Shown: piece by piece, positions 1 through 64,000 of the stretch | Layout: each line of letters begins with the position of its first letter | Position numbering within the stretch: the stretch's first letter is position 1 | Notes under the pieces: model-generated | Database searches by the model: none | What the model was told of the DNA's origin: nothing | The model's input: the letters and a program-made list of their open reading frames with translations, nothing else | DNA from: a virus | Direction: 5' to 3' (one strand) | Length of the DNA stretch: 64,000 nt | Virus record (IMG/VR): IMGVR_UViG_3300031227_000023 | Coordinates: 1 to 64,000 of that record | Program-made: the position numbers and the translations under genes

Positions 1-386
1 CAAACCGCTGCCCGCAGAACAACCAAGCACACACCGAACAGCACCTTGTTCCGCCATCCACGCAATATGTACATTGCTCGATCCCACGCAGCAGGCCACA
101 CACAGAACGATTAAAACAACAACACACGACACATCACACACGTTTAAAATTAAAGGGTCTTAAATCGTAAGTTCCTAATCGCACGGGCTTCTGATTTTTT
201 GACGCATCGGGGGTTGTCCAATCTTTTCATTGTTCACTTCAAGCCGCCAAGCCCGCAACAAGAATAAACCATCCAAGGGGTTCACGGCACGGGCGGGGAA
301 CGGGCACGTTGCATGTCGATCACCTTCCTGATCCAAAGATGGAAACCACAGGGCACACCGCGTGCACCGTGCAAATCAATCAGTCA
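1..386. other. Left-edge stretch without a convincing gene
   Basis: I see no well-supported gene here. On the minus strand there are only very short open frames. One is a 10-codon frame (314 down to 282) preceded by a strong ribosome site, AGGAAGGTGATCGAC. Others are a 12-codon frame (272-234), a 26-codon basic frame (230-150, beginning MKRLDNPR) and a frame open to the window edge from ATG 74 (beginning MYILRGWRNK, with a hydrophobic stretch). The last could be the N-terminus of a small membrane protein continuing beyond the window. The 10-codon frame could be a leader peptide. None is called as a gene. Confidence 0.5.
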
Positions 387-1310
387 TCATTCCGGGGCAG
401 TATCCAATTGGCCGGACGGCAGCAGCAGCCCTTCCACCCGGCACGCAATCTTCAGCCCGGCAATGATGCCCTTGTAATGCGCAGCCTGCGTGTAATCCTC
501 ATCTTGATCCGCCTGCTTGGCAAACGATTCCGCAAGCCTGACCTGTTCCCACGCTTCCTTGAACGCCATCATGTTGCGTCGTGGGGCAGCCGCTTTCTTC
601 CCGGCCTTGGCGTCCTGCACGGTCCTGTCCGTCTGCGCCCGCTTGGTTTCCGGTGACTTGCCACCCGCACGTTTCGGGGCAGCCTTGGCATTGCCGGTGC
701 CGGTCTGAACCACGCGCCCCAATTCCGCTTCCAGCAACTTGCCCTGATCAGCCACCGTGCCTGCGGCCTTGGCAATATCGAACGCGGCAGCGAACGGAAG
801 CATACCAGCAGCCAGTGCCTTCTTCACTGCCGGTGACGCACCCTTGGCCACGGTCAAATTCCGGGAAACGGTTGACGGGTTGCAGCCGAACTTGGTTGCG
901 ATTTCTTTTTGTTCCCACCCGTAGTTGCGCAGGCGCAGCCACGCTTCTGCCAATTCAGCCGCGTTCAGCCGCTTGGAATCGTTTGCCGCAATGGCGTTGG
1001 CCAACCGCTGATCCTGACTGATACCGCGCCCCTCGAAAATCGCGGGCACCTCACGCATGTCGTGGCCCTGTTCGATCAACACCATGCACGCCCGCAGTCT
1101 GCGTTCACCGTCCACCAAATAAATCTTGCCGCCTTCGTTGCGAACCGCCAACGGGTTCAGCAGCCCGTTGTTCAGGATGTTCTGTGCAAGCTGATTGATG
1201 TCACCAAAATCACTGCGGGGGTTCCACCCGGCTTCCACGATCACGGCACGCGGGTCAACTTTACTACCTTCAAACCTGCCCACAACGCCGTCGGCCTTTA
1301 CTAATCCCAT
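387..1310 (-). CDS. ParB-like (ParB/Spo0J-type) protein, 307 aa
   Basis: ParB-family protein. The N-terminal half (about residues 25-110) has the ParB/sulfiredoxin-like domain, with the GGKIYLVDGERRLRA segment typical of its nucleotide-binding pocket. A helix-turn-helix follows at about 115-165 (GWEQKEIATKFGCNPSTVSRNL). The C-terminal 60 residues are a separate helical tail after a Lys/Ala-rich linker. In plasmids and phage-plasmids ParB binds parS beside a ParA ATPase. No ParA is visible here, so a role as a phage regulator or DNA-binding protein is equally possible. The start has a strong ribosome site (AAGGAGCAAGCAAA-ATG). It lies at the distal end of the leftward early genes, with its own promoter-like sequence just upstream. 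Confidence 0.85.
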   Translation of the reverse strand: MGLVKADGVVGRFEGSKVDPRAVIVEAGWNPRSDFGDINQLAQNILNNGLLNPLAVRNEGGKIYLVDGERRLRACMVLIEQGHDMREVPAIFEGRGISQDQRLANAIAANDSKRLNAAELAEAWLRLRNYGWEQKEIATKFGCNPSTVSRNLTVAKGASPAVKKALAAGMLPFAAAFDIAKAAGTVADQGKLLEAELGRVVQTGTGNAKAAPKRAGGKSPETKRAQTDRTVQDAKAGKKAAAPRRNMMAFKEAWEQVRLAESFAKQADQDEDYTQAAHYKGIIAGLKIACRVEGLLLPSGQLDTAPE

Positions 1311-1376
1311 TTTGCTTGCTCCTTCTTTCCATCGGTTGGTTGTCTGTTGCGCCTGTCATGCGCCAAATCCACTTGC

Positions 1377-1413
1377 ACAATACCACGCACGGGAACTATT
1401 GCAAGAAAAAAAT
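1377..1413 (-). promoter_or_regulatory. Candidate promoter upstream of the ParB-like gene
   Basis: On the minus strand TTGCAA (1399-1404) and TATTGT (1377-1382) are separated by 16 bases, which fits a sigma-70-type promoter. The sequence ATTTTTTTCTTGCAAT covering the -35 is identical, base for base, to the one in the 16720-16756 promoter. It lies 67 bases upstream of the ParB-like start codon. Confidence 0.55.
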
Positions 1414-1419
1414 TACACT

Positions 1420-2418
1420 TTATTCATTTGGCTTCCAGAAGGCAGGGAATTGTTCAATGCGTTCCCCGTTCAACACATTGCCAGCACGCTTTTTTCCCAC
1501 TTTCACATACCGGACACCACCAACCTGTTCCACATATGAACTGCGCCCGGCAATAGCTTCACCTTCACCAATATCATAAACCGGACCCCACGCACCCCAC
1601 TGTTTGAAATACGCAGGCACCGGACCACCCCAAAATTCACGCTGCGCTTCATTAACCACAGCCTGCAACCAATCCTTCTGCATGATCCGGGCTTTGTTCC
1701 CTGATTCCCCGCCAACAACGATCCAATCAAGCAGCCGCTTCATGTGGCCAAACCGCAACAGGCCCAACAGCGGTTCAACACTGACCCACCGTTTGTATGC
1801 AGGGATTGATTCAAGCCAATAAACACGTTTATCAAACTGTGCCTGATTTTCAGCGGTGATCCCAACCCACACGTTGCGCAACGGCCACACCTGCCCCAAC
1901 TCCCCACAACAGCCCCACCCTGCCCGCAGCTTGGCCTGTGACGCCTGCGGCAACATGGCAACATACCTGCGCCCTGCATGCTCCAACGCTTCAAAGGAAC
2001 CGCGTTCTGTTCCGTCCAACCCTGCGGTCAAAATCCTGCGCATCGAACGCAACAACTGCCCCGGCCTCTTGGTAAGCACCAAATACGTGTGCTGTGGAGT
2101 TGCCGCCATCACCTGCCACATTGCAGCAACCATTTCATAGGGCATGTCTTTGTGCCCGATGTCGCCCATGGAAATGGGAAACACTAAATGCGGCTTTGTC
2201 CAATACAGCGGTTCATCTAACCGTTCCGGGTGCAGGGTGAAATCAAACGGTGCCTGCTTGTCATACCCCTTCACCCCCATTGCTGCCAGCCGCTTGGCCA
2301 TCCGTTCTGCCCAACAGTTTGCACACGCAGGGCTGATCTCGTCGCACCCATGCGCTGTGTTCCACGTCGCACCGACATACCCAGCCTTCTGCAACCATTC
2401 AATCTTGCTTCTGCCCAT
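1420..2418 (-). CDS. Phage Gp37/Gp68-type protein (DUF5131 family), 332 aa
   Basis: Matches the widespread phage/plasmid Gp37_Gp68 (DUF5131) family by its N-terminus, MGRSKIEWL followed by a [19 protein letters not shown] segment. The three closely spaced cysteines (C-x6-C-x2-C) resemble an iron-sulfur binding loop. Further family-like parts are the [10 protein letters not shown] region, the [13 protein letters not shown] motif and the [17 protein letters not shown] motif. The family's biochemical role is not established; the cysteine motif suggests a radical-SAM-like fold. I choose ATG 2418 over an ATG ten codons upstream because it has the near-perfect site GGGAGGTG six bases before it. It overlaps the preceding gene by 20 bases. 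Confidence 0.8.
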
Positions 2419-2878
2419 TGTCTTCACCTCCCACAATTGGTCTGTCATTTAAATCTTCATCGTACCGTTCGTGAATATCACTACACGTGCGACTTTCAAT
2501 TTGCCGGATACGTTCACGAGTAACTGCTATACTGTCACCAACAGCTTCAAGAGTTTCCCCGCCACCGTCGCAAACATCCAACGCACAGCACCGGACCAAT
2601 TCCCACGGCATCAGTTCCGGGTGGTTGTATACGATGTGGCCGGTGGGGTTCACGTCCAAATACAAGTGCCACTTGCACCCCACCCACGGGCACATGTCGG
2701 GCTTCTGCCCATAAGGCACTTCACATTCCCCGCGTGTCTGTGGTCTGATCTGATCGAGCAGCGGCAACAATTCCTGCACTTCAGGGTCTTCCTTCAAACT
2801 ATCAGCCCAACGGTTCAATTCCTGCCGCAACAGGGCACGCTTCTTTTTTGGTCGTTTGCGTCTGCCCGTCACAGTCAT
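2399..2878 (-). CDS. Sigma-70 region-4-like DNA-binding protein, 159 aa
   Basis: Small protein with a basic N-terminus ([10 protein letters not shown]), a cysteine-containing middle ([18 protein letters not shown], later [11 protein letters not shown]) and a C-terminal helix-turn-helix. The [25 protein letters not shown], reads like sigma-factor region 4, which contacts the -35 element. Proteins of this layout occur in phages and are usually annotated as sigma-like DNA-binding proteins. It may redirect host RNA polymerase to phage promoters; this is inferred from the motif only. The ATG at 2878 is chosen for its GGGGGTGAA site. A longer frame runs upstream but overlaps the neighbouring gene throughout. 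Confidence 0.7.
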
Positions 2879-2879
2879 T

Positions 2880-3335
2880 TCACCCCCGCGCCCTTCCGGT
2901 CTTGTCGAGAATATCACTGTCATCTGACCGCACCATTTCCCCTGCGATAAAATGCCGCATGCTGTCTGCAAGCGCAGGCAACGGTTCTTTGCCATCACCC
3001 ATCCGCACCTTCCCCCCGCCTTCCTGCGCCACAAATACCATCATCATGGAACAGATCCGCACCCACAACCGCTGTTCAAATTCTGCCTTGCTTTCCCCTG
3101 CATTACACACAGACTGCCAACCACCGTTGTGAAATCCCATGTGGCACCCGTGACACATTGGCACCACCTGAAAATCATGTGATTTGGTGGACACCCCCCG
3201 GCTGCCGTGGTGGTGAAGTTCAGTGGTGCCCCTGTCACAGATCACGCACGTACGCATTTCAGATTTCAACCACTTCAAATACAAGCTGCACTTCTGCCGC
3301 TTTTCTAGCTTGGGTATTGGTGGCCCGCCTGTCAT
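2880..3335 (-). CDS. HNH/Ref-like nuclease-type protein, 151 aa
   Basis: The central region has CVICDRG, then [17 protein letters not shown], then [15 protein letters not shown]. This is a CxxC...HH-x-G...D...CxxCH...H arrangement typical of zinc-stabilised HNH (beta-beta-alpha metal) nucleases and of the P1 Ref / DUF968 group. Such proteins cut DNA during phage recombination or act as recombinase helpers. Its position next to the resolvase, primase and Sak4-like recombination genes fits. The N-terminus ([28 protein letters not shown]) is also seen in Ref-like proteins. The start overlaps the upstream stop (ATGA). Confidence 0.65.
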
Positions 3336-4000
3336 GCCAGCCCCACTTCCACAACACCGCCTTCTGCCATGCGCACGCCAAGCTGCATGGCCTGCTGCAA
3401 CACATCATCAGCACCAACCGGAACCGTTGCCACCCCTTCTTCTTCAAGCACCTGCGGCCCTGTCTGATACTGATACCCAAAAAATAATTCATCACGCCCT
3501 TCCACACGCCACGTGAACCGGCACGCACGCACAACCGGATCTTCCTTGTGTTCATGCGCATGGTACAAGGCACCCCACAAATTCAATTCACGCGCCGGGT
3601 CTTCATCACCGCTTTCCACAGACCCAAGATAATTGTTGACAACGTATTGCAGCCCACGCGGCAGATCCCACCCGAACATCTGCGCATATTCACTGGCAAG
3701 ACCAACAGCAACAAGTGCCATCCAATCACGCCACGCATCAGACGTGATCCGTTCCCCAACAATTGCATCCCCAATAACAGGGTGCTGCAACACCCCCTTC
3801 ATTGATTCCATGGCACCCTGCCACAACTGATCACCCAACCGGTGCAAGTGTGTCCTGAAATGCACAGCCCATTGGCCCTGATCAACACTGGCCAAATCCA
3901 TCTTCACAGAACCGGGAACAACCACCCCCAGGAACCGTTCAGGAAACGCTTCATGAATTCCCCTTGCTGCCCTTATCAAGTCTGCCTGTTCCATTGTCAT
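3332..4000 (-). CDS. Unknown protein, 222 aa
   Basis: I do not recognise this protein. It is a mostly helical, soluble sequence with no clear motif. The middle (QHPVIGDAIVGERITSDAWRDWMALVAVGLASEYAQMFGWDL) looks like a buried helical hairpin, and the C-terminus is rich in valine and glycine. I prefer ATG 4000 over a GTG at 4009 because it forms a 4-base ATGA overlap with the small membrane-protein gene upstream, implying translational coupling. It belongs to the leftward replication/recombination operon. Confidence 0.7.
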   Translation of the reverse strand: MTMEQADLIRAARGIHEAFPERFLGVVVPGSVKMDLASVDQGQWAVHFRTHLHRLGDQLWQGAMESMKGVLQHPVIGDAIVGERITSDAWRDWMALVAVGLASEYAQMFGWDLPRGLQYVVNNYLGSVESGDEDPARELNLWGALYHAHEHKEDPVVRACRFTWRVEGRDELFFGYQYQTGPQVLEEEGVATVPVGADDVLQQAMQLGVRMAEGGVVEVGLA

Positions 4001-4134
4001 TGCCCGCACCCTTTCATCAGCAAAATTACAATCAATTCAACCACAGCGACGGCACCCGCACCGAACGCTGCTGCCCTGTACCATTTGGCCCGTTCCCGCC
4101 ATTTCAACGCAGGATCACGCCAAGTCTGCTTCAT
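3997..4134 (-). CDS. Small single-pass membrane protein, 45 aa
   Basis: Too short for routine gene finding but convincing in context. It begins MKQTWRDPALKWRERAKWYR, followed by one hydrophobic helix (AAAFGAGAVAVVELIVILLM) and a KGCGQ tail. It overlaps the upstream gene by 20 bases and ends in an ATGA overlap with the downstream gene, filling what would otherwise be a gap in a tightly packed operon. The positive-inside rule predicts a cytoplasmic N-terminus. Function unknown; small phage membrane proteins can act in host takeover or superinfection exclusion, but nothing here shows that. Confidence 0.6.
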   Translation of the reverse strand: MKQTWRDPALKWRERAKWYRAAAFGAGAVAVVELIVILLMKGCGQ

Positions 4135-4804
4135 GTCTGAACGCACGCACAACCGCCTTGTTTGCTGTAATCACGCCACGCGCCCGCACACCACCTGTTG
4201 TCAAAAACTTTTCCATCCACTCTTCATCGCACATGATCCATTCTGGATACACACGGGTTTCTTGATTGTTCATGTCAAACGCCAACCCATTCTTCCTGAT
4301 CTTCACAAGCCGTGGTGGCAACCCATCACCAACAACTTCCCCACCTTCCATTGCCCCGGCAATCTCCACCGGGTTGCCGATTGGATTCCAATTAAATGGC
4401 ATCCTGAAATAGTGCCCATCACGGTGCTGATCTTCAACGGTACGGACCACACCGCACGGGCCATAATCCAACCACCCGATCAGCACCCGCGCACCATTTG
4501 GTGCAGTGAAAACCGTGCGCTGCCGCTTCATTGAACTTGTTGCCATCTGAAACCCGATCCTTGTACACATTGGATTTGTATTCCAACCAAACCCATTCCC
4601 GTTGTTGATACTATCCCACAAAGTTTTATACTCTGCAAGATTGCCCATGCCTTCCAGTAGGGCTTCACCATCAGTCATGCCTTCCAGCATTGTTGCATCT
4701 AAGCAAATCAAATCCAGCCAATACGCAGCAGGCACACGTTGGCCGGAGTAAATGACATCCCCTTGCCCAGACTTAACAGCGGCAACACACCACGCATTAG
4801 TCAC
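4115..4804 (-). CDS. Unknown protein, about 229 aa
   Basis: No family recognised. The protein is soluble, with many aromatic and glycine residues (NGFGWNTNPMCTRIGFQ, HYFRMPFNWNPIGNP) and an acidic stretch before the C-terminus (PEWIMCDEEWMEKFL). The start is uncertain: I use GTG 4804, which overlaps the upstream stop by a few bases after a GGGG sequence. A TTG at 4822 is the other possibility. It sits in the early operon between the RuvC-like resolvase and the small membrane protein. Confidence 0.6.
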   Translation of the reverse strand: MTNAWCVAAVKSGQGDVIYSGQRVPAAYWLDLICLDATMLEGMTDGEALLEGMGNLAEYKTLWDSINNGNGFGWNTNPMCTRIGFQMATSSMKRQRTVFTAPNGARVLIGWLDYGPCGVVRTVEDQHRDGHYFRMPFNWNPIGNPVEIAGAMEGGEVVGDGLPPRLVKIRKNGLAFDMNNQETRVYPEWIMCDEEWMEKFLTTGGVRARGVITANKAVVRAFRHEADLA

Positions 4805-5516
4805 CCCCCGGCAAAGTTGCAAGCGGCAACTGCGCTTGCCGTTCCTGTTGTTCCCGCCTCATGCCAATGATTATTGTCTGCACCCCGTGCCCCTTATCCA
4901 GCAACTTCGCATCCCAAGCCATGTTGCCAGCATCAGCAACACCGCTGTGGTTATTCTTACATTTGCCCGGCTTCAGGTTCAACCCCGGCAGCAACGCCTT
5001 TGCCCCTGCAATGCTGCGTTCCTTCGGATCTTTGTGCTTGAAAAATTGGGCAAGCACTTCCTTTTGCCAAGCCTTGGGATTCTTCAGATGCACAGTGACA
5101 CCGCCCTGCAAAAACGCAAGCATGGCAAATGCTGCTTCCCACAACGCCTGACTGCGCCCGATGGCATATGAACTTGTGATGCCCTTGCGTGCAAACATCA
5201 ATTCTTTTTTCGGATCTATCTCCCTGCGTGGCACAGCAGGCTGCCCCTTTTCCATCACCACAACGATCCGATCAGCCAACCCACACACGCGGCTTGCAAG
5301 TTCTGCCATCAAGATCAGATCAAACACCACCTGCCTTGTTTCCCCCTTGAACATCCCACGTGATGCTTCCAGTGTGGTGGGCTTCCGTTGTTTTTTCACA
5401 ATCTTGGTTGGCATCCGTTCAGCAAGCAGCACGTTGCCATCCTTATCAATGACAACAACGGCACCATCTGTTCCGATGTCCACCCCAACGTATGCAACCT
5501 TGATATTGTTTCCCAT
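4797..5516 (-). CDS. RuvC-like Holliday-junction resolvase, 239 aa
   Basis: The sequence has the acidic landmarks of the RNase-H-fold RuvC nucleases: VGVDIGTDGAVVVID near residue 10 (first Asp), IVVVMEKGQ near 90 (Glu) and HSGVADAGNMAW near 190 (Asp pair). These would bind two Mg2+ ions to cut four-way DNA junctions, resolving replication or recombination branches before packaging. The insert between the second and third motifs (KKELMFARKGITSSYAIGRSQALWEA) is typical of phage RuvC relatives. ATG 5516 is chosen for the GGGGTGAAT site before it. It follows the helicase-methyltransferase gene and precedes unknown early genes. Confidence 0.8.
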   Translation of the reverse strand: MGNNIKVAYVGVDIGTDGAVVVIDKDGNVLLAERMPTKIVKKQRKPTTLEASRGMFKGETRQVVFDLILMAELASRVCGLADRIVVVMEKGQPAVPRREIDPKKELMFARKGITSSYAIGRSQALWEAAFAMLAFLQGGVTVHLKNPKAWQKEVLAQFFKHKDPKERSIAGAKALLPGLNLKPGKCKNNHSGVADAGNMAWDAKLLDKGHGVQTIIIGMRREQQERQAQLPLATLPGGD

Positions 5517-5558
5517 ATTCACCCCACTTGGTTATGGTTCGCATTGCAGCAGACATTT

Positions 5559-8087
5559 TTATTCACTTTCCACCTCGTCATCCGTAGATTTGGGCCCGAA
5601 ATATGCCATCAGTTCCCTTGTGCTCTGGCGCATACTCTCTACTTCCTCATCACTACCAACCCAGTCTTTGGATTCATCGTCTTTGCTGTCTTCTTTTGTT
5701 TCTGGATCATCCGTCAAGGTGTCGAAAATGCTCGCCTGATCTCCACTCGTTGACGCCTCTTGAAGATTGATACACGCACGGTCAAAATACGAATCCTTCA
5801 ATTCGATTCCAACAAACCGCCTTCCTTGCTTCAATGCCCCGTACCCTTCGGAACCGATCCCAGCGAACGGGGAGAAAACCAAGTCATTCTCGTTTGTCCA
5901 CATGTGAACCGCCCGCTCGATCACGTCGAGTTGCAACGGACACACATGCTTCTCGTCTTTCTCATCCCGTCCGAGTGCTCTGTTCAACACGTTACCCTGC
6001 CTGATGTCCATCCACACCGGACTCGCGTACCGTTGCCACACCTTGATGCTGTACCCGCGCTTGTCCATGAGTCGGCGTGGCACATCGTCATCCTCGACCA
6101 GTTGCGTATCAAATCCGATGCTGTGCTTGCGAGTTTCGACTGCGGAGTGCTTACTCGGCTCATCTTCTCCAACATAATGATCGAACCTTGCCGTATTGGA
6201 TTCGCCACACACGGGGGACACCACTTCGGCGCATCCGTCCAAGTCATCACGCTTACGGAAAACCACGAGGTGATCAGGGTTGCCTTGCCTGCTAATTGTT
6301 GAATCCTTGCACACCTGCTTATGGAGCAACCCGATTGTTTTTGTCCGTTGCATCTCGACAACCGGGTCTTTCCAGATAACAACCTCGGAATGGAACACAA
6401 ACCCGGCATCCCCGAATGCGCGGATAATGTCACCGCGAAAATCATACAGCCCTGTGAATCCCGTCTTGTACTTGAACAGCGGGATATTGATACAATGCAC
6501 AGCGACCAATCGGCCCGGACGGGTGACGCGCAAGAGTTCTGGAATCAGCATAGAGAAGTGCTCGAAGAACTTCTCATCGCTGGCGCTGTTCCCCATGTCC
6601 CTTGCGCTGTTGCTGTACACGTACAACTGGGAGAACGGCGGGGAAAAGATCGTGAAGTCAACCGAGTTATCCACGACCTTCTTTGTTTCCTCGATGCAGT
6701 CCCCTTTTATCATCTCCCACCCGTTGCCGGTGATAGTCTGCTGATCATAATCCAAGGCCAATCCCCTTTCTCCTGTGATTCCAAATTGGAAGTTTTCGTA
6801 CATACTGCGGCCCATCTCGTCATGCTTCGCGGCCTTGACCATTACGTTGTCGTATATCTGTTGTTCGGCCTCTGACATCACTGTATGGACGTGAACCTCA
6901 TGCTCTTGACCAAACCGCCAGTTACGGCGAACGGCTTGGTAATACGCCTCATACGAGTATGACATCCCGATGAAAGCGGCTTGATGACAGTGCTGCCAGT
7001 TCATGCCGAACCCAGCTATTTTGGGCTTTGTTATGAGCACCCGGAATTCACCGGCAACGAACCCCATCAACTTGGATTCTTTGATGTCCGGCCTGTCGTT
7101 TCCACGCACCTCGACAGCCTCTGGTATTGCCAACCGCAGCTCGTCGGCCTCGTAATTTGTATGGCACCACACCACCCACGATCCCGTTGAATCGTTAACG
7201 ATCCTTGCAACCTCTTGTGCCCTTGACGGAGCGGTCACTCGCATCACCTTGTGCACGGTTGTCGCTGATGCTGTCGGGCTGTAAAACATCTCGCCAATCT
7301 CAGAACCTAACGCTTCATAGTCGGCGCGAATGACGTGACGGTGCTGATGGAGTTTGGGCAAAACAAACCCATCGTCGGAGTGCCCAAGGTCGGAAGGCTG
7401 GCGAATGCACACCGCCCAACTGGAAACCCATGACCAAAACGGCTGCACCGCGTGGTGTTTGATTCTCCACACCGATGTCTGCCCGCTGTCATGTAAAAAC
7501 CACCGTGAGAGCATTTCGGTTCTGGGCATGATGCCAAGGAAATCGCTATGGTTCCCGAGTTCAACGTGATCGTTCGGCGCAGGCGTGGCCGTGCAACAAA
7601 GACGGAACGGAGTTTGATCAAAATAATCACAGAGCAACTGTTTTGTTTTGCCCATAAATGACTTCAGGATGCTCGATTCGTCGAGGACAACACCACCGAA
7701 CACGGACGGATCAAACTTCTCGATGCGCTCATAGTTTGTGATGTTGATCCCGGCCACAACTTCACTTCCATCACGAACCACTGAGCATTCGATTCCGAAC
7801 TTCTCGCCCTCGCGCTTCGTCTGTTGACTGACGGCCAGCGGTGCTAGGATCAAAACAGGCATCCCAGTGTATTCAACAACATGGCGAGCCCACTCAAGTT
7901 GCACAGGCGTCTTGCCAAGCCCACACTCCGCAAAAATCGCACACCGCCCCAACTTCAATGCCCACTGAACAATATCAACCTGGAACGGAAATAACATCTT
8001 GTTGATGCCATTCCTTTCAACATGGAATCCACTATCTTCCATGCGTTCCATTTTGTTCACCAAAAAATCTAAATACTTTTTGCCCAT
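5559..8087 (-). CDS. SNF2-type helicase fused to DNA methyltransferase, 842 aa
   Basis: The N-terminal half (about 30-430) is a superfamily-2 helicase: Walker A AECGLGKT (53-60), DEAD-like box LDESS, motif III CTATPAPND, and motif VI YYQAVRRNWRFGQ near 382-394. The C-terminal half (about 455-770) is a beta-class amino-methyltransferase: catalytic FSPPF (481-485) precedes the SAM-binding FSPFAGIGSEGYGAL (from 738), the order that defines the beta class. The acidic tail is disordered. The fusion suggests a DNA-translocating or remodelling methyltransferase that could protect phage DNA from restriction; the target base is unknown. ATG 8087 has a GGGGTGG site; ATG 8120 is an alternative. Codon choice looks different from the neighbours, suggesting recent acquisition. 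Confidence 0.85.
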   Translation of the reverse strand: MGKKYLDFLVNKMERMEDSGFHVERNGINKMLFPFQVDIVQWALKLGRCAIFAECGLGKTPVQLEWARHVVEYTGMPVLILAPLAVSQQTKREGEKFGIECSVVRDGSEVVAGINITNYERIEKFDPSVFGGVVLDESSILKSFMGKTKQLLCDYFDQTPFRLCCTATPAPNDHVELGNHSDFLGIMPRTEMLSRWFLHDSGQTSVWRIKHHAVQPFWSWVSSWAVCIRQPSDLGHSDDGFVLPKLHQHRHVIRADYEALGSEIGEMFYSPTASATTVHKVMRVTAPSRAQEVARIVNDSTGSWVVWCHTNYEADELRLAIPEAVEVRGNDRPDIKESKLMGFVAGEFRVLITKPKIAGFGMNWQHCHQAAFIGMSYSYEAYYQAVRRNWRFGQEHEVHVHTVMSEAEQQIYDNVMVKAAKHDEMGRSMYENFQFGITGERGLALDYDQQTITGNGWEMIKGDCIEETKKVVDNSVDFTIFSPPFSQLYVYSNSARDMGNSASDEKFFEHFSMLIPELLRVTRPGRLVAVHCINIPLFKYKTGFTGLYDFRGDIIRAFGDAGFVFHSEVVIWKDPVVEMQRTKTIGLLHKQVCKDSTISRQGNPDHLVVFRKRDDLDGCAEVVSPVCGESNTARFDHYVGEDEPSKHSAVETRKHSIGFDTQLVEDDDVPRRLMDKRGYSIKVWQRYASPVWMDIRQGNVLNRALGRDEKDEKHVCPLQLDVIERAVHMWTNENDLVFSPFAGIGSEGYGALKQGRRFVGIELKDSYFDRACINLQEASTSGDQASIFDTLTDDPETKEDSKDDESKDWVGSDEEVESMRQSTRELMAYFGPKSTDDEVESE

Positions 8088-8109
8088 CAAACCACCCCGT
8101 TTTTCAAAA

Positions 8110-8694
8110 TCAATCTTCATCCAGCGGCAACTCCTCTTGACCAATAGCAGGCATCGTGTCCCACCGTTTCAAGATCAGTTTCACGTCACCGGCCTTGGCC
8201 TTGCCCTGTTGAATCTTCTTGACCAACGCTGCCAACTCCTCATGCGCACCCGCAGGCACCAACGCAGGGTCAACCGTTGGCGTCCATTCTGCAATCAGGG
8301 CTTCCAAAAACTGCCCGGCCCAATCACTCTTCAGGCCATGCATGTGCTTGAACGTCTTGGCAGCGAAGTCAAACATCGGCTTGAAATCTTCAGGAACGTT
8401 CAGAGAGATTGTGACATACCCCTCTTTTTTCCCCTTAGCACCATCGGCAATTCCGCCTTCAACCCCGGTGGTTGGTGGCCACATCGCATCAGCAAAAAGC
8501 TGCTTCTGCATCCCTGCTTCCACAGCAATTTCAGCCACGCCCGCGTTCCGAATCTTCATCGTGTTGTCACAGCCTTCAGCCGCACAGCCATACAGCATGG
8601 TTCCACCCGCTGTTTTCCTGTACTCGAACACCATGCTGCCGCACCGGCACACTGGCATTTTACCAACAACAGTTTCCACTTTCTTTTTCGGCAT
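8110..8694 (-). CDS. Zinc-ribbon protein of unknown function, 194 aa
   Basis: The N-terminus carries a probable zinc ribbon: PVCRCGSMVF, then MLYGCAAEGCDNTMKI, giving a C-x-C...C-x4-C set within 35 residues. The rest is helical with charged segments (EDFKPMFDFAAKTFKHMHGLKSDWAGQFLEALIAEW) and an acidic end (EELPLDED). It lies between the primase-helicase and the helicase-methyltransferase in the replication operon, so a role with DNA or RNA is plausible. I cannot assign a family. The ATG has an AAGGAAGGAACG site. Confidence 0.7.
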   Translation of the reverse strand: MPKKKVETVVGKMPVCRCGSMVFEYRKTAGGTMLYGCAAEGCDNTMKIRNAGVAEIAVEAGMQKQLFADAMWPPTTGVEGGIADGAKGKKEGYVTISLNVPEDFKPMFDFAAKTFKHMHGLKSDWAGQFLEALIAEWTPTVDPALVPAGAHEELAALVKKIQQGKAKAGDVKLILKRWDTMPAIGQEELPLDED

Positions 8695-8714
8695 CGTTCA
8701 TTCCTTCCTTGCTG

Positions 8715-10772
8715 TTACTTGTTCCAAAATGGTTCATCCTTGTCATCAAACAACTTATCTTGCGCCTTGTTCGGTGGTGGCAATTCCGCATCAGCAAGGC
8801 TGCCTTCTTCAACCTGCGGCGCTTCCACCACAGGGATATAGTTCAACTCGTACCGGTTGAAATGCAGCGGCACGGAACCCTCAGTGCCGTCTTCATGCCT
8901 ACACTTCAGCAAAGTGGCAGTGGCAGGCAACCGCGTTTCTTCTGCTTCAACCTCCCTGTGTTCGTTGCGTGGCCTTGATATACGCCACACGTTGTCTGCA
9001 TATTTTTTAAATTCACTACTGCCCATCAAATCGTTCAGATCGGGCATGATTTCCACACCGTTTTTTCCATAGCGTAATTTCGTGGGATGCACCACCAACA
9101 CGATATGCACGCCCGTATCTTTGGTCAATTGCTTTAACTGCTTCACCCTGCGAGAAATCGTTTCCCGTTCTTCATTGTCAACGATCCAATGGAAATGGTC
9201 CAACACCACCATCCACAGCCCGTACCTGCGCACGCCCCATTCAATCGAATCCATCAGCCCATCAAATGTACTTTGATCGGACCATTCCCCCATGCCAAAC
9301 ATGGGAAGCCGGGCAACATCATCAAAATATTGCTCCGCTTCTTCCCGTCGCATCTTGGCCGTGGGTTTAAGCCCTTGCATGTTCACCAACACCCGCACGG
9401 TTGCCGCCATCCCATCTTCAAACGCACCGACCAAAACAGAACGGTGCTGATGCTCAACAATCTTGGCAACGCGCAGGGCCAGCCATTTGCACCATGTGCT
9501 TTTACCGCTGCCCGTGTCACCGGTAACAATGGTCAGTTCCCCATCGCGCATCCCGCCCCACAGCCGATCAACGGGCACGCTATCAAGTTTCACACACGGG
9601 GTGCCGCCCGGATTCCACACCTGCCACAACTGTTCTTTGTACGCAGAAAACGGCTGCACCGCATTGACCGCGAACGAAGTTGCAGCCTGCAACCGCCCGT
9701 CAACCGTTTCCTTTGACACGCCCAGTTCCAAGCACTTGTTGGCATCCTTGTGCGGCAACTGCACCCGTGCGCACCGGTGCTTGCCCAACACGCTGGCAAT
9801 CGCTTCTGCCGCTTCATCACCGGGTTCATCCATATCCATGCAGATCAGCACCGAATCAAACGCAGCGAGCTGTTCCCTGAATTCCGCTACATGATCAGCG
9901 GCAGCAGGTGCCCCGGTGGTCAACGAACAAACCACGTGATGCCCATACTGCCACATGCTAACTGCATCCAATTCGCTTTCACAAATCACAACCTGATCTG
10001 TTCTGCCATCAGCATCAGCACCGATGGCATCCAACCCGTACAGCACAGACCGGCACCCGGCTTCACGTTCAAACCGCTTCCCTTCAACACTGCGGTACTT
10101 CACCAACCACGCCTGCCCATCCCACGTCACAGGCACCGCTGCAAAGGCAATCACTTCAACCGGATCACCAAACGTTTCACCGCACTTCCCGCACATGCCC
10201 GGTGCAGACACCCGTGGCCCGCGTTTGGTTTCCACCATACCGCAGCCGCACTTCCACACCGCACGTTCGGTGAACCCCAACCGCCAATATTTAATTGTTT
10301 CATCTGTGAAACCACGCTTGCGCAAATATTCAAGCACAACCTTGCCACGCGGCTTCCACAGTTCTGCTTCCATCGCTGTAATCAACCGCATGTCAAGCGG
10401 CTTGTGGGCTTCTGTATCGCTCGCATGCCCGCCACGCCGCACACGTTCCTGATCACGCAACACAGTGCCCTGCCTAGTAGCAAATGTTGGCCCTGCATTG
10501 ATTGGCTTAAAAGCCTGATCCAACACACCCATCAACCGCTTCAAGTGAAACAGATTGCCGGATGTCCCACACTTCAGACAATTCCACAACCCCGAATTTT
10601 CAGCAATTGAAAACTTCCGTTCACCTTTCTGCTTCTGTTCGTACCCACAGCACGGGGCACGGTCCAACACAAACTGCCTGCCCCGGCTGCTTGAATTAAA
10701 AGTTTCAACAACCTTGCAGCCACCCTGATCAAACGCAGCCTGCACTTCATCCGGTGTCACTTCCCTTACCAT
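8715..10772 (-). CDS. T7 gp4-type primase-helicase, 685 aa
   Basis: Bifunctional replication protein. Residues 41-72 hold a zinc-binding module (CC...CLKC). A second zinc ribbon (CGC near 175, CGKC near 194) is inserted before the Toprim primase domain, whose metal residues are in VVICESELDA (Glu near 265) and LICMDMDEPGD (near 310-318). The C-terminal RecA-like ring helicase of the DnaB/gp4 class has Walker A GDTGSGKST (418-426), Walker B VVLDHFHW (near 522) and the VVHPTK sensor. It would prime and unwind at the phage fork. Start and upstream stop overlap (TGATG). The loader-like protein upstream and SSB nearby fit a self-encoded replisome. No DNA polymerase is seen in this window. Confidence 0.92.
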   Translation of the reverse strand: MVREVTPDEVQAAFDQGGCKVVETFNSSSRGRQFVLDRAPCCGYEQKQKGERKFSIAENSGLWNCLKCGTSGNLFHLKRLMGVLDQAFKPINAGPTFATRQGTVLRDQERVRRGGHASDTEAHKPLDMRLITAMEAELWKPRGKVVLEYLRKRGFTDETIKYWRLGFTERAVWKCGCGMVETKRGPRVSAPGMCGKCGETFGDPVEVIAFAAVPVTWDGQAWLVKYRSVEGKRFEREAGCRSVLYGLDAIGADADGRTDQVVICESELDAVSMWQYGHHVVCSLTTGAPAAADHVAEFREQLAAFDSVLICMDMDEPGDEAAEAIASVLGKHRCARVQLPHKDANKCLELGVSKETVDGRLQAATSFAVNAVQPFSAYKEQLWQVWNPGGTPCVKLDSVPVDRLWGGMRDGELTIVTGDTGSGKSTWCKWLALRVAKIVEHQHRSVLVGAFEDGMAATVRVLVNMQGLKPTAKMRREEAEQYFDDVARLPMFGMGEWSDQSTFDGLMDSIEWGVRRYGLWMVVLDHFHWIVDNEERETISRRVKQLKQLTKDTGVHIVLVVHPTKLRYGKNGVEIMPDLNDLMGSSEFKKYADNVWRISRPRNEHREVEAEETRLPATATLLKCRHEDGTEGSVPLHFNRYELNYIPVVEAPQVEEGSLADAELPPPNKAQDKLFDDKDEPFWNK

Positions 10773-11581
10773 CAGCCACCACCCCGCCTTGCTTCCTGTC
10801 GCAAGGCAGAATCAAACACGCTGCCCTGCCCGGACACACGCGCACCACCATCCTGTGCTGCTGCAATCATCCCTTCCGTGTTGCTGTCTTTTAAAATGTA
10901 GTCCACCAAATCGTTGAACGGCTTGTTGTGTTCATTCTTGCCCATGCGCCACGGATCACGGGAACAGCCCTGGATTGCAAGGTGCAATTCTTCCTTGCTA
11001 TATGACCGCATGGCCTTGATCAGTGCCCGCTTGCGCCTGTCAGTAAACTTTGTACGTGTTGGTGATTTCTTGCACAGCCTGACCCATTCATCAAACAACC
11101 ATTTTGCATCATCAGCCTTGCCTTCACGCACTGCCGTGGCTGCCGTTCGTTTCTTGTGCCACGTTGTGTGGTCAAGCAGTTCATTCGCAACCGGCACAGA
11201 CAACAGTAAATGATCAAACGCACCCGGTGGTGGGTCAGGCAATTGGCTGTCATTCTGCCGCCCTTTGTTCACGCGCTGCATGATCACGCGGGGAACAACA
11301 CAATACCTGACACCATTCACGATGTACTCAACCGCTTCCCCAAAACCAATCAACTCTTCAAGCCACCCCTGCGCTTGCCGTTCCCACTCCGCATCAGCGT
11401 GTGGGTCTTCAAAAAAAATCGTGCGATTCCCCGGTGCCGTCACAAATTCCCCAACAGCAGCCACCCGCAACCTGCCCTTGCAGTCAGCATGATCAAGCAG
11501 ACTGATCAGCAGGCAGCGTGCCGTGGGGGAAAGTCTAACAACACACGGATCTTTCCAGAAACCCGCATGAATCAAAGCCAT
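10772..11581 (-). CDS. Phage replication protein, initiator/helicase-loader-like, 269 aa
   Basis: The N-terminal 130 residues (MALIHAGFWKDPCVVRLSPTA...) look like the winged-helix region of phage replication proteins: start-of-helix LSPTARCLLISLLDHAD followed by a beta wing. The C-terminal part (KFTDRRKRALIKAMRSYSKEELHLAIQGCSRDPWRMG, then FNDLVDYILKD) resembles the conserved end of phage replication proteins related to DnaD/O-type loaders. Placed directly before the primase-helicase with a one-base overlap, it probably recognises the origin or loads the helicase. The ATG at 11581 has an AAGGGGTGCATAAC site; a GTG lies three codons upstream. Confidence 0.65.
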   Translation of the reverse strand: MALIHAGFWKDPCVVRLSPTARCLLISLLDHADCKGRLRVAAVGEFVTAPGNRTIFFEDPHADAEWERQAQGWLEELIGFGEAVEYIVNGVRYCVVPRVIMQRVNKGRQNDSQLPDPPPGAFDHLLLSVPVANELLDHTTWHKKRTAATAVREGKADDAKWLFDEWVRLCKKSPTRTKFTDRRKRALIKAMRSYSKEELHLAIQGCSRDPWRMGKNEHNKPFNDLVDYILKDSNTEGMIAAAQDGGARVSGQGSVFDSALRQEARRGGG

Positions 11582-11593
11582 GTTATGCACCCC

Positions 11594-12202
11594 TTAAAAC
11601 GGAATTTCCTCGTCTTCTTCCTGCCCTGGAATTTCGCTGCCTTGCCCACCCCGTTGATCACCACCCTGATCATACTCCCCACGATCATACCCACCGCCAC
11701 CCTGCGGCTGCTGTTGCTGTTGCGGCTTCACCTTCGGTGGAATGAACTCTGCATCTTTGGAGTATTTGGCAAGGTCCTTTTCGTTGGATTGCAGCTTGGA
11801 AAAGTCTTCCAGGTTCACATACTTTTCATCACGCAGGCTTGTTGTCACAACGAACACGTGTCCAAGCATCCGGTTGATATTGGCAATGTTCGCCTCAACC
11901 CAACGCTGATCATTGCCCGGCCACTGCTGTTGGTTCAAATGGATTTCCACATCATCGTCGTACCCCATGGCTTCCACCAACTGCCCAAACCGGAACTGTG
12001 ATTTTTCGTTGGTGTACAACTGCGCCGCGAATGTTGACCGGCTTTGCGGGCCACCGATCACCTGAAACTGCATCCTGAAAAATGGCGTGGTGTTTTTGTT
12101 TTCACCAAACGTCCATTGCAGAATGCGCACAACATACCTTCCCGGTGGCACCGTACCGCCACCGGCATTCTCTTGTGCTTTGCTCGGATTAAAAGCCGCC
12201 AT
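11594..12202 (-). CDS. ssb: Single-stranded DNA-binding protein, 202 aa
   Basis: Residues 1-135 form a beta-rich OB-like domain (PPGRYVVRILQWTFGENKNTTPFFRMQFQVIGG). A Gln/Gly-rich linker (QQQQQPQGGGGYDRGEYDQGGDQRGG) leads to the acidic tip EEDEEIPF. This disordered linker ending in an acidic hydrophobic tip is the hallmark of bacterial SSB and recruits partner proteins. The OB part is closer to the phage DUF669-like group than to E. coli SSB. It is coded between the Sak4-like ATPase and the replication protein, as expected for a recombination/replication module. ATG 12202 is chosen for its AAGGAGCAAGCAG site. Confidence 0.8.
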   Translation of the reverse strand: MAAFNPSKAQENAGGGTVPPGRYVVRILQWTFGENKNTTPFFRMQFQVIGGPQSRSTFAAQLYTNEKSQFRFGQLVEAMGYDDDVEIHLNQQQWPGNDQRWVEANIANINRMLGHVFVVTTSLRDEKYVNLEDFSKLQSNEKDLAKYSKDAEFIPPKVKPQQQQQPQGGGGYDRGEYDQGGDQRGGQGSEIPGQEEDEEIPF

Positions 12203-12264
12203 CTGCTTGCTCCTTCTTTTCATATTGGTTGATCACCCTAGCACCTGAACATTGCTGCCCGCAA

Positions 12265-13338
12265 TTACTTTTTCTTGCCGCCACCCTTGCCTGCTGCGGG
12301 CTTGCGCTTGGGTGCAGGCTTCGCCTTCACGGGTTCCGGTTCCGGCAATTCATCATCAGCCGCAGCGGCTTCCGGGAACGCAGGCTGATCTTCTTCCACT
12401 TCCGATTCCGATTCCTGCCCCGTTTCATCTGGCAATTCACTTGCCGTTTCTACTTCCGGCAACTCAGCCACTTCCGGCAATGCTTCCACCACTGCGGGTT
12501 CATGTTCAGGGTCAAGTTCAGGTGCCGGAATTTCCGGCTGTGCGTCTGCCTGCGCCTGAACAACAACGCCACCTTCCATGACGGCTTTCCGTTCAGCCCT
12601 GACACGTTCCCCTTCACGCTGCTGCAACGCTGCCAGCTTGTTTCCATCGAACAGCGAAGCCCACACCGGATCACCCGACCCAAGCGTTTGGGGAATTCCT
12701 GGCAGGTGTTTTGTCATGACCCGGTTCGTGGATTCGGTCAACATTTCGTATGCAATCCCGCCGTCAACCCCACGCTTGTACGCATACATAACAACGTTGC
12801 ACTGCTGCGCCACAAGGTCTTGCGAAGCACGCCCCATGAACTGCGGCCTGATCAGACGTTCATCTTGTTCCCCGCCGTTTTCATCTGCATGGGTAATGAT
12901 CACCACGTTGCACGGCAGATCACGCAGCCACCGGACCATTTCCACAGTCTTGTCTTTCAGTGTTCCCCAGTCCGCAATCTGCATTGCGCCGCGCCCACCT
13001 TGCGTCAAAATCTGATTAACAAAAATACCCTGCAAATCATCCAACGAATCCAACACCACCGTGTTGTACCGCAGCTTTCCGCCATGATCTGACATGTCTT
13101 TCACAAGCTGCGCTTGGATGTGCATCAAATCGTGGTGATCCGAAATTTCACCAACATGAATGTCCGGCCCTTCACGCTGAATGGTCAGCAGTCCGTTGGT
13201 TTCCGTCAACAGAAACAGAACATCCTGCCCAAAATTCGCCCGGCACGCTGCGGTTGTTTTCCCGCAACCTGCCTTCCCATACAGCAGGATTTTCAAAAAC
13301 ACCTGCATCACGTAATCCTTCGCACGCCTGATTGCCAT
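12265..13338 (-). CDS. Sak4-like RecA-fold ATPase (AAA_24), 357 aa
   Basis: Walker A LYGKAGCGKTT (near 19-28) and Walker B NTVVLDSLDDL (near 92-102) with ITHADEN define a compact RecA-like ATPase. Residues 1-240 match Sak4-type phage annealing/strand-exchange proteins, which work with SSB. From about 250 the protein is a disordered acidic Pro/Glu-rich segment ending in a basic GGGKKK tail, unusual for a 230-residue core. It sits between an SSB and a PD-(D/E)XK nuclease, forming a nuclease-annealase-SSB recombination set. The start has an AAGGGTAAGACCA site. Confidence 0.8.
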   Translation of the reverse strand: MAIRRAKDYVMQVFLKILLYGKAGCGKTTAACRANFGQDVLFLLTETNGLLTIQREGPDIHVGEISDHHDLMHIQAQLVKDMSDHGGKLRYNTVVLDSLDDLQGIFVNQILTQGGRGAMQIADWGTLKDKTVEMVRWLRDLPCNVVIITHADENGGEQDERLIRPQFMGRASQDLVAQQCNVVMYAYKRGVDGGIAYEMLTESTNRVMTKHLPGIPQTLGSGDPVWASLFDGNKLAALQQREGERVRAERKAVMEGGVVVQAQADAQPEIPAPELDPEHEPAVVEALPEVAELPEVETASELPDETGQESESEVEEDQPAFPEAAAADDELPEPEPVKAKPAPKRKPAAGKGGGKKK

Positions 13339-13362
13339 TGGTCTTACCCTTTCCCTTGTCTG

Positions 13363-14568
13363 TTATTTCTTGAACGCACCCGCTTCAATCTCAGGGGCAC
13401 CGATCTGCCCACCTTCACGCTTCACGTACAACGCCTGATCTTCAGACGCATCCAAAAAACAAGCAGCCCTGAACGGACACACCCGACTTGGCGTATTGCA
13501 TGCGCTGCGGTTCCGTGCCCACCGTTCCTGCTTCATCTGCATACTCTGACTGATCAACCGGGAACACTGCCACAGATCGGCCATGGCTTCGGCCTGCTGC
13601 TGTTCCGACACGTACAGTTCATGCCGGAACATAAAGCTGTCACCACGTGCCGCCAACCGTTCATATTCTTCCCGGTACGTTTCCCACACCATCCGTGCGC
13701 CCGGATTTTCGATTGCAGCTTGCAACTGTTCAAACTGCGCCTTGTAGATATCCGGGGTGGTGTCGCACCTGCGCCGCGTCATGTGGCCTGCCGGTGATTT
13801 CAATGCAGCAGGCATGCTCGGTTCCTTGCTGCATAGCACGTTGTACAGCACGCCATGCACGCCGCCTTCAAGCGAAGCAGCCAAAGGGTGAACCTTCCCG
13901 CGCAAATAGTTCGCCGCGTACATGTACGCCCGTGGCTGTGTCGCATATTTCAGTTCTGACTCAAACTGTGGACGCTGCCGGGATGAAGTTGTTTTGTGCT
14001 CAAGCAACAGCACACGCCCGTCTTGCCGATCACGCACCAGCCCGTCAACCTTGCACACGTAATGCCACAGGCTGCTTGCATAGCCGGATGGTGTCACCAC
14101 AGGAATCCGTATGGGATGTTCCACGGCAAGTATTTCATACCGGTCTTGATCACTGGCAAGGTTCTTTTTGATGTACCGTTCAAGCACCCTGACTGCCTTG
14201 CCTGCAATCTCTTCAGCCTTAACCTGCGCTTCTTCCCCGGCCTGAATGTCTGCCGGGTCATTGCTGTTGCCGTATCGCTTATCGATCTGCTGCCCACGTT
14301 CCCCCAACCACGCATTCACCACATCGTGTGTCATCACCAAACTTGCAGTCACCAATTCTGCCCCGCCAATCACAGACCTGCCATCGACAACCGGCCTGCC
14401 CATCATGTTGGAATAAACGCTATCAAGGCACCGGTGGACAAGCGTACCGAAAGACAACGCCACGCCCTTCACACGCGGCTCCAGCCCTTCCACAACACTG
14501 ATTCTGTACCGTTCCGGACAAGTCAGAAACGTTCCCCCACTGCTACTGCTTAACTGCTGCTGTTTCAT
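13363..14568 (-). CDS. PD-(D/E)XK exonuclease, RecB/Cas4-like, 401 aa
   Basis: Begins LSSSSGGTFLTCPERYRI, the conserved entry of the PDDEXK_1 (RecB/Cas4-like) family, followed by FGTLVHRCLDSVY. The nuclease core has KVDGLVRDRQDGRVLLLEHKTTS (catalytic Asp, Glu and Lys as D...E-x-K) and then QPRAYMYAA. A C-terminal CNTPSRVCPFRAAC cluster, together with the early Cys, recalls the iron-sulfur staple of Cas4/AddB nucleases. It probably resects double-strand ends to supply single strands to the Sak4-like annealase. ATG 14568 has the site GGGGTGCAGA and overlaps the XRE-type gene by 26 bases. Confidence 0.82.
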   Translation of the reverse strand: MKQQQLSSSSGGTFLTCPERYRISVVEGLEPRVKGVALSFGTLVHRCLDSVYSNMMGRPVVDGRSVIGGAELVTASLVMTHDVVNAWLGERGQQIDKRYGNSNDPADIQAGEEAQVKAEEIAGKAVRVLERYIKKNLASDQDRYEILAVEHPIRIPVVTPSGYASSLWHYVCKVDGLVRDRQDGRVLLLEHKTTSSRQRPQFESELKYATQPRAYMYAANYLRGKVHPLAASLEGGVHGVLYNVLCSKEPSMPAALKSPAGHMTRRRCDTTPDIYKAQFEQLQAAIENPGARMVWETYREEYERLAARGDSFMFRHELYVSEQQQAEAMADLWQCSRLISQSMQMKQERWARNRSACNTPSRVCPFRAACFLDASEDQALYVKREGGQIGAPEIEAGAFKK

Positions 14569-14887
14569 TCTGCACCCCTGCTGTTGATTGTTCACCGCAC
14601 CCATCGTTCATGTTCGATTCATCACCGTGCCCGCACAGCCACAGAAAGTTCACACCAAGCACTTCACCTGCCCGATGAAGCATGCCAACACCAGGATTCT
14701 TGCCCTGTGTCAACGTGGTAAAAAACCGTTCCTGCAACCCGTTGCTGCGAGCAATTTTCGCTGCGCTGTTCAGGCCATCACCACGACTTGTTCGATGCGC
14801 CAACGCAACACGCACCCGCAGCCGGAACTTGTCAATCCACCATGCCGGTGGTTCAATCGAGCCTTCCTGCTTCACTTCTTCTGCCAT
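14543..14887 (-). CDS. XRE-type HTH regulator, 114 aa
   Basis: A Cro/CI-type helix-turn-helix is visible at about 40-75 (SAAKIARSNGLQERFFTTLTQGKNPGVGMLHRAGEVLGV), preceded by WWIDKFRLRVRVALAHR. It is too short for a CI repressor with a dimerisation/cleavage domain, so it is more like Cro or an early-operon regulator. It is the first gene of the replication operon and lies beside the regulatory region with two 14-base palindromes, its likely operators. ATG 14887 has an AAGGAGCAAGACCG site. Confidence 0.75.
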   Translation of the reverse strand: MAEEVKQEGSIEPPAWWIDKFRLRVRVALAHRTSRGDGLNSAAKIARSNGLQERFFTTLTQGKNPGVGMLHRAGEVLGVNFLWLCGHGDESNMNDGCGEQSTAGVQNETAAVKQ

Positions 14888-15225
14888 CGGTCTTGCTCCT
14901 TTTCTGCTAACCATCCAAATCAACAAACACAGACACCATGCATGTTACTGGTTTCTATTGCAACATATATTTTACTTTTTCTTCACAGTGCATACAACAA
15001 ACACTTTTGCAAATCGAACGAAACAAAAACTTGCCTGCCGCAATCCCGCATTTCTCACCGCCGCTTTTTTTCATTCATTTTTTTTCTGCTTTTCATTCCC
15101 TTTTCTTTTCTACCAACACTCTTCTGTTCTTTATTTTGGATAGTGTAATATTTTCCGGCCTATATATTATAATTAGCTAAGTAGCTTTCTTTGTACTACT
15201 TTCTTTAAGGTTTTGAGAGCGCCGA

Positions 15226-15270
15226 TTGCATGCACAAAAAACAGGCACTTGCATGCACAAAAAACAGGCA
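15226..15270. repeat. Tandem 22-base direct repeat, two copies
   Basis: TTGCATGCACAAAAAACAGGCA occurs at 15226-15247 and again, identical, at 15249-15270, giving a 23-base period. Each copy contains the palindrome TGCATGCA and ends in ACAGGCA, the same left half as the palindrome at 15392. Two in-phase copies in an A/T-rich intergenic region suggest binding sites for an initiator or regulator (iteron-like). Confidence 0.8.
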
Positions 15271-15391
15271 CCCTTGTCTTGGTGGCAAACTAAAGCAAGC
15301 AATCACACCAACTTGAAAACATACTACCAGGAACGCATTTGAACATTTACGGAAGTTTGTTTTGGACGTAACAGAAAACTTTTACCAAAAC

Positions 15392-15405
15392 AGGCAGGGT
15401 TGCCT
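15392..15405. promoter_or_regulatory. Operator-like palindrome 1
   Basis: AGGCA-GGGT-TGCCT: 5-base arms around a 4-base spacer. The matching site at 15442 has the same arms, and centre-to-centre spacing is exactly 50 bp, about five helical turns, placing both on one face of the DNA. A likely target of the XRE-type regulator coded at 14543-14887. Confidence 0.6.
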
Positions 15406-15441
15406 ATCGAAATCTGCACAAAAATTAGGCAATTTACACCA

Positions 15442-15455
15442 AGGCAAGGTTGCCT
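15442..15455. promoter_or_regulatory. Operator-like palindrome 2
   Basis: AGGCA-AGGT-TGCCT, differing from the first palindrome only at one spacer base. A possible half-site, TAGGCAATTT, lies between the two. Confidence 0.6.
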
Positions 15456-15599
15456 CCCCCCTCAGAAAGCAGATTATGCACGTCTTGCACATGCTGAAAA
15501 CCACACCCTTCCAGCACCCCACCGGAGCAATACGCACCCGGCAAAAGCATCACCAATGGCCACAGCCCTGCCTTCCCGCCACGTGCAGCATGCAATCGA

Positions 15600-15701
15600 T
15601 CAGCCCAAGTGCGCAGCAATCTGATCTTCCAACGCTTCAATATCTGCCCCGGTGGCATCCCATTGGATTGGCAGGTTGCTGTTTGTAATCCATGTTGACA
15701 T
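15600..15701 (-). CDS. Small acidic protein, 33 aa
   Basis: A short gene beginning MSTWITNSNLPIQWDATG and continuing with an acidic helix (ADIEALEDQIAAHLG). It is supported by a very strong ribosome site, AAAGGAGCAAGCAAG-ATG, which overlaps the stop of the upstream gene. Codon usage resembles the other phage genes. No family recognised. It is the last gene of the accessory operon that starts at 16664. Confidence 0.55.
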   Translation of the reverse strand: MSTWITNSNLPIQWDATGADIEALEDQIAAHLG

Positions 15702-15714
15702 CTTGCTTGCTCCT

Positions 15715-15978
15715 TTAGCTGGCAACGCCACTGCGCTGCACGGTTCCCATGTCCACCCACATGCTGCCGATTGGCACGCACCGCATCAGATAAACGCCAA
15801 GCAATTCATGCCCGTTTTTCTTGGCAAGCTCCTGTTCCTGATTCCACACCGGCTGCAAGTCAACCAAGCATCCTGACACCGTGTCTAAATACTTGTTCCA
15901 TTCCCCGCGCCACTTGTCTTTCAGCCGCACCATTATCACGTGCTGTTCCAATGATTCCATCACGTTCCTGCCTTCCAT
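15715..15978 (-). CDS. Unknown protein, about 87 aa
   Basis: No recognised family. The sequence MEGRNVMESLEQHVIMVRLKDKWRGEWNKYL suggests a compact helical domain, followed by KKNGHELLGVYLMRCVPIG. ATG 15978 has GGGG five bases upstream; ATG 15996 is an alternative six codons earlier. Second gene of a three-gene accessory operon. Confidence 0.55.
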   Translation of the reverse strand: MEGRNVMESLEQHVIMVRLKDKWRGEWNKYLDTVSGCLVDLQPVWNQEQELAKKNGHELLGVYLMRCVPIGSMWVDMGTVQRSGVAS

Positions 15979-16091
15979 ATTTGCCCCGTGTGTCATCTTC
16001 TTCTTTCGTTCGTGTAAGGTGTCACGCCACAGGGCGGAACCCCCGCACGCTGCCGTGTGCTGCGGGAAACCGCCTGTTTGAAACAGCGATG

Positions 16092-16664
16092 TTAGTCCTG
16101 ATTTTCGCGCTTCTCGTCACGGATTTGATCCAGCCAGCGGCGCACATCGGTGGTATCCAGGTGTGCATCGTTGAGACGACACTCGGCAACGATATCATCT
16201 GCCATGATGTCGAGTTCTACGTCTGTGGATTCGGAGTTAACCCGTTGATCGTCGTCACCATGGCACAAAAAGTCATCCGCGCCCTCGTATGTCGGGCACA
16301 CGATATCCGAGATGTATTGGTCGATATCATCGATCAGTCCGTTGGCATGATCGGTGAGCGTGCCAACGTGGTTGTTCCCGTTCCATTCCGTGTCGTAGCC
16401 TTCCACGATATCTGCTAGCATCGCCTGAACCAGTTCCGATTCCAGATACTCTCTAATCGGCGTGGTATCCGCTACCCCATCGTGGATATTTGCGAGGTAG
16501 ATAGTCCGCCCGTGATAGATGTCGGCTGTCATGGTGTTGCCATGCCCGGAGCGCACGCATACGCTTGCCTCGCCGTCCGTATCGAGCACAATCCGGTGAT
16601 TCCAGTTTCCACGTTCGTGATCGGCACTGGCGTCGTTGTATTCTTTGTCCATCGTGATTTGCAT
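16092..16664 (-). CDS. Unknown acidic protein, 190 aa
   Basis: Very acidic, with many Asp and His residues (DKEYNDASADHERGNWNHRIVLDTDG; LIDDIDQYISDIVC; DDFLCHGDDDQR). No motif matched. An acidic protein of this kind could be a DNA-mimic inhibitor, but that is a guess from charge alone. Codon choice (many GAT, GTC/CGT, ATC codons) looks unlike the neighbours, suggesting a separate origin, as for the helicase-methyltransferase. It is driven by a clear promoter-like sequence at 16720-16756, and ATG 16664 has an AAGGAGCAATATC site. It heads a short accessory operon just after the late terminator. Confidence 0.6.
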   Translation of the reverse strand: MQITMDKEYNDASADHERGNWNHRIVLDTDGEASVCVRSGHGNTMTADIYHGRTIYLANIHDGVADTTPIREYLESELVQAMLADIVEGYDTEWNGNNHVGTLTDHANGLIDDIDQYISDIVCPTYEGADDFLCHGDDDQRVNSESTDVELDIMADDIVAECRLNDAHLDTTDVRRWLDQIRDEKRENQD

Positions 16665-16719
16665 GATATTGCTCCTTCGGGTTGGTTGTTGTGTCCGTTT
16701 TCTGTATCGGACAATTTCC

Positions 16720-16756
16720 ATTCTACAGATTGCACAACACATTGCAAGAAAAAAAT
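16720..16756 (-). promoter_or_regulatory. Candidate promoter of the accessory operon
   Basis: Minus-strand TTGCAA (16742-16747) and TAGAAT (16720-16725) with a 16-base spacer. The -35 lies in ATTTTTTTCTTGCAAT, identical to the sequence at 1398-1413. It sits between the terminator at 16817-16838 and ATG 16664. Confidence 0.65.
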
Positions 16757-16810
16757 GCACAGAATGTAAAATAAATTACAACTGTTTGTTTTCACTGCTG
16801 TTTTACATAA

Positions 16811-16838
16811 ATAAAAAGCGGAATGTTTCCACTCCGCT
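16811..16838 (-). terminator. Rho-independent terminator of the late operon
   Basis: On the minus strand AGCGGAGTG-GAAA-CATTCCGCT forms a 9-base stem (one G-T pair) closed by a GAAA tetraloop, followed directly by TTTTTATTTA. It lies 28 bases after the last gene of the lysis cassette. Confidence 0.85.
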
Positions 16839-16865
16839 GATCCCCCCACCCTTGCTTTGATATCT

Positions 16866-17516
16866 TTACAGCCTAGCTGTCAGGCTTTCCCGATTCATCA
16901 CGTGGCACCCAACCAACTGGCCAAGCCTAACACCCATACAGCCCAACACATCCTTCATCACATCATCAACCGAATGAAACCCACCCCGCCTGCCCCAATT
17001 CCCAATATGCGCAAACGTCGATCCTTCACGCACCACGCACACATTGTGCCCCTTCACCTGCCATGGCCACCAACCTGTTGCCCAGATCACATTCATCACA
17101 CGTGCACCGAACCCACCCTTGACTGACCACGCGCACCACAACGCAGCATCATCACAATCCCAAGACACCCCGTACACATTAACCTTGCGAATCCCGCCCA
17201 ACCTGACCTGCCCGACCTGCCCCGGAACAAACGCCTGCCCCAACACCATGGCCGGGTCAAGCCCACTTGCAAGGATTGCTTCATTAATAAGGGCATCACC
17301 GCAGCACGGATGGTGAAACGCATCACCCAATTCACGCCACCCATCAGGATGGTATGCGATTTTTTCAACAAGATCAGCCGCACCCTTGGGAGTCAACGAA
17401 CCCTTCCACGTGGGGGAAGATTCTGCATGCTTCCGATCCCACAGCCATTGATACAGCTTGGACCACCACGCATAAAGACCGGAACGAACAAGCAGCCAAT
17501 ACCCGGCATGTTTCAT
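16866..17516 (-). CDS. Transglutaminase-like cysteine-protease-fold protein, 216 aa
   Basis: The centre reads YGVSWDCDDAALWCAW, then VKGHNVCVVREG, then HIGNWG. A Cys in a DC[DE]D-x-A motif, a His in GH-x-V and a final Asn/Asp is the catalytic order of the transglutaminase-like cysteine peptidase superfamily (BTLCP group). The N-terminus has an aromatic, amphipathic stretch (GYWLLVRSGLYAWWSKLYQWLW) that could touch the membrane. It is the last gene of the lysis block, so it could cut cell-wall peptides, but its substrate is unknown. ATG 17516 has a GGGGGAT site and the upstream stop is 13 bases away. Confidence 0.5.
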   Translation of the reverse strand: MKHAGYWLLVRSGLYAWWSKLYQWLWDRKHAESSPTWKGSLTPKGAADLVEKIAYHPDGWRELGDAFHHPCCGDALINEAILASGLDPAMVLGQAFVPGQVGQVRLGGIRKVNVYGVSWDCDDAALWCAWSVKGGFGARVMNVIWATGWWPWQVKGHNVCVVREGSTFAHIGNWGRRGGFHSVDDVMKDVLGCMGVRLGQLVGCHVMNRESLTARL

Positions 17517-17528
17517 CACATCCCCCAA

Positions 17529-18071
17529 TTATTTGAAATAAAATGCAAGTGCTGCCGACCCGGCAGCCACGGTGGTTACTATCAGCCCGCCAACCACGAT
17601 CCACACCCACGCAGGTGTGCGATATTCAACGACGGATTCACACTCACAAACCGCATACTGTTGGCAACCGTCAAGTTCTGCTTGACAGTTCCCCAAGCTC
17701 CCTTCACATGCAGCCCGCAATTTGTGTTCCAATCGTTCATCATCCTGCGTTTCTTTGTAATCATCAAAGCCAGCATCATTCAGGCAGAACCCAAACCCAT
17801 CAGGGCACTGCCCGGCTTCACCCACAGTCACCATGAACGGTGCCGGGTCAACATCATCATCAGGAAGCACTTCAATTTCCCGCACCGGGTCTTCAGCAGG
17901 TTCCGGCTGCCGGGGAACAATCACCGTGGCTTCAGCATGCCCGCCGCCCTGATCACTTGTTGCGCTTCTTACGTGCCGCAGACCCACGGAGCAACACGCT
18001 TGGATCACGAACACCATCACCATCAGCACGTGTGCGCAATTCGTCTTCCAACAATTCTGCCTTCTTTTCAT
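17529..18071 (-). CDS. Candidate unimolecular spanin (lipoprotein with C-terminal TM), 180 aa
   Basis: The N-terminus has a charged start (MKRRQNCWK), a hydrophobic core (VLMVMVFV) and a lipobox-like IQAC. The middle is acidic with many cysteines (CPDGFGFC...CEGSLGNCQAELDGCQQYAVCECE), and the C-terminus is one transmembrane helix (VWIVVGGLIVTTVAAGSAALAFYF). A lipidated N-terminus plus a C-terminal membrane helix is the layout of u-spanins such as T1 gp11, which fuse inner and outer membranes at lysis. The ATG at 18071 has an AAGGGTG site and lies inside the preceding gene in another frame, recalling Rz/Rz1. If the real start is further downstream, it would be only a tail-anchored protein. Confidence 0.5.
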   Translation of the reverse strand: MKRRQNCWKTNCAHVLMVMVFVIQACCSVGLRHVRSATSDQGGGHAEATVIVPRQPEPAEDPVREIEVLPDDDVDPAPFMVTVGEAGQCPDGFGFCLNDAGFDDYKETQDDERLEHKLRAACEGSLGNCQAELDGCQQYAVCECESVVEYRTPAWVWIVVGGLIVTTVAAGSAALAFYFK

Positions 18072-18321
18072 GGTACGCACCCTTATGGTCTTCAGGTTGG
18101 TCGTTCACTTTCACCACTGTCTGCTTCTTCACAACCACCGGATCTGACCGGAACAGGGAAGACAAGGCAAACACTGCCACGAAGGCAACAGCAATAAAGA
18201 AGATTGGGACCAACCACCACAGCTTGCCCTTTGACACCCGATCCCACGCCCCGCCTGCCTTATCCCCCAACTTTGCCATCATCCTTGCCAGCATCTTCTT
18301 CAACCTTTCCGGCTTCACCAT
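17953..18321 (-). CDS. Lysis-block membrane protein, i-spanin/holin-like, 122 aa
   Basis: A basic N-terminus (MVKPERLKKMLARMMAKLGDK) is followed by one strong transmembrane helix (LWWLVPIFFIAVAFVAVFALSSLF) and a charged outside domain (VVVKKQTVVKVNDQPEDHKGAYHEKKAELLEDELR) ending in a basic RGSAARKKRNK tail. The N-in/C-out topology and predicted helical domain fit an i-spanin (Rz-like). A holin-like role is also possible. Its last 119 bases overlap the next gene out of frame. The start has an AAGGTG site; ATG 18294 is an alternative. Confidence 0.5.
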   Translation of the reverse strand: MVKPERLKKMLARMMAKLGDKAGGAWDRVSKGKLWWLVPIFFIAVAFVAVFALSSLFRSDPVVVKKQTVVKVNDQPEDHKGAYHEKKAELLEDELRTRADGDGVRDPSVLLRGSAARKKRNK

Positions 18322-18619
18322 CAGCCCGCACCTTGTTCCGGTGCATTAAAAAATTCTTCACGTCACCACCGGTCATCACGATCACGAACAGCCCGAACAG
18401 TTCCACGCAGCGGTTCATGAATATGTCAAGCACTTCCACAACGAACCCATAACCGGCATCACTCTGCCGTTCCCACAGCCACACAAGGGGTGCGCTACCG
18501 ATCACCATCATGCACCACAGGCAAATGATAAATACAAACATCACCACCACGCGCATCCCGCGCAATGCCTGCGATAAGTCATCAATTTTGCGCAGCCTGC
18601 CTGTCAACCGTTTGGCCAT
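18260..18619 (-). CDS. Holin-like membrane protein, 119 aa
   Basis: Two hydrophobic segments, GMRVVVMFVFIICLWCMMVIGSAPLVWLW and a second around DIFMNRCVELFGLFVIVMTGG, are flanked by a basic N-terminus (MAKRLTGRLRKIDD) and a highly charged C-terminus (HRNKVRADGEAGKVEEDAGKDDGK). Small size, two membrane spans and a charged tail match class II holins. It directly follows the predicted endolysin, with start and stop overlapping as TAATG. Identification rests on layout and context, not on a family match. Confidence 0.55.
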   Translation of the reverse strand: MAKRLTGRLRKIDDLSQALRGMRVVVMFVFIICLWCMMVIGSAPLVWLWERQSDAGYGFVVEVLDIFMNRCVELFGLFVIVMTGGDVKNFLMHRNKVRADGEAGKVEEDAGKDDGKVGG

Positions 18620-19182
18620 TACTTCCACCGTGCCAGATAGATTCTGCGGGCCACGCCCGTTTCAACAACATATTTGACGGGGGTGAAGCACACACCACCC
18701 ATTGACTTGTGCGAACCCAACAGGGCAATCTTGATCTGTTCCTTGCCGCCACGCAACATGGTGCGTTCCACATCGTACACCACGCCTTGATGCCCGGACA
18801 CCTTCCCATTCCGCAGCCACCACCCTTGAAACAACATGCCCGGTGCCACGTGCTGCGCCGGTACATATTCCACAAGACCACGCTGCCAACACGCATACAC
18901 CACGCCATGCGTCCATGGATGCCCGGCAACCACGGCATCAAACAACGCATCATGGCCAGCCATTTCCCCTTGTGAAATATTGATTTCTTTTCTGAAGTCT
19001 TTGCCCAACGTGTTGCCCACGCGGGTGTCTTTGTCGATCACGTCCAATCGAGCCGCAACCACCATTTCCAAAAACTTGCTACAATCAATCTTGCGTGCAT
19101 CACGATCCCATGCCCCATACTTCCACCGGGGCATTGGAAACATTGCCGCCACTTTTTTTGCCAATGCCAAGTCAGCACTCAT
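18619..19182 (-). CDS. Putative endolysin, NlpC/P60-like, 187 aa
   Basis: The motif KIDCSKFLEMVVAARLD (Cys near residue 34) and the later SGHQGVVYDVE (His near 130), with GSHKSMGG beyond, follow the Cys-His-His order of NlpC/P60 cell-wall peptidases. In that family Cys begins a helix after a DCSG/DCSK turn and His lies on a strand in G-H-x-G. It would cleave peptidoglycan peptides at the end of infection. Placement immediately before a holin-like gene supports this. No signal peptide is visible, so holin-dependent release is expected. Confidence 0.6.
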   Translation of the reverse strand: MSADLALAKKVAAMFPMPRWKYGAWDRDARKIDCSKFLEMVVAARLDVIDKDTRVGNTLGKDFRKEINISQGEMAGHDALFDAVVAGHPWTHGVVYACWQRGLVEYVPAQHVAPGMLFQGWWLRNGKVSGHQGVVYDVERTMLRGGKEQIKIALLGSHKSMGGVCFTPVKYVVETGVARRIYLARWK

Positions 19183-19210
19183 GATTGCCCACTTTCATGC
19201 ACTCTGCATT

Positions 19211-19321
19211 TTATCCGCTGTGGTTGTTGCGCCGGATCTTGAACAGTTTGAAATTCCAAATCAACCCACATCCAACACCGGCTGCCAACACAGCAACAGA
19301 AACGCCTACAATGTAAATCAT
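19211..19321 (-). CDS. Tiny membrane protein, 36 aa
   Basis: One transmembrane helix (MIYIVGVSVAVLAAGVGCGLIW) with a basic C-terminal tail (KLFKIRRNNHSG). The ATG has an AAGGATTGACACC site and nearly abuts the stop of the upstream gene. The arrangement (N-out, C-in) and place in the lysis block suggest a small holin-type or lysis-regulating peptide. Function not shown. Confidence 0.55.
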   Translation of the reverse strand: MIYIVGVSVAVLAAGVGCGLIWNFKLFKIRRNNHSG

Positions 19322-19325
19322 GGTG

Positions 19326-19697
19326 TCAATCCTTTTTTTTCGCACGGGCACGTGGTTTTGCCGTAGCACTGGCTTCGATCTGATCCATCCTTGTGTCAAT
19401 CGCTGCACGCTTCTGTTCGCATGTATCGCCCCTGTCATCCATCCGTTGCAATTGCACCCGCAAATCTTTGGGCACACGTTCAGACAGCTTGGATTCCAAC
19501 AGGGTTAACCGTTGCTGGATTTTGGTGATGTCAGAACTGAACTTGGCAACCCACTTGTCAACCGTGGCACTGATTGCTTCAACAGCACGCTGCCTGTTTT
19601 TCTGCGTGAACAGGAACAGCGCAACGGCAACAGCAGCCAACGTGCTGGCAGCAGCCATCAGGATTTGAAAGGCTGTGGGTGTTGACGCTGCATCCAT
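19326..19697 (-). CDS. TM plus coiled-coil protein (DUF2730-like), 123 aa
   Basis: A membrane helix near the N-terminus (FQILMAAASTLAAVAVALFLF) is followed by a long predicted coiled coil (VDKWVAKFSSDITKIQQRLTLLESKLSERV...LQRMDDRGD) and a basic KPRARAKKKD end. This is the layout of DUF2730-type phage proteins, often found beside lysis genes, and it also resembles i-spanins. First gene of the lysis cassette, downstream of a strong candidate promoter. ATG 19697 has an AGGAAG site. Confidence 0.6.
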   Translation of the reverse strand: MDAASTPTAFQILMAAASTLAAVAVALFLFTQKNRQRAVEAISATVDKWVAKFSSDITKIQQRLTLLESKLSERVPKDLRVQLQRMDDRGDTCEQKRAAIDTRMDQIEASATAKPRARAKKKD

Positions 19698-19731
19698 ATT
19701 GGAAACTTCCTGTTCATGGTGCTGATAATGA

Positions 19732-19760
19732 TATTTAAAAAATATCACTTGACCCGTCAA
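19732..19760 (-). promoter_or_regulatory. Candidate promoter of the lysis cassette
   Basis: Minus-strand TTGACG (19755-19760), a 17-base spacer and TAAATA (19732-19737). The -10 lies within an inverted repeat, TGATATTT-TTT-AAATATCA. The start of transcription would fall about 20 bases before the AGGAAG ribosome site of the DUF2730-like gene. Confidence 0.6.
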
Positions 19761-19787
19761 TCGTCCACTTTTACAACTTTCAAACAA

Positions 19788-21662
19788 TCACGGGCGGTAT
19801 TGGTCAGCAGCGGGCGTTAACAGCACACTGTTCCCGCCAGGCGAACTATCAACAACTTCATCCGTGGTGTTTGTGATTGTCACGCCAGCCGGATCCCCGA
19901 TTGTCCCGATAATTTTGTGGTCAGCCGTCACTGCCGGGAAAGCTGGAACTCCTGCTGCTGCGAGGCTTGTCATCCCTTGCGTATTCTCACCGAACCAAGA
20001 GTTACGCGCACCATCGCCCATTGAATATGTCGTTGTCCCTTGGTTCGCCCACGTCGTTCCATCTGTAGATTTTTTAAACCACAGATCATTGGCAAGATCC
20101 GTAAGAACGGCCCCGTCCGTAACAATCTTGACCCAGTTGTCGATATTATTAGAAAAGTTCATATCCATAATGACCCACGTTGGTGTGCTCGCTGGAAGCA
20201 CGCCGTTCAGCGTCAACGTGTAATCTGCCTCCACCGCTCCGTGAGAAGGGCTTGTGCCTATCAGAGTTTTGGAAGCCCAGTTTGGTGCGTCAGCCCCGTT
20301 GTCAGGCGCAACGTATACCTTCACAACAAGAGTTCCTGCAATTACCTTGTACCGGTATGCAATACTTGATAGATCACGAGCAGCCCCACTCGTATCTGTA
20401 AGCCGAATTGCAACATAACGCCCGGCGTATTTTGGAACCCAACTTGTTGCTACAGCATTTACGCGGATGACATCAAAGGTTCCAGCAACATCCGCTTCCG
20501 CACCGTCGTGAATAATTGGCACCCCATCCACAGTGATTGGGATCTCCACGTTGGCGACTTTTTGTTTTCCAACATTTGCAGCTGTGACCGTCAACGCCAC
20601 ATCTTTTGGATTTCTGAAATATGCGTTGGTACTCTTGTTCCATAACCTGTGCCTGCCAGTTTGCACTTCCAGGTCAGGTACATCGGACGCACGCAGGTCA
20701 GCACCTTCCATCAATACAAAATCAGGATCTGTTCCCCAGTCATCAGGACCAGACGCGCCGGAACTCATTGCGTCAATGGTTTCCAGCGCAATCTGCGGAG
20801 TAACGTCAGTAGAACTCAAAATTCCACCAAACCCAGACGCATCCACGTCAATCGCACTTGCCGGATGCTGTGACGGGGTTGCCCTGCCAGACAATCCCCC
20901 ATGATCATTCGATGTAGCATGCGGGTTCGCAGCATCATTCTCGTGCGTTGTCAGATTGCTTTGAACAGCAGCAGCAGCACCGGCCTGATCAGCACCGGTT
21001 TGTGCATAGCCAACCTGATGCGGATTGCCTTCATCCCCGGTATGCCCAATAAGTTGACCAGTTGAAGCAGACGAGCTGTGCGGGTTTCCCAACCCTTCAT
21101 GCGTGCCAAGATTAGATTGCACCCCCGCAGCAGACCCAACAGGATCAGCACCGGCCTGACCAGCCGTCACACCGTGAGGATTCCCCTCGTCTTCCGTGTG
21201 TGTTGTCAAACTCGACTGATCAGCCTTGTTCGGCACGGCATCAACCAACGCCACCTGTTGGTGTGTCAAGTGCTGCCGATCACCGTCACCACCACCACTG
21301 ATCCCCATGGTGTCATCATGGAAACTTGACGCACTTTCCTTGCCCCACCGGCCCGGATCTTCAGCCGCAATACTGTTGGGCTTCACGATCAAGTCGCCAT
21401 CATCAGTCCCGGTGCTTGCAGCATTGAATCTGTAATTGGAATCTTCAGTGCCCACATACCTGAAGTGGTTCTGTGTCAGATCGTCACTGACAGCACGCAG
21501 CGCAGCCACATCAGCAACCGGATCATCCTTTTCCCCAACCAACTGCCTGCCGCCAACCGCAGGGTTCGTTACAGGGTCAAGTTCGGGGTTTGCTGCATCC
21601 AACGCTTGCCGAATCCTAGGCTTCAGCACTGGCCTATTTCTTGGTTGGTCACGATCTGCCAT
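19788..21662 (-). CDS. Tail fibre protein with NPH-type repeats, 624 aa
   Basis: Residues about 130-265 hold at least four copies of a motif like HT-x-D-E-G-N-P-H-x-V plus QSNLxTHE (e.g. THTEDEGNPHGVTAGQAGADP, GHTGDEGNPHQVGYAQTGAD). These are the trimeric shaft repeats known from phage side fibres, where His residues can bind metal along the axis. The N-terminus probably attaches to the baseplate. The C-terminal 330 residues are beta-rich (AYFRNPKDVALTVTAANVGKQKVANVEIPITVDG...) and probably bind the host receptor. It is the last structural gene before the lysis cassette, the usual place for a receptor-binding fibre. No chaperone gene is evident. Confidence 0.75.
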   Translation of the reverse strand: MADRDQPRNRPVLKPRIRQALDAANPELDPVTNPAVGGRQLVGEKDDPVADVAALRAVSDDLTQNHFRYVGTEDSNYRFNAASTGTDDGDLIVKPNSIAAEDPGRWGKESASSFHDDTMGISGGGDGDRQHLTHQQVALVDAVPNKADQSSLTTHTEDEGNPHGVTAGQAGADPVGSAAGVQSNLGTHEGLGNPHSSSASTGQLIGHTGDEGNPHQVGYAQTGADQAGAAAAVQSNLTTHENDAANPHATSNDHGGLSGRATPSQHPASAIDVDASGFGGILSSTDVTPQIALETIDAMSSGASGPDDWGTDPDFVLMEGADLRASDVPDLEVQTGRHRLWNKSTNAYFRNPKDVALTVTAANVGKQKVANVEIPITVDGVPIIHDGAEADVAGTFDVIRVNAVATSWVPKYAGRYVAIRLTDTSGAARDLSSIAYRYKVIAGTLVVKVYVAPDNGADAPNWASKTLIGTSPSHGAVEADYTLTLNGVLPASTPTWVIMDMNFSNNIDNWVKIVTDGAVLTDLANDLWFKKSTDGTTWANQGTTTYSMGDGARNSWFGENTQGMTSLAAAGVPAFPAVTADHKIIGTIGDPAGVTITNTTDEVVDSSPGGNSVLLTPAADQYRP

Positions 21663-21693
21663 CGTTCAAATCCTTTTCAGTTGCAAGCTGCAA

Positions 21694-22128
21694 TCAACCC
21701 TGCGCCATCCACCTGATTTCAACACTTCCGGGGTTCGCAATATCCCCAATTTCCCGCACGCGCACTTCCAACACATCACAGCAGATGGCCACAGCAGGCC
21801 ACACCGATTCAACCGCAGCAACCGCGCCACCAAAGGCTTCAATACTTTTGTGCGCAACCTTCTGCGTTTCTTCCCACAGGGTGTCACCAATGTCTTCATC
21901 ACGCACGTTTTCCTGCCCCAATGAAGTGAACGGCGCATACCCTGCGGGGGTGGCTGCCATCGGGGTGATCTGCAATGCAGCCTGCCCCGGATCACCAACC
22001 AAACTTCCAGCACCGGAAGTGTACTGCATGGCGATTGAAACACGCGCCTTGTTGCCAACGTGCAAGTATACCGGGTCTGACAACGCCCCCGCAGCCGGAC
22101 ACGCTTTAGTTTCATTTTTCAACGGCAT
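21694..22128 (-). CDS. Unknown tail-region protein, 144 aa
   Basis: No family recognised. It is soluble and mixed alpha/beta, with repeated alanine-rich helices (EETQKVAHKSIEAFGGAVAAVESVWPAVAICCDVLEVRVREIGD). It lies between the fibre gene and a small basic protein, so it may be a baseplate or fibre-attachment component. The ribosome site is weak, and its reading frame and spacing are the main support. Confidence 0.6.
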   Translation of the reverse strand: MPLKNETKACPAAGALSDPVYLHVGNKARVSIAMQYTSGAGSLVGDPGQAALQITPMAATPAGYAPFTSLGQENVRDEDIGDTLWEETQKVAHKSIEAFGGAVAAVESVWPAVAICCDVLEVRVREIGDIANPGSVEIRWMAQG

Positions 22129-22135
22129 GGGTCAT

Positions 22136-22453
22136 TCATCCCTTCGTTTTGGCACGCTTGCGCGGTGCCGGGTTGCTTCTTGTATCCCTGCCCAACGCCC
22201 CGGCCTTGCGCCGCACGGGCTTCTTTCGGACGTGGCTTGGCTTGGCCGTGTCTTCAACCGTGGCCCGCTCCACAACCGCCTTCAGGTTTCCATCAGCAAG
22301 GTCTGTGATTGACAGCAGATCAAGATGCATGGCAGCCATCTTGCGCTTGGCTTCAGCACGGGCTTCTTCCCTGTTGGTTGTTCCCAACGCAACGGGTTCC
22401 ATCTTCTTCAGCGGTGTTTTAATATCCACCCGCAAATACATCAACAACTTCAT
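22136..22453 (-). CDS. Small basic protein, 105 aa
   Basis: Strongly basic C-terminus (KPSHVRKKPVRRKAGALGRDTRSNPAPRKRAKTKG) after a helical N-terminus (MKLLMYLRVDIKTPLKKMEPVALGTTNREEARAEAKRKM). It looks able to bind nucleic acid, but it lies in the tail block. Function unknown. The start has a GGGAAGCC site. Confidence 0.6.
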   Translation of the reverse strand: MKLLMYLRVDIKTPLKKMEPVALGTTNREEARAEAKRKMAAMHLDLLSITDLADGNLKAVVERATVEDTAKPSHVRKKPVRRKAGALGRDTRSNPAPRKRAKTKG

Positions 22454-22466
22454 GGCTTCCCGCTTT

Positions 22467-24413
22467 CTATCGAATCAGGCTGTTGAATTCAATCTGCGCA
22501 CGGCACCCAAAATAAGAAGCGTTTGCGGTGTCAGTCTGGATTTGCAGCCACAACATATCATCTTCATCAATGACAACATCCGGACTCACATCAACCGGGT
22601 ACGTATCACGCCCATCATCTGTTATGACATCCAACGTTCCAATCACCGTTGCGCCGTTGGAATTCCATGCACTCTGCCGCACAACCTTCATAGCAACAGT
22701 GCCCGCACCATCGTTGTCATAATCAACTTCAACCTGTTTCAGCGTTTCCCCCGCAAGCAGTGCCGGTGACAGCGGAATGTATAACAGGCTTGCCACGGGA
22801 TCAATCGCATTAACTGCCGGTGATCCCCCAACAACCGTAAACTTCCAATGGGTATCATCACTCGCTGTGGCGTTGTCGTTTTCCCCAAGGTTCAGCCACA
22901 TGGAAGACATCGGGGGGAACACCCGGTATTTGGTTTTCACGGCACTTGCCGCAAGCTTAATGTCACCGGTAATATACAAATCTTTCCACCCCAGCACCGT
23001 GCTGCCCAAATCCCACAAGTTCACTGTGCCGGGCATGAAGTCACTGTTGACTGTTTGCCCATCCCCCACCACGCTGCCCCTGTACACACAATCAACCATG
23101 TACGTACAGATCGCATCCATCTGTTCTGCAATGCTTCCAACCAACACCGTGATGCTGTTGGCCCCAAGACTGCCGTTACTTGTAAACTGATGGCCAGCAA
23201 TCCGAGCAGTGCCGCTGTCAAGGGCACCGGCTGTTGCTTTCAGATCCGTCACAATTTCACTGATTGCAGCCTGCACATCAGTAGCAGCAATGTCACCCGT
23301 TCCCCCGCCACCGGCATACCATGCAACCCCAGGCGTATACACAATCGCAGCAGCCGTGTGATTCCCACCACCATTGGCCACGTGATCATTGACATTGACC
23401 AACAACGCCCGCAACTGATCCTGCACAGATCCGGCAGAAATCGAAAATGCCCCGCCCGGCGCATACGCAGCACCACCGATCCGATCAGAACCGGCAGCGT
23501 TGACAAGATCAGTAATGATTCCATTCACCCGCGCAAACACACTGCCCGCTGCGTTCGCCGTGGTATCATGCCACGCTGCGCAATCATAAATCCCCAACAG
23601 GTGCGCACCGCCACCGGTGGCCTGTGACGCAAGGTTGTTCACAAGGGAATCAAGCATGTCATCAGCAGTGCTGCCGTGGGCAACCTTCCACGCTGCGCCA
23701 CCGGTCCAATCCGGGGGATTGGCCTTGGCAACTTGCGTGGCCGTCAACGTGTCAAGATGCCCAAACAAAAACTGCAATGCTTCACTCGGGGTGCCGTATT
23801 GCTTGTCAACCCCAAAGTGCAGGCTGTAATTGTAATACAACCAATCATCCCTGCGGGTGGTGCTTACTTCATCGAACAGATCCGACCCGCTAATTTCAAT
23901 GACGCCAGCCACATTGGTCAACTTGATAATTTTTAGCACGGTACGGGCAGAAGGAACCGTGGGCGGCACCGCTGCGCCAACCGCTGCTTCACTGCCTTGG
24001 ATAATTTCAAACGTCACCGATTCATCACGCTGATACCAAATGGGATCACCGTTGCCATCCGTGCGTTGATCCGACAACGCCCGATCAAACGCAGCAACAA
24101 GCAGCAGATACCTTTCCAGGTTCAACGTGGGAAGGGTACTTGCCCCGTTCACATCCGTGCTGCAATCCTTCGTGGTTGACGCGGTTGAAACATACAGCCG
24201 TTTCCCTTCAGGCGTGTACCCAAGGAACGGGCCACCAATGGCAACGTTCAGGCTGGCCGGTGTTTCAGCAGTGACGGCACCCCCACTGATGATTCCAGTA
24301 AACGCCCAATCTTCACCCAACGCCCAATCAGCCGCTTCAATCCCATCGAGCATTGCGTCCAATTCTGCTTCAGTGACAACCTGCTTGTAAAAGCTATTGA
24401 ATCGAAGTGCCAT
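22467..24413 (-). CDS. Baseplate periphery/fibre protein, 648 aa
   Basis: Large beta-rich protein. The N-terminal 120 residues (MALRFNSFYKQVVTEAELDAMLDGIEAADWALGEDW, then PFLGYTPEGKRLYV) resemble the attachment part of tail-fibre or baseplate proteins. The middle contains loosely repeated segments built on LLVNVNDHV..GGGNHTAAAI and IVTDLKATAGALDS. The C-terminal 110 residues form a predicted beta-sandwich (WKFTVVGGSPAVNAIDPVASLLYIPLSP...QIEFNSLIR). It follows the P2 gpI-like gene, the usual place of fibre genes. Exact role not assignable. Confidence 0.65.
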   Translation of the reverse strand: MALRFNSFYKQVVTEAELDAMLDGIEAADWALGEDWAFTGIISGGAVTAETPASLNVAIGGPFLGYTPEGKRLYVSTASTTKDCSTDVNGASTLPTLNLERYLLLVAAFDRALSDQRTDGNGDPIWYQRDESVTFEIIQGSEAAVGAAVPPTVPSARTVLKIIKLTNVAGVIEISGSDLFDEVSTTRRDDWLYYNYSLHFGVDKQYGTPSEALQFLFGHLDTLTATQVAKANPPDWTGGAAWKVAHGSTADDMLDSLVNNLASQATGGGAHLLGIYDCAAWHDTTANAAGSVFARVNGIITDLVNAAGSDRIGGAAYAPGGAFSISAGSVQDQLRALLVNVNDHVANGGGNHTAAAIVYTPGVAWYAGGGGTGDIAATDVQAAISEIVTDLKATAGALDSGTARIAGHQFTSNGSLGANSITVLVGSIAEQMDAICTYMVDCVYRGSVVGDGQTVNSDFMPGTVNLWDLGSTVLGWKDLYITGDIKLAASAVKTKYRVFPPMSSMWLNLGENDNATASDDTHWKFTVVGGSPAVNAIDPVASLLYIPLSPALLAGETLKQVEVDYDNDGAGTVAMKVVRQSAWNSNGATVIGTLDVITDDGRDTYPVDVSPDVVIDEDDMLWLQIQTDTANASYFGCRAQIEFNSLIR

Positions 24414-24425
24414 GATTCCAATCCT

Positions 24426-26444
24426 TTATTCTGACAGCACTGTGCCGCCTTCAACTTCGCCACTGATGGCGTCTGTTCCTGCCAGTTCTGATACACCCAA
24501 AACCCACTGCTGTTCAACTTCTGCCGTTGTGGGTTCCACGATATTATGCAAGTGACACGGTGCAGGCTGCAAGTATTCTGCAACCCACCTGATGCCATCC
24601 CGTTGGTCTGTCGTTAGTGTCTGCGCCACCGTGATATCATATGCGTACAGGTTCCACCTGCGCGACGGGCCAAGTACGGTTTCACCCGTGACTTCACCTG
24701 TGCCTGCATCAATTCCGGCCAACTCTGAAACGCCAAGAATCCAACCGCTTGTGTTGGCTTCCGTGATTGTAACAGGGTCAAGCCCAAAGAAAAACTTTAC
24801 CGCAGCAATTATGATCTGTTCGGTGCCCTTGTACCGGTAAAAATAAACCAAGTTTGCCAACAGCCTGCGCTTCATCGTTTCTGTCAACACAAATGGAAAC
24901 GGGTTGCCCAAGTCTGCCAACATAGCATCCAAGTATTGTTCATCAGCTTTTTCAATGTCCCAAGTATCACCGAACCGGTCCACAAGGTACAACATCCAAT
25001 CAAGCACTTCCTGCAACACCGCAGTGAACCGTGCCAAATCACCCGTCCGGTCATTGGTCCTGTCAAATGTTGACATCATGTTTGACCAAATACTGAACCG
25101 CCTGCCTTCAGGTGATTCCGGCAGATACCCGGCAAACTGCATATTATCATGCGGGGAAGCAATTACGTTGCCACTTGCATCAGCGACACCGGCCACCGTC
25201 AATGTGTACAATCCTTGCGGTGTGGCTTCCCAATTCAGGGCCAAATCAAACTGACTAGAATTACCAGATACAGCCGCCACCCCGGAAACAGTAACATCAG
25301 CAACAGGCTGCTTGCCATGTGCGTTCCGTGCATCAGGCTGCACATCAAAGCCAAGCCGGGCCACAGAATAGTTGGCAGCCAACAGGGCAGTGGCACTGTC
25401 AATGGTTTCATCTGCCGGTGGCAAAATAAATTGATCCGAATCATGCAGCAGGGCCACGCTTGCTTCACGGTATGACACGCGCCCATCAGCCAACGTGGCA
25501 GTGATGCCCACCGTGTACGTGCCTTCAGCCCACAGGTACGGCAGCCGCCTTCCCACCACAGCCGTGGAAAAACCAAGCGCAGTGTTCGCACTTCCGGCCA
25601 CCACCTGCAATGTTGCTGTGCTTGACGTGTCAACGGCATAAAGCCAAACCCGGTTCAGGTACGCTTCAGCCCACAGCACCCCCGCTGCTTTGGTGTTGAT
25701 TGCCTGCGCCACTTCTGCTGCGGTTGTTGCGTGCAAGTCTACGGCATCACCTTCAATAAATACCACAGTGGTGGTTTGCCCGTTCACATTCACATGCAAC
25801 TGCGCCCCTGCCCACAACACGTACAACTCTGCATTGCTCTGCTGATAACAATGCGCCAACGGTTCAAAAATCCACCGGCGCAAAGTTCCGTCATAGGTCA
25901 GGGCTTCATCACCCCATGGCAACGATCCAAGCACCTGCGAATAATTCAAGCCCGGTGGAAGCATTGGTTGGGAATACGTGACGCGCACCACCCGTGGGGC
26001 AATGGCCACCACGTTGCTGATCATTGGCCGGGTCACATCTTCAATCGTGTAATACCACGTTTGATCAATCGTGTGCGCACCACCAACAACCTGCGAAGCA
26101 CAACGCACCCGAACCCGCGATAAAGAAACAAACCCATTGGGCACATGCACCGTGATCTTCAGCGTGTCTGCTGTATTCACATACGCGCTGCTTGCTCCGT
26201 CAAACCCGGATTGAAACACCCCGGCAGCAAACGCAAGCTGTTCATCAATCCACACCTGCGTGTTGGCCAAGTCAATGCCATCTGCCCCGAAATCCACAAC
26301 CTCAAAACACACCAACGTTCCCGTGGGTACATCGGTTTCATACGGTTCAGGATCACGGTTTATGATCACCGGCCTTGTTGTATCAACGTCCAAAATAACG
26401 CTGTCAACGTACAACCCCGGCAGTTTCAGATTGCCTGCACTCAT
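24426..26444 (-). CDS. P2 gpI-type tail protein with N-terminal extensions, 672 aa
   Basis: The C-terminal third (about 450-630) carries the conserved tail-protein-I core: WDIEKADEQYLDAMLADLGNPF, then KRRLLANLVYFYRYKGTEQIIIAAVKFFFG, which helps dock fibres to the baseplate. It ends with two copies of W-[IV]-LGVSELAG-x-DA...GEV-x-G-x-TVL (from residues 568 and 647). The first 430 residues are extra Ig-like or jelly-roll modules. Residues 213-294 closely match a segment inserted in the tail sheath (same AxEVAxxIN and SxNxxLGF landmarks). The stop-start overlap with the next gene upstream (ATGA) is typical of this operon. Confidence 0.75.
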   Translation of the reverse strand: MSAGNLKLPGLYVDSVILDVDTTRPVIINRDPEPYETDVPTGTLVCFEVVDFGADGIDLANTQVWIDEQLAFAAGVFQSGFDGASSAYVNTADTLKITVHVPNGFVSLSRVRVRCASQVVGGAHTIDQTWYYTIEDVTRPMISNVVAIAPRVVRVTYSQPMLPPGLNYSQVLGSLPWGDEALTYDGTLRRWIFEPLAHCYQQSNAELYVLWAGAQLHVNVNGQTTTVVFIEGDAVDLHATTAAEVAQAINTKAAGVLWAEAYLNRVWLYAVDTSSTATLQVVAGSANTALGFSTAVVGRRLPYLWAEGTYTVGITATLADGRVSYREASVALLHDSDQFILPPADETIDSATALLAANYSVARLGFDVQPDARNAHGKQPVADVTVSGVAAVSGNSSQFDLALNWEATPQGLYTLTVAGVADASGNVIASPHDNMQFAGYLPESPEGRRFSIWSNMMSTFDRTNDRTGDLARFTAVLQEVLDWMLYLVDRFGDTWDIEKADEQYLDAMLADLGNPFPFVLTETMKRRLLANLVYFYRYKGTEQIIIAAVKFFFGLDPVTITEANTSGWILGVSELAGIDAGTGEVTGETVLGPSRRWNLYAYDITVAQTLTTDQRDGIRWVAEYLQPAPCHLHNIVEPTTAEVEQQWVLGVSELAGTDAISGEVEGGTVLSE

Positions 26445-27127
26445 GCTGCTTCATCCAGTTTCACACGGAAGCCAATCCTGTGGCTGCCTGTGATTTTTGA
26501 AACATTGGCTGCCATGTCCACCCTGTCACGGCTGCGGATCGTATCCAACAGCATGGTGGCCACAGCAACATCATCAATTTCCAGGTTCATGCGCCACTGC
26601 AATTCAGGGCACTGCACAATCAACCCCGCTTCAACAGCAGCAAAGTTTGTGTGCAGAATGGCCCGCTCTGTGCTCTCTGTGACGCCTGCGGGCAAAACTG
26701 CATCAATTCTATACCGTCCGTCATTGCCAAGACCCGAACCGCTTACAACGCAAATACGGCCCGTTCCGAAGTATCCCGTTGGGGTGGTTCCGTTGTACGT
26801 GATGAACGTGCCCTTGGGAACACGCAGGATGTTCACGCCGGGGGTGGTCGCAACATATTTTTCAGCATCACCCGTGGCGTTGATTTCAGCAGGCAACGCT
26901 TCATCCACCCGGAACCTGAACGCAGCACGGACAAGGTTTACAGATGAAGGAATGCTGATTGCTTGCGACACCAACGCGAAGTCATCAGGGGCAAGCGCAA
27001 ATTCATGGGCTTCTTCTTCATCCAAGCCCAAGCAGAACACCCAACGCCCGTGTGGTGCGGTCCATCCTGCCGGGGCAATCCTGCCGTGCTTTGTTCCCAA
27101 CGTTACTTGCCAAGGGCTTGCTGCCAT
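26441..27127 (-). CDS. Unknown baseplate-region protein, 228 aa
   Basis: Beta-rich, no family match. It begins MAASPWQVTLGTKHGRIAPAGWTAPHG and contains a predicted barrel (NILRVPKGTFITYNGTTPTGYFGTGRICVVSGSGLGNDGRYRIDAV). It is coded between the P2 gpI-like gene and other unknown tail-tip genes, with an ATGA overlap downstream. ATG 27127 has an AGGTGATCAG site. Confidence 0.6.
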   Translation of the reverse strand: MAASPWQVTLGTKHGRIAPAGWTAPHGRWVFCLGLDEEEAHEFALAPDDFALVSQAISIPSSVNLVRAAFRFRVDEALPAEINATGDAEKYVATTPGVNILRVPKGTFITYNGTTPTGYFGTGRICVVSGSGLGNDGRYRIDAVLPAGVTESTERAILHTNFAAVEAGLIVQCPELQWRMNLEIDDVAVATMLLDTIRSRDRVDMAANVSKITGSHRIGFRVKLDEAA

Positions 27128-27135
27128 CTGATCAC

Positions 27136-27876
27136 CTATGCAGTTTGACGCAACACGCGGCAATGATCCACAAACGCACGGCTGCCTGCCGCACTGAATT
27201 CACAACCGAACCCTGCCCGGCCACCAATCAGGGGGATTGCCCCGCTGTTGTGCCCAAGCACATCATCAATATACGATTCACCCAACGTGTCATTGAACGG
27301 AACCAAAACCCAACTCGGAGCATCAACGTTGTTTGCCGTCAAATCGTTCCGGTAACAAGCCAAAACCACATCACCATTTTCATTGGTGATCAGATCCAAC
27401 CGCAAGTGCGTCCACACATCGTTCAGCACCGTGCCCACGCTGTGCCGCAAGTTGTTCCCTGTGGCCACAGCAGGAACCCCGCTGTACAGATACCCCTTGC
27501 GCAGCACAATCTTGCACGGGTCTTCATCGGACAAACCGAGCATATAGCACTGATCAGCCGTGGAATCACCTTGCAGCCCGGCAAACAGGAACGGGCTGAA
27601 CCCTTCAGGGCTTGCAGACAGGCCACGCTTTATTGCGCCTTCAATCCTTATGCCCCGATCTGTTGGCCCAAAGTCAGTGACAGTGCAATACTTGCCGTGT
27701 GCAAGTTGCCCCCCCGGTGCAGCCGTGGGAGGTTCCAACGCATGCCACCCAAACACGAACAGGTTTGTGTCAGGCGCAGTTACCGGTGGACCGGTAACAC
27801 CACCCGTGACACCTGCACGGAAAGATGCAGCTTCAGCAATGCTGCCCACCAAAGATGCCCAATCTGCCTGTGCCAT
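27136..27876 (-). CDS. Unknown tail-tip protein, lectin-like fold possible, 246 aa
   Basis: Residues 60-240 look like a concanavalin-like jelly roll (GIRIEGAIKRGLSASPEGFSPFLFAGL...VWTHLRLDLITNENGDVVLACYRNDL...GRAGFGCEFSAAGSRAFVDHCRV). The WTHLRLDLI...G-x-V-x-L pattern is typical of laminin-G/concanavalin-like strands, suggesting sugar binding on the tail tip. This is a fold guess from strand pattern only. ATG 27876 has a TTGGAGCAT site. Confidence 0.55.
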   Translation of the reverse strand: MAQADWASLVGSIAEAASFRAGVTGGVTGPPVTAPDTNLFVFGWHALEPPTAAPGGQLAHGKYCTVTDFGPTDRGIRIEGAIKRGLSASPEGFSPFLFAGLQGDSTADQCYMLGLSDEDPCKIVLRKGYLYSGVPAVATGNNLRHSVGTVLNDVWTHLRLDLITNENGDVVLACYRNDLTANNVDAPSWVLVPFNDTLGESYIDDVLGHNSGAIPLIGGRAGFGCEFSAAGSRAFVDHCRVLRQTA

Positions 27877-27878
27877 TT

Positions 27879-28544
27879 TTATGCTCCAATATCTGCAAGG
27901 TTGTCCGGCCAATACGCCGCATCAAACTGTTCAGCATCCAAGTGCCGTGGTGACTGATACGCAGGGGGTGCATCATCAAAATACGCCACTTCCGTGAACG
28001 CATATGTGACAACCCAATTATCATTGTACCAACCGGCTTCCATGTCTTCCGTATCTGTCGCATTATCAAACACAGCTTCCGTGAACCGGCCTGCCGCGTA
28101 TTCCCACAAGTATGCATCATTGCCCCAACCGGCTTCCATGTCTTCCGTATCTGTGCCGTTGTCAAACAATGCGGCAGTGGATTGGGTTGGCCAAGTAGAC
28201 ACCCACCCATCATTCAACCACCCTGATTCAAATGCCTCAATCGTTGCCGCCACGGTGTCACCACCGTTGAAAAAAGAAAAGTCAAAATATTCAGCATCGA
28301 ATTCCCACAAGAAACTTCCCCACCCGTCTTCAAACGATTCAACCCAAGACCCGGTGCCGAACGTTGCCAAGGAAACCAAAGACGCACTTGCAACATGCAA
28401 CCACTGTGTGGCTGCACCCTGACTGCCCAACTCAAAACTTCCGTTAATATCGGGCAGCCCGGTGTCAATCGTAACACCACCCCACGGACCACTGCCCCAA
28501 GGGATCGTGCCAAACCCGCTTTCAGGTATCACAACCGGTGCCAT
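27879..28544 (-). CDS. Acidic aromatic repeat protein, 221 aa
   Basis: Rich in Trp, Phe, Tyr, Asp and Glu. It is built from a repeat around FE-x-GW-x-ND-x-W/Y with spacers. The clearest pair is ALFDNGTDTEDMEAGWGND and AVFDNATDTEDMEAGWYND, 36 residues apart; degenerate copies at VESFEDGWGSFLWEFD and EAFESGWLNDGWVSTW extend the pattern. Such tandem aromatic repeats suggest an elongated structural module in the tail tip. No family recognised. Confidence 0.65.
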   Translation of the reverse strand: MAPVVIPESGFGTIPWGSGPWGGVTIDTGLPDINGSFELGSQGAATQWLHVASASLVSLATFGTGSWVESFEDGWGSFLWEFDAEYFDFSFFNGGDTVAATIEAFESGWLNDGWVSTWPTQSTAALFDNGTDTEDMEAGWGNDAYLWEYAAGRFTEAVFDNATDTEDMEAGWYNDNWVVTYAFTEVAYFDDAPPAYQSPRHLDAEQFDAAYWPDNLADIGA

Positions 28545-28547
28545 CTT

Positions 28548-30407
28548 CTATGCTCCAAACGCAGCGTGCAAGGGAATGATCGGTGTTTCATGCGTTCCGA
28601 ACCCACCCGCATCCACTTCTGTTTGCGACCGAATCAAGGCATCAGATGCCGTTCTGCCATCCCATCGGTTGCCCAACGGAAACGCAGGGGTGCCAATCTT
28701 GGCAAGGTCAATCACAGACGCATCAGCCGCAGGGTATGCAGGGACACTAGGGGTGCTAGCAAATAGCACCTCGATATCAAACGCCTTTCCACCACCTGCA
28801 AACGGGAAGGTTGTCACCCCCAGATCATCACTATATAAAAAGTTGTCCCACTGCCACCCAGTTGCCATCTGCGTGGGAGTCAACAACGCATCAGGAATGG
28901 CTTCTGTGACTGCCCCTGTGATCAAATCAGCCATGAAAAACAACCAAAAAACATTATCTGTCACCAACTGATTCAAAGAATCCCAGATGAAATAATTAGG
29001 ATTCCAAACAGCATCACCCGTGCCGAACGATGTTGAACCCAACGCCACAAGATTTGGCACATCAGGACTGCCCGCAATATCAGGAACAATCGAAAGATCC
29101 ATAGTACCCATGGCTGTCATGTTCAAGTGTTTCAGTGCCACACCCTTCAGCGTGCCCGGCACAATCGTTTGTGAAGAGTAATAACCCCCAAGCTGCGTGA
29201 ACCGAACCATAAACAGCCTGTTGTTGATAAACGCAGTGCCGACACCCGCAGCGGTTTTGTTTTCCACCAAATAAATTCCATACTCCGTGGCTGCACCGAA
29301 TCGTTGCGACAATGAACCATCAGCCTTGTCAGCAGACAAATACCCCACCTTGGCTTCACCACGCAGCACATACCCCGGAACCTGCGGGCCAACAACTTGC
29401 ACCCGCGTGCCTGTGTAGTATTCACCCGTTCCCTTATCGGACAAGGTGCGTTCGCCAATCGGGATCACGTCACTGTTGGCAGCATCCAACAAGTGCCCCG
29501 GTGTGACTAGTAAATTGAATTCGTTCCCTGAACCACCCAACTGATCCGCAAGAATATGCGCCCCTTTAACCTGATAAGCAGCAGACGAACCACTAACACC
29601 CATGCCCGGTGGACTTCCGATGTACATCTTGCTTCCACCCATCCCAATTCCAACCGGCCTGCCCGCGCCCTCTATCACCTGCCCCGCTGTGGAGTGAAGC
29701 GAAACCTGCGCCCCTTGTGTCAGTGTGCCGGAAGCAACAACAGAATGCACCGGACCATGGAACACCACGTTGCACAGCCCATCATCAGCAACAGCACTTG
29801 CGCCTTGCACCGGAAGCACAACCGCCCGGACACAACCAACGATCACATCAGCGGCATCAGCAGAACTTGCCTTTGCAATGGTTGGAACGGACGGGCCACC
29901 CGGCAAATCGTACCACCCGGTTTGCTTCACAAAACTACCCTGTGCAATCGGTGCCCCGGTTTGGTTTATGCAAATGCGCCCCGGTGCTTGATCCAACAAC
30001 AGTTCAAACAGTTCTGTTGAAATCTCCCGTGTTTCACCCCATCCACGCGCACCGGCTTGCTCATTCTCTTCTTCATAAGCAGGCAACCGTTGCGCTGTTA
30101 GTGGTGTTGTCACCCCCACAAGCGTGGTCAATTCTTGCGACCCATACGCGCCGAGTGTGGCCGTTAACTTAATCATCCACGTCCCGTAGTGGTCCAACTC
30201 CAACGTGGGGTTGGCTGCACTTGCACTTGACAACACAGCAGTGCTGTTCCGTGGGCTTGTCACAATCTCCCACGCATACACAGAAATGTTGGTGTCATCA
30301 TCCACGCCCAACGTGATGATGGTCAACGGATTTGTAATACGCAAATCAAGCACCGGCCCATTGCCTGCGCCCGGCCCTGAATCAATCGTGATGTTTGCAA
30401 CGGTCAT
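28548..30407 (-). CDS. Large virion protein with N-terminal PKD/Ig-like domain, 619 aa
   Basis: Residues 1-100 look like a PKD/Ig-like fold (LTIITLGVDDDTNISVYAWEIVTSPRNSTAVLSSASAANPTLELDHYGTWMIKLTATL). The next region (residues about 130-300) has a hairpin-rich pattern (ICINQTGAPIAQGSFVKQTGWYDL...VVFHGPVHSVVASGTLTQGAQVSLHSTAGQV) found in phage proteins resembling DUF2190-type decoration modules. The C-terminal half is beta-rich and unassigned. It is coded next to baseplate J, so a baseplate-attached spike or fibre is likely. Confidence 0.6.
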   Translation of the reverse strand: MTVANITIDSGPGAGNGPVLDLRITNPLTIITLGVDDDTNISVYAWEIVTSPRNSTAVLSSASAANPTLELDHYGTWMIKLTATLGAYGSQELTTLVGVTTPLTAQRLPAYEEENEQAGARGWGETREISTELFELLLDQAPGRICINQTGAPIAQGSFVKQTGWYDLPGGPSVPTIAKASSADAADVIVGCVRAVVLPVQGASAVADDGLCNVVFHGPVHSVVASGTLTQGAQVSLHSTAGQVIEGAGRPVGIGMGGSKMYIGSPPGMGVSGSSAAYQVKGAHILADQLGGSGNEFNLLVTPGHLLDAANSDVIPIGERTLSDKGTGEYYTGTRVQVVGPQVPGYVLRGEAKVGYLSADKADGSLSQRFGAATEYGIYLVENKTAAGVGTAFINNRLFMVRFTQLGGYYSSQTIVPGTLKGVALKHLNMTAMGTMDLSIVPDIAGSPDVPNLVALGSTSFGTGDAVWNPNYFIWDSLNQLVTDNVFWLFFMADLITGAVTEAIPDALLTPTQMATGWQWDNFLYSDDLGVTTFPFAGGGKAFDIEVLFASTPSVPAYPAADASVIDLAKIGTPAFPLGNRWDGRTASDALIRSQTEVDAGGFGTHETPIIPLHAAFGA

Positions 30408-30416
30408 CTTGTCACC

Positions 30417-31955
30417 TTACATTTGCAGGCCGGTTGTACCATTAATCAGGATCACTGTGCCAAGCACAGGGAATTCACTGTTTTGCAAATCCACATCCTC
30501 ATGCGACCCGTTCAGCAGAAAGCCGCTTGGCTGCGGTTCCATCTTGCGCACGCCCGTGACATCACGAACCGCGTTGTATATATCAGACAAGGCAATTTCC
30601 CCTGCTGAATTGCCGTCTTCATCCAAAAAGTTTCCACCAAAATCAACATGGGGATTTTCATCCCCTTCATCATCACCGGATGAAATCGTGATTTCAAAGA
30701 ACGTGGCCAGTGCAGCTTCAACAGCAGCCTTCACCACGGCTTCAGTGTATCCAGAATGAAGGAACACTGTGGCCTGCACGTTGATTGTTTTATACCGTGC
30801 GCTTTGCACATCTAACCTGAAGGTCAAAGTATTGGGGTATGTAACTGTCACAAGCGTTTCAACCGCAGCCAACAGCGCACTGCTTGCCGTTCCCCCACCC
30901 GCAGGAACAACATAAAGAATTCCCGCGTTTTCATCAATCCCACTATCCTGATTGCTTGTGTGCATCAGGACACGTGCGGCTGAAGAATTCCGCAGGGCAT
31001 TGTTTTCATAATCATCACGGGTAACAGTGCGGTTCAACGTGCGCAGGCTAGCAGGGGCACGCCTACGGGCAGCAGCAACCGTTTCACGATCAACCCCACC
31101 GCTTGCACTCGCCACGTTGGTCACTGTGATATTCGCAACCGTTCCATTGGCGTCACGAAATGTTTCATCTATTGCCGTCAATGTGCCCGCGCCAACCTTG
31201 CCCACCGTGCCACCACCGGTCTTGTACACAACCGTGATTGCGCCACTTGGCACTTGCCCAAGCACGCCATCCCCAAACGCAATCCAAGCCCTGTCATATT
31301 CATCAACCCGAATAGTACAATGCCTGTCTGTGTTTTCACTGAACAGCAACGTGCCTTGTTCATCCCACGTGCCTTCAGCCGTGCTGATCACCGTGTTTAC
31401 AGTGCCGCCTTCAGGAGTTTCCAAGTATGGCGTGTATTGCAAGCTGAACAATTGATTGGGCAGCGTGGTGCTTGTGAACTGTTCCGTGTATGAAGTGCTG
31501 TGTTCAGCGGCAACAGTCTTTGCGCCCGTTTCACCTGCCGTCCAAACCACATCTGCCAACGTCTGAAAATAAATGGGATTTTCTGTCAGGGTGCGCACCA
31601 CCGTGCCCGCAGGCACCGTACATGTTGCAGGCAATGCTTCCTGCAATGTCAGGGTCAAATCAACCGTGGCTGCCACTGCGCCGGAAAGTTCATAGTTGAT
31701 CAGCCGTGAAAGTTTGATCAGGCTTCCCCGCAACTGCGCCTGTGTGATCCTGCTTTCACGCACCTGCCGGTCAAGATAGTACACCACCACATCACCGGTG
31801 AAGGCAAAGGCTTCAAGCAGCACCACGCCAAAATCACCAACCTGTGAACTTGTCCACTCTGGAAATGCGTGCTTGATCAAATCAAGCAGCCGCAGTTTCA
31901 AGGAATCGAAATCCTTGTCTGTGTAATCCAAAGTGCCAGTGGGAAGAATTGCCAT
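30417..31955 (-). CDS. Baseplate J-like protein (P2 gpJ/T4 gp6), 512 aa
   Basis: Starts with the family signature MAILPTGTLDYTDKDFDSLKLRLLDLIK...EAFAFTGDVVVYYLDRQVRESRITQAQLRGSLIKLSRLINY, then a long beta-rich domain, and has GGVDRETVAAARRRAPASLRTLNRTVTRDDYE at about 275-305, characteristic of gp47/baseplate J. It forms the inner baseplate ring dimer that triggers sheath contraction. Gene order gp25-gpJ is conserved. The start has a TTGGAGCAATAACA site. Confidence 0.9.
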   Translation of the reverse strand: MAILPTGTLDYTDKDFDSLKLRLLDLIKHAFPEWTSSQVGDFGVVLLEAFAFTGDVVVYYLDRQVRESRITQAQLRGSLIKLSRLINYELSGAVAATVDLTLTLQEALPATCTVPAGTVVRTLTENPIYFQTLADVVWTAGETGAKTVAAEHSTSYTEQFTSTTLPNQLFSLQYTPYLETPEGGTVNTVISTAEGTWDEQGTLLFSENTDRHCTIRVDEYDRAWIAFGDGVLGQVPSGAITVVYKTGGGTVGKVGAGTLTAIDETFRDANGTVANITVTNVASASGGVDRETVAAARRRAPASLRTLNRTVTRDDYENNALRNSSAARVLMHTSNQDSGIDENAGILYVVPAGGGTASSALLAAVETLVTVTYPNTLTFRLDVQSARYKTINVQATVFLHSGYTEAVVKAAVEAALATFFEITISSGDDEGDENPHVDFGGNFLDEDGNSAGEIALSDIYNAVRDVTGVRKMEPQPSGFLLNGSHEDVDLQNSEFPVLGTVILINGTTGLQM

Positions 31956-31957
31956 TG

Positions 31958-32416
31958 TTATTGCTCCAACCGTGCAACCACTTGCGCTTCTTCCACCGTG
32001 GCAGACAAAGCACCTGCTGCACGCGGGGTGAACAGCACACGAATTTTTACAAAGTTTTTATGTGGGTCTTCAGGCTGATTGCTGCTTGCGAACCGCTCAA
32101 CCTTCACGCCACGCAATTGGATTCTTGGTTCATATTTGCGCAGCACTTCGGCAGTATAAAACCCGGCCACGTGCTGCATCGTTTCAATGGGCATTGTGCT
32201 GTGCAGCAGCGTGTGAATCCGGCTGCCCCGCTCTGTGTCCCAAGGCAGTTCCCCAACTTCCTGCCCATCAGGGCCACGTGTCATCAATAACTGTTCGATT
32301 GCAGCACGCAACTGATCGATGCCACTTGCCGTGGAAAAATCACCTTTCCCATTCCGCTGAAACGGATGCGTTGGCCCGTTCCAAAATCGTTCTGTTCCGG
32401 TGGTAAAAGCCGTCAA
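31958..32416 (-). CDS. Baseplate wedge protein gp25/gpW-like, 152 aa
   Basis: Contains the GPW/gp25 signature: N-terminal FWNGPTHPFQ then IDQLRAAIEQLLMTRGPDGQEVGELPWDTERGSRIHTLL and ...YEPRIQLRGVKVE. The PWDTERGSRI segment is close to the EPR/GSR core motif of the family. This protein links the baseplate to the first sheath ring. It uses a TTG start with GGAG eight bases before it; the TTGA overlaps the stop codon of the gene before. Confidence 0.85.
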   Translation of the reverse strand: MTAFTTGTERFWNGPTHPFQRNGKGDFSTASGIDQLRAAIEQLLMTRGPDGQEVGELPWDTERGSRIHTLLHSTMPIETMQHVAGFYTAEVLRKYEPRIQLRGVKVERFASSNQPEDPHKNFVKIRVLFTPRAAGALSATVEEAQVVARLEQ

Positions 32417-33171
32417 GGTAATTTCTCCAAAACGGTATACACCTGTTGCAGTGCAGACCGCAGTGCGTTCAGCGTGCTGCTGATTTCATCCAAAGCATCT
32501 GAATTCAAATTCACGACCGGGCCACTCATCACAGAAAAATCAGGCGCAGGAATTTCCACGCCTGCCAACGAACCGAATTGCACCACAATGTCAAAAATCA
32601 ATGACAGTTGGCCCAACAAGGTGCCCGCATATTTGTACTGCTTACAGATCCGGCCCGCAGTTGTATGATACACACGTTCCAATTCAACGTCATTTAATTT
32701 GGCAACCGCAATTCCCATGGGTTTCAACTTAATAGAGGAACGCTTGACGGCTTCCACCATGCTTGCCACAGCATCAACAGCCTGAAGGATTGCGCACACC
32801 ATCCCGCGCAACGTTGCCCCAAGGCTGTACACGGGCAGTAACTTCACCACACCCATCAGCTTTTCAATCAGGTTGGGCAGACATTCGGCCAAACCCACAA
32901 GCACCGTGATAGGATTTGCCTGTGTCACCCCATCCTTGACAGATTCAACACAATCCAACAAAGCCTTCAGGATTTCCAGCACTTCAAAGATTGGGTGGAA
33001 CGGCATGGATGCGGTGTTGATCTGATTCAGAATGGTACTGGCAATGGCTTCCGGTGTCGGATAGCCAATGGTCATGTTCAGCGCCAATTCCCCACCACCC
33101 GGAAAGACCAACGCACAGTCACTTCCCGGATTCCTGCACACCACAAGAATGTCAGTTTCTTCATCAGCCAT
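32413..33171 (-). CDS. Unknown helical baseplate-region protein, 252 aa
   Basis: Helical with hydrophobic stretches (ITVLVGLAECLPNLIEKLMGVVKLLPVYSLGATLRGMVCAILQAVDAVASMVEAVKR) and a coiled-coil-like C-terminus (LNSDALDEISSTLNALRSALQQVYTVLEKL). It lies between spike (gpV) and wedge (gp25) genes; proteins in this position are often hub accessories or chaperones. No family recognised. Confidence 0.6.
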   Translation of the reverse strand: MADEETDILVVCRNPGSDCALVFPGGGELALNMTIGYPTPEAIASTILNQINTASMPFHPIFEVLEILKALLDCVESVKDGVTQANPITVLVGLAECLPNLIEKLMGVVKLLPVYSLGATLRGMVCAILQAVDAVASMVEAVKRSSIKLKPMGIAVAKLNDVELERVYHTTAGRICKQYKYAGTLLGQLSLIFDIVVQFGSLAGVEIPAPDFSVMSGPVVNLNSDALDEISSTLNALRSALQQVYTVLEKLP

Positions 33172-33174
33172 TAT

Positions 33175-33732
33175 TCACCCAAGGGGAACATCAGGGTTGG
33201 GCACAACGCCACGTTCCATAATTGTTACCGCGTTTGCGTCCAGATTAATTTCACCAATCGCCTTCAGCGTGATCTTTGTTGCCGCAGAAATCGTGATCGA
33301 ATTGGCATCTGCATCAATTTCAATCTTGTCTTCTTCCACATCAATGCCCGTGCCAAGATTCTTTATTGACTTGATCGTGGCCTTGCGTTGGCCTTCCCGT
33401 TCATCAACAACCACCCGGAACGTTTCCGTTTCAAAAACAGACACCAACGGGCTTTCATACTCTGTCGGAACTTCCTGCCCCGGCTGCTTGCTATACGGGC
33501 CAATATCAAACAACGGGTCATCAATGTTGCCCCGGTTGAATTCCACCTTTACCAATTGCCCTTGCCGTGGCGTGTGCCGGGTGGCCAAACCAACCGGCCT
33601 TGCCCATCCACTTTTTGGTTCAAGCAAGCCTTCCACATTCACCTTGACACGGCGCAGGTTTTCCGGGTCTGCGGTGTCCATCACTTTCCCAACGTAGCTT
33701 CCCCAATACCTTGCTTCTGTCGGTGCTTGCAT
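33175..33732 (-). CDS. Baseplate spike protein gpV-like, 185 aa
   Basis: An N-terminal OB-fold (YWGSYVGKVMDTADPENLRRVKVNVEGLLEPKSGWARPVGLA...PRQGQLVKVEFNRGNIDDPLFD) matches gpV/gp5/VgrG-type spikes. Residues 110-175 are short alternating strands (IDVEEDKIEIDADANSITISAATKITLKAIGEINLDANAVTI), the triple beta-helix of the needle. It would pierce the outer membrane on contraction. The apical HxH iron motif common at the tip is not obvious, so a separate tip protein may exist. Start overlaps the gpD stop (TAATG). Confidence 0.88.
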   Translation of the reverse strand: MQAPTEARYWGSYVGKVMDTADPENLRRVKVNVEGLLEPKSGWARPVGLATRHTPRQGQLVKVEFNRGNIDDPLFDIGPYSKQPGQEVPTEYESPLVSVFETETFRVVVDEREGQRKATIKSIKNLGTGIDVEEDKIEIDADANSITISAATKITLKAIGEINLDANAVTIMERGVVPNPDVPLG

Positions 33733-35054
33733 TAGGCTGCCCCTTTAAAACGTTCAATTGGATCACCCCACTTCACCACCTTGCCGGTGCCATCAACCCA
33801 ATTCTCATACAGCCACAGTTGCCCGCCAAAGGCATCGTTGTGGTGTGGCCTTGCCTTGGGTATTCCTTTGGTGATGCCACCGGCCTGCGGTGCCAATGCC
33901 GGATTAATCCGGGCATGGTTTTCCTGCACCACCCTGCGCCGCAGGTTTCCAACAGCATCCTTGCGCAAAACCAAATCCTGCGTGTACCCGCCCGCTGTCA
34001 CCGTTGACTTGCACGTCTTCACATAATAGCTTCCAGAAAGATAATCACTAATGCCCCACACTTCAACGATCTGCTTTGCGGCAACCATCGGATCACCTTT
34101 GACATTCAGCTTTAATTCATAATGCCTTGCCGCACTGTTGATGTAATTGTTGCGTGCAATTTGTTCAGCCGTCGCACGGGTGCCCGGCACACCACGGGTC
34201 AGCCCACGCCCCACCCGCGCCATCACCTTGCTGCCGCCAATCCGTGCCGGGTCTTCCACTTCCAGGATCTTCCCCAACCCATCACGGTCTGTTTCTTGGT
34301 TCCCGGCTTTCACTTCAAACTCTTCACCGGTGATCGGATTGCGCCCAACAATTTTAATAATGCCCGCAGCCCGGCTGAAATCAGCCCTGAACGTTGGCTT
34401 GCCGATAATGTCGCCACCGGGGTGCGAACCGTCCACTTCATATCCATAGCTGTACACTTTCACCGGTGGGCTCCACAGGGCCAAGCTGTGGAAATGGAAC
34501 CCGGTGTGATCCGCATACAGCCGCCACCCCAACCGGTTGGCCAGCCGCTTCAAAAACTTTGCATCCGTTTCCCCGGCCTGATGTATATGCGGCAGGATTT
34601 CACCCGAATCTTCAACCCACACCCACGGGTTCACATATCCGTGCCGGGCAGCCATGATCTGTGCCACGTCACTGATTTTCATGTCAATGAACGTGTTGCT
34701 TTTTTCATCTATATCGGCCAGCACAATTTTGCTATGCCCTTCAATCTTCAACCTTTCAAAGCCTGTGATTTTCTTAATAACCAAATCACGCGGGGGTGTC
34801 ATTGCACCGATGTACCCCCATGATGCCCGGATGATTTCACCGGCCTTCAGCCGTTGGTCATCCAACATGGCAAGATCATGGTTGGCAAGTTCAACAATCA
34901 AACGATCAGCACCAGAATCCACATCTTCATGCATCAGCCGCAGGAATCGCTTGCCAGTTTCTTCCTGATCAAAATACACATCAGGCTCATCCCCATCAAT
35001 CATGGATAGGGTAAGCACCGGCCCGCGCCTGTTGTATTCAGATTCCACACCCAC
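33732..35054 (-). CDS. Baseplate hub protein gpD-like (T4 gp27), 440 aa
   Basis: Phage late-control gene D family. Features include LKAGEIIRASWGYIG, the ISDVAQIMAARHGY region, ETDAKFLKRLANRLGWRLYADHTGFHFHSL and PTFRADFSRAAGIIKIVGRNPITGEEFEV. It forms the trimeric hub that connects tube and spike. I choose GTG 35054 because AAGGAG lies eight bases upstream; the TTG two codons earlier is too close to that site. Gene order hub-spike-wedge-J is the standard contractile-tail order. Confidence 0.88.
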   Translation of the reverse strand: MGVESEYNRRGPVLTLSMIDGDEPDVYFDQEETGKRFLRLMHEDVDSGADRLIVELANHDLAMLDDQRLKAGEIIRASWGYIGAMTPPRDLVIKKITGFERLKIEGHSKIVLADIDEKSNTFIDMKISDVAQIMAARHGYVNPWVWVEDSGEILPHIHQAGETDAKFLKRLANRLGWRLYADHTGFHFHSLALWSPPVKVYSYGYEVDGSHPGGDIIGKPTFRADFSRAAGIIKIVGRNPITGEEFEVKAGNQETDRDGLGKILEVEDPARIGGSKVMARVGRGLTRGVPGTRATAEQIARNNYINSAARHYELKLNVKGDPMVAAKQIVEVWGISDYLSGSYYVKTCKSTVTAGGYTQDLVLRKDAVGNLRRRVVQENHARINPALAPQAGGITKGIPKARPHHNDAFGGQLWLYENWVDGTGKVVKWGDPIERFKGAA

Positions 35055-35056
35055 GT

Positions 35057-35395
35057 TCAAAACTCCTTCAGTCTGCCATAATCCAAGATTTTATCACGCA
35101 ACGTGCGCAGGCTTGGGATGTACACAACCGTTCCCATTGCCGGGGGAACAGTAGGATCAACCACCGGCACCGGCTGGAAGTCTGCGATTGCCCACCAAAA
35201 ACCCGCAGGCCGGACCATGCCCTTGAAATAAAATCCAGCAAGTGACATCCACGTGTCACCGCTGCGTGCAGTATGCACGGCATTGTCCACAAGATTTTGA
35301 TACCTGTATGGTTCGTCTTCTGTCAGGAAGCGTTCACCACTAGCCAAGGTGACATCAGTGCACAGGAAGTGCCTGCTATTTGCTGCGGCTGGCAT
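35057..35395 (-). CDS. LysM-type tail protein (gpX-like), 112 aa
   Basis: Contains a degenerate LysM-like unit: YQNLVDNAVHTARSGDTWMSLAGFYF, then FWWAIADFQPVPVVDPTVPPAMGTVVYIPSLRTLRDKIL. The G-D-T-x-x-x-L-A start and the P-x-G-T-x-V-x-I-P end are the two halves of a LysM. Small LysM proteins of this size (P2 gpX, T4 gp53 end) bind the hub. It follows the CIS-tube gene, as the second half of an Afp7-like pair. ATG 35395 has a GGGGGTGATCGT site; the long frame upstream is an overlap artefact. Confidence 0.75.
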   Translation of the reverse strand: MPAAANSRHFLCTDVTLASGERFLTEDEPYRYQNLVDNAVHTARSGDTWMSLAGFYFKGMVRPAGFWWAIADFQPVPVVDPTVPPAMGTVVYIPSLRTLRDKILDYGRLKEF

Positions 35396-35399
35396 ACGA

Positions 35400-36011
35400 T
35401 CACCCCCACTCTGTGCCGTTGGCACGCAAGTCTTCTGCATACATTCTGGAATCACGCACAGACTCAAGCGTGAACTTGGCCGTGTACGCCCAAAGGTCAA
35501 GCGTTCCGGTAAATCGCTTGTACTCGAAATGCAGCCCACGCATGACGCATTCCATTCCGAACAGACCCGGCCACACAAACAACAAGGAATCAGGTGCCCC
35601 ACCAATGACGCCCGCGCCCGCATTACTCACAGCCATGAAAGACAACAGGAACTTCCTGAAATCCTTCACTTCACCCACGGCATCAGCAAGACCACGCTGC
35701 CGTTCGATTGCAGTGAAAAACTGATCCACATACAACTGAATTGGAATTTCATGATTGCCGGTGTGGCTGAAAGTCAATGGCTGATGTGACATCCCCATGA
35801 TGTCATCTTTATTGTAATAGGCTTCAATGCTGTGTTCAAACGTTTCAGGGTTCAAAGGGAATTCCCTTTCTTCCCCATCACGCAAGTTTTTTATGAACGC
35901 CTTCGTTGGATCAGTTGTTGCAAATCCCCACCCTTCAAACACCGGGGGTTCCCGCTGTTCCTGCCCCTGCTGATCTATCGGTGGAAACAAATCACCTTGT
36001 AATACAGGCAT
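35400..36011 (-). CDS. CIS tube-type tail terminal protein, 203 aa
   Basis: Resembles the contractile-injection-system tube domain (N-terminal part of Afp7-like proteins). Landmarks are EFPLNPETFEHSIEAYYNKDD, PLTFSHTGNHEIPIQLYVDQFF, an RKFLLSF helix, then PDSLLFVWPGLFGMECVMRGLHFEYKRFTGTLDLWAYTAKFTLESV. The last stretch, ending near R-x-YAEDLRANG, is the conserved L-x-W-G...L-x-F-x-FxxxG block. It caps the tube at the baseplate, and the following LysM gene completes it. Confidence 0.72.
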   Translation of the reverse strand: MPVLQGDLFPPIDQQGQEQREPPVFEGWGFATTDPTKAFIKNLRDGEEREFPLNPETFEHSIEAYYNKDDIMGMSHQPLTFSHTGNHEIPIQLYVDQFFTAIERQRGLADAVGEVKDFRKFLLSFMAVSNAGAGVIGGAPDSLLFVWPGLFGMECVMRGLHFEYKRFTGTLDLWAYTAKFTLESVRDSRMYAEDLRANGTEWG

Positions 36012-36020
36012 GGCTTCTTC

Positions 36021-38753
36021 CTATGTTGCAGGCGATGGTTCAAGCATTCTAGCATCACGGGCTTCCCTAGCATTGGCCACTGCTTCTGCCACCACATCAC
36101 CATCAATTTCCACCGTCACCTGTGTTGGCCTGTCTATCGCTGCCTTCATATCAGCACGCAACGCATCCCACTGTTTCTGATAGTCTGCTTGCGCACGTGC
36201 AGCTATCTTGCTTTGCGCTGCAACTCTTGCCGCCACATTATTCACACCTGTTGGATCTGGAATCACAGCCTGCCGCGCCTGCTGCACCACTTCCGGGCCA
36301 CCGTTGGCAGCAACCTGCAATGTAGCTTCAGCAGCAGCGGCTTCCCGTTGCCGCCTCTTTACAATACGGAAAGCAAACTGCCGTTCAAGCCGTTCCTGTG
36401 TCTGCCCATTAACAGTATCGGTTTCCTTCATTTGTGCGAACATTGCCGCTGCACGTTTCTGAATGTCCGCACGCTGCGCCTGATTCATTGACTGCAACGC
36501 TTCTTCACCGGTTGCCGCAAACTTTTCTGTTACGCTTTTTTCCAACCCCAATTTTTCACGGATGTGGGTGATGGTTTCCTTGATTTCATCCCACTTGTGT
36601 GCCAGCAACAACAGCCCTGCGGCAATGGCAGCAATGGCCAAAGAAATTGCACCAAACGGGGTGACGGACCACGCCAAGGAAATGGCTGCACCCATCATGC
36701 GCATGAACAGCAACAGCGGCTTTAAGATAATCAGCCCGGCAGTAACGGCAAGAATGCCGGTTGCAATTCCGCCCAACACCTTGCCAGTGATTTCACCGGC
36801 CCCGTTCCACCCAACAATCGCATCCTTGTTTTTATCAAATTCCCCCGTGCCGCCATTGATAATATCCCACACCAAACTGAACGCATCACCCATCATGCCG
36901 AGCATGGGAAGTAAATAATTGTCAGCAGCATCAGCAATGCCTTCCACCATCCCATCAAAGAACTTCCCAACCCTTGTGAAAAACTGGCTTGCATTATCCA
37001 CAAACTTCAGCAGCCCTTCATTTTCCGCCTTCCCCAACTCCTTTGTCATAGCATCAGACAAATGGCCATCAACCAACAACTGCACCAACGCTTGGAATCC
37101 AAGCTTGACCTTTTGCAACGGTCCAAGGAATTTATCCAAATCATCACTGCCCTTGCTGAACTGTTCCCGCACCACCTTGAACATCTTGTACATCACCCAC
37201 CCAATTGCAACGATGGGAAGAATGGTCAACATCAACTTGCCCATCATCAACATCATCCCCTTGGCACTGATGCCAAGCAAGCCCATCACGCCCTTCACCA
37301 ACAGGATTGTTCCGGCCAACATCAGGAAAGAACCTGTAAGCACTACAACCTTGGAAATCAACCGCTTTGTTCCATCATCCAACCCGCGCCACGTAACAAT
37401 CAGCTTGTTCAAATTTTCAATCATCCACTCAATGGCAGGCCGCATGACCTGTGCAAACGCCTTGCCAAACACAATTTCAAACGTCTGCGCAGAACCCTGC
37501 AACAGAATCATTTGCCCCTTGAACGTATCCAACAGCTTCTTCCTGAATTCTTCAGCCGCGCCTTCTGCACCTTCAATTGCAAACCGCATGGCATTGACTG
37601 CCGCCCGACCCTTCACCAACATCTTGGTTGCCGGATCAAGTGCATTAGTCAGGAACACCACGGCATCTGCATTTTTCAACACCGATCCGCTGCCGGTCTT
37701 AATCGCGCCACCACTCTTTTCAATCTCTGCCCGCAGATCCCTATAACCCTTTTCACCAATGATCATTTCACCGTTGGCCAGCTTCACTGCTTCCCGGTTG
37801 GCAAGAATGGCTTTAGTAACGGCACGGGTCACACCGGAAAATGAAAGGATTCCGCGCCTGCCCGCAAGGGTGGCTTCAAGACTCTGCCGCTTTTCATCCG
37901 TCCAATCTTTTGTGACTTCAGCAAGATCCAAAATGATATCCATCATCGGGCGCATTTGCTTAGTTTCTTCATCGAAAACCTTTGCAAACGGCTTGATTGC
38001 ATCCTGCACGCGACGTTCAGAGCCCAACCGCATGAACGCAGCAGACAACGCTGTCTGCGCCGTGAAGGCATCAATGCCCACGTTTCGCATCAGACCCATT
38101 GCAATCAGCATGTCATCAAAAGACTGCCGGAACGGGGAACCCTTACCCATCAACTTGGGGAACGCCCCGATCATGTCGCGTGTTTGAAAGTTGGTAAGCT
38201 GTGTCACCCGCAACAGCTTGTCAGTCATAAGTGCCGCTTCCCCAACATCACGCCCGTATGCCTTCAGTGAAGCAGACGCAATGGCAGCAGCATCAGCCAC
38301 GCCCAACTGACCCATGGAACCGGCAGCAAGATCCAAAGACGAACGCAGCACGGTCATGGAATCAGCCGCATCAAAGCCCGTAGCACCCAAGACTTCCAAG
38401 CCTTCAGCGGCTTCCAGTGGGCTAAACTGCGTGGCAATACCAGCACTGATTGCAGCGTTTTCAAGCAGTTTCAATTCCCGCGTGGTGGCCTGCGTGATCC
38501 CACTGACTGATGCCATCTTGAATTCAAATTCAGAAAAACCCTTTGCTGCGCTGAACGCACCTGAAAGCAACTTGGCACCGGCAGTGAAAGCAGCAAACCC
38601 CTGCCCCATCAGTTTCAGTGAAGCCGTGGCCGAACGGGTATGCCCGGCAAAGCCCATCATGCCGGAAGACATGTGGCGCATCATTTTGCCAAGGCCACCA
38701 TCCTTGCCTTGAAACAAAAACCCCGTGCCCATCAGGCCGCCATTCAGTGCCAT
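36021..38753 (-). CDS. Tape measure protein, 910 aa
   Basis: Sets tail length and passes through the host membrane on ejection. The TP901-type core is at residues 60-330 (FEFKMASVSGITQATTRELKLLENAAISAGIATQFSPLEAAEGLEVLGATGFDAADSM...). Hydrophobic clusters at about 465-540 and 650-730 (VVLTGSFLMLAGTILLVKGVMGLLG; GISLAI/AIAAGLLLLAHKW type) probably form channel helices. The C-terminus is coiled-coil and acidic. It sits right after the tail-chaperone frameshift genes, as in lambda and P2. A 910-residue measure would predict a tail of roughly 130 nm. Confidence 0.9.
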   Translation of the reverse strand: MALNGGLMGTGFLFQGKDGGLGKMMRHMSSGMMGFAGHTRSATASLKLMGQGFAAFTAGAKLLSGAFSAAKGFSEFEFKMASVSGITQATTRELKLLENAAISAGIATQFSPLEAAEGLEVLGATGFDAADSMTVLRSSLDLAAGSMGQLGVADAAAIASASLKAYGRDVGEAALMTDKLLRVTQLTNFQTRDMIGAFPKLMGKGSPFRQSFDDMLIAMGLMRNVGIDAFTAQTALSAAFMRLGSERRVQDAIKPFAKVFDEETKQMRPMMDIILDLAEVTKDWTDEKRQSLEATLAGRRGILSFSGVTRAVTKAILANREAVKLANGEMIIGEKGYRDLRAEIEKSGGAIKTGSGSVLKNADAVVFLTNALDPATKMLVKGRAAVNAMRFAIEGAEGAAEEFRKKLLDTFKGQMILLQGSAQTFEIVFGKAFAQVMRPAIEWMIENLNKLIVTWRGLDDGTKRLISKVVVLTGSFLMLAGTILLVKGVMGLLGISAKGMMLMMGKLMLTILPIVAIGWVMYKMFKVVREQFSKGSDDLDKFLGPLQKVKLGFQALVQLLVDGHLSDAMTKELGKAENEGLLKFVDNASQFFTRVGKFFDGMVEGIADAADNYLLPMLGMMGDAFSLVWDIINGGTGEFDKNKDAIVGWNGAGEITGKVLGGIATGILAVTAGLIILKPLLLFMRMMGAAISLAWSVTPFGAISLAIAAIAAGLLLLAHKWDEIKETITHIREKLGLEKSVTEKFAATGEEALQSMNQAQRADIQKRAAAMFAQMKETDTVNGQTQERLERQFAFRIVKRRQREAAAAEATLQVAANGGPEVVQQARQAVIPDPTGVNNVAARVAAQSKIAARAQADYQKQWDALRADMKAAIDRPTQVTVEIDGDVVAEAVANAREARDARMLEPSPAT

Positions 38754-38793
38754 TAGTCACGCCTTCCAATTGGCCAATGGCTGCCCGCGTTCG

Positions 38794-39060
38794 CTATCCT
38801 CTTGCCGCACGCGCTTCTTTTTGCCGCTGTTCTGTCACCCGATTCAACAGCCACAAGAATTGCTGCATGTCCAGTTCCCAAGCTTCCTTCCACGATATGT
38901 TCAGGCCACTGCCGTCTTGCTGCCACATCAGCCCAAACACGCCTTCAAGAATTTGTTCCCGGCTCATCACCGGGAACATGGCACCGATCAGTTCCGCTGC
39001 CGTCGCATCCGTGCCCTTTTCGATATACCAACCGCCGGAATCAGGAACCGTGAATCGCCA
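38794..39060 (-). CDS. -1 frame extension of tail assembly chaperone (88 codons)
   Basis: The -1 frame after the slippery site codes WRFTVPDSGGWYIEKGTDATAAELIGAMFPVMSREQIL... to ...QRQKEARAARG, 88 residues. The frame opens immediately after the heptamer and is preceded by a stop three codons before it, so it can only be reached by a shift. An internal ATG at 38979 allows a separate short product, but its ribosome site is poor. The fused product would be about 350 aa (262 + 88), analogous to gpGT in lambda and gpE' in P2. It lies directly before the tape measure gene, where it would bind during tail assembly. Confidence 0.75.
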   Translation of the reverse strand, partial: WRFTVPDSGGWYIEKGTDATAAELIGAMFPVMSREQILEGVFGLMWQQDGSGLNISWKEAWELDMQQFLWLLNRVTEQRQKEARAARG

Positions 39061-39845
39061 AAAGGGATGTCGAAATCATAGGTTTCCCCGCAGGATGGGC
39101 AAGCCACATCAATGGTAGTGTCAACACCACAGTCCACCTGATCCATGTAATCACGCAACGCTTCTGCATCCTGCGTGTACATTTCCGATTCAATCCACTT
39201 GGGCAGATCCACACCCTTCACCCCTTCCACTTCCAGCACACGCATGCGCAGGGCTGCGCTTGATAGCTTCTGTCGCTGTTGGTGCTGTATCTTGGCAAAC
39301 TTCAGTTCATCTTCGCCGGTGGCCAGCTTGAACCAACACGTGCGCTTTGCAACTTCCAGCCCGAACGCAAACTTGTTGTCACCGGATTCCAGTATCGCCC
39401 GGCTTGCCTTCGGAAGTTCCTGCACGGTCAGTGCGTCAAGGTCCACTGCATTAGACTGATCCTTTTCCCCGCATTCCGTACACGTGGCGGGAATTTCATA
39501 ATTCTTCCCATCCTTCACGCTGATCTTCCTGAGATTAACCAACATGTGGAACCTGTCACCCTGCAACAGTTTCAGCGGGTTCAGCCGCGCACCGTCTTCA
39601 ATTCCCCACCCCGCATACACGCCCGGATCATCGACACCCAACAGGCAGGCGTCAAGGATTTGGGAAAGGGCAACGCCGCTGCGCATCTTGGCCCGATCCG
39701 CCAACGCATTCTGTTCCTTCACCTTCATTGGCCTGATCCGGTACACCATCCCAGACGGTGCCGTGAACTGTTGGCCATCACCCCCAATGGGTACTTCTTT
39801 TATGGGATCTTCTTTGGATGTCTTGGGCGGGTCTTTCTGTGGCAT
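38988..39845 (-). CDS. Tail assembly chaperone / T4 gp26-like protein, 285 aa
   Basis: Located between tube and tape measure, the standard place of the tail assembly chaperone. N-terminus PSGMVYRIRPMKVKEQNALADRAKMRSGVALSQILDACLLGVDDPG resembles T4_baseplate (gp26-type) proteins. Two CxxC pairs (CTECGEK at about 123, CPSCGET at about 251) form a zinc site. After ...DFDIPF the zero frame runs only 23 more residues (GDSRFLIPAVGISKRARMRRQRN). A -1 shift at C-CCT-TTT makes the longer product. ATG 39845 is chosen over the GTG one codon upstream. Confidence 0.7.
   Translation of the reverse strand: MPQKDPPKTSKEDPIKEVPIGGDGQQFTAPSGMVYRIRPMKVKEQNALADRAKMRSGVALSQILDACLLGVDDPGVYAGWGIEDGARLNPLKLLQGDRFHMLVNLRKISVKDGKNYEIPATCTECGEKDQSNAVDLDALTVQELPKASRAILESGDNKFAFGLEVAKRTCWFKLATGEDELKFAKIQHQQRQKLSSAALRMRVLEVEGVKGVDLPKWIESEMYTQDAEALRDYMDQVDCGVDTTIDVACPSCGETYDFDIPFGDSRFLIPAVGISKRARMRRQRN
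39060..39066 (-). other. -1 programmed frameshift slippery heptamer CCCTTTT
   Basis: On the minus strand the zero frame reads ATC-CCT-TTT-GGC. The heptamer C-CCT-TTT is a perfect X-XXY-YYZ site (X=C, Y=T, Z=T). A -1 slip gives CCC-TTT-TGG-CGA, which enters an open 88-codon frame that otherwise begins only after a TGA stop a few codons upstream. Confidence 0.75.
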
Positions 39846-39897
39846 CACATTGCCCTTTCATTTGATTGTTTCATTGTCCATTAAGTTAGCACCGACA

Positions 39898-39917
39898 CGG
39901 GGCACCGGAATGCCCCG
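39898..39917 (-). other. Hairpin after the tail tube gene
   Basis: Minus-strand CGGGGCA-TTCCGG-TGCCCCG forms a 7-base GC-rich stem, 27 bases after the tube stop codon. No U-tract follows, so it is more likely an RNA-stabilising or attenuating hairpin than a terminator. It could let the tube be made in excess over the chaperone. Confidence 0.5.
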
Positions 39918-39943
39918 CATCAGCTAAGGGTTGACAGCCTTGA

Positions 39944-40396
39944 TCAAGCCGCTTCTTCCCAATAGTCACAGGCAATCACCACCGACTCTGCCCGGTGGTC
40001 ATCACTTGTTGCGTCAAAGTCACCTTCACTGAACCGCTTGCACCATGCGTTGAAACACCTGATGCGCTTCACGTCGTTCCCGGCCCGATCCAACTGCACA
40101 ACGTCAATCGTGCGGTACAGATCAGACGGGTTGGCACCGGTGCCTTCAGCCACAGCAACGCATTCCTTCATCCACTGAAGCAGATCAGTGTCATCATCGA
40201 ACACGCCCCGTTCCAACGTGATGTCAGGGAACGTGACAGTGGCACCCGGCTGCTTCTTAGCAATCAGGGAACCGCCTTGCTTGTAACTCGATTCACCGAC
40301 TTCCACAGCAAGTTCCGAACAGCTTTGGAATTCGGCAGACACCACCTTGTCAATCTCAACAAGGAAAGTGCCTTTCAACATGAAATCGCGTGCCAT
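39944..40396 (-). CDS. Tail tube protein (T4 gp19-like), 150 aa
   Basis: Small tube protein of the gp19 family: begins ARDFMLKGTFLVEIDKVVSAEFQSCSELAVEVGE, with the F-x-x-C/G-S-G-L type turn early, then KQPGATVTFPDITLERGVFDDDTDLLQWM (the L-x-R-G-x-x-x-D-x-x-L-x-x-W signature) and a C-terminal strand pair. Hexameric rings stack on the tape measure inside the sheath. It follows the sheath gene directly, and the GAAAGGGTTGCTACC site is good. Confidence 0.9.
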   Translation of the reverse strand: MARDFMLKGTFLVEIDKVVSAEFQSCSELAVEVGESSYKQGGSLIAKKQPGATVTFPDITLERGVFDDDTDLLQWMKECVAVAEGTGANPSDLYRTIDVVQLDRAGNDVKRIRCFNAWCKRFSEGDFDATSDDHRAESVVIACDYWEEAA

Positions 40397-40444
40397 GGTA
40401 GCAACCCTTTCACTTTAAATCAGACGGCAAAAACAGCACACCGA

Positions 40445-42685
40445 TCATGCTGCTTCGTCAAACGCCCGCGTGTCTTTCGATACTTCCACATTGATGAACT
40501 CAGCAGGCGTGGCCATGGCCAAGCCCATACGAACCTTCAGCTTCCCCTTCGCAACCTGCGGTGCCGGGTTCAACTCCTCGGATACATCCACAAAGAAAGC
40601 CGTTTCCGGGTTCTTCGAAGCAAACGCGCCAATGCCCATCTGCCCGCGCAAGTAGATTTCCACCATACGCTTGACCCGCGCACGCAGTTCCGGGGTGTTG
40701 TTTTCGTGCTTCACGAATTGCAACAGTTCCACCACATCGTGCTTGATATGGATCACGCCCCGGCTTTGGTTCACGAACGGCCAATTGCTGTTGCTATCCA
40801 ACGCCCGTCCACCGTCCACATGCCGTGGCCCGGCTGCATACTGCGTGATGGGGTTGATGCGTTCGGGGTAAAGCAAATCCCTGATTTCATCCCGCAGCAC
40901 TGCTTCATCCTGGAAGCCAATGCACCCACGCAGGTGCCCGTTTTCCGTGCCAGCCGGTGACTTGTAAATGCCACCCTTTTTGGTGTTATCCAATCGAGAC
41001 ATCAGACCCATGATCCCACCGGACGGGGGAACATCAACGCTGTCTTCATTGCCGTACACCGACACGGACGGGTTCACAACCTTGTACCATGGCCAATAAA
41101 CCGAACCGTTGCCCGCACCGTCTTTCAACGCTGCCGTGGTTCCAACATACGTGATGGCCTGCGTGTACGTGTTGCCCGTGGGGGTGTCAAAGACCACATA
41201 CACCATGCCTTCACGGTACGTGTCTGCGTACACGATCAGGCCGGACGCAACGCCCGCTGTGGCCCTACCAGGAACGGCCAACAGGGAAAGGTTGTGGATT
41301 GCGTTTAAGCCATACAGGCCATTCACACCGGCTTCACTGCCAATGAAATCTGCATCAGCAATGCTTGCCAATCCATCGTTGCCACCGGTCATTGCGGCAG
41401 ACGTGGCATTTGCCGGACGTTGCGCAGTGACGGAACCAGCCGCATCTTGATCTGTCACACTGATCAGGCTGCTGCCCGTGTCCGCGTGATTGATCACGGT
41501 TTCACAGAAGTTGGCAAGGGTATCACCCATGGAAATATTCTTCCACCGCTCCTTTACCAACCCGGACACCAACACGTACAGGTTGAATTCACTGGCAGTG
41601 CCGCTTGTTGCGGCTGCCACCTGCACGGTGATGTTCGCGGCAAAAACGCCTTCAGTCTTGCCGTTGCATACCAACGTGTTGACTGCCGTGCCTGCGCTGC
41701 CGTAGTTCACCGCATTGTCAAAGCCAATTTCATCATCAGCCGTGGAAGCCGCAAGGATCTGCACGCTTGACGCTGCGCCGGTGGTGTTGGAAGTGATCGT
41801 GATGGTGGTGGTGCCGGAAACGGTAACACCGCTGCCTTGCGTCACTGCCAATTCAATGATCGTCTTCAATTCCGCACCCGTCACGTTGGCCACATCAGCC
41901 ACGTTGCCTGTGCCGGTATTCAGATCCACAGGGAAGCCCAACACCGCGTTGGACGTGCCACCGGTAATCTGCACCTTGGAACTTGTGCCCAACACATCAG
42001 ATATGATCCGAACGGTGTTGCCACCAATCACGGTGCAGCTTGCACCGATCAGACCCGCGTTGATCACTGCCGCCACTTCTTCAGCGGTTGCAGCACCAAT
42101 TGCGGAAAAGGAACCGGTCAAAAAAGTTACGGTCTGCGTGCTGCCGCCATCAATCTGCACGGTCAGGGTTTCCGCATTGCTAAGGGCAAACGTTTCCGTG
42201 CTTACGCACGTTTCAACAGCGGCAACCGCAGTGATCGTTGCCGTTTCTTCCGTTCCGGGTATTGCGGTGTCAACCAAGACTTCCAGGGTGTCACCACTGG
42301 CCAACGCGAATGTGGCACTGTTGGTGCTGATCACGGCACCGGCAGACGCACTTGCCGCAGCCGTTTGCAACGTGACAGCACCCTTAGCAGCCGTGGCCAA
42401 CGTGCCAGCATCCACATCCGAATAATGGACCACGCGCACGATCCAAGCATACTTGCCGCCTTCACGGAAAAACTGCGCAACGGCCAAGGCCATGTCACTG
42501 TTGGCGTTGTAGCCACCGAACTTTTCCACATATTCCGTCCAAGAGGTGACAAGGGTGGCTGCACCAATCGGGCCACGGTCAGCAACCCCAATGAACCCGG
42601 CCACTGCTGTTGGCTTTTCAGCCAAATCTTTCATCAATGGCGTGGCATCAGAAGCCTTCACGCCCGGACTAAGTTGCGTCGTCAT
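40445..42685 (-). CDS. Tail sheath protein with inserted repeat modules, 746 aa
   Basis: N-terminus (QLSPGVKASDATPLMKDLAEKPTAVAGFIGVADRGPIG...SWTEYVEKFGG) and C-terminal half (PPSGGIMGLMSRLDNTKKGGIYKSPAGT...LLYPERINPITQYAAG...RALDSNSNWPFVNQSRGVIHIKHDV...VDVSEELNPAPQVAKGKLKVRMGLAMATPAEFINVEV) are those of contractile sheaths. Between them, residues about 95-450 form a large insertion with at least two related modules (171-252 and 262-322), each with a strand pair, an AxEV-x-x-x-IN helix and an SS-x-VQI strand. These would sit on the outside of the sheath. One closely resembles residues 213-294 of the P2 gpI-type protein (24426-26444). Confidence 0.9.
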   Translation of the reverse strand: MTTQLSPGVKASDATPLMKDLAEKPTAVAGFIGVADRGPIGAATLVTSWTEYVEKFGGYNANSDMALAVAQFFREGGKYAWIVRVVHYSDVDAGTLATAAKGAVTLQTAAASASAGAVISTNSATFALASGDTLEVLVDTAIPGTEETATITAVAAVETCVSTETFALSNAETLTVQIDGGSTQTVTFLTGSFSAIGAATAEEVAAVINAGLIGASCTVIGGNTVRIISDVLGTSSKVQITGGTSNAVLGFPVDLNTGTGNVADVANVTGAELKTIIELAVTQGSGVTVSGTTTITITSNTTGAASSVQILAASTADDEIGFDNAVNYGSAGTAVNTLVCNGKTEGVFAANITVQVAAATSGTASEFNLYVLVSGLVKERWKNISMGDTLANFCETVINHADTGSSLISVTDQDAAGSVTAQRPANATSAAMTGGNDGLASIADADFIGSEAGVNGLYGLNAIHNLSLLAVPGRATAGVASGLIVYADTYREGMVYVVFDTPTGNTYTQAITYVGTTAALKDGAGNGSVYWPWYKVVNPSVSVYGNEDSVDVPPSGGIMGLMSRLDNTKKGGIYKSPAGTENGHLRGCIGFQDEAVLRDEIRDLLYPERINPITQYAAGPRHVDGGRALDSNSNWPFVNQSRGVIHIKHDVVELLQFVKHENNTPELRARVKRMVEIYLRGQMGIGAFASKNPETAFFVDVSEELNPAPQVAKGKLKVRMGLAMATPAEFINVEVSKDTRAFDEAA

Positions 42686-42697
42686 GTTTGATGCTCC

Positions 42698-43048
42698 TTA
42701 TTTCTTGGGTTCGGGCTTGGGTGCCACCCTGCCTGCCTGTGCAGCCTTGGGTGCCTGCGCCTGAACCGGTTTCTTTTTCGCTGGGGGGATGGCCACATTG
42801 GCCTTGATACGACCACGCGCCAACGCAGCGGCAACATCGGGGCATTCCAAAACCGAGTCATGGAACGGGCCAGCCTTCACGCCAACCATCAGGTGAATGG
42901 CAAACGGAACGCGCCGCACCTTCCCCTTGCCAGCATCACCGGGCAACTTCTGCCGCGTACACAAGCACTTCCCGGATTGCACACAATACACATCGTGTTC
43001 CAAGTGCAAACTGATCGGTGCCCTTGTCAAATTCTCAAGCCTAATCAT
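42698..43048 (-). CDS. Unknown tail-region protein, 116 aa
   Basis: Residues 1-75 look like a small beta barrel (MIRLENLTRAPISLHLEHDVYCVQSGKCLCTRQK...RRVPFAIHLMVGVKAGPFHDSVLECPDV). A Pro/Lys/Ala-rich tail follows (PPAKKKPVQAQAPKAAQAGRVAPKPEPKK). Coded just before the sheath. No family match. The start overlaps the upstream stop (ATGA) and has GGAGCAATTACC. Confidence 0.6.
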   Translation of the reverse strand: MIRLENLTRAPISLHLEHDVYCVQSGKCLCTRQKLPGDAGKGKVRRVPFAIHLMVGVKAGPFHDSVLECPDVAAALARGRIKANVAIPPAKKKPVQAQAPKAAQAGRVAPKPEPKK

Positions 43049-43974
43049 GGTAATTGCTCCTGTGTCACTGTCGGATCATCTGTTACGGTCCACCCGCGTT
43101 CAACAACTGCACGGTCATCATCTTCATGCCTGAACCCGCGCACAACAAACGGGCAAGAAAACTGATGAACACGGTTGCGCCCACCGGTGGTTGCAAGCTG
43201 CAACTTGGGCGGATCGGTCAAAATCAGCGGGAACGATTCAGCGTCTTCATCCTCAAATGTTAGCCACACGTGCTTCACAGTCAGAAAGAAACGATTCACC
43301 ACCTTCTTCAAGGCCATCAATTCGTTCCTGTTGTCACTGGCAACAACCAAAGTGAACAACAACTTGACCCATTCAACGGGTGCCTTCTGCACCCACTGCG
43401 GACCTGTTGCCGTTCGCTTCCTTGCTTGCTGATTCCTGTAAAGCCGGTCCCACTCTTCATCCGGCCCTTCAACAATCACAATCGGCAAACCTGCGCTTGC
43501 AACATCCACAGAAGCAACACCAAGTTCATCCACTTCTGCGTGATCCAAGTCAGTCAGCCAAGCCACGTTTGGCAAGCTATGACGTTTTAAAAGAACGAGC
43601 AACGCACGGACAATTGCCGAATCTCTCGATTCCCCAACCAATGCGGTCAGTTGATATGTGAACGCATCGGGTCCTATAACGGTTTCAGTTGTGTTGCCAT
43701 CATCATCAAGCCGATTCACCACAATGTCAACATTCTTGGGCAAATCAGAAACGCTGTCTACATACACCGGAACCACAAAATACAGCAGCGTTGGGGCAAC
43801 AACCTGCACCTTTGAAGACAGCACCCCATTGACGGAAACACTCATGGTCAACTGTTCATCACCACCACCCGTGCCGGACACAGGCAACCGGAAGTCTTCA
43901 CCCCACAGCCGTACCAAATACCCACCTGTGGGTGGTCCAACGATTCGGTCCAAATGATCAAAGCGCAATGCCAT
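43045..43974 (-). CDS. Unknown tail-completion-region protein with TIG-like domain, 309 aa
   Basis: Residues 1-95 have an IPT/TIG-like pattern (IVGPPTGGYLVRLWGEDFRLPV...MSVSVNGVLSSKVQVVAPTLLYFVVPVY). The second part (VGESRDSAIVRALLVLLKRHSLPNVAWLTDLDHAEVD...EWVKLLFTLVVASDNRNELMALKKVVNRFFLTVKHVWLTF) is alpha/beta and resembles proteins between head-tail connectors and the sheath. No firm family. ATG 43974 shares one base with the upstream stop (TGATG). Confidence 0.55.
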   Translation of the reverse strand: MALRFDHLDRIVGPPTGGYLVRLWGEDFRLPVSGTGGGDEQLTMSVSVNGVLSSKVQVVAPTLLYFVVPVYVDSVSDLPKNVDIVVNRLDDDGNTTETVIGPDAFTYQLTALVGESRDSAIVRALLVLLKRHSLPNVAWLTDLDHAEVDELGVASVDVASAGLPIVIVEGPDEEWDRLYRNQQARKRTATGPQWVQKAPVEWVKLLFTLVVASDNRNELMALKKVVNRFFLTVKHVWLTFEDEDAESFPLILTDPPKLQLATTGGRNRVHQFSCPFVVRGFRHEDDDRAVVERGWTVTDDPTVTQEQLP

Positions 43975-44471
43975 CACAACCCCAACGCTTTCTGCCAATC
44001 CTTGGGCAATTCCTGCAACTTCTTCTTCACCCACGTATCATAGGTTTGCTGAAGAAAGCTGCGCCGGGGAATGATCACATTTTTGCTTCTGCCTGCGCGG
44101 TGCGTTCCAAACTCATGCACAGCCGCAATGTTTGCCAATGACCGCGTGCCGCTCTTATCCCTGTGTTGCGCCTGCCTTAATACTCCCACAAAATATCCCT
44201 GCCCAACCTTGCGCACAATCACGCTGCGCCGCAGTTGCCCGGTAACAATCAGGATCTTCGGATTGCGCACCTTTTCCTTGCGCTGCCGTTGCATCAACGT
44301 GCTGGCAGCAAGCGGTTCCCATGGCGTGCCGCCCGGCTTCTGATTGGTAATTCCCTTGACCACTTCAGCCTGAAACTCATGCGCATACAAAGCTGTCAGC
44401 CTGCCTTCTGCAACCTGAACCTTCTTTGCCAGTGACGCCATGAACCCCGCAGCCTGACCGGAAGACATCAT
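43974..44471 (-). CDS. Tail completion/virion morphogenesis protein (gpS-like), 165 aa
   Basis: Resembles the phage virion morphogenesis family (P2 gpS/Mu gpG): helical N-terminus, then KPGGTPWEPLAASTLMQRQRKEK, KILIVTGQLRRSVIVRKVGQGYFVGVLR and IAAVHEFGTHRAGRSKNVIIPRRSFLQQT. The VHEFGT...IPRRSFL pair is the family signature. It finishes the upper end of the tail. The start lies in an overlap with the previous stop. Confidence 0.8.
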   Translation of the reverse strand: MMSSGQAAGFMASLAKKVQVAEGRLTALYAHEFQAEVVKGITNQKPGGTPWEPLAASTLMQRQRKEKVRNPKILIVTGQLRRSVIVRKVGQGYFVGVLRQAQHRDKSGTRSLANIAAVHEFGTHRAGRSKNVIIPRRSFLQQTYDTWVKKKLQELPKDWQKALGL

Positions 44472-44968
44472 TGCTGCTGCCTGTCATCAATAGTGATTGC
44501 CAAAATATTCCGCTTGGGATTATGCAACGCCAACCCGTAACTGTCGGGCACCGCCTTCACAACGTATTGCCCCGGTGGGTTTGTGAATGTTTCAATCAAC
44601 GTTCCATCCTTCTGATACAACGCCGCAATTCGATCACCGGGTTTGATCAATGCCCGGCCATCAGTCCCAACCAAGCCGTTCCGTTCCAACCACTTAAAAT
44701 GCGCAAGATACACCGTGCGGGTCTTTGGAGTCTGCCCACCCGCCATCTGCTGCTGTTCGTTGACCCGTTCTGTATGGATCTGAACAGGCACCCGCACTTC
44801 AGCCATTTCCCTGCGGCTGGATTGGCCAACAGGATTCCCCGCCACTGCGGTTTTGATTGGTTCCCGGAAATCTTCATCGTACCCACCACCGACAACATCA
44901 GCAGTGGCTTGGGTATCCAGCCTGCACACCCCAATTAAAAATTTGCTAATCAACCGTCCTCTTGGCAT
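44468..44968 (-). CDS. Unknown head-tail connector-region protein, 166 aa
   Basis: Beta-rich C-terminus (KPGDRIAALYQKDGTLIETFTNPPGQYVVKAVPDSYGLALHNPKRNILAITIDD) suggests a small barrel as in head-closure proteins. The N-terminal third is charged and probably flexible. Coded between a connector-type gene and the gpS-like gene. ATG 44968 has an AGGTGTGCCAC site; an ATG three codons upstream is possible. Confidence 0.55.
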   Translation of the reverse strand: MPRGRLISKFLIGVCRLDTQATADVVGGGYDEDFREPIKTAVAGNPVGQSSRREMAEVRVPVQIHTERVNEQQQMAGGQTPKTRTVYLAHFKWLERNGLVGTDGRALIKPGDRIAALYQKDGTLIETFTNPPGQYVVKAVPDSYGLALHNPKRNILAITIDDRQQQ

Positions 44969-45450
44969 GTGGCACACCTTTGAAGATTTATGACTTTTTT
45001 AATTGCACGCAGCAATCCGTCATATTTTGCCAACTCTGAATTGCTGTAAGCAATCGCAAGCACGCCTGCCCGCGCCTGATCACAATCAATCCAGAATTCA
45101 AATCTTCCATTGGTCTGCTTGTTGGCCCGCAGCAACGCATGACCCTTGGCCATCATGAACGCTGCAAGTGCTAAATCTTCCACTTTTATACCACACGAAC
45201 CGCCTTGACGCATAACATTAGTGCCACTCCCAAACCTGACCGCGTGCCGTAACTCTTGCACCCGTTGGTCAAATTGAAAGCATGCCCCGTTGCGCCACTT
45301 ATCCTTGGCTTCACTGTGCAGCAGATCGTTTTCATCAAACACAAAGTCATGCTTTTCACGCCTTGACTGCGCCAACTCCACGCCCTTCAACGGAACCCCT
45401 TCAAGCAACAGCCACGCGGCAAACCCGATTGAATGCGTATGGTATATCAC
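44950..45450 (-). CDS. Unknown protein, paralogue of 46960-47427, 166 aa
   Basis: Its C-terminus, AYSNSELAKYDGLLRAIKKVINL, matches that of the 155-residue protein at 46960-47427 (NYTNSECTGFDACMRALKRLVNL). Both share a helical N-terminal start, an F-x-F-D/R-Y-D-R-x-V-x-x-LR segment and an LALAA/LGLAA helix. This looks like the DUF5659-type phage pattern, whose function is unknown. Uses a GTG start in a GTGA overlap. Confidence 0.6.
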   Translation of the reverse strand: MIYHTHSIGFAAWLLLEGVPLKGVELAQSRREKHDFVFDENDLLHSEAKDKWRNGACFQFDQRVQELRHAVRFGSGTNVMRQGGSCGIKVEDLALAAFMMAKGHALLRANKQTNGRFEFWIDCDQARAGVLAIAYSNSELAKYDGLLRAIKKVINLQRCATCQEDG

Positions 45451-46499
45451 ACAACCCCCATTTCTGTTGGCCTATGAAACTGCGCAATAACATCATCAAT
45501 TTCGGGATCACCAGTGGGGTAAGAATTGACATTGCTGCCCTGCCCCGCGCCCGCCCGTGGGGCAAAGGAAACTGACTGTGTTTTTGTTTTGATAGAACTG
45601 ACCCTGTGCGCTTCACGCCTGTCTTCCATTTCATCCGGGTCATCAAATGTCGGCAGCATGCGCCACACGATCTTCACCGCTGCATCACGCAATTCTTGGG
45701 GTGGCGTGTTCACCACCAAAATATTATCCTCATCTTCATACACTTCCGTGTACCCGAACACACCCTTGACTTCCACGTTGTGCCTGCCTTCAGGAAATTT
45801 GTACGCGGGATCGTAGAAGGCAATGTGCGGATCTGCACGGTCATCTTCCAGCGTGTTCCTGTTCCTGATGTGCCGGTTGCCAACCCGCATCACTTCATCA
45901 TCAACATCCCACACCGGATCATAATCCTTGTCTAAATAATTCACTTCTTCCAACGCATCAATCGGGTGCCTGAACGGCAGCCGGTCCATGCCGTTGCCAT
46001 CGAACCGGGCCACGATGTACCGCAGATCAAAGATGTTTGCCGTGGCCCTGTAAATCAGGCTTGTTGCTGCCTGCAACTTGCTGCCAACTTCAGCATCCGT
46101 GGCATCAGCTTCAGCAATTCCCCAATTCCTGACATCCTGAACCGTGGCCACCTGCTGCCTGTACCGGTTGGCACCCGGATCTGCCACGCACAATTCATAC
46201 CCGTGTGTGGTCCATTCATCTGCTGCCGCAATCTTCCACCGAACCGCAACCAAGTAGTGCCCCTTGTCAGCATCAGCCGGAACAGTCCATGGGATCACGT
46301 ACCGGCCAACGCCCAACAGGGTGGCACTCAAATCAATAACAGCCCAATCAACCACTTCGGTCAGGCCAGTGGCTTCACGAAGGAACACCTTGAAGTCAGC
46401 AGAACTTGCAGCCTGCAAGAATCCGTTCGCATCCATTGCAAAAAACCACAACCTTGGATTGGTTGTGGATACCACTTCGCTCTGCTTCAGGTGTTCCAT
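45447..46499 (-). CDS. Head-tail connector-type virion protein, 350 aa
   Basis: Mixed structure. The N-terminal 110 residues are beta (PRLWFFAMDANGFLQAASSADFKVFLREATG...VGRYVIPWTVPADADKGHYLVAVRWK). The middle is helical with DVRNWGIAEADATDAEVGSKLQAATSLIYRATANIFDLRYIVARFDGN, the pattern of gp6/gp10-like head-tail connectors. The C-terminus has a beta segment (RHNVEVKGVFGYTE...ELRDAAVKIVWRMLPTF). A head-closure or adaptor role is inferred from position and pattern. Confidence 0.6.
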   Translation of the reverse strand: MEHLKQSEVVSTTNPRLWFFAMDANGFLQAASSADFKVFLREATGLTEVVDWAVIDLSATLLGVGRYVIPWTVPADADKGHYLVAVRWKIAAADEWTTHGYELCVADPGANRYRQQVATVQDVRNWGIAEADATDAEVGSKLQAATSLIYRATANIFDLRYIVARFDGNGMDRLPFRHPIDALEEVNYLDKDYDPVWDVDDEVMRVGNRHIRNRNTLEDDRADPHIAFYDPAYKFPEGRHNVEVKGVFGYTEVYEDEDNILVVNTPPQELRDAAVKIVWRMLPTFDDPDEMEDRREAHRVSSIKTKTQSVSFAPRAGAGQGSNVNSYPTGDPEIDDVIAQFHRPTEMGVV

Positions 46500-46512
46500 G
46501 TTCGATGCTCCG

Positions 46513-46947
46513 TTATTTCTTCGCCGGGTCTGAATCTAAACCATTCAGCTGCCCATGGATGACTCCCGGTGCCACTTCAACTGCATCCATTGTGTCTTCC
46601 CCGGCCTGCGGTTGTCCACTTTCCGCTGCCTGCGCTTCTTCAGCAGCAGCCTTGTGCAAGCTAATCATATTGAACAGCACGCCCCTGAAATTGCTGAACC
46701 CTGTGTGAAGCCCGGTGACAACCGCATGTCTTAACGGGGCAACAGCAGACTGCGGCAACTGGCCACCATGCATCTTCAGGCTGATGTTTTCTGCAATCTC
46801 CTTTTCTTGGAATTCAACCAAAAACGCACACATGGCATCGAACAGCACAACCTGTTCCGTTGTAAGCGTTGGTCCGCCCAACGCAGCCTTCAGCCTGTCC
46901 TTCAACGGGGCAGCATCAGGTGCCTGCGCCTTCTTTTCTTCCGACAT
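46513..46947 (-). CDS. Unknown small helical protein, 144 aa
   Basis: Helical, with a possible four-helix core (TTEQVVLFDAMCAFLVEFQEKEIAENISLKMHGG...HAVVTGLHTGFSNFRGVLFNMISLHKAAAEE) and an acidic Ala/Glu C-terminus. Located between the connector-type protein and the second DUF5659-like protein. No recognised family; its start has GAAGGGAAAGACCC. Confidence 0.55.
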   Translation of the reverse strand: MSEEKKAQAPDAAPLKDRLKAALGGPTLTTEQVVLFDAMCAFLVEFQEKEIAENISLKMHGGQLPQSAVAPLRHAVVTGLHTGFSNFRGVLFNMISLHKAAAEEAQAAESGQPQAGEDTMDAVEVAPGVIHGQLNGLDSDPAKK

Positions 46948-46959
46948 GGGTCTTTCCCT

Positions 46960-47427
46960 TCATAAATTTACAAGACGCTTCAGGGCACGCATGCATGCGT
47001 CAAACCCTGTGCATTCACTGTTGGTGTAATTAATCGCAAGCCGCTTCCACAGGCTGCCGCCCGGATCGTCAAAAATAAACCGGTACGCGCCACGATTCGG
47101 CTTACACGCAACCACCAACTTCACATCGTTCACGATCATCCATGCAGCCAATCCCAAGTCACTGGCAATCACCTGCCCACGTTCAGCATCACGGTACTGT
47201 GGATTTGACTGCGCAATTTCACGCAGGGTGCGCACTTCCCTATCGTACCGGAACAGATCGCGTGAAGCATATGCACCAATATCAGATTCCCACTTCCGTT
47301 GCTCGCTTGGCAGGAATGTGAAAGTATACCTGTAACGGTCATCCATCACGGCATCCTTCAGCATCCAACCAAGCTGCAACAAGAAGGAAGCAACCCCAAG
47401 ATTCGTGGTTTGTAATTGATCAGCCAT
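46960..47427 (-). CDS. Unknown protein, paralogue of 44950-45450, 155 aa
   Basis: Matches the neighbouring 166-residue protein in its end (YTNSECTGFDACMRALKRLVNL) and layout: N-terminal FLLQLGWMLKDAVMDDRYRYTFTF, middle LFRYDREVRTLREI, SDLGLAAWMIV. Retaining two diverged copies two genes apart suggests a structural or assembly role in the neck. The start has GGGATAGGAACCCA. Confidence 0.6.
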   Translation of the reverse strand: MADQLQTTNLGVASFLLQLGWMLKDAVMDDRYRYTFTFLPSEQRKWESDIGAYASRDLFRYDREVRTLREIAQSNPQYRDAERGQVIASDLGLAAWMIVNDVKLVVACKPNRGAYRFIFDDPGGSLWKRLAINYTNSECTGFDACMRALKRLVNL

Positions 47428-47434
47428 TGGGTTC

Positions 47435-48184
47435 CTATCCCTTCGTGGTGGACGCCTTGCGTTTGGCCGGTGCTTTTCGTTTGGCCTTGGCCGGGGCCCT
47501 TTTCTTTGCCACAGGCTTCACGACCGGGGGGGAAGCAGGGGCAGGGGCAACCGCTTCAGCCAACGTGCCCGCATCTTGCGTGGCACCGTGATCAACCAAT
47601 TCCCCTTTCTCGTTCACTTCAACCATCTTCGGTGTGGAAGCACGGGATGCCCGCGCCCCAAGGTCTGTGTTTTCATTCAACGTCACTTCATCCAACCCCG
47701 CATCCCAATCCTTACTGCCGTCCACTTCACCCTTCACCACCTCGCTTGTGCGGGTTGGAACATCCGGGTGGACTTGTTCCGGTTCCGGCAACGCCTGCAC
47801 AACACCGGGAAGGTCCGCACCCGGCCCAACCAAGTCACGTGTCCGGCCAACAGGGCTGGCCTTGATTACCACCGGGGCAGCAGCGGGTTCATCCTGGAAA
47901 TCAACAGCACTTTCAGGATTACCCTGCGGAATAAACCCGGCCTGCTGCATCTGCTTCCTGCGCCGTTCCTTGATTTGTTCCTGCAATTCTGCCGGGGTGA
48001 TGGACTCGAAAACCGGCAGACTGTCAGGGTCAGCGGGGTTGGTCAGTGCCGTTTTCAGGTAAGGAACAACCCCCGCATCAACCGTGTACCACCCCTTGTC
48101 TTTGTGAAAAATCGTTGACCCAATCGTGTACGTTTTACACTTGGCCTGCACCCTGATCCGCACCAACAGTTTGTCTTGTCCCAT
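47435..48184 (-). CDS. Unknown protein with H1-like tail, 249 aa
   Basis: The first 75 residues (VRIRVQAKCKTYTIGSTIFHKDKGWYTVDAG...LTNPADPDSLPVFE) are a paralogous domain of the next gene upstream (48244-48639). The middle is disordered and acidic. The last 30 residues (KPVAKKRAPAKAKRKAPAKRKAS) copy the Lys/Ala/Pro composition of histone H1 and bacterial histone-like tails, implying nucleic-acid binding. ATG 48184 is preferred because AAGGAG then lies eight bases upstream; ATG 48190 is too close. Confidence 0.6.
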   Translation of the reverse strand: MGQDKLLVRIRVQAKCKTYTIGSTIFHKDKGWYTVDAGVVPYLKTALTNPADPDSLPVFESITPAELQEQIKERRRKQMQQAGFIPQGNPESAVDFQDEPAAAPVVIKASPVGRTRDLVGPGADLPGVVQALPEPEQVHPDVPTRTSEVVKGEVDGSKDWDAGLDEVTLNENTDLGARASRASTPKMVEVNEKGELVDHGATQDAGTLAEAVAPAPASPPVVKPVAKKRAPAKAKRKAPAKRKASTTKG

Positions 48185-48243
48185 CGTCATTGCTCCTTCT
48201 TATTTCACAATGCCACGTTCACAACGAACGCAGCCAACCATCT

Positions 48244-48639
48244 TCAATTAACATCATTCCGAACCCCCGGAACAACAACAGGCACGCCACCACGCCCACC
48301 CATTGCAGTCAGCCCGCCAATACTATAAACAGGCTTTGCTGTGGCCACCCACGCAGCCATTTTCCTGCCACCCGTGCCAGTTGCACGCGGCAAGTCTTGC
48401 TTCGCTTTGCCATCTTCCACAACACCGGCACGTTCAGGTTCAACGGCAACGGCTATTTTCTCTTGCGATCTGACTTCAAACACCGCACCGCTGTCAGGAT
48501 TTGAAGGATTCACCAACACTCCACGGAACACTTCAGCCGCACTATCTTCCACCACGAACCATCCCGCACCCTTGTGGTAAACCCTGCCACCCATCGTGTA
48601 TGTTTTACATTTCATGTCCGGCTTGATTCGTACCTGCAT
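48244..48639 (-). CDS. Unknown protein, paralogous N-terminal domain, 131 aa
   Basis: Its N-terminus (MQVRIKPDMKCKTYTMGGRVYHKGAGWFVVEDS...LVNPSNPDSGAVFEV) matches the 47435-48184 protein over about 65 residues, with KCKTYT-[IM]-G, HK-x2-GW and NP-x-xPDS identical or conserved. Residues 70-131 are charged then Gly/Val-rich. Probably a small neck or capsid-surface module. ATG 48639 has AGGCAGATCC. Function unknown. Confidence 0.6.
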   Translation of the reverse strand: MQVRIKPDMKCKTYTMGGRVYHKGAGWFVVEDSAAEVFRGVLVNPSNPDSGAVFEVRSQEKIAVAVEPERAGVVEDGKAKQDLPRATGTGGRKMAAWVATAKPVYSIGGLTAMGGRGGVPVVVPGVRNDVN

Positions 48640-48652
48640 GGATCTGCCTGCT

Positions 48653-49597
48653 TTATTTTCGATCAGCAACAACAAACAATTCAACGCCATCACTGCCAAG
48701 GTGCAGCACTTCTTTCTGTGTCACATTCTTCAATACTTCTTCCAACAAATCCTTCCCAATAGCACCACCGACAAACAAAAATTTTGTTTCCTGAATCATG
48801 CAATTCAACCGGTTCCTTGCCAGTTCAATTTCACCACTGCCAAGCACCCGATCCAAAACGCCAACACAGACAGCAACTACAGCCCTGCGCGGGATTCCAT
48901 TATCTTCAAACACATCACCATGCCTGTATGATACAAGCGAATCAAAGACCCAATTTAAATGCTCTGCCACAGCCCGCTTCTGCGGATCTTTTTCAATTCC
49001 AATCACACTAAAGCCAATCTCTTGCAGCATCCTGCTTTTCCCACCAGTGCTCGACCCAACGTCATACGCACGCCCCGCACGCAAATTGTTTTCGTTGCAG
49101 AAACGATGAACATGTTGAAACCACCCGGACGAATTCACAACATCCCAATCGCCAAAGGCAGGATGATCAATCTGTTCCCGCAGTACATGCCCGTTCTGAA
49201 ATTGCACCAACCTGTCTTCCAAATCAACCCACATCTGATTCACTTGCTTGACTTCAACCGGAACAGGAAGCCCGCAAACAATGAACCGGCCACTTCTATG
49301 ATGCCCGTCGAGCATTTCATATTGCCCATTCCCGTGCAAAATAGCTGGTGCAGCAAATTCCGAATCTATCTCTTCGCCTTGAAGCGCACGCAAGGCTTCA
49401 ATTCTTCCCACCGCTTCATCTTCTGTCATCCCGTATGCACCACGTATCGCCTTGAAATACGTTGTTGATCGGTAATCACCACCACTTTCCAATGCCCGGT
49501 AAACATCACACACGGCAAGATTTGCAGCATTCCCCCGCCTTGCTCCGTCAATGCTTAACCACCGTACGGGAACTTGATGAATGATGCGCTCTGTCAT
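48653..49597 (-). CDS. ParB-like plus SAM-methyltransferase protein 1, 314 aa
   Basis: The N-terminal half has a ParB-like patch, APAILHGNGQYEMLDGHHRSGRFIVCGLPVPVEV (near 82-116). The C-terminal half has a class I methyltransferase glycine-rich loop, GRAYDVGSSTGGKSRMLQEIGFSVIGIEKDPQK (near 173-205). Residues downstream (RAVVAVCVGVLDRVLGSGEIELARNRLNCMI) complete the Rossmann sheet. A ParB-like domain can bind nucleotides or modify DNA, so the pair may act on nucleic acid or sugar nucleotides. A tandem paralogue follows the same layout, and the next gene upstream is a giant glycosyltransferase, so a modification pathway is likely. Confidence 0.65.
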   Translation of the reverse strand: MTERIIHQVPVRWLSIDGARRGNAANLAVCDVYRALESGGDYRSTTYFKAIRGAYGMTEDEAVGRIEALRALQGEEIDSEFAAPAILHGNGQYEMLDGHHRSGRFIVCGLPVPVEVKQVNQMWVDLEDRLVQFQNGHVLREQIDHPAFGDWDVVNSSGWFQHVHRFCNENNLRAGRAYDVGSSTGGKSRMLQEIGFSVIGIEKDPQKRAVAEHLNWVFDSLVSYRHGDVFEDNGIPRRAVVAVCVGVLDRVLGSGEIELARNRLNCMIQETKFLFVGGAIGKDLLEEVLKNVTQKEVLHLGSDGVELFVVADRK

Positions 49598-50631
49598 TTC
49601 TTTAATATTCCAGGCTTGGCCAACGCAAAAACATCACGCTTTTCCGTCTGCCCGATGTGAACAACTTCCCTGTTGGTCACTTCACCAAGCCACTTCATGT
49701 ATGGTTCTGTCTCAAAGGAAACAATCGACTTGTTCAAGGAAACGTCACCAACAGCACCACCATCAGTGATGAATACCCGTGTTTCCTGCACCATGCGCTT
49801 CAGCCGGTCAATCACAAGCTGATGATACCCTTGGCCAAGAAACCGGTGCAGCACACTGACACACACAGTCAACGCTGCCCCACCCCCGTGTGGTGGCACG
49901 CCTGTTTCATTGGTCAAGTCGCCACTCCGGTACGATACAAGCGAATCAAAAATCCAATTGCAATACGATGCCACAGCACGCGCATTGTCATCAATTTCCA
50001 CGCCGATCACGCTGAAACCAAGCCCGCGCAACATCCTGCTGATGTGCCCCGTGCAAGATCCAAGATCCCACGCCGTGCCCGCGCTGCCTTCATTCACACT
50101 AAACATCTCTTGATAAACAAGCCAATCCTTGATCAATTCCGTGCGCCTGCCTGACCTGTCAATTTCCCAATCCCTGAATTCAGGATGTTCAATCGGCTGA
50201 TACAGCAACCGCCTTCCACTATAAATTCTTTCCAACCGATCCTTGAACGCAAGCCACATCGGGTCAACCTGATTCAAATCAACGGGAATTTCAGTGTGCC
50301 CATCAACGATCATCTTGCAAACCCGGTGATGGGCATCACGAAGTTCATAGACACCATTGGCGTGCAGGATCACAGGCGCAGCAAAGTCTTCCCATATTTC
50401 AGATTCAAACAAACCCCGCAGCTTGTTGATCCGCGCCCGTGCCTGTTCAGGCGACATGCCCAACCCATCAGTGATCACTTTGAAATATTCCGAACCTTCC
50501 CCGGATTCGCCACGCTTCATTGCCCGGAACAAACCACAAGCCGCCAACTCTGTTGGCACCGTCCCCAAGGCACCTTCAACACGCAGCCACGGAACGGGAA
50601 CAAGATATTTTTCGCCCATATCAATCACCAT
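49594..50631 (-). CDS. ParB-like plus SAM-methyltransferase protein 2, 345 aa
   Basis: Paralogue of the previous gene, about 40% alike by eye. ParB-like patch APVILHANGVYELRDAHHRVCKMIVDGHTEIPVDL; SAM loop GTAWDLGSCTGHISRMLRGLGFSVIGVEIDDNAR; shared NWIFDSLVSYRSGD. The DGHHR motif of protein 1 is DAHHR here, so the two may have diverged in activity. ATG 50631 has an AGGAAAAAC site and overlaps the end of the glycosyltransferase gene by seven bases, implying coupled translation of all three genes. Confidence 0.65.
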   Translation of the reverse strand: MVIDMGEKYLVPVPWLRVEGALGTVPTELAACGLFRAMKRGESGEGSEYFKVITDGLGMSPEQARARINKLRGLFESEIWEDFAAPVILHANGVYELRDAHHRVCKMIVDGHTEIPVDLNQVDPMWLAFKDRLERIYSGRRLLYQPIEHPEFRDWEIDRSGRRTELIKDWLVYQEMFSVNEGSAGTAWDLGSCTGHISRMLRGLGFSVIGVEIDDNARAVASYCNWIFDSLVSYRSGDLTNETGVPPHGGGAALTVCVSVLHRFLGQGYHQLVIDRLKRMVQETRVFITDGGAVGDVSLNKSIVSFETEPYMKWLGEVTNREVVHIGQTEKRDVFALAKPGILKK

Positions 50632-53600
50632 GTTTTTCCTGTGAAGTGCCGAACCAATGCCCACCCTGGAAGATTATCGTATTCACTAAACCGTTTTTCT
50701 TGATCAACAACATCAGCAGCCATGCCAGCAATCGCACCACTCAGGGCATACCAATCATACACATCCCCTGTACGCCTGAACCGTTCCAATATCTTCCCAA
50801 CTGCCCCATGCACCCACGTCATTGATTCAGGCCGGAAACGGGCTTTCTGCGCCAAGCTGAAATAACGCTCATAAATTCCAAGCAACGTCCACTTCGGGCT
50901 GTGCTGCCCAAGTATCCCACAATGGATCGGGTCAACATGGTGCAGAACGTTTGCAACAGCGACCCTTCCCCCATCCTCTTGCAACTTTTTCATTTGCCCA
51001 ACGTCGCAAGACAGGCCATCTGTGAACGTGTATTTTCTGATCAAGTCTGCATCATACGCCTTCACCCCAAAAATTGCCCGCCCAAGATGCACATCCCACA
51101 ACCCCGCGCACGCAATGGCAACATCATCTGTTTCGTTGATCATCCGGAACAGCGTGGCAATGGCGTTGGGATACAACACCATGTCATCATCAACTTGCAC
51201 AAAATACTTTGTTTTGCACCGATCAATCATCTGCTGAAAGGCAGCACTCATTGGTTCAATATTCTTGATTTCCCTGACAGCGAACCGCGCCGTTTGCCCA
51301 TGCAAAGCTTCCACCACATCGCTGTAATTAATCCCTCCCGTTGTCACAACGAACACTGTAAGCATTTCAGTCAAGTCATACGACCGGGCAAAATCAGGAA
51401 TCAAACAGTGCTTCCGAACAGCCTTGAACGAGACCGGGGCAGGGGCAGGCGTGGAAGGAACAGGCACCATCGCACCTTCACCACTTTTCGCTTTTCCTTT
51501 TTCCGTTTCCACAACCCGGCACAATTCACGCAACGACTCTGCCCTAATTGACCAATCCCACGCACGGACCATTTCCGCACGGTTCGCACGACCCATTGCA
51601 GGAAGCAAGTGCCGGTTGTCACGCAACCGAACCAACTCCTTCTGCACCGCTTCAACCGTCCTATCCACAATGATTGCACCGCTGGAAAAAACTTCCGGGG
51701 CAATGCCGGTGCGCGTGCTTATCCACGCCCGCCCGCAGGCTGCCGCTTCAAGCAACATATTGGGGGTGCCTTCAATCCATTCCTGCGAACAGCACAGCAC
51801 CACATCAACGCCTGCGTAAAACTCAGGCATTTCTTCAATCGGACGCCACCTGTCTTTCCTGTCTGCCATCACAAGTTCAACACCATCAACGCCATCAATT
51901 GCAGCATGCAACAATGGCATGCCCTTCACATCAGCCCAACGCCAATCAGTATTTGTGGACCCTGCCCACCCCACACGCAGCGGCGTGTCATTCAAATCGG
52001 TGCGGTATTCACTGAACCGGAACAGGCCGGTATCAACCCCATCTTGACAGAATCCAAACTGATGTTCACCAACCGCATACCCAATTTCAGAACTGACAAT
52101 CCGAAACAGATTGAAGTTGGCAAACATATGATAAGGGGTGAACTTCAAGCCTGCCACCAACTGTTCGCGTTCCCACGTTCCCACACCCCACGTGGCTGCA
52201 TCATAGTGCGCAATGATCACAGCGGTGTGTGGACCCAACTTGTCTTTGATGTCTGCAAGTGCTGCATACCACATCAGAACAACAATATCATAATCAAGCA
52301 CCGCAACATCGGGCAATTCAAGCAGTGACAGCCTGTCAACAATAAATTCATCAGACAGGAACCGGGCTTGCTGTTGTGCTATTCTGGAAAATGCCCAATT
52401 AGGACGGTCATACACGATCAGCACACGCTTTTTCCCGCCACCTGAACAACCACCCGTGGAAGCACAAGCAACAGGGGATTCAACTTCCCCTGCACAATCA
52501 CATTCATTTCCAACCACGCCACCCCCGTCAACTGCCCCGATCTGCACCGCAGGCTTGCCGCTGTGGCCGTCACTGCCATCAGCAGGAACATCTGGCAGCA
52601 CATCTTCACACTTGGCCTTCACGGGCAAAATACGAAGGTTCAAATTCCTCTTGGCCAGTGCTGTTCCAAACTTTCCAACCTTCAACCACGCTTCGCCACG
52701 TCCGATCTGTTCCACTTCATCCATCAGCCGGAACCATTCACCAAACCCACCCTTGTACGTTTTCACTGCGAACGGATACCCCGCCAACCCATGCATGGAA
52801 GGCACGTGGAATTTTCCAGCCCGTGCTTTGCACCCCAACGTCACCACGGGGCAACCCAACCGGATCACATCCAACACCGTGCTGCCCCATGACTCTTCCA
52901 CCAACGGGTTCACAAACCCCGTGGCCTGTGACAGCACGTTGCCGATATTTTCCACATCAGCAGCAGCGTGGAACCGGAACTGCGCAGTGCCCGCCCCACG
53001 GAACAGTTCAGGCTGCCCACCGGAACCGTACACCCACAGCAATGAATCCGGGTGCTTAGGCGCATAGTGCTTCTTCCAGCTATTCACGAACCGGACCACC
53101 TGCGAATTGATCACCCCCGCGTACACCCACAAGTGCTTACCACTCCGGACCAATTGCCGGGCTTCAACATCAGCCTGCCCAACAGCCAACCTGCGAACAG
53201 GAAGCACGCACGGCTTCACATCCATCCATGGGTAACGCTTTTCCAATTGGCCAGCATATGGGGTGAACGGGGTGAATACCCTTGCGCCTTCCAGCGCACT
53301 GCGCACATCGTTCCGTTCAAACCAACCATCAGGCATCAGCGGAATGATCACGGTGTGATCAGGCCACGGCACCAACTCGTCATTGACAGCGGGAAACACG
53401 GTCAAGTTCCCATCGAACCCACCCCACACAGTATCAGCATCAGACGCCACACCCGGCCTGCACCAACGCTTGGCACCGTGCCGCACCGGCAACACGTCCT
53501 GCGCCAACAGATCATCAGCAACGGCTTCCACCACTTCCACATGATCAGGGTTTGGATACACGCCACGATCCGCAGCGAACCTTCCCGTGACAACAAACTT

Positions 53601-54515
53601 GCGCCGCTCCGCATCACCGAACAGATCACGGTAATGCAGCACTCTTTCTTCCCATCGAAACGATTCAACACTCGACCGGGCAACATGCGCCAAAGTTTCA
53701 AGTTTCACCCGATCTGTCACCAAAGAAGAAATGGCGTCTGCAATCGAGCCAACAGACCGGCCAACAAAGATCCCGTTATAATTCGGCACAATCACTTCAG
53801 GCATAATCCCCACCTGCGTGGTAATCACAGGCTTGCCGGATGCAAGTGATTCCAACGGTGGGTTGGGGGTGCCTTCCCCTTCAGCACTTGCGCACACATA
53901 ACAATTAATTTTCTTGTAAAATGTTTCACACATCTGATCATGCGGAATGATCACCCCGCTGTGGCTGTCTGCCACCACCAACTTCACGCCCGTCTTCTTC
54001 ACCGCCTGCCGGATCAGATCAAAGCCCTTAATATTTCCACCGGCCTGACTGTTGCCCGCCCACCCCACAGTGAAATCCTGCGGCAGCGGTGTCTGATGGA
54101 ACTTGTCAAAATCAACCCCATCCATGGTGGTCACAATGCGCAGCCGCATCCTGTCTTCATGATCCAACCCATCCCACAGCCGCTTCCTGATCCTGTCATT
54201 GGCCACGGCAAACCCATCAGCACGCTTCACGATCAAGTTCCAAAACACAGGATTGTCAGGCCAACTGAACCCATCGTACAGGCCAATGTAAACCTTGTCC
54301 GCAATCAGCCCGCGCTGATCCAACCACGGGAAGCAAGCCCACCACAGGCAAAACACAGCGTCAAAACGCTTCTGTTCCAATTGCGGAAACTCCCCAAACG
54401 GAATGGCGGTGAATTTGTAAAGGTTGGCCAGATGGAACATGATCTGCTGCGCTATTCGATCAAACGCCCAATCACGTTGTTCCATCGTGATCAGCATAGT
54501 TGGCTTTTCGGTCAT
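50625..54515 (-). CDS. Giant four-module glycosyltransferase, 1296 aa
   Basis: Modules: (1) residues 1-300, GT-B fold with TPNPPLESLASGKPVITTQVG (near 216-236); (2) 305-635, GT-B-like with GFVNPLVEESWGSTVLDVIRLGCPVVTLG (533-561); (3) 695-1005, GT-B with EGTPNMLLEAAACGRAWISTRTG (915-937); (4) 1050-1250, GT-A fold with FVQVDDDM (DDD at 1109-1111). Modules 1 and 3 share [MV]LI...WAF[DS]RIAQQ near their starts, so the gene grew by duplication. GT-B modules carry the EX7E-type acceptor/donor loops. It would add several sugars in sequence, either to DNA bases, to virion proteins or to surface glycans. With two methyltransferase-like genes it forms a cassette inserted among virion genes. The ATG has an AGGAG site eight bases upstream. 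Confidence 0.8.
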   Translation of the reverse strand: MTEKPTMLITMEQRDWAFDRIAQQIMFHLANLYKFTAIPFGEFPQLEQKRFDAVFCLWWACFPWLDQRGLIADKVYIGLYDGFSWPDNPVFWNLIVKRADGFAVANDRIRKRLWDGLDHEDRMRLRIVTTMDGVDFDKFHQTPLPQDFTVGWAGNSQAGGNIKGFDLIRQAVKKTGVKLVVADSHSGVIIPHDQMCETFYKKINCYVCASAEGEGTPNPPLESLASGKPVITTQVGIMPEVIVPNYNGIFVGRSVGSIADAISSLVTDRVKLETLAHVARSSVESFRWEERVLHYRDLFGDAERRKFVVTGRFAADRGVYPNPDHVEVVEAVADDLLAQDVLPVRHGAKRWCRPGVASDADTVWGGFDGNLTVFPAVNDELVPWPDHTVIIPLMPDGWFERNDVRSALEGARVFTPFTPYAGQLEKRYPWMDVKPCVLPVRRLAVGQADVEARQLVRSGKHLWVYAGVINSQVVRFVNSWKKHYAPKHPDSLLWVYGSGGQPELFRGAGTAQFRFHAAADVENIGNVLSQATGFVNPLVEESWGSTVLDVIRLGCPVVTLGCKARAGKFHVPSMHGLAGYPFAVKTYKGGFGEWFRLMDEVEQIGRGEAWLKVGKFGTALAKRNLNLRILPVKAKCEDVLPDVPADGSDGHSGKPAVQIGAVDGGGVVGNECDCAGEVESPVACASTGGCSGGGKKRVLIVYDRPNWAFSRIAQQQARFLSDEFIVDRLSLLELPDVAVLDYDIVVLMWYAALADIKDKLGPHTAVIIAHYDAATWGVGTWEREQLVAGLKFTPYHMFANFNLFRIVSSEIGYAVGEHQFGFCQDGVDTGLFRFSEYRTDLNDTPLRVGWAGSTNTDWRWADVKGMPLLHAAIDGVDGVELVMADRKDRWRPIEEMPEFYAGVDVVLCCSQEWIEGTPNMLLEAAACGRAWISTRTGIAPEVFSSGAIIVDRTVEAVQKELVRLRDNRHLLPAMGRANRAEMVRAWDWSIRAESLRELCRVVETEKGKAKSGEGAMVPVPSTPAPAPVSFKAVRKHCLIPDFARSYDLTEMLTVFVVTTGGINYSDVVEALHGQTARFAVREIKNIEPMSAAFQQMIDRCKTKYFVQVDDDMVLYPNAIATLFRMINETDDVAIACAGLWDVHLGRAIFGVKAYDADLIRKYTFTDGLSCDVGQMKKLQEDGGRVAVANVLHHVDPIHCGILGQHSPKWTLLGIYERYFSLAQKARFRPESMTWVHGAVGKILERFRRTGDVYDWYALSGAIAGMAADVVDQEKRFSEYDNLPGWALVRHFTGKTW

Positions 54516-54560
54516 TGAAGCCACTCCTGTTATTCTGTCTTATTTCGCCAACTGCGTATC

Positions 54561-54603
54561 AAGAAAAGGGTGCCCGCCTGTATTACCAACAACAAGCAGG
54601 CAC
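54561..54603 (-). terminator. Probable terminator between capsid genes and modification cassette
   Basis: Minus-strand GTGCCTGC...GCGGGCAC arms (8 pairs with one G-T) around an 18-base loop, followed by CCCTTTTCTT. Long loop and interrupted U-tract make it weaker than the one at 16817. It would reduce read-through from the abundant capsid mRNA into the glycosyltransferase gene. Confidence 0.55.
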
Positions 54604-54629
54604 GCCTTGTGCCGCATTAAAACGCGGGC

Positions 54630-54953
54630 TTAAAGCTGCGCCCGAACGATGAACTTCAACCCGGTGGTTGCCGTCACCTTCACGTTCGTGGCGTCGTGTG
54701 TTCCTTCGGTGATGATGAACCCGGCACCGGCAATGTAACCGGCACTGGTATCCACAGGGATCACCAACACTTCATCTGGAACCGCGCCCAACCCATGGGG
54801 GATGCTCTGTTCCGAACCATCCGCAGTTTGCTCCGCACTCTTGAAACTGTTCCCACGCGCAACAAGCGATTGAAGCAGCGAGTACAGATCGGGTGCGTGC
54901 TGTTTTGCCGCGCCGCTTCCGGGGAAATCAGCAGGCATTGAAATATTGGCCAT
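54630..54953 (-). CDS. Small virion-type protein, 107 aa
   Basis: Contains DGSEQSIPHGLGAVPDEVLVIPVDTSAGYIAGAGFIITEGTHDATNVKVTATTGLKFIVRA. The IPHGLG-x-x-P pattern with ITEG-x-HDATNV is common in small phage structural proteins of beta-sandwich type, often capsid- or fibre-associated. Located two genes after the major capsid gene, so a capsid decoration or head-end protein is likely. The start has AAGGAGCAAGGAAC. Confidence 0.65.
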   Translation of the reverse strand: MANISMPADFPGSGAAKQHAPDLYSLLQSLVARGNSFKSAEQTADGSEQSIPHGLGAVPDEVLVIPVDTSAGYIAGAGFIITEGTHDATNVKVTATTGLKFIVRAQL

Positions 54954-55022
54954 GTTCCTTGCTCCTTATTCAGCAGCCCGCAAGCCATGCAGGATGCAAT
55001 TCAAACAGAACCGGCCCGGTGC

Positions 55023-55349
55023 CTAGTAAATCACCAACGCCTTCAAGATCACACCGGTCAGATCCACGCCGTTGCCCACTTCCACACCGGTGGAATACAG
55101 GTACACCTTAACCTTGGCGTTGGCTGCGTCATAAACGCCATAATGCGCCCCGGTATACGGGAACAGCACAAGCTGCGCTTCGCCGGTGATCAGTGCCGCA
55201 ATGACTGCCGGTGGCAGGGTGTCTGAGAAATCAGCAGCTTCACCGCCGGTGGGGTAACTGGCATCCATGGTGATGCCGAACGTGTCCAGGAATGTGGGTG
55301 CAGACGCCTGCCCGCCAAACTTCTTTGCTCGCGTGATGGTAGCAGCCAT
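55023..55349 (-). CDS. Small capsid-associated protein, 108 aa
   Basis: Beta-rich, e.g. TGEAQLVLFPYTGAHYGVYDAANAKVKVYLYSTGVEVGNGVDLTGVILKALVIY. Coded directly after the major capsid gene with a strong AAGGAGCAAGCAAA site, as for highly expressed decoration or stabilisation proteins. No named family. Confidence 0.65.
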   Translation of the reverse strand: MAATITRAKKFGGQASAPTFLDTFGITMDASYPTGGEAADFSDTLPPAVIAALITGEAQLVLFPYTGAHYGVYDAANAKVKVYLYSTGVEVGNGVDLTGVILKALVIY

Positions 55350-55377
55350 TTTGCTTGCTCCTTCTATTCAGAATTAA

Positions 55378-55398
55378 GGGGCACCACAAGGGCACCCC
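55378..55398 (-). other. Hairpin after major capsid gene
   Basis: Minus-strand GGGGTGCC-CTTGT-GGTGCCCC: eight pairs (two G-T) with a 5-base loop, followed by TTAATTC. Probably an attenuator or 3'-end protector that keeps capsid mRNA abundant, rather than a complete terminator, since the U-tract is poor. Confidence 0.55.
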
Positions 55399-55437
55399 AC
55401 GGTTTGTTCACTTCAGCACGTTGTTCGCTTCAGCCGA

Positions 55438-56370
55438 TCAGGTAGCGATGGCAGACGTGTTCACAACGGCATCTTCTTCCTGGTAATTCGCGCCGACCCG
55501 GAACGTGGCCACGATAATCACCACACCCGCGCTGATATCCTTGTCGGTTTCCAGCATGATGTTTCGCCAAATACCACCGATGAAATTCTTGGGGTTCATC
55601 AACAGGCAGGAAGTTTGGTTGGTCCCAATCCCCTGATCTTCAGGCATCATGTCAAAGGCACGGACGGGAATGCCGTGGAATCCAGGCTCACGGGTTCCGG
55701 TCAGGAACGCATCACCCAACGCGGTGCCGCGATTGGAAAGCTGATCGATGTAATCATGCTGCGCGTTGTGCGAAGTCATGTACACCATCTTGGCCTTGTC
55801 GCGCCGGTACTTGTTGGGCATGGATTTCTTGATACTGGAAAGCAGCGTGGTTTCCAGGGCTGCACCCGCGGCATTCACCGCGTGACTTGTGGCAGCAGCC
55901 AACCCGCCGTTGAACATGGCAAGGTAGGGATCGGCAGATGTGGTGATGCCCTGGATGAACAGTTCATCCAAGTCAACGCCAACCCGTTCACGCAAGGCTG
56001 CCATGATGGTGTTCTCCATCTGCTTGCCTTCAATGTTGTCTTCCAACACATCGTAGGGCAGCCGGATTTCCGCCTTGGCTTCATGCGTGGTGATGGTGAC
56101 GGTTTCAGTGGTGGCCTTGCTGCGTTGCGATTCCGGCAAAGCCTGTCCGGACGTGGCCGCATGCATCACCCGGCTGCCAAACCCGATCTTTTCGAGCTTC
56201 GCCGTGTGACTCTTCAGTCCGCGCATAAAGACAGCGGGCATGAAGTTGGCCTGTTCGATCATTTTCCTCAGAAACTTTTTGGCCTTCTCATCCAACAGAT
56301 AACCACCGTCATTGATCAGATCAGTGACGGTCATGTCTGCTTTCGCCAACACATCTTTGTTGCTCCGCAT
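55438..56370 (-). CDS. Major capsid protein, HK97 fold, 310 aa
   Basis: Features of HK97-fold capsids: N-terminal helix (LINDGGYLLDEKAKKFLRKMIEQANFMP), E-loop-like strand region (RVMHAATSGQALPESQRSKATTETVTITTHEAKAEIRLPYDVLEDNIEGKQMENTIMAALRERVGVDLDELFIQG), spine helix and P-domain (SIKKSMPNKYRRDKAKMVYMTSHN...DQLSNRGTALGDAFLTG...GIPVRAFDMMPED...LLMNPKNFIGGIWRNIMLETDKDISAGVVIIVATFRVGANYQEEDAVV). The last strand pair is typical of the C-terminal A-domain. It follows scaffold and protease genes. The leader has TTGGAGGAAAGTC. Confidence 0.9.
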   Translation of the reverse strand: MRSNKDVLAKADMTVTDLINDGGYLLDEKAKKFLRKMIEQANFMPAVFMRGLKSHTAKLEKIGFGSRVMHAATSGQALPESQRSKATTETVTITTHEAKAEIRLPYDVLEDNIEGKQMENTIMAALRERVGVDLDELFIQGITTSADPYLAMFNGGLAAATSHAVNAAGAALETTLLSSIKKSMPNKYRRDKAKMVYMTSHNAQHDYIDQLSNRGTALGDAFLTGTREPGFHGIPVRAFDMMPEDQGIGTNQTSCLLMNPKNFIGGIWRNIMLETDKDISAGVVIIVATFRVGANYQEEDAVVNTSAIAT

Positions 56371-56412
56371 GACTTTCCTCCAACTGTGAAAGGTGGGCTT
56401 CTCTGCCCGGTG

Positions 56413-57153
56413 TTACTTTTCAGACAAATCAACAGGCCATGGCGTTCCACCACCATCGCCGGAACTCGAGCCCTGCCCACGTTCACCGGGTTCCGGTGAT
56501 GCTGGCAAGGGGAAATCAGAAGCCATCTTGGCCAGTGTGGTGCGGGCTTCACTGCCCTGCTTCTTCAAGCCTTCAACCACTCCGGTCAACTTGATCACCG
56601 AATCTTGAACCCCGGCAACCGGTTCCGCGTACCCGTCCAGGATGGCCTTCACCGCTTCCGGATCTTCCACGCCGAACAAAGCCTTGCGCAACGCCTTCTG
56701 CACGGCTTCATCTGATCCGATGAACTGCGCCAACAGCTTTCCGCTGAACGCACCCGTTTCCAATTGTTCCTGCAATTTGTCAATCCGTTGGCCGATCACG
56801 GCCACACCATCTTCACTGCCGGTGGGACTATCACCGCTATCATCAACAGGCGCAGCACCAACCAACAGCTTGACCACTTCAGCCAATCCTGCGGGCACCG
56901 CATCCTGCTTGTTCAAATCCTGCATGTCTTCCAACACGACGGTCAGTTTCTCAAGGGCATCCTGCACCCTGTTCACAGCCTTGTCTTCAAACCCACCATC
57001 AGCCTTGGCAATCAGCCATGCCGTTTCACCGTTTGCACCACGCGGCACAAAGCTGATTTCATCCACACCCAAGCCAACCAATTCCGTGATGTCGTTTGGG
57101 TCTTTCCGGGTGGGGATTCCGGCCTTTGCAATCTTCTGCTTTTTCTTGGGCAT
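56413..57153 (-). CDS. Scaffold-like protein, XkdF-associated, 246 aa
   Basis: Residues 25-45 (TELVGLGVDEISFVPRGANGE) match the short segment that follows the protease domain in XkdF-type proteins, here coded in a separate gene right after the protease. The rest is helical and acidic, with coiled-coil segments (VNRVQDALEKLTVVLEDMQDL; GQRIDKLQEQLETGAFSGK) and a Gly/Ser-rich C-terminus, the composition of phage scaffolds. It would chaperone capsid assembly and be cleaved by the protease. ATG 57153 has AGGAACAAAACG. Confidence 0.6.
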   Translation of the reverse strand: MPKKKQKIAKAGIPTRKDPNDITELVGLGVDEISFVPRGANGETAWLIAKADGGFEDKAVNRVQDALEKLTVVLEDMQDLNKQDAVPAGLAEVVKLLVGAAPVDDSGDSPTGSEDGVAVIGQRIDKLQEQLETGAFSGKLLAQFIGSDEAVQKALRKALFGVEDPEAVKAILDGYAEPVAGVQDSVIKLTGVVEGLKKQGSEARTTLAKMASDFPLPASPEPGERGQGSSSGDGGGTPWPVDLSEK

Positions 57154-57163
57154 CGTTTTGTTC

Positions 57164-59776
57164 CTATTCCACAGGCACCCGGTACGAAGTGCCACCAATG
57201 CTGAAAGCGTTCAGATGTCCATCATCAATAAGTTCCCACAAAGTGCCATCAACTTCAGCCCGAACCAACCAAGTACCTGCCTTGATCGTTCTGCCTGCAA
57301 TTTCCAAGTCAGTTGGTGCCAAGTAGCTTTCAAGCACTTGCGCTTCACCAACCGCCCGGCCCTCATGGTAAACTTTAAAATGTCTGTAATCCCGCAGCCA
57401 GTTCCAAGCAGCACGCTGAATTTCTTCTGCACTGACCACATCACCCTGCCTGTCAGGGTCTACTTCATCACCATCACCCCCGTTGTTGGGGATCATGACA
57501 ACGCCAAGCACATGGTGCCGGTCATCTGCAATGCCATCAGCTTTGCTCAAATGAACGTTCAACTGATTGCTGTCTGCAACTGGATTGGGCTTGTCAAGGA
57601 TCGGTGCTACAGATCCACTGTAAGGGCACCCATTTTCAGTGTCAACATTTCCACGCCCAAATCCCAAACCTTTTGCAACCGCTTCCACCCGTTCATACTG
57701 CCCACCCACCATCAAAAGGTTTTCGTTTTGGAACCATCCGGCCTTCACCAAACCATCACGCATCCCACGCGCCGCTTCACCACCGGCCTGCCAATACCGC
57801 AAATGTTCAGGCACACACTTTTCCAACGCTTCAGGCAGCCAACTGATTCCATCGGGCGGCATCAGACCCTTGGCCACAGCACGATCAGACAGCACAGCAG
57901 GCAACAGCTTGCCACGGAAGCACTGCCACCCTTCATCACCCTTCCAAGTGAACACCAACCGGCCACCCGCATCACCTTCCAAAAAGTATTCATGGAATCC
58001 TTCACGCTGCACGCCGAATTCAACAGCCACGTCTGCAAGATCCACTGACTTGTCAACCGCTTCCGGTATGACCTGCACCGCTGCTGATCGGTGTGACTTG
58101 AACAGCCCGGTTGGCAGCACGCTGCTTTCCCATCCATCTTCAACCTTGCCAGCCGGAACAGCCCACCCGATCTGATCAACACCCACTGTGGTGGTGAAAC
58201 CATAGAACAAATCTTTGCCAATCGCATGCACCACCACCTTTCCGGGCTTGGCACCAAACGGCACGCGCATAAATGCGTCATGGTCTTTGGCAACGCTATG
58301 AACCGCAGCCTGCACCGCAGGCGTCAACACCAAATCGTATGCACCACGCACAAGCCCGGCCCTGTCTTCCCCACCACCAACGGCAGCCGGAAGTTCATGG
58401 TGATCCTTCAGCAGCCGGGCAAGGGCATCAGCCGCAGGCCGGGTGAACCCGTCACCCTTGACCACGAACAGCAACCCATCATCATCAGCTTCGATCTGTA
58501 CGGCATTGGGCTGAACAAGAAACGCCCCATCCAACTTCACCTGCCCAAGATTATCCAACCCCTTCTGCACCTGCTGTGCAGCATCCTGTATTGCTTTTTC
58601 AACACCGGAAACGGCAGCCTTGCCAACCCTGGATTTTTGCCTGCCTGACAAGGAAAAAACGGCAGCCCGTTCATCGTGGCACTTGACACACGCGAACGGA
58701 CCTAATCCAAACAAGGCTGCCGGTTCCACTGTGCCGGGATCATCCAAACCACCCGACTTCAGCAACCGGGAAACAACACGGTTCACATCATACGTTTCTG
58801 CAAATTCATCCACTGCTGCTGCAAGCCCATCACCATACTTGCGCACGGCAACCACAGCACGTGCCCGATCAGCCGCACCGGAACTGACCAACCCTGTGTC
58901 AATGGCACGGATGCTTGCACTGCCATCGGGGGAATCAAAATCAAGCGTGCCCAACCCATCATCCACATAATAATCATCGGGTGGAACGCCCAACCGGCTA
59001 ATCTGCCGAATCACCGCCACGGCATCACCATCACCGCGAACCCGCAGCACATCACCGGCAATACTCTTGACATCAAAGCCCTGTTCAATCAGCAAATCGT
59101 AAACTTCGTTTGGATCAACCCGCAACGTGGTTGTGATGTAAACAGATTTGCCGTCTTCCCCCGGCATAATCATGGAAACATCAGACAACGGAAGTTCACC
59201 CGCTTCAAGCCCTGAACTATCCTGCAACCCACGGATTTGTTCAGCCTTCCACCGGGCTTCCCGCACGGCATTGCGGGCTTGATCAATCTCCTTCGGTCCA
59301 CCTGTTCGATCCGCACGCCTGACAAGCTGCGCTGCATTTGACAACTGCCGCTGCGCCTGCGCCAAATCTTCGTTGGTGTGCTTGGTATCACCCGGCACGA
59401 ACCGGTCGGTGATGGAAGGCATTTCTTCACTCAGGAACTTCACGCGATTTTCCAACGCAACCTGCGTTTGTACCATCCGGCTGTGCTTATCATGCGCCCG
59501 ATCATCAACAGACTTGGCTTGGCGAAACTCTGCCCATGCAGAATCATACACGGCAGCGTCAACCCCGTTCGGCACTGCACGCATTTTCTCTTCTGCTTGT
59601 TGCCGCAACGCTGTAGTTTGCCGCACTTCGCCCTGCTGATCACGGACCTTGTTGCCGTATTCACGAACATCAGCCTGCTTGGGGTTGGGATTGCCAAGCG
59701 GGCCAAGGAACCTGCCCCATTCATCACGTTCACTGTAATAAGCTGGATCAGATTTCTTGACTATATGCTTGGCCAT
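57164..59776 (-). CDS. XkdF-type prohead protease with long N-terminal extension, 870 aa
   Basis: C-terminal 130 residues (HHVLGVVMIPNNGGDGDEVDPDRQGDVVSAEEIQRAAWNWLRDYRHFKVYHEGRAVGEAQVLESYLAPTD...IKAGTWLVRAEVDGTLWELIDDGHLNAFSIGGTS) match the XkdF serine-protease domain: His in KVYHEG, Ser in VLESYL and the FSIGG end. The first 740 residues have no recognised family: coiled-coil at 40-190, then an alpha/beta stretch, a lone CVKC pair near 365 and a second domain (WESSVLPTGLFKSHRSAAVQVIPEAVDKSVDLADV). XkdF proteins are usually about 300 residues. The extension may be an internal virion or ejected protein released by the protease. Confidence 0.72.
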   Translation of the reverse strand: MAKHIVKKSDPAYYSERDEWGRFLGPLGNPNPKQADVREYGNKVRDQQGEVRQTTALRQQAEEKMRAVPNGVDAAVYDSAWAEFRQAKSVDDRAHDKHSRMVQTQVALENRVKFLSEEMPSITDRFVPGDTKHTNEDLAQAQRQLSNAAQLVRRADRTGGPKEIDQARNAVREARWKAEQIRGLQDSSGLEAGELPLSDVSMIMPGEDGKSVYITTTLRVDPNEVYDLLIEQGFDVKSIAGDVLRVRGDGDAVAVIRQISRLGVPPDDYYVDDGLGTLDFDSPDGSASIRAIDTGLVSSGAADRARAVVAVRKYGDGLAAAVDEFAETYDVNRVVSRLLKSGGLDDPGTVEPAALFGLGPFACVKCHDERAAVFSLSGRQKSRVGKAAVSGVEKAIQDAAQQVQKGLDNLGQVKLDGAFLVQPNAVQIEADDDGLLFVVKGDGFTRPAADALARLLKDHHELPAAVGGGEDRAGLVRGAYDLVLTPAVQAAVHSVAKDHDAFMRVPFGAKPGKVVVHAIGKDLFYGFTTTVGVDQIGWAVPAGKVEDGWESSVLPTGLFKSHRSAAVQVIPEAVDKSVDLADVAVEFGVQREGFHEYFLEGDAGGRLVFTWKGDEGWQCFRGKLLPAVLSDRAVAKGLMPPDGISWLPEALEKCVPEHLRYWQAGGEAARGMRDGLVKAGWFQNENLLMVGGQYERVEAVAKGLGFGRGNVDTENGCPYSGSVAPILDKPNPVADSNQLNVHLSKADGIADDRHHVLGVVMIPNNGGDGDEVDPDRQGDVVSAEEIQRAAWNWLRDYRHFKVYHEGRAVGEAQVLESYLAPTDLEIAGRTIKAGTWLVRAEVDGTLWELIDDGHLNAFSIGGTSYRVPVE

Positions 59777-59827
59777 TGTTCCCATCCCACTGTTGGTTCA
59801 ATTCATCCCCCGGCTTGCAGGCTGCAA

Positions 59828-60523
59828 TCAGTCCTTCTTGACCGGTTCCGGGGTGGAAAGATCACCGGACCAATCCGTGGTGTCACTCTTTTCCACGCCT
59901 TCCTTGGCGGGTTCACCACCCGCGCCGGTGTCCGTGGCGGGATCGGTGGTGGCCGGATCGGTGGTGGAATTGGCCGGGTCAGTGGTGCCTTCCTTTTCCA
60001 AGGCATCCATACGCTTCTTCAACTCCGCGTTTTCCGCGTGCAGCTTGGCCACTTCAGCACTGTCGCCCGGTGCAGCGTACTGATCGGCCAACGCCATGGC
60101 AGCCTTGGCAAACTCACCCAGTGCAGACGCGGCTGATTCATCAACCTTGCCCACTTCGGTGACATGCGCGGAAATCCGCATGGCGGTTTCACCCAAGCCC
60201 ATCAGCATGCCTTCCACGGTGGCATCCTTGCGGATCACATCATGCTGCTTGGCCACGGCACCCGCCATCACGGCAGTGGCCTTCAGCACCGGCAGCATGT
60301 CTTCAGGCATCTTGCCGTCTTCACCAATCTTGCCGATCAGATCGGCAGCCGATTTGGCCACGAACGCGGTCTGCTGCATGGTGTCCGAACCTTCCAGCCC
60401 GGCATCTTTCAGCAACGCGGTTGCTGTTTCGCTGAATTCTGTGGCCAGTTCCGGGGTGATCGTGGCACCATCCACCTTCAGGGCTTCACCGACTTTGGCC
60501 ATTTTTTCGAGCAAGAGTTTCAT
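59828..60523 (-). CDS. Scaffold-like acidic helical protein, 231 aa
   Basis: Helical over residues 1-175 with a heptad pattern in ELAKLHAENAELKKRMDALEKEG, then a Thr/Asp/Pro linker (DPANSTTDPATTDPATDTGAGGEP) and an acidic end (DWSGDLSTPEPVKKD). The composition fits a scaffold or internal capsid protein. Not matched to a family; its position between head genes supports the call. The start has AAAGGGAATAATC. Confidence 0.55.
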   Translation of the reverse strand: MKLLLEKMAKVGEALKVDGATITPELATEFSETATALLKDAGLEGSDTMQQTAFVAKSAADLIGKIGEDGKMPEDMLPVLKATAVMAGAVAKQHDVIRKDATVEGMLMGLGETAMRISAHVTEVGKVDESAASALGEFAKAAMALADQYAAPGDSAEVAKLHAENAELKKRMDALEKEGTTDPANSTTDPATTDPATDTGAGGEPAKEGVEKSDTTDWSGDLSTPEPVKKD

Positions 60524-60525
60524 GA

Positions 60526-60906
60526 TTATTCCCTTTCATCGTTATCCAAAAAGCCATCAGGCATCATTTCAGCTTGCCCTTTTTCCCCTGCCCACATTCT
60601 ATCGCGGACGGGTTCAAATGGCTTGCCATCTAATTCACTTTGCAACGCCTTTGGTAAATTGTCTATTATTCTACGCACGGACCACCCGTGATCACCGCGC
60701 AGCTTTTCAAACACATCAGTGCAAATCCGCACCCGATTCTTCACGTGCACCCCGTTGTCATTGCACACGATCCGTGGGGGGTTCGTCCTGAATGACTGCG
60801 ACACCGCAACAATAAAACCCCTGGAAACCAACGCCACCTGCTTCTGATCTTCCAGCTTGAATTTCTGAACCAACGCATTAACAAATTCCATCCCTTGACT
60901 TCCCAT
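60526..60906 (-). CDS. Unknown head-region protein, 126 aa
   Basis: Mixed alpha/beta, no family match: MEFVNALVQKFKLEDQKQVALVSRGFIVAVSQSFRTNPPRIVCNDNGVHVKNRVRICTDVFEKLRGDHGWSVRRIIDNLPKALQSEL. The C-terminal tail is charged. Located between two head genes. ATG 60906 has AAAAGGAAAGATCA. Confidence 0.55.
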   Translation of the reverse strand: MGSQGMEFVNALVQKFKLEDQKQVALVSRGFIVAVSQSFRTNPPRIVCNDNGVHVKNRVRICTDVFEKLRGDHGWSVRRIIDNLPKALQSELDGKPFEPVRDRMWAGEKGQAEMMPDGFLDNDERE

Positions 60907-60931
60907 TGATCTTTCCTTTTTCCAGCTTTGA

Positions 60932-61291
60932 TTATTCGACCCGTTCGAAATCCCACCCAAGTTCATCTTCAAGAATTGCAGGATGCACGCCAACCCCGTA
61001 GTACTCCATGTACCACCCATTGGTCACAACCACAAGATGCGCCAACGATGCAGCAACCACATCAGGATCTTCAACCATCGAAAATGGAACCTGATCTTGT
61101 GTGCCAATCGGTGGGTCTGCATCAATCACATCCTTCACCTGCACCGCAATCGTTTCCCCGCCTTCCACAATGACATCATCCCCTTCAACGTAGAAAAAGA
61201 CAGCCGTGCTGCCATCAATTTCAACCTGCCAATATTCACCCTGTGGCACCCCGCCTGAATGTTCCCTGAATTCAATCTTGACCTTTGCCAT
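60932..61291 (-). CDS. Unknown head-region protein, 119 aa
   Basis: Beta-rich acidic protein (VKIEFREHSGGVPQGEYWQVEIDGSTAVFFYVEGDDVIVEGGETIAVQVKDVID). It could be a small barrel that associates with the capsid or portal. No recognised family. The start follows GGAAGACCA. Confidence 0.55.
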   Translation of the reverse strand: MAKVKIEFREHSGGVPQGEYWQVEIDGSTAVFFYVEGDDVIVEGGETIAVQVKDVIDADPPIGTQDQVPFSMVEDPDVVAASLAHLVVVTNGWYMEYYGVGVHPAILEDELGWDFERVE

Positions 61292-61300
61292 TGGTCTTCC

Positions 61301-64000
61301 TTACTTGTACGCGCCGGTGTTAATTGATCCCAGCACACGCGTGAAATGGTCAACGTCTTGCATCACCTTCCCCGCAGACTTCCCATCAAAATATTCCATG
61401 CCCATGGATGTCACTTCTGTTGCATCCAAATCCTTCACGCTTCCACCACGTGGCGTTTTCACAGTCCCTTCCCTGTAATACAACCTACCAACATAGTGGT
61501 CTGTGAATTCAGGATTACCCCGTTCGACTTTCACAACAATTTCATTCAACTTATATGCTTTGTTTCTTGTCAAATAACGCAGCGGGGTTTCCCCTCCTAC
61601 AAATCCATCAGCATCTACTTTGGCGCGCTGCCACAGGAACCACTGCCCATTCTTCAGTGAATCAGAATTGAGTTCATCAAAATGATGTCCATATTCGTGC
61701 AGGAACTTGCGCCGTACTTCTTCCTTTGACCACTCCGCATATTTCCGAACACGCACGTTTTTTGTTCCAATTGAAATAAACGCACGTTCATCAACCCCCT
61801 GGCTTGCTATTGATTTTGCAGACTCATAGAACGCCCCGCTTTTTGTTGGATCAACATCAACCCTGACAGCAGGCAACCGGCCACGAACAACACCACGACC
61901 GTACCGCGTCACATAATCATAAATCGCACACCCTTCTTCAATCCCATCACGAACAGGCTTTGGAATTTTTGACCATTGTGCATAAGCCCCGGCATCATCC
62001 AAAAACTGTGCTTTGATCCTGCCAAACAGCCGGGCTTGTTCAGGTATCGTTTCAACATACGCAAGGGATTTTTCTGCAATCTCACCAGCAACCTTGTGGT
62101 GCGCGACACTATCTAGTGCAAGAGTTCCGGAGGATTCCTTTCTAATCAAATCCTTCAATACCCACTCCCCACGCTTTCTGATCTGATCCACCCTGCCACT
62201 TTTCCTTGCCGACCCCCAACGCGCATCAACAGCCGGTGGCCTTGTACTTGACAACGGGCCAAGCACTTCATCACCACGCAAGCCTTCTTCAGGAACCAAC
62301 TGCCATGGCTGTTCATGCGGCTTCAACGGTGCAGGTACAGCAGGCTTGGGCACAGCAGCGGCAGTCCTGGCAGCAGCCGCACCCCCTGCCCATGGACCCA
62401 ACCCACCGGGCACCGCAGTCTGTATGGCCTTCTGATTGTAAATAACAGTGGTCCTGCATAGCGGGTGGTACGGTGGCAAACTCATGCCCAAATCACGCAT
62501 TTCCTTCACGGTGGAATACTGCGAAGCATACTTGCCCGCATCCCATGTTCCCGCACCCGGCTTTGTGACAGTCATGATACTGTTGAACTGCCCCTGTTTA
62601 TTCATCACCCCCCAGTCAGCACCCCGCCTGCGCACCCATGGCATTTCAAATTTAATATCTTCAGGATCAGCCAAGTTGTCAGTTGACGTTTGGTGTTCAT
62701 GCGCAACCTCAACATCTATTACTTTACCATGGATGTACCGGCAATTATGAACAACAACCCCTTCTGCAATGTATGTTGGGTCATCTTCCACTTCAAGGTT
62801 GTACACGTAACATGCACGCCGCACCTTGCGAACGGCAACAACCTTTTCTAGCCTAGTGCCCCTGCAATACTCTTCAACACTACGTTCTCCGGATTCCCTT
62901 GATTCAATTGCTCGCCCGTAATCCTGATCAGTTTCCACCCCATGCCTGCAATTGCTTGTTCTTTTCTTTCCGTCGCATCCTCCCTGAACCCTTCCCTGTG
63001 CCAATACTCCCCGTCCACCTCGATTGCGAGACCGTGCTCCGGTAGAAAGAAATCTACATTGAATCGGTCGACGGGCTTCTCTAGCTCGTAATTGATTCGA
63101 TTCTTTTCCAACACTTCCGCAACGATTTCTTCCAACCCCGTTGCCCCCTTCCCAATCAAAAGGCATCTGCGCGAACAATGCTGCCTCTTGACCACTTCCG
63201 ATTTCTTGATAACAAACTTTTTCCCGCACTCCTCGCACGTTATCGTTTCCCTTTGATCCTTCCACCGGCATGCCCGTGAACACGTAGTGCGGGTTTTCCC
63301 GGAAAAAAATTCCACTGGCTTTATTCTGAACTCCCCCCCACATACAACGCACCGCTTCACCAACAATGCCGGATTCAACCCCTTCCTTCCAGCTTCCACC
63401 CTGCACTGATCCGAACAATGCTTCATCTGCCCCCGTTTCACATAACACTGCCTTGCCGTGAATGCCTTGCCGCACCATTGACAAACCATTTCCACATTGT
63501 TCATCCGATATTTGTTGTAACAATCCGTGCCGCAATACTGAGCCCTGTTCCCCACCGCTTGAAACGTCTTTCCGCAACCCTTGCATTTCTTCTCTATAGA
63601 CAAGGCTGTCTCCTTTCCGCAATTCTCCAATAGGTCTCCATCCATCTGCGGTAAGGATACGATGTTTTTTTGTTGCAATCAAATGATTGCCGGACTGGAG
63701 TTGCACTTCAATCAACTCTTCATCAACAAATCTTTTCGATACAGCCAACACGTGCCTCAACACCCCTGATCCCGTCACGACAACATCACCCGCATCAATG
63801 CTGTCTATACGTTTTTCCCCTAACTCTGTTTTTACTTTTGTTTCGCCAGAAAAACACCATTCTGTGGTTCGTTCATCCATCACCGCATAGGCAATTACCT
63901 CTGTAATGCCCGCTTCCATGAAGCCGTGCAACTGCGCCCGTGAACGGGAACGCGCAACCAAGTTGTGCGCCACCACCGTCCAATAATTCTTCATCTGCTG
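61301..64000 (-). CDS. Minor head protein (Mu F/SPP1 gp7 type) with intein and zincin domain, partial
   Basis: The gene runs off the right edge. Extein core: ...YAVMDERTTEWC | CRYIHGKVIDVEVAH...PPYHPLCRTTVIYN, the D-x-RT-x3-C...HG and HP-x-CR landmarks of the SPP1 gp7/Mu F family. The intein interrupts just before the conserved Cys at the DERTTEW/CRYIHG junction. After the head domain (about residue 570) a second domain has FLHEYGHHFDEL (766-770) and later EVTSMGMEYF, an HExxH zinc-protease motif with a possible third ligand Glu. A protease on an ejected head protein could digest host targets after entry. The spliced protein would lack the 371 intein residues. Confidence 0.78.
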   Translation of the reverse strand, partial: QQMKNYWTVVAHNLVARSRSRAQLHGFMEAGITEVIAYAVMDERTTEWCFSGETKVKTELGEKRIDSIDAGDVVVTGSGVLRHVLAVSKRFVDEELIEVQLQSGNHLIATKKHRILTADGWRPIGELRKGDSLVYREEMQGLRKDVSSGGEQGSVLRHGLLQQISDEQCGNGLSMVRQGIHGKAVLCETGADEALFGSVQGGSWKEGVESGIVGEAVRCMWGGVQNKASGIFFRENPHYVFTGMPVEGSKGNDNVRGVREKVCYQEIGSGQEAALFAQMPFDWEGGNGVGRNRCGSVGKESNQLRAREARRPIQCRFLSTGARSRNRGGRGVLAQGRVQGGCDGKKRTSNCRHGVETDQDYGRAIESRESGERSVEEYCRGTRLEKVVAVRKVRRACYVYNLEVEDDPTYIAEGVVVHNCRYIHGKVIDVEVAHEHQTSTDNLADPEDIKFEMPWVRRRGADWGVMNKQGQFNSIMTVTKPGAGTWDAGKYASQYSTVKEMRDLGMSLPPYHPLCRTTVIYNQKAIQTAVPGGLGPWAGGAAAARTAAAVPKPAVPAPLKPHEQPWQLVPEEGLRGDEVLGPLSSTRPPAVDARWGSARKSGRVDQIRKRGEWVLKDLIRKESSGTLALDSVAHHKVAGEIAEKSLAYVETIPEQARLFGRIKAQFLDDAGAYAQWSKIPKPVRDGIEEGCAIYDYVTRYGRGVVRGRLPAVRVDVDPTKSGAFYESAKSIASQGVDERAFISIGTKNVRVRKYAEWSKEEVRRKFLHEYGHHFDELNSDSLKNGQWFLWQRAKVDADGFVGGETPLRYLTRNKAYKLNEIVVKVERGNPEFTDHYVGRLYYREGTVKTPRGGSVKDLDATEVTSMGMEYFDGKSAGKVMQDVDHFTRVLGSINTGAYK
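62744..63856 (-). other. Intein, 371 codons, inserted in minor head gene
   Basis: Starts at Cys (TGT 63854-63856) with CFSGETKVKTELGEKRIDSIDAGD (block A). Next is SGNHLIATKKHRILTADGWRPIGEL (block B, T-x-x-H type) near residue 102. It ends with ACYVYNLEVEDDPTYIAEGVVVHN (blocks F/G) before extein Cys. Splicing residues are Cys1, His in the B block, terminal His-Asn and +1 Cys, so all core residues are present. The N part covers about 90 residues and the C part about 35. The 250 residues between have the low-complexity look of a shadow frame yet contain no stop, because they overlie the endonuclease gene. Confidence 0.88.
62848..63603 (-). CDS. Nested homing endonuclease in the intein, +1 frame, 251 aa
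   Basis: Runs in the +1 frame relative to the intein. Start TTG 63603 has a perfect AAAGGAG (63610-63616) six bases upstream; the frame stays open further upstream to ATG 63645 and 63678, but those have poor sites. Four zinc-finger-like CxxC...C-x3-4-C units fill residues 5-140 (CKGCGKTF...CGTDCYN; CQWCGKAF...CSDQC; CVVCGGEF...CSRAC; CEECGKKF...CSRRC). The C-terminal domain has NVDFFLPEHGLAIEVDGEYWH...ATERKEQAIAGMGWKLIRI, close to the EDxHD/Vsr-like nuclease fold. It would cut intein-free alleles of the head gene, allowing the intein to spread. It fits exactly between the two splicing halves and stops at 62848. Confidence 0.82.
   Translation of the reverse strand: MSIEKKCKGCGKTFQAVGNRAQYCGTDCYNKYRMNNVEMVCQWCGKAFTARQCYVKRGQMKHCSDQCRVEAGRKGLNPALLVKRCVVCGGEFRIKPVEFFSGKTRTTCSRACRWKDQRETITCEECGKKFVIKKSEVVKRQHCSRRCLLIGKGATGLEEIVAEVLEKNRINYELEKPVDRFNVDFFLPEHGLAIEVDGEYWHREGFREDATERKEQAIAGMGWKLIRITGEQLNQGNPENVVLKSIAGALG

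Follow-up and report, generated by a model that had tools for sequence, protein, structure and literature searches.

Spanins disrupt the outer membrane and are known as two-component systems and as unimolecular proteins (u-spanins), the latter recognized by an N-terminal lipobox and a C-terminal transmembrane (TM) helix in one protein. The locus described here raises the question of which of these architectures, if either, it encodes. In the 64,000-nt stretch of phage DNA that we analyzed (the window), a 180-residue ORF with the layout of a u-spanin (P0001, 17529..18071, minus strand) begins out of frame inside a gene for a membrane protein that resembles an inner-membrane spanin subunit, or i-spanin (P0002, 17953..18321, minus strand). 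A preliminary description had labeled P0001 a candidate u-spanin with an i-spanin-like neighbor. Here, we confirm that this layout is real, and consider what kind of lysis machinery it may represent.

P0001 combines a lipobox signal, a proline- and acid-rich stretch, a cysteine-rich segment, and a C-terminal TM helix. Its N-terminus reads MKRRQNCWKTNCAHVLMVMVFVIQAC followed directly by a cysteine, residue 26; residues 1-25 form a basic n-region and a hydrophobic core leading into what is, by pattern match, the lipobox VIQAC with Cys26. The PROSITE PS00013 lipoprotein rule restricts positions -4 to -1 while permitting Gln at -2, places the cysteine within residues 15-35, calls for Lys or Arg among the first seven residues, and bars Asp, Glu, Arg and Lys from the six residues preceding the box; P0001 conforms to this rule in full. 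The residue after Cys26 is Cys27 rather than Asp, so that P0001 shows no sign of the E. coli-type signal for retention in the inner membrane. The predicted periplasmic part, from the lipid cysteine to the C-terminal helix, comprises about 127 residues. Within it, residues ~40-85 hold 7 prolines, 12 acidic and 2 basic residues, followed by a segment with seven cysteines (89, 96, 122, 129, 136, 142 and 144) that, depending on whether Cys27 is counted, brings the periplasmic total to 7-8. A spacing of seven recurs among these cysteines, in the trio 122/129/136 and the pair 89/96 (three pairs; permutation P 0.0018, for a criterion chosen post hoc). AlphaFold2 (AF2), run without homologues, gives a mean pLDDT of 49.5 and reaches moderate confidence only in the N-terminal and C-terminal helices. 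The latter spans residues ~154-179 at pLDDT ~70-82, with a hydropathy of 2.05 over residues 158-176; the periplasmic part contains no strands in this single-sequence model, at a pLDDT below 50. The coordinates and features of the original account (180 residues, IQAC near the start, a C-terminal TM) are thus reproduced.

The overlap between the two genes (17953..18071, minus strand) spans 119 nt and is out of frame (+1). The P0001 start at ATG 18071, the AAGGG upstream of it, and the position of both within the P0002 gene in a different frame had all been noted earlier, and we find each of them. The AAGGG lies about 8 nt from the ATG, in a region that is RBS-like in sequence and anti-SD energy (18072..18090, minus strand). 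That energy is -5.1 kcal/mol; 22 phage genes average -5.3, random positions -3.3, and later in-frame starts of P0001 score 0.1 to -3.5. This site supports the start at ATG 18071, though it falls short of proof. A start beyond 17953, which the preliminary description had named as evidence against its reading, is disfavored because the later sites are weaker and the lipoprotein signal would be lost. In 20,000 codon resamplings of P0002 that kept its amino acids and the phage codon usage, the P0001 frame stays open over the overlap in 58%, and an open frame that also encodes a PS00013 lipobox together with a strong hydrophobic core appears in 0.27% (criteria set post hoc). Thus, an open frame comes cheaply at this position, but the signal does not. 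Codon usage in the overlap scores -0.15 bits per codon in the P0001 frame versus +0.31 in the P0002 frame; since it favors P0002, we argue for translation of the P0001 N-terminus from the signal and ribosome-binding site, not from codons. Scanning the stop-defined ORFs of the window (64 kb of a record of 89,915 bases) identifies a PS00013-type lipobox in ten, two of which also possess a C-terminal TM. The second of these, 70 aa long, runs antisense to a real gene, and P0001 is the sole gene-size lipobox protein at a coding position in the window.

The overlapped partner, P0002, is a 122-aa protein with one TM (37-55). A net charge of +7 before the TM predicts an N-in/C-out (type II) orientation, in agreement with the i-spanin-like character first assigned to it, and its outer part of 66 residues contains no cysteine. 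Both genes sit in an operon of a contractile-tailed phage, identified as such by sheath, baseplate, tape measure and capsid matches, in which all genes relevant here lie on the minus strand. A tail-fibre-like gene (19788-21662) precedes the cassette, followed by genes for a 123-aa protein with an N-terminal TM and a coiled-coil-like region (19326..19697), a very small ORF, a 187-aa candidate endolysin (18619..19182), a 119-aa holin-like protein with two predicted TMs (24-42 and 63-81) and a charged C-terminus (18260..18619), P0002, P0001, and a 216-aa protein (16866..17516), before a terminator-like hairpin with a T-run (16815..16838) closes the operon. The 187-aa protein carries NlpC/P60-like motifs (DCSKFLEMVV and GHQGVVYD), a motif-level reading; its AF2 model is poor, and a fold search with that model is meaningless. 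The 216-aa protein, with cysteine-peptidase/transglutaminase-like motifs (DCDDAALWC and GHNVCVV), is possibly a second wall-acting enzyme. Genes in the cassette overlap tightly, by 1 nt, by 62 nt (between the holin-like gene and P0002) and by 119 nt, and this arrangement, together with the gene order, fits a lysis cassette ending a late operon. Pfam, PHROGs and NCBIfam return no usable match to any cassette protein, P0002 included, so the terms endolysin and holin are used here as readings of motifs and TM counts.

Homologue searches yielded no relatives for the cassette genes. P0001 has no homologue in IMG/VR, INPHARED, PLSDB, GTDB genomes or PDB sequences, and two DNA patterns derived from it match nothing in IMG/VR. 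Against phage records, the only similarities to P0001 at E<=1 are two weak matches (E 0.007 and 0.05), both of which we dropped; the better one is antisense to an annotated gene. Neither P0002 nor the 187-aa endolysin-like protein has a homologue in IMG/VR or phage records, the 216-aa protein has none in IMG/VR, and P0003 has none among phage records. The host is approached through capsid and sheath, which offer only distant relatives with mixed hosts: capsid relatives at ~40% identity infect both Gram-negative and Gram-positive bacteria, and the sheath has its best matches in Streptomyces phages and in genomes of Planctomycetota. The contractile prophage-like region initially identified as best, in a Planctomycetota MAG, shows no lysis cassette in its ORF list. 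In a further viral record, IMGVR_UViG_3300005918_002006, the 672-aa tail protein of the window recurs at 100% identity, but the record ends before the lysis genes.

Elsewhere in the window, several other genes on the minus strand drew attention. The gene at 61301-63994 encodes an intein (Intein_splicing E 5.5e-12, Hint_2 E 9.4e-9, residues ~47-417), and a 276-aa ORF at 62848-63678 (MTES_1575 E 4.3e-8, DUF559 E 2.4e-6) is nested in the intein region in a different frame; we read this pair as an intein with an out-of-frame nested restriction-like endonuclease gene. At 5559-8144, a weakly matching helicase-like region (SNF2/Helicase_C) and an N6/N4 DNA methylase (E 8e-14) are fused in a single ORF. 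A 1299-aa protein with several glycosyltransferase domains is encoded at 50625-54524, amid head and tail genes, and the adjacent genes at 48653-49597 and 49594-50664 encode similar proteins that, by eye, appear to be ParB-like/methyltransferase duplicates.

We propose that P0001 and P0002 are spanin genes that form an overlapped, Rz/Rz1-like pair in which the lipoprotein subunit has an added C-terminal TM anchor, a reading to which we give somewhat less than an even chance of being correct. Topology points to a u-spanin, gene architecture and cysteine content to an overlapped two-component spanin; a two-component overlapped pair whose lipoprotein carries an inner-membrane anchor is the most economical account. 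Several features favor it: the lipobox, hydrophobic core, n-region charge and C-terminal TM, with a signal of this quality arising so seldom by chance; a type II partner overlapped in the +1 register; the standing of P0001 as the only such lipobox protein in the window, given that phage genomes seldom encode lipoproteins; and a position near the end of a late operon, where tail-fibre, endolysin-like and holin-like genes come first and the hairpin follows. Overlap and cysteines, on which we base the two-component reading, are usual among two-component spanins, of which 228 of 528 are overlapped and 507 of 528 contain at least one cysteine (PMC6139136). The proposal is weakened by the lack of cassette homologues in the searches above, with endolysin and holin assigned from motif and TM count, by capsid and sheath relatives that include phages of Gram-positive hosts, and by a cysteine number above the reported o-spanin maximum of 4 (PMC6139136), in a protein whose TM has no counterpart among the o-spanin types described in the literature searched. 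In this pair, P0002 would serve as the inner-membrane, i-spanin-like subunit, while P0001 would be sorted to the outer membrane as a lipoprotein in the manner of an o-spanin. Its C-terminal helix would insert in the inner membrane, so that P0001 alone spans the envelope as a u-spanin does, and its periplasmic cysteines may crosslink it into dimers or oligomers. Once holin and endolysin had breached the inner membrane and wall, collapse of the tethers would fuse the two membranes.

Three other explanations have to be weighed against an overlapped pair. P0001 may be a true u-spanin acting alone. In that case P0002 would be no spanin subunit but a small protein with some other role in lysis or the membrane, and the overlap at its 3' end would be fortuitous. 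The u-spanin label fits in that P0001 has both defining features, its ~127 periplasmic residues would suffice to bridge the periplasm, and u-spanin genes are located in lysis cassettes (PMC6139136). We nonetheless consider a lone u-spanin rather unlikely: periplasmic cysteines are found in none of the 58 catalogued u-spanins (PMC6139136), a regularity and not a formal criterion, against 7-8 in P0001, similarity to phage records is limited to the two weak matches, and P0002 shows the predicted topology of an i-spanin. The cysteines weaken the assignment of P0001 to the u-spanin class, while the topology, out-of-frame start and i-spanin-like neighbor given in the preliminary description all stand. 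They lower the claim to a u-spanin, not the claim to spanin-like action.

The remaining two explanations question lipidation and the spanin function itself. If the N-terminal segment stays uncleaved as a TM, for which its length and hydrophobicity are adequate, or is an SPase I signal, P0001 would be an inner-membrane protein (two-TM or type I) with a Cys-rich periplasmic loop, for example an antiholin-like lysis regulator or an exclusion protein. Loops of this kind are well suited to disulfide-regulated proteins. Gln at -2 also lies outside the strict spanin lipobox consensus, [LVI][ASTVI][GAS]C, yet spanin lipoboxes can deviate from that consensus and remain functional, as proven for AWAC (PMC6139136). 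With Gln at -2 allowed under PS00013 and the cysteine position and basic start both in agreement, we judge a non-lipidated P0001 unlikely. Finally, since a spanin disrupts an outer membrane, our proposal fails if the host has none, and the genes could also serve virion or envelope functions apart from lysis. The Streptomyces-phage and Planctomycetota sheath matches and the motif-level assignment of endolysin and holin lean toward such an explanation, but a lipobox and C-terminal TM in one protein beside endolysin-like and holin-like genes are hard to account for otherwise, and the single-domain 187-aa enzyme appears to match endolysins of Gram-negative phages. Overall, we regard the absence of a spanin system as improbable.

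Returning to the overlapped pair, a more specific possibility, which we consider doubtful though worth stating, is that the locus encodes a hybrid spanin, in which the lipoprotein of an overlapped two-component pair acquired both an inner-membrane anchor at its C-terminus and a Cys-rich stalk. Two-component and unimolecular spanins have been concluded to have evolved independently, and a route from o-spanin to u-spanin through gain of a TM has been called speculative (PMC6139136). A hybrid spanin, if real, would be an o-spanin/u-spanin intermediate of the kind proposed there. If it is functional, its union of two-component architecture and cysteines with unimolecular topology would bear on the independent-evolution conclusion, and the two spanin classes could coexist in one cassette instead of being mutually exclusive.

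P0001 and P0002 share features with each class of known spanin. Like the unimolecular spanins T1 gp11 and the PB1 family, P0001 combines a lipobox, in its case identified by pattern, with a C-terminal TM, and lies in a lysis-type gene cluster; unlike them, it is Cys-rich and overlapped by a preceding i-spanin-like gene, with no sequence similarity found. The periplasmic domains of u-spanins are described as beta-rich (PMC6139136); the P0001 model shows no strands, at a quality too low to bear on the comparison. In the embedded spanins of phage lambda, Rz/Rz1, the start of the lipoprotein gene likewise lies within a type II gene in another frame, but P0001 runs 424 nt past the end of P0002 and possesses a second membrane anchor. 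In the spanin literature searched, outside which most subscription papers lie, we found no description of an o-spanin with a C-terminal TM or of a mixed arrangement. Compared to the overlapped two-component spanins (such as P2 LysB/LysC, T5 and DFL12phi1), P0001 stands apart in its C-terminal TM, where lipid-only anchoring is the rule, and in its 7-8 cysteines, again with no sequence similarity found. In these systems, as predicted here, a lipoprotein gene overlaps a type II gene in another frame and extends past the end of that gene, and the lipoprotein carries periplasmic cysteines. The overlap of 119 nt is close to the 116 bp of the DFL12phi1 pair, and its +1 register is that of P2 LysB/LysC.

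Follow-up and report, generated by a model that had tools for sequence, protein, structure and literature searches.

A T4 gp26/gp51-family tail assembly chaperone with a putative −1 slip site at CCCTTTT, and the two-product layouts of its relatives

Tail gene layout

Between the tail tube and tape measure genes of a virus lies a chaperone gene whose end is overlapped by a second open reading frame. The question raised by this locus is whether that frame is a gene of its own or the end of a longer form of the chaperone. The DNA analysed (the window; 64,000 nucleotides, positions 1 to 64,000 of IMG/VR record IMGVR_UViG_3300031227_000023) comes from a virus record of 89,915 bases, and its minus-strand gene order is sheath, tube, chaperone, (second frame), and tape measure. 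The reading favored here, with a probability of about 0.88, is that the phage has a contractile tail with a T4-type tube and that its chaperone, encoded at 39845–38988, is made in a short form and in a long form that would arise by a −1 slip at CCCTTTT. The features are listed below; L010 is the one independent close relative of the locus.

40445–42685, minus strand: tail sheath (phrog_23, E = 1.4e-41; phrog_15814, E = 7.2e-157)
39944–40396, minus strand: tail tube, T4 gp19 family (PF06841, E = 9.4e-27)
38988–39845, minus strand: short-form chaperone, zero frame, 285 aa, T4 gp26/gp51 family (PF12322, E = 2.1e-10, residues 29–259; phrog_150, E = 4.6e-15)
39471–39482, minus strand: first CxxC pair, C123 and C126 in 286-aa numbering, invariant in the five family members first aligned
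39090–39101, minus strand: second CxxC pair, C250 and C253 in 286-aa numbering, invariant in the same five; sub-threshold zinc-ribbon Pfam matches
39060–39066, minus strand: putative slippery heptamer C-CCT-TTT, read in frame; same heptamer and place in L010
38988–39075, minus strand: 29-codon overlap, with the −1 frame already open before the zero frame stops
38794–39063, minus strand: T-like extension in the −1 frame, translated as 89 codons followed by a stop (phrog_20255, E = 1.4e-8; 49% identical to its equivalent in L010; profile matches with extensions from other phages)
38794–38979, minus strand: possible internal start of the −1 frame, ATG 38979, 61 aa, 8 nt past the zero-frame stop
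36021–38753, minus strand: tape measure protein (PF10145, E = 5e-26; phrog_1533, E = 7.2e-43)

The sheath protein was unusually long (746 aa); its Pfam sheath matches were all sub-threshold, and those to phrog_15814 and phrog_23 were strong. No tRNA genes were found in the window, and GC skew was negative throughout, consistent with a minus-strand position for every tail gene. Three sets of neighboring genes appeared paralogue-like by eye: 48653–49597 and 49594–50664; 47435–48190 and 48244–48699; and 44950–45450 and 46960–47427. Four of these six proteins were scanned, and none had a Pfam match at 0.001.

The chaperone belongs to the T4 gp26/gp51 family

The zero-frame chaperone ORF runs from GTG 39848 or ATG 39845 to TGA 38990–38988, giving 286 or 285 aa; by eye, ATG 39845 has the better spacing behind GAAAGGG. 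Its product matched PF12322 (T4_baseplate) with 41.1 bits against a cut-off of 24.5. T4 gp26 (E = 8.8e-64) and T4 gp51 (E = 3.9e-52) match the same model, and gp51 continues for about 48 residues past it. From its position and family, the window protein is inferred to be a tail assembly chaperone. The first-pass annotation, made from the sequence without database searches, had reported a T4 gp26-like start, a zinc ribbon, and an unusual chaperone type. The kinship with gp26 held and proved to extend well beyond the start, across residues 29–259; the two CxxC pairs behind the zinc ribbon are present, with zinc-ribbon Pfam matches staying below threshold; and the type is the known gp26/gp51 one rather than an unusual one. 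Predicted structures had mean pLDDT values of 46.6 for the chaperone and 61 for the extension, whose model was helical and of low confidence; both models were of too low a quality for a fold search. A sequence search of the PDB returned no relative.

The putative slip site and the −1 frame

CCCTTTT had been described in the first-pass annotation as an exact X-XXY-YYZ heptamer leading into an 88-codon frame that ends shortly before the tape measure gene, and the coordinates agree on each count. C-CCT-TTT at 39066–39060 is the sole in-frame XXXYYYZ of the window chaperone gene, directly follows the second CxxC pair, and falls within the overlap of the two frames. Open from 39075, three codons ahead of the heptamer, the −1 frame ends at 38794, 41 bases short of the tape measure start at 38753; counted from TTT 39063 it has 89 codons, 88 of them beyond that TTT. 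Starting from ATG 39845, the predicted products are 285 aa in the zero frame and 350 aa after a −1 slip. The same annotation had called the case textbook, a term that suits the site and the frame and is otherwise a little strong, because no downstream structure exceeded shuffled sequence and an internal ATG lies just past the stop.

Downstream RNA folding gave z-scores of +0.72 for the window and +1.80 for L010, both weaker than shuffled sequence, so that the proposed structure search lent no support and no stimulatory element was found downstream. In one window fold the heptamer pairs with a downstream AAAAGGG, and this fold was also weaker than its shuffles (z +1.15). No internal Shine-Dalgarno sequence was obvious by eye 10–14 nt upstream of the heptamer. 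A stimulatory element is a common accompaniment of −1 frameshifting and not a strict requirement. With no downstream structure standing out, the ratio of short to long form is perhaps set by the heptamer alone.

A long form could also arise from slippage of the polymerase on the template instead of the ribosome on the message, and some relatives do carry runs of six or more T. The window run is CCC-TTTT, however, and four T are short for polymerase slippage; transcriptional slippage is accordingly given hardly any weight, and the ribosomal slip is retained.

Conservation in an independent relative

Searches of the viral contig collection with the chaperone, the extension, and the tube, together with two-sequence alignments of each, recovered three near-identical records and L010, and no further close relatives. 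Two scans of genome contigs found no close relatives, and tblastn with the extension against named phages gave nothing convincing. Two of the near-identical records reach the slip site and are unchanged there; the third stops before it.

L010 is 53% identical to the window in the tube, 44% in the chaperone, and 49% in the extension. Gene order, the heptamer, its position at the same residues, and the −1 frame are all kept, with the L010 −1 frame opening one codon ahead of its heptamer. Across 277 aligned codons, the codon itself was kept at 47 of 124 shared residues, and the two chaperone genes have their longest stretch of identical DNA (TCCCTTTTGG, 10 bases) at the slip site. Past the zero-frame stop, the two extensions differ at 30, 18, and 39 sites in codon positions 1, 2, and 3, respectively, over 63 codons, a coding mark that indicates protein selection on the extension. 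The first-pass annotation had proposed checking the heptamer in relatives, and had named relatives that keep the frame and lose the heptamer as the pattern that would speak against it. The heptamer is kept in L010 and in both near-identical records that reach the site, and no such pattern was seen in the close lineage.

Synonymous re-draws using each phage's own codon usage placed an XXXYYYZ at the exact position in 6.8% of cases for the window and 6.4% for L010; with any position in the overlap counted, the figures were 12.7% and 12.1%, respectively. Elsewhere in the window, nine late genes totaling 4,062 codons held eight in-frame XXXYYYZ between them and no CCCTTTT. At a chance expectation of 6–13% per genome, the heptamer by itself is modest evidence, and this same expectation is what would allow two genes to lie side by side with a chance heptamer in a functionless overlap. 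The case for slippage rests instead on sharing of the heptamer, DNA conservation, and the family pattern. If the two genomes are taken as independent, a shared position for the heptamer has a chance of about 0.4%, and the site persists in L010 at 44% protein identity with the longest identical DNA run exactly there. A chance heptamer is consequently regarded as very improbable.

Two reading frames across the family

The family pattern was read in 30 loci, comprising 28 named or metagenomic records from a phage collection, the window, and L010; these were hand-picked from longer lists (e.g., 8 of 155 records; six plus T4 of 1,339; four of six Streptomyces records). The second frame was at −1 in 12 of the 30, at +1 in 10, and in the remaining 8 two family genes, short and long, stood side by side, one-gene and two-gene classes here describing the locus as read (for two-gene loci, from annotated genes or translated ends) and not the copy number of the whole genome. 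Out-of-frame extensions were present in 22 of 22 one-gene loci read, a layout that further disfavors a functionless overlap and accords with a −1 slip in the window.

Perfect heptamers lay in the overlap of all 12 −1 loci. Two of these (the window and L010) have CCCTTTT, and the other ten have TTTTTTC or TTTTTTT on an FF end motif: PA5oct, Munch, GAP32, RaK2, XacN1, RAS14, Vibrio 2.275, Atu_ph07, S-SM1, and LR756511. In a separate set of cyanophage loci (80 kept of 293 found), T-TTT-TTC led into the extension in 80 of the 80 fetched, against TTTTTTN at 28 of 246 other FF sites in the same loci. The corresponding control in eight jumbo phages gave TTTTTTN at 5 of 24 other FF sites, which makes each single jumbo case weaker. 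In S-SM1 (L043, 6573–6755), the 60-aa ‘gp51 baseplate hub assembly catalyst’ coincides with the −1 extension of gp26 at T-TTT-TTC and, on this sequence reading, is probably not a separate gene. In one cyanophage contig (L103, 1501–2204), a gp26-like gene is broken by an upstream indel, probably an assembly or sequencing error, and the slip site and extension are intact.

The ten +1 loci were SP-15, LIS04, GXN1, immuto, Mel-JY01, BRock, pSt2308, LuckySocke, GiJojo, and LR756508. In +1-frame members the overlap falls on the FF end motif (L012, 7565–8504; L013, 7759–8700; L021, 2426–3437; L018, 2402–3365; L019, 2327–3407; L011, 7891–8974; L023; L024; L025; L044), at sites such as TTT-CTT-TGG in immuto, TTT-TTT-TGG in Mel-JY01, and TTC-TTT-CGT in GXN1. 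Judged from these frames, the extensions are likely reached by a +1 shift; a −2 shift may be used instead.

Two-gene loci were found in T4-like and Campylobacter phages: T4, Xman, P4-3, Aeromonas 31, KARL-1, RCIP0002, a Krischvirus, and Campylobacter CP81. Pseudotevenvirus-like phages (L027, 2501–3794; L032, 2501–3795) have genes 51 and 26 next to each other in tandem, whereas in T4 they face apart; the tandem arrangement would be a trace of the duplication. In CP81 (L045, 1665–2977), two adjacent genes resemble a short and long chaperone pair, and their sequences are long-branched and could not be placed in the tree.

A possible separate small gene with its own start

The −1 frame of the window might instead be a small gene of 61 aa, started at ATG 38979 by termination and reinitiation with no slippage. 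That ATG sits 8 nt past the zero-frame stop, in Atu_ph07 the stop and a start overlap as ATGA, and annotations of S-SM1, GAP32, Munch, XacN1, RAS14, Vibrio 2.275, and others treat the second frame as an independent small gene. ATG 38979 is not shared by L010, however, where the first listed start is TTG 5412; this codon lies behind the conserved P31, R35, and E36, which a protein starting there would omit. The −1 frame is moreover open back to the heptamer in both genomes, no clear Shine-Dalgarno sequence precedes ATG 38979 by eye, and the heptamer is perfect in all 12 of the −1 loci read. An independent start is therefore considered unlikely, and slippage at CCCTTTT remains the preferred explanation.

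Homology of the extensions and phylogeny

Using hhalign, the cyanophage extensions matched the C-terminus of T4 gp51 with a probability of 96. The immuto-group and Gram-positive-group extensions matched the jumbo extensions with probabilities of 91 and 89, and the jumbo plus immuto group matched gp51 with 85. The extension of the window pair (the window and L010) matched the pooled +1-type extensions plus LR756511 with a probability of 86 and a score of 33.6; the column-shuffle control, run against the jumbo and the jumbo plus immuto sets, peaked at 14.4. Against the jumbo plus immuto group, its probability was 48 and its score 26.6, with 40 column shuffles reaching 13.9 at most. Direct comparison of the window pair with the T4 gp51 C-terminus gave no match (probability 0.5). 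The predicted long form thus carries the family's C-terminal extension, linked to gp51 through intermediates only.

A maximum-likelihood tree of 39 family proteins placed the window pair among the +1 phages and LR756511 (90/86, not strong support). The strongly supported branches of this tree require at least two changes for the −1 state. In the alignment, the window slip site lies about six codons upstream of the FF position of its relatives, where the window reads FL. These sequence comparisons suggest that the −1 site of the window lineage was a separate invention.

A broader reading, tentative and held at somewhat less than even odds as a whole, is that this is one family in which output of two products was kept while the means changed several times. 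On that reading, four routes would be in use: a −1 slip at T-TTT-TTC on the FF motif in cyanophages and jumbo phages; a +1 shift at about the same codons in SP-15, LIS04, GXN1, and Flavobacterium, Microcystis, and Streptomyces phages; gene duplication in T4-like phages and, possibly as an independent event, in Campylobacter phages; and, in the window lineage, a −1 slip re-invented from a +1-shifting ancestor at a new CCCTTTT site about six codons upstream.

Predicted mechanism

Most ribosomes would complete the 285-aa short form. In a minority, tRNA-Pro on CCU and tRNA-Phe on UUU would slip one base back and re-pair with CCC-UUU, giving a long form of 350 aa in which the last 22 short-form residues are lost and 88 new ones are gained. 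The conserved Pro-Phe pair of the second zinc-binding loop would thereby double as the slip site. On the model of lambda G/GT, the region common to both forms would coat the tape measure protein and the extension, present in the less abundant long form, would recruit subunits of the tail tube; neither form would be part of the finished tail. Gene order, family, heptamer, open frame, the conservation of these in L010, and the two-frame layout of the family are seen in the sequences; the slippage, its rate, and these roles are predictions.

Relation to known systems

The lambda heptamer, GGGAAAG, differs from CCCTTTT, and the first protein here, which has two CxxC pairs and falls in the T4 gp26/gp51 family, is likened to lambda G and P2 E by layout. 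That layout, as described in an excerpt of a 2016 review, comprises a position before the tape measure gene, a −1 shift late in the first frame, and a helical extension (PMC5009743), the helix of the window extension being a low-confidence prediction. The same excerpt presents G/GT frameshifting as widespread and T4 as the exception.

T4 gp26/gp51 share with the window PF12322 and a short and a long form, and the C-terminal extension of gp51 is matched by the −1 extensions of cyanophages. T4-like phages differ in using two genes and no frameshift, in place of the single gene with its out-of-frame extension seen in the window. In their citing passages, the PRFect and Adele papers credit Vladimirov, Gautam and Davidson (2022) with identifying gp26/gp51 as the short and long tail chaperones of T4, with describing how T4-like phages encode their chaperones in one short and one long, fused gene, and with poly-T slip signals in T4-like chaperone genes (PMC10885494, PMC12846349). 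The Vandenendeviridae phage Adele resembles the window in that the chaperone of this myovirus, too, has a conserved −1 slip close to its end, followed by an extension ahead of the tape measure; it differs in its slip motif, GTTTTT, and the description does not say whether its first protein belongs to PF12322 (PMC12846349). Bacillus phage 0305phi8-36, in the excerpted account, shares the idea of short and long forms, with two genes, no frameshift, and different proteins (PMC2147016).

The chaperone family and both solutions, frameshift and two genes, are thus already known in outline. The literature search, in which Vladimirov 2022 was reached through citations only, returned no text on CCCTTTT in such a gene or on +1 cases in this family. 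Read from sequence, the window would add a T4-type chaperone whose slip site, CCCTTTT, sits about six codons ahead of the one usual in the family; its lineage is weakly grouped with the +1 phages.

Significance

Outside the T4-like and Campylobacter phages read, every locus of the T4 gp26/gp51 family that was read has an out-of-frame extension, at −1 or +1 and at differing sites. This accounts for the small ‘hypothetical’ or ‘gp51’ genes ahead of tape measure genes in many phage annotations. The CCCTTTT variant is an added case, with no visible stimulator. Tail assembly is set by the ratio of short to long chaperone, and the family offers a natural series for asking how a fixed protein ratio persists while the genetic mechanism behind it is swapped.

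Follow-up and report, generated by a model that had tools for sequence, protein, structure and literature searches.

How can a complete endonuclease gene lie within a phage structural gene without breaking it? We approach this question through a window of 64,000 nucleotides, positions 1 to 64,000 of the IMG/VR virus record IMGVR_UViG_3300031227_000023, which has 89,915 bases in full. On the minus strand, an ORF of 1210 codons runs from 64933 to 61301 in the parent record, partly beyond the window. It contains an intein, and within the intein, in the +1 frame, lies a second gene. A preliminary description of this DNA placed the intein at 62744-63856, open for 371 codons from Cys to HN, with about 250 of these codons overlying an independent +1-frame endonuclease gene that has an AAAGGAG-6-TTG start at 63603. 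These positions are correct: the Pfam and TIGR01443 matches agree with the former, and we confirmed the ORF (63603-62848) and its start signals in the sequence. The features are as follows.

63857..64000, extending to 64933 in the parent record, minus strand: N-extein of the putative MuF-type head protein (PHROG head-morphogenesis matches).
62744..63856, minus strand: intein, 371 codons, Cys1 to His370-Asn371, no stops (Pfam/NCBIfam matches, aligned splicing residues).
63566..63856, minus strand: N-terminal half of the HINT splicing domain, residues 1-97 (pLDDT >90 over residues 1-90; blocks A and B).
63610..63616, minus strand: Shine-Dalgarno AAAGGAG, 6 bases before the TTG, read as Lys-Gly-Asp in the intein frame (sequence).
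62848..63603, minus strand: endonuclease gene, +1 frame, 251 aa, TTG start to stop (ORF, homologue profile, fold).
63163..63585, minus strand: four zinc-finger-like CxxC...C(x3/4)C repeats, residues 7-147 (cysteine conservation).
62897..63565, minus strand: intein-frame linker, residues 98-320, free of stops (disorder predicted; amino acids under no clear constraint).
62851..63147, minus strand: predicted EDxHD/Vsr-like nuclease domain with EVDGEYWH, residues 153-251 (3r3p, Foldseek, MTES_1575).
62744..62896, minus strand: C-terminal half of the HINT splicing domain, residues 321-371 (TIGR01443 match, alignment, AlphaFold).
61301..62743, stop included, minus strand: C-extein of the putative MuF-type head protein, starting at the native Cys+1 (same Cys in intein-less homologues).

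Judged by sequence similarity, the interrupted gene is that of a MuF-type head protein. Its N-extein, intein and C-extein form a single open frame and are not split into separately translated halves. The window protein matches phrog_13868, and head-morphogenesis families weakly. The intein-less homologue L192 shares the match to phrog_13868 and has further ones to PHROG head-morphogenesis families and Phage_Mu_F (5.8e-7, above the gathering score). The insertion site reads ...DERTTxx|C-R-x-L-D-G..., and when the uninterrupted motif was searched for as a degenerate DNA pattern, 65 intein-less head-gene alleles with the native Cys+1 were recovered; protein scans using either a single protein or an alignment as the query gave no intein-less hosts. 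Empty sites are exact in L192 and L169, where the flanks join directly at the native Cys+1 codon. Compared with two of the intein-bearing relatives described below, L192 is 82% identical to the L041 exteins over 73 residues and L169 is 79% identical to L039. The same site also holds mini-inteins of 165 aa (L153) and 175 aa (L005), both without an endonuclease. As a side observation, the C-terminal part of the window head protein, within the C-extein, has an HExxH motif (HEYGHHFDE), and L192 has a weak match (0.022) to the putative metallopeptidase family DUF6782.

The insertion is a complete HINT intein, as indicated by its splicing residues, by the fold formed from its ends and by its in-frame position in a gene with empty alleles. 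The ends match Pfam Intein_splicing (5.5e-12) and NCBIfam TIGR01443 intein_Cterm (5.4e-8); between them, Pfam and NCBIfam recognise no domain in the intein frame. The splicing residues, on which the preliminary description had made its case depend, all align: C1, T62, H65, H370 and N371 are invariant among 14 inteins, and block B TxxH is present. In the AlphaFold model the two ends form the HINT domain with pLDDT >90, and residues 98-320 are nearly all below 50. The best Foldseek match of this model is the gp41-1 intein (5.7e-8). The head gene product would be expected to undergo protein splicing. An RNA intron (group I or II) is ruled out by the lack of any Rfam match up to E=1.

The nested gene, whose stop codon is at 62848-62850, had been read as encoding four zinc fingers and a nuclease domain, and this reading holds. 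Among 22 homologues, the cysteines of fingers 2-4 are invariant or nearly so, as are the putative catalytic-domain positions (E158, E195, D197 and H202 invariant, D184 nearly so). The window endonuclease matches MTES_1575 and DUF559, and Vsr weakly; MTES_1575 is matched by 22/22 homologues, and their profile matches PDB 3r3p, the catalytic domain of I-Bth0305I, at 8.5e-17. The endonuclease is modelled by AlphaFold with a mean pLDDT of 90, and the best Foldseek match of the nuclease model is the same catalytic domain (3.9e-6). The nested enzyme is thus, by profile and predicted fold, a four-zinc-finger nuclease of the I-Bth0305I (EDxHD/Vsr-like) type. It differs from I-Bth0305I in having an N-terminal zinc-finger array and a gene nested in an intein. 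Such a nuclease would cleave the intein-less allele at a specific site.

Is this layout peculiar to one contig? The preliminary description had proposed a search of metagenomes, and IMG/VR yielded eight further distinct and divergent elements (L002, L039, L040, L041, L103, L105, L107 and L108), found with the intein as the query and, separately, with the endonuclease; L104 appears to be a repeat of L105 and was left out of the nine. All nine share the insertion site, the kind of gene and the +1 frame of the endonuclease, have Cys+1 after the C-terminal HN, and have no intein-frame stop over the endonuclease. The open frames of the relatives are not due to ascertainment, because the endonuclease-based search asks for no open intein frame. 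The endonucleases are 39-46% identical to that of the window, except for L002 (76%), and in a tree that also includes antisense and free-standing homologues the nine nested ones form a single clade (support 95/94). A sequencing frameshift, which had been named as a possible artefact, is excluded by the eight other contigs with the same layout; moreover, both intein ends are in one frame. No isolated phage with the same-strand layout was present in the phage collection searched.

The openness of the intein frame is selected, as the preliminary description had supposed from its improbability. An intein-frame stop arises when an endonuclease codon ending in T is followed by a codon starting with AA, AG or GA. 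Across the nine endonuclease genes, T is found in the third position at 0/643 of these stop-risk boundaries, compared with 324/1650 of the other codons (Fisher 3e-51, a pooled P that is descriptive only, since the genes are related). The 21 other long ORFs of the window, taken as controls, show no such avoidance (840/2799 vs 2394/8884). Codon use at the other boundaries of the nine genes leads one to expect 14.2 stops, with P(0)=3e-8. When synonymous codons of the window gene were permuted, the mean was 13.4 intein-frame stops and the minimum 5 in 5000 permutations, against 0 observed, so that the shuffled controls never stayed open. Permutation means across the nine genes range from 4.4 to 14.1, and single members are significant on their own (P from <0.0002 to 0.0036). 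Where homologues are not placed in sense orientation under an intein frame, the same phase has 4-46 stops, and the third frame over the element is full of stops.

Two explanations of the open frame without this type of selection can be set against these data. The overlap is purine-rich on its coding strand, and base composition or codon bias could in principle have left the frame open. The chance of this is close to nil: permutations that preserve both codon use and the protein refute it, and T is avoided at one kind of boundary and used at the others within the same genes, with no counterpart in the controls. The other explanation is that the linker is itself a functional domain, both frames then coding for functional proteins. 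It can appeal to the nine open frames and to a marginal excess of intein-frame identity: between the window and L002 this identity over the overlap is 0.538, compared with 0.525 when the endonuclease is redrawn with synonymous codons (P=0.07), and the same comparison gives P=0.06 and 0.36 for two other pairs. Substitutions, however, point to the frame under constraint. When the window is compared with L002, differences at intein codon positions 1/2/3 are 0.17/0.16/0.39 in the N part of the intein and 0.06/0.06/0.50 in the C part, but over the overlap it is the endonuclease codons that show this periodicity (0.16/0.16/0.38). The linker is also predicted to be disordered, and most of it is missing from the same-site mini-inteins; we consider a functional linker domain very unlikely. 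Redrawn overlaps acquire stops, the probability of none being 0.04, 0.34 and 0.03 for the three pairs. As far as can be seen, the linker is filler under selection against stops and not a second functional protein, because substitutions track the endonuclease codons and the redrawn identities are similar to the observed one. Hence, the earlier claim that one stretch of DNA encodes both an intein linker and a separate endonuclease stands for a constrained endonuclease and a stop-free linker; constraint on the amino acids of the linker is not clear.

The position of the gene raises an additional question: how is it translated? In 8/9 members, a TTG start spans NTT|G in the conserved segment whose intein-frame translation is GDxL or similar, and a purine-rich Shine-Dalgarno, encoded by the preceding codons, lies a few bases upstream. 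The Gly codon of GDxL is GGA in 7/8 nested inteins vs 1/11 other inteins (p=0.0012, from a tally by eye in a small set of related sequences). The ninth member, L040, has an ATG start and a weaker ribosome site. These signals suggest that the endonuclease is probably produced by internal initiation. A +1 ribosomal frameshift from the intein frame could instead join N-extein, N-intein and endonuclease into a fusion protein in some rounds of translation, and in some members the open endonuclease frame does extend as far as 25 codons before the TTG. Yet it opens just 1 codon before the ATG in L040, and 4 and 5 codons before the TTG in L103 and L108, which therefore leave little room for frameshifting. 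Given, in addition, the recurrence of a well-placed Shine-Dalgarno and NTT|G start, we regard frameshifting as improbable.

In a related arrangement, the region between the intein ends encodes the endonuclease on the opposite strand. We found it at 13 loci (L034, L042, L043, L112, L116, L118-L122, L124, L126 and L128), with L111, L113, L114 and L154 looking like copies and kept outside this count. The endonuclease, which at the loci other than L043 is near locus position 5000 (near 2000 in L042), is always in the codon-aligned phase, and the genes are mostly MuF-like, judging from flanking motifs. At 12/13 loci no stop interrupts the intein frame over the endonuclease. The codons TTA, CTA and TCA are absent from the 11 counted endonucleases of open loci, for each of which 1-18 were predicted from neighbouring genes, several single cases not being significant alone. 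L043 has 14 intein-frame stops and an intact endonuclease, and the N and C halves of its intein (1905-5243, intein strand) are in separate open frames; this intein is perhaps decayed or split. L154, apparently a copy of L126, is the antisense form in a bacterium, Gordonibacillus kamchatkensis VKM B-2647. Related nucleases are also fused in frame within inteins (L018, L054 and L134). Two further loci deserve mention. In L045 (3729-5802), N-extein, N-intein and endonuclease share one frame up to a stop, and a different, short open frame that has an ATG at 5560 contains the C-intein. This could reflect a frameshift, a split or a damaged element. In L118 (112-2577, intein strand), two N-terminal intein matches within one open run of 1180 codons suggest two inteins in the same gene.

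Taken together, we think it very probable that the element is a mobile intein, that internal initiation at a +1-frame gene yields its homing enzyme, and that the linker is selected only against stops. Ribosomes on the head gene would read straight through the intein frame; the two intein ends would fold as a HINT domain and be excised along with the linker (an out-of-frame reading of the endonuclease gene), and the head protein would be made whole. A separate set of ribosomes would initiate within the intein, at the TTG preceded by the Shine-Dalgarno, and release a free zinc-finger EDxHD/Vsr-like nuclease. This nuclease would cut intein-less alleles, and repair would copy the whole element in. 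Any intein-frame stop would truncate the head protein, which is presumably needed, so that the endonuclease would be limited to codons that leave the frame open and the amino acids of the linker would drift. We infer splicing, internal initiation, the cleavage target, homing and head-protein essentiality from sequence, and assume in particular the need for this head protein. The sporadic presence of the element, its exact empty sites and its excess of identity over the exteins fit homing: the window and L002 are identical at 0.79 in the intein ends, 0.76 in the endonuclease and 0.48 in the exteins, and L105 and L108 at 0.91, 0.84 and 0.72, respectively. A faster-evolving head protein could explain part of this excess. 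Could the intein instead be a degenerate, non-splicing one, with the endonuclease gene parked in a dispensable head gene? The pairing of a broken intein frame with an intact endonuclease in L043, of the antisense group, is what such a state could look like. The invariant splicing residues, the intein codon periodicity retained in both splicing halves and the absence of stops from all nine members speak against it, and we give it very little credence.

How does this nested endonuclease compare with known systems? The best fold matches here are the gp41-1 intein, presumably one of the split inteins of the fractured-gene group, and I-Bth0305I. Fractured genes, as Dassa et al. reportedly described them in 2009, combine split inteins with a free endonuclease of the EDxHD type between the halves. 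The two folds fit the comparison made in the preliminary description, which rightly stressed that here the host gene is unbroken; the intein is unbroken too, and the endonuclease overlaps it and does not separate its halves. Canonical inteins of the PI-SceI type share with this element the HINT domain, an endonuclease between the halves and precise empty sites, but their endonucleases are described as in-frame fusions (PMC3943268), whereas here the endonuclease of 9/9 members lies in the +1 frame relative to the splicing domain. The ShiLan domain is closer in one respect: an open host frame lies over a complete out-of-frame zinc-finger HNH endonuclease gene, with a sporadic, homing-like distribution, and the authors found no intein (PMC11855218). 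It differs by the lack of a splicing domain and of a detectable ribosome-binding site, by its HNH nuclease and by its host gene; in the present element the host frame encodes a complete HINT intein, and both Shine-Dalgarno and start are conserved. We found no description of an out-of-frame endonuclease inside a complete intein in the literature searched. Precedents may be held by Gorbalenya 1998, on non-canonical inteins, and by the preprint of Gosselin et al. 2025, both cited in PMC11855218 for overlapping frames in actinobacteriophages; as cited there, the preprint concerns actinobacteriophage inteins with non-canonical architecture.

Alongside in-frame fusions and fractured split inteins, mobile inteins are likely to have a third stable architecture, in which the endonuclease is encoded by an overlap. 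In the inteins of MuF-type head genes, a single zinc-finger EDxHD family would be maintained either in sense, in the +1 frame, or in codon-aligned antisense, and selection on the intein frame would act on stops alone. If so, the amount of enzyme is uncoupled from splicing, and split inteins could arise where stop avoidance is lost, a transition between whole and split forms that can be tested. The overlap shows how a free-standing endonuclease can inhabit a structural gene without breaking it, and it is a clear example from nature of a frame in which stop codons are all that selection acts against. Annotation tends to miss such endonucleases because they lie wholly inside another gene. Finally, related zinc-finger Vsr-like endonuclease ORFs are found in the mycobacteriophages KilKor (L097), Malithi (L098) and Seagreen (L101), where they are antisense to or between methyltransferase genes; the methylase gene is about 1 kb longer in KilKor than in Malithi.

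What the first reader, a model, noticed from the sequence alone, without database searches (positions are those of the whole stretch)
61301..61760. Zinc-metalloprotease motif at the end of the minor head protein
FLHEYGHHFDEL (HExxH at 61685-61699) with a downstream EVTSMGMEYF lies in a C-terminal domain absent from standard SPP1 gp7/Mu F proteins. These proteins enter or contact the host during ejection, so an attached protease could be an injected effector.
Basis: partly seen in the sequence, partly recalled or inferred. Interest (0 to 1): 0.7.

Follow-up and report, generated by a model that had tools for sequence, protein, structure and literature searches.

The report
Head-protein protease and hidden overlapping endonuclease
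A phage head gene ends in a protease-like domain of a kind already known from phage P1, but it is also interrupted by a self-splicing intein whose DNA carries, in a second reading frame, a separate DNA-cutting enzyme, an arrangement found here twice independently and in one cultured phage.

Summary
In detail: HEYGH lies at 61699-61685 (-), with a matching Glu in "ATEVTSMG", at the C-terminus of a gp7/Mu F-type minor head protein. The domain is a real but known kind. A profile built only from unrelated phage zincins finds it at E=2e-22 and finds phage P1 DdrB at 2e-27; metallopeptidase tails on MuF proteins are published. "Injected effector" is possible but unproven. Self-processing, as proposed for DdrB, is at least as likely.

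The surprise is upstream in the same gene. An intein (62744-63856) interrupts the head protein. Its linker is overprinted in the +1 frame by an I-Bth0305I-type homing endonuclease (62848-63603) with its own AAGGAG-6-TTG start. Ten distinct gp7 loci share this layout. In nine of them no HEG wobble T occurs where it would stop the intein frame (0/513, against 336/1363 elsewhere; free-standing relatives show no avoidance). HEG-less mini-inteins and an empty site occur at the same position. A second, independent family, in TerL with an HNH endonuclease in the +2 frame, has nine members, including the isolated Tetrasphaera phage TJE1. I found no published intein with an out-of-frame HEG. The nearest, ShiLan, is not an intein, and one relevant preprint could not be read.

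The parts
63857..64000 (-). N-extein of the minor head protein (gp7/Mu F type); continues beyond the window to about 64906 of the 89,915-b record; ends ...DERTTEW
   Evidence: ORF 1201 aa in L002; TIGR01641 phageSPP1_gp7 weak match at residues 4-47, cut off by the intein (E 0.0092)
62744..63856 (-). Intein, 371 aa, Cys1 ... His-Asn, +1 Cys
   Evidence: Pfam Intein_splicing 5.5e-12, Hint_2 9.4e-9; TIGR01443 5.4e-8; PDB PI-MtuI mini-intein 3.6e-15, matched only at profile positions 1-96 and 347-375
62848..63603 (-). Overprinted homing endonuclease gene in the +1 frame, TTG start, 251 aa: zinc ribbons + EDxHD/Vsr-like nuclease (stop-to-stop frame opens at 63678)
   Evidence: DUF559 2.4e-6, MTES_1575 4.3e-8; phrog_1271 5.4e-18; PDB 3r3p 2.9e-11 by profile; frame test
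63610..63615 (-). Internal Shine-Dalgarno AAGGAG, 6 nt before TTG, inside the intein codons R-K-G-D
61301..62743 (-). C-extein: rest of the gp7/Mu F domain (CRYIHGKV ... PPYHPLCRT), linker and C-terminal zincin domain
61304..61750 (-). Zincin-like metallopeptidase core: HEYGH 61685-61699, YVGRLY, ATEVTSMG (Glu 61415-61417), C-terminal DxDHF helix
60932..61291 (-). 119-aa gene directly after the zincin; candidate dedicated partner (inhibitor/immunity/chaperone)
   Evidence: position conserved next to zincin genes, absent in zincin-less relatives; sequence not conserved

Best explanation
One gene makes a minor head protein with a C-terminal DdrB-type zincin peptidase, and the gene is parasitised by an intein with an overprinted homing endonuclease. 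The ribosome reads the whole ORF in one frame. The Hint halves (about residues 1-96 and 340-371 of the intein) excise it and restore DERTTEW-CRYIHG, completing the head protein. The roughly 250-codon linker between them only has to stay stop-free in that frame. The same DNA read in the +1 frame, from an internal AAGGAG-6-TTG start that sits on the intein's K-G-D-S-L-V codons, gives a separate 251-aa zinc-ribbon/EDxHD endonuclease. This enzyme is expected to cut the empty gp7 site so that the intein is copied in. Shown by sequence: the intein and endonuclease families, the two frames, the conservation of both, and the empty, mini- and full-intein states at one site. Inferred: splicing, internal initiation and homing. 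The zincin most likely acts in or from the virion, first on its own or neighbouring head proteins.
For: Intein and HEG domains. Same +1 layout in ten distinct gp7 loci. Nine full loci: 0/513 wobble T before AA/AG/GA against 336/1363 elsewhere; 13 free-standing HEGs 341/949 against 751/2178. Window vs L066 differences fall at HEG codon positions 44/46/98, with 24 syn and 120 nonsyn in the intein frame: the HEG protein is conserved, the intein linker is only kept open. Start site conserved in seven loci, absent in the two HEG-less mini-inteins. Empty site L142; mini-inteins L153, L157. Independent second family in TerL. Zincin; P1 DdrB by tblastn from a Vibrio relative.
Against: No biochemistry. 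Splicing, HEG translation and cleavage are untested. Two of the ten gp7 members (L070, L161) lack the SD-TTG motif, and L068 has a weak one. The TerL family mostly lacks a Shine-Dalgarno, so initiation there must work differently. Nearly all members come from metagenomes; only TJE1 is a documented isolate. Zincin activity is unproven, and relatives L006 and L072 have degenerate HExxH.
Confidence: 0.8

Rival explanations
1. The zincin is an effector injected with the DNA that cleaves a host protein, with the following 119-aa gene as its immunity protein: a MuF polymorphic toxin.
For: MuF toxins with metallopeptidase domains are described: 20% of 191 putative MuF toxins (PMC5576092). A sequence-diverse small gene follows nearly all zincin genes and is missing in five zincin-less relatives.
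Against: No injection evidence. Best-known homologue P1 DdrB is thought to self-process (PMC5512222). Partner-like genes also follow degenerate copies (L068, L072). No sign of lysogeny was tested.
Confidence: 0.35
2. The zincin is a self- or head-processing protease that trims the minor head protein during maturation.
For: DdrB precedent; membership of the same domain family.
Against: A separate XkdF/S78-type prohead protease is encoded at 57164-59785 (E 1.4e-19), so head maturation does not need it. No processed product is known.
Confidence: 0.4
3. The endonuclease is made as an IntN-HEG fusion by +1 frameshifting, not by internal initiation.
For: HEG lies in the +1 frame; SD-like sequence upstream of CTT in several members resembles prfB geometry.
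Against: Slip codon varies (CTT, GTT) and there is no in-frame stop at the site; spacing to TTG is the standard 6 nt in six loci (5 in L072).
Confidence: 0.12
4. The HEG frame is a decayed or frameshifted relic, or a sequencing artefact.
For: HEGs often decay; related L012/L079 has IntC in a different frame from IntN-HEG.
Against: Ten loci share one phase with both frames open (0/513); catalytic and zinc residues invariant; changes concentrate at HEG wobble positions.
Confidence: 0.03

Closest known systems
ShiLan domain (PMC11855218): out-of-frame HNH endonuclease hidden in a phage methylase insertion
   Same: Mobile endonuclease gene in a second frame of an insertion that has no stops in the host frame
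   Different: ShiLan has no detectable intein or intron; here a complete Hint intein flanks the HEG, the HEG family is different, and its start has a Shine-Dalgarno
Full-length mobile inteins with an in-frame endonuclease domain
   Same: Hint splicing halves with the endonuclease placed between them
   Different: Endonuclease is not part of the intein polypeptide but is encoded in the +1 (gp7) or +2 (TerL) frame
Fractured genes / split inteins with I-Bth0305I-type endonucleases (Dassa 2009, cited in PMC3229294; article not held, so its content is from my own knowledge)
   Same: Related EDxHD endonuclease (PDB 3r3p) placed between IntN and IntC
   Different: There the gene is split; here one continuous host ORF is kept open through the HEG
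P1 DdrB-type MPTase of polyvalent proteins (PMC5512222) and MuF toxins with metallopeptidase (PMC5576092)
   Same: HExxH plus downstream Glu; virion protein context; homologous by profile
   Different: Here the domain is the tail of a gp7 head protein that must first lose an intein

Membership tests
Intein (class 1) | Cys1, block B TxxH, C-terminal His-Asn, +1 Cys, N- and C-splicing blocks | tested here: met
   invariant in 9 aligned inteins; Pfam/NCBIfam/PDB matches
Intein (class 1) | Protein splicing | not testable with these tools
   needs expression
I-Bth0305I/Vsr-like EDxHD homing endonuclease | Sequence homology of nuclease domain | tested here: met
   3r3p 2.9e-11, DUF559 above its cut-off; invariant E183, D209, E220, D222, H227
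I-Bth0305I/Vsr-like EDxHD homing endonuclease | Site-specific cleavage of the empty allele | not testable with these tools
   empty site identified in L142
DdrB-type zincin MPTase | HExxH and a Glu on a following helix | tested here: met
   sequence only
DdrB-type zincin MPTase | Homology to DdrB by profile | tested here: met
   same leave-out HMM: window 2e-22, DdrB 2.2e-27
DdrB-type zincin MPTase | Zincin fold with metal site | not testable with these tools
MuF polymorphic toxin | MuF/gp7 domain with variable C-terminal enzyme domain | tested here: met
   C-terminus present or absent among close homologues; PF04233 in L142 7e-4, below cut-off
MuF polymorphic toxin | Toxicity neutralised by a cognate immunity protein | not testable with these tools
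   only positional evidence for a partner gene
ShiLan-type insertion | No self-splicing element around the out-of-frame HEG | tested here: not met
   complete intein present

The most novel reading that the evidence does not exclude
Inteins with an overprinted endonuclease are a distinct, recurrent architecture of mobile inteins, evolved at least twice (gp7 with an EDxHD nuclease in +1; TerL with an HNH nuclease in +2). Here the splicing protein and the homing enzyme are two proteins from one stretch of DNA, and in the gp7 family the enzyme's ribosome-binding site is built into the conserved Hint codons.
Probability: 0.75. Interest if true: 0.8.

Novelty: new variant of a known kind. Interest (0 to 1): 0.75.

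Why it matters
Mobile inteins are normally thought of as one polypeptide with the endonuclease folded into it, as two pieces, or as endonuclease-free mini-inteins. Here the endonuclease is a separate protein overprinted on the intein linker, with measurable selection keeping both frames open. It shows how an endonuclease gene could invade, or move out of frame within, a splicing element without breaking an essential gene, and gives a natural case of long dual coding. Standard annotation misses it: TJE1 terL is annotated only as a large terminase. An isolated phage is named, so it can be tested. The zincin adds a head-protein member to the DdrB peptidase family with a recurrent neighbour gene.

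Tried and rejected
Direct viral-contig search with the window C-terminus found nothing; relatives came through weak Vibrio phage hits and a profile. The PDB profile search for the zincin gave only chance-level hits. The small partner proteins were tested for common ancestry by leave-one-out profiles and none was recovered, so they are not claimed as one family. Microcystis phage MaeS looked like another nested case but its HEG lies between tape-measure fragments, probably in an intron. The Gordonia, Salmonella, Caulobacter, Erwinia and scaffold_972 (L168) intein hits showed no overprinted HEG. Frameshift artefact rejected. Papers: no intein with an out-of-frame HEG found; the preprint 10.1101/2025.01.02.630785 (actinobacteriophage inteins, 'non-canonical architecture') and Dassa 2009 are not held and may bear on novelty.

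Full report
1. The observation. The window is bases 1-64000 of an 89,915-base virus record. The ORF is a 1201-aa protein.

2. The protease domain. Pfam gave nothing for the C-terminus alone, and PHROGs only chance-level matches. tblastn gave weak hits to large Vibrio phage proteins (E 0.03 at best), but the aligned residues are the telling ones: HE[YVF]GH, Y[VT]G[RK]xY, ATE[VI]xSMG. A profile of these found further phage proteins, two of them head proteins of gp7/Mu F type with the same tail (L142, L146). An HMM made from eight of these, with the window and its nearest relatives left out, finds the window at E=2e-22, phage P1 DdrB at 2.2e-27, a protein next to the portal gene of Streptococcus phage 315.3 at 1.5e-27, and L008 at 2e-4. 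The candidate third ligand Glu is the only invariant column in twelve sequences. Two relatives, L006 and L072, have lost the HExxH. So it is a zincin-like domain of the DdrB type. DdrB is described as processed before packaging, probably by this domain (PMC5512222). Metallopeptidase tails on MuF proteins are published (PMC5576092).

3. A neighbour gene. A 75-124 aa gene starts within about 20 nt of the end of most zincin genes: the window (60932-61291), P1, Vibrio and Streptococcus phages, and L138, L142-L146, L068, L072, L073. In the automatic count the rate was 8 of 13 zincin genes against 20 of 100 other large genes in the same loci. It is absent in five relatives of this head protein that lack the domain. 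The small proteins are not recognisably related to each other. This fits effector/immunity or protease/partner.

4. The intein. The head protein is interrupted at DERTTEW|C...HN|CRYIHGKV. Intein families match strongly. The best solved relatives are Mtu RecA (PI-MtuI) mini-inteins, and they align only with the first 96 and last 29 profile positions. The rest of the intein has no counterpart in them.

5. The overprinted gene. The rest reads in the +1 frame as a zinc-ribbon protein with a Vsr/EDxHD-type nuclease domain. By profile its best solved match is 3r3p (2.9e-11). In nine full loci, plus the truncated L161, the same nuclease lies in the same phase within an intein at the same site of the same head protein. 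About fifty relatives of the nuclease outside this family lack a long second frame.

6. Selection on both frames. A HEG codon ending in T before AA, AG or GA would stop the intein frame. In nine members this occurs 0 of 513 times where possible, against 336 of 1363 in harmless contexts. In thirteen free-standing HEGs the rates are equal, 341/949 and 751/2178. Members are related, so the counts are not independent, but relative to the window they are 26-62% identical in the intein frame and 37-75% in the HEG. Between window and L066, differences at HEG codon positions 1/2/3 are 44/46/98, and the intein frame shows 24 synonymous and 120 nonsynonymous codon changes. The HEG is constrained as a protein; the linker is mainly constrained to stay open.

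7. The start. AAGGAG-6-TTG is found in window, L066, L067 and L073; AAGGAGG-5-TTG in L072; GGAG-6-TTG in L071 and L074; a weak form in L068; none in L070 or L161. The motif lies on the Hint K-G-D codons. In two HEG-less mini-inteins at the same site the glycine codon is GGC and no Shine-Dalgarno is present. This supports internal initiation; it is inference, not measurement.

8. The homing states. Full (ten loci), HEG-less mini (L153, L157) and empty (L142) alleles exist at one site. The same nuclease family also occurs in an in-frame intein (L021), beside an IntN whose IntC is in another frame (L012/L079), and free-standing.

9. An independent second family. Terminase large subunit inteins carry an HNH_3 endonuclease in the +2 frame: L165/L170, L171, L172, L173, L175, L178, L179, Rhodobacteraceae phage LS06-2018-MD07 (L167) and the isolated Tetrasphaera phage TJE1 (L197; intein HQ225832 14510-15463, HEG from about 14773). 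In eight of these, stops in the intein frame are 0 observed against 19.1 expected from synonymous reshuffling, and 91 against 90 in free-standing relatives. Different nuclease, different frame and different host gene argue for separate origins.

10. Known or new. The nearest published case, ShiLan, is an out-of-frame HNH in an insertion with no intein (PMC11855218). I found no paper on an intein with an out-of-frame endonuclease. A 2025 preprint on non-canonical actinobacteriophage inteins could not be read and might overlap. I therefore rate it a new variant of a known kind. The protease part alone would rate about 0.3; the overprinted intein raises the score.

11. Limits. No activity is shown for splicing, endonuclease or peptidase. 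Most members are metagenomic contigs.

Noticed in passing
parent record G000 about 77472-83710 (locus L003 3473-9711), outside the window: Type IV CRISPR effector-like genes: Csf2/Cas7 (5e-42), Csf3/Cas5 (1.7e-29), Csf1/Cas8 (7e-6), with two PAPS-reductase (CysH-like) genes and a ParB-like gene between them.
   Followed up: partly
window 60932-61291 and the equivalent position in L138, L142-L146, L068, L072, L073, L147, L148: A small, sequence-diverse gene starts at or near the end of most phage zincin genes, and is missing where the zincin is missing.
   Followed up: partly
L145 3-6483: Five consecutive ORFs each with a zincin of this family.
   Followed up: no
L079 3729-5799 (same contig as L012): IntN plus in-frame nuclease ends at a stop, and IntC follows in another frame: split intein or frameshift in a phage gene.
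   Followed up: partly
L006 and L072 C-termini: Zincin-like tails with degenerate HExxH that keep the downstream Glu.
   Followed up: partly
L162 2995-3789 (Microcystis phage MaeS): Related nuclease between two pieces of a tape-measure gene, probably within an intron.
   Followed up: no
window 57164-59785: 873-aa protein whose C-terminus is an XkdF/S78-type prohead protease (1.4e-19) with a long N-terminal extension.
   Followed up: no
window 5559-8144: Helicase-like protein fused to a DNA methyltransferase.
   Followed up: no
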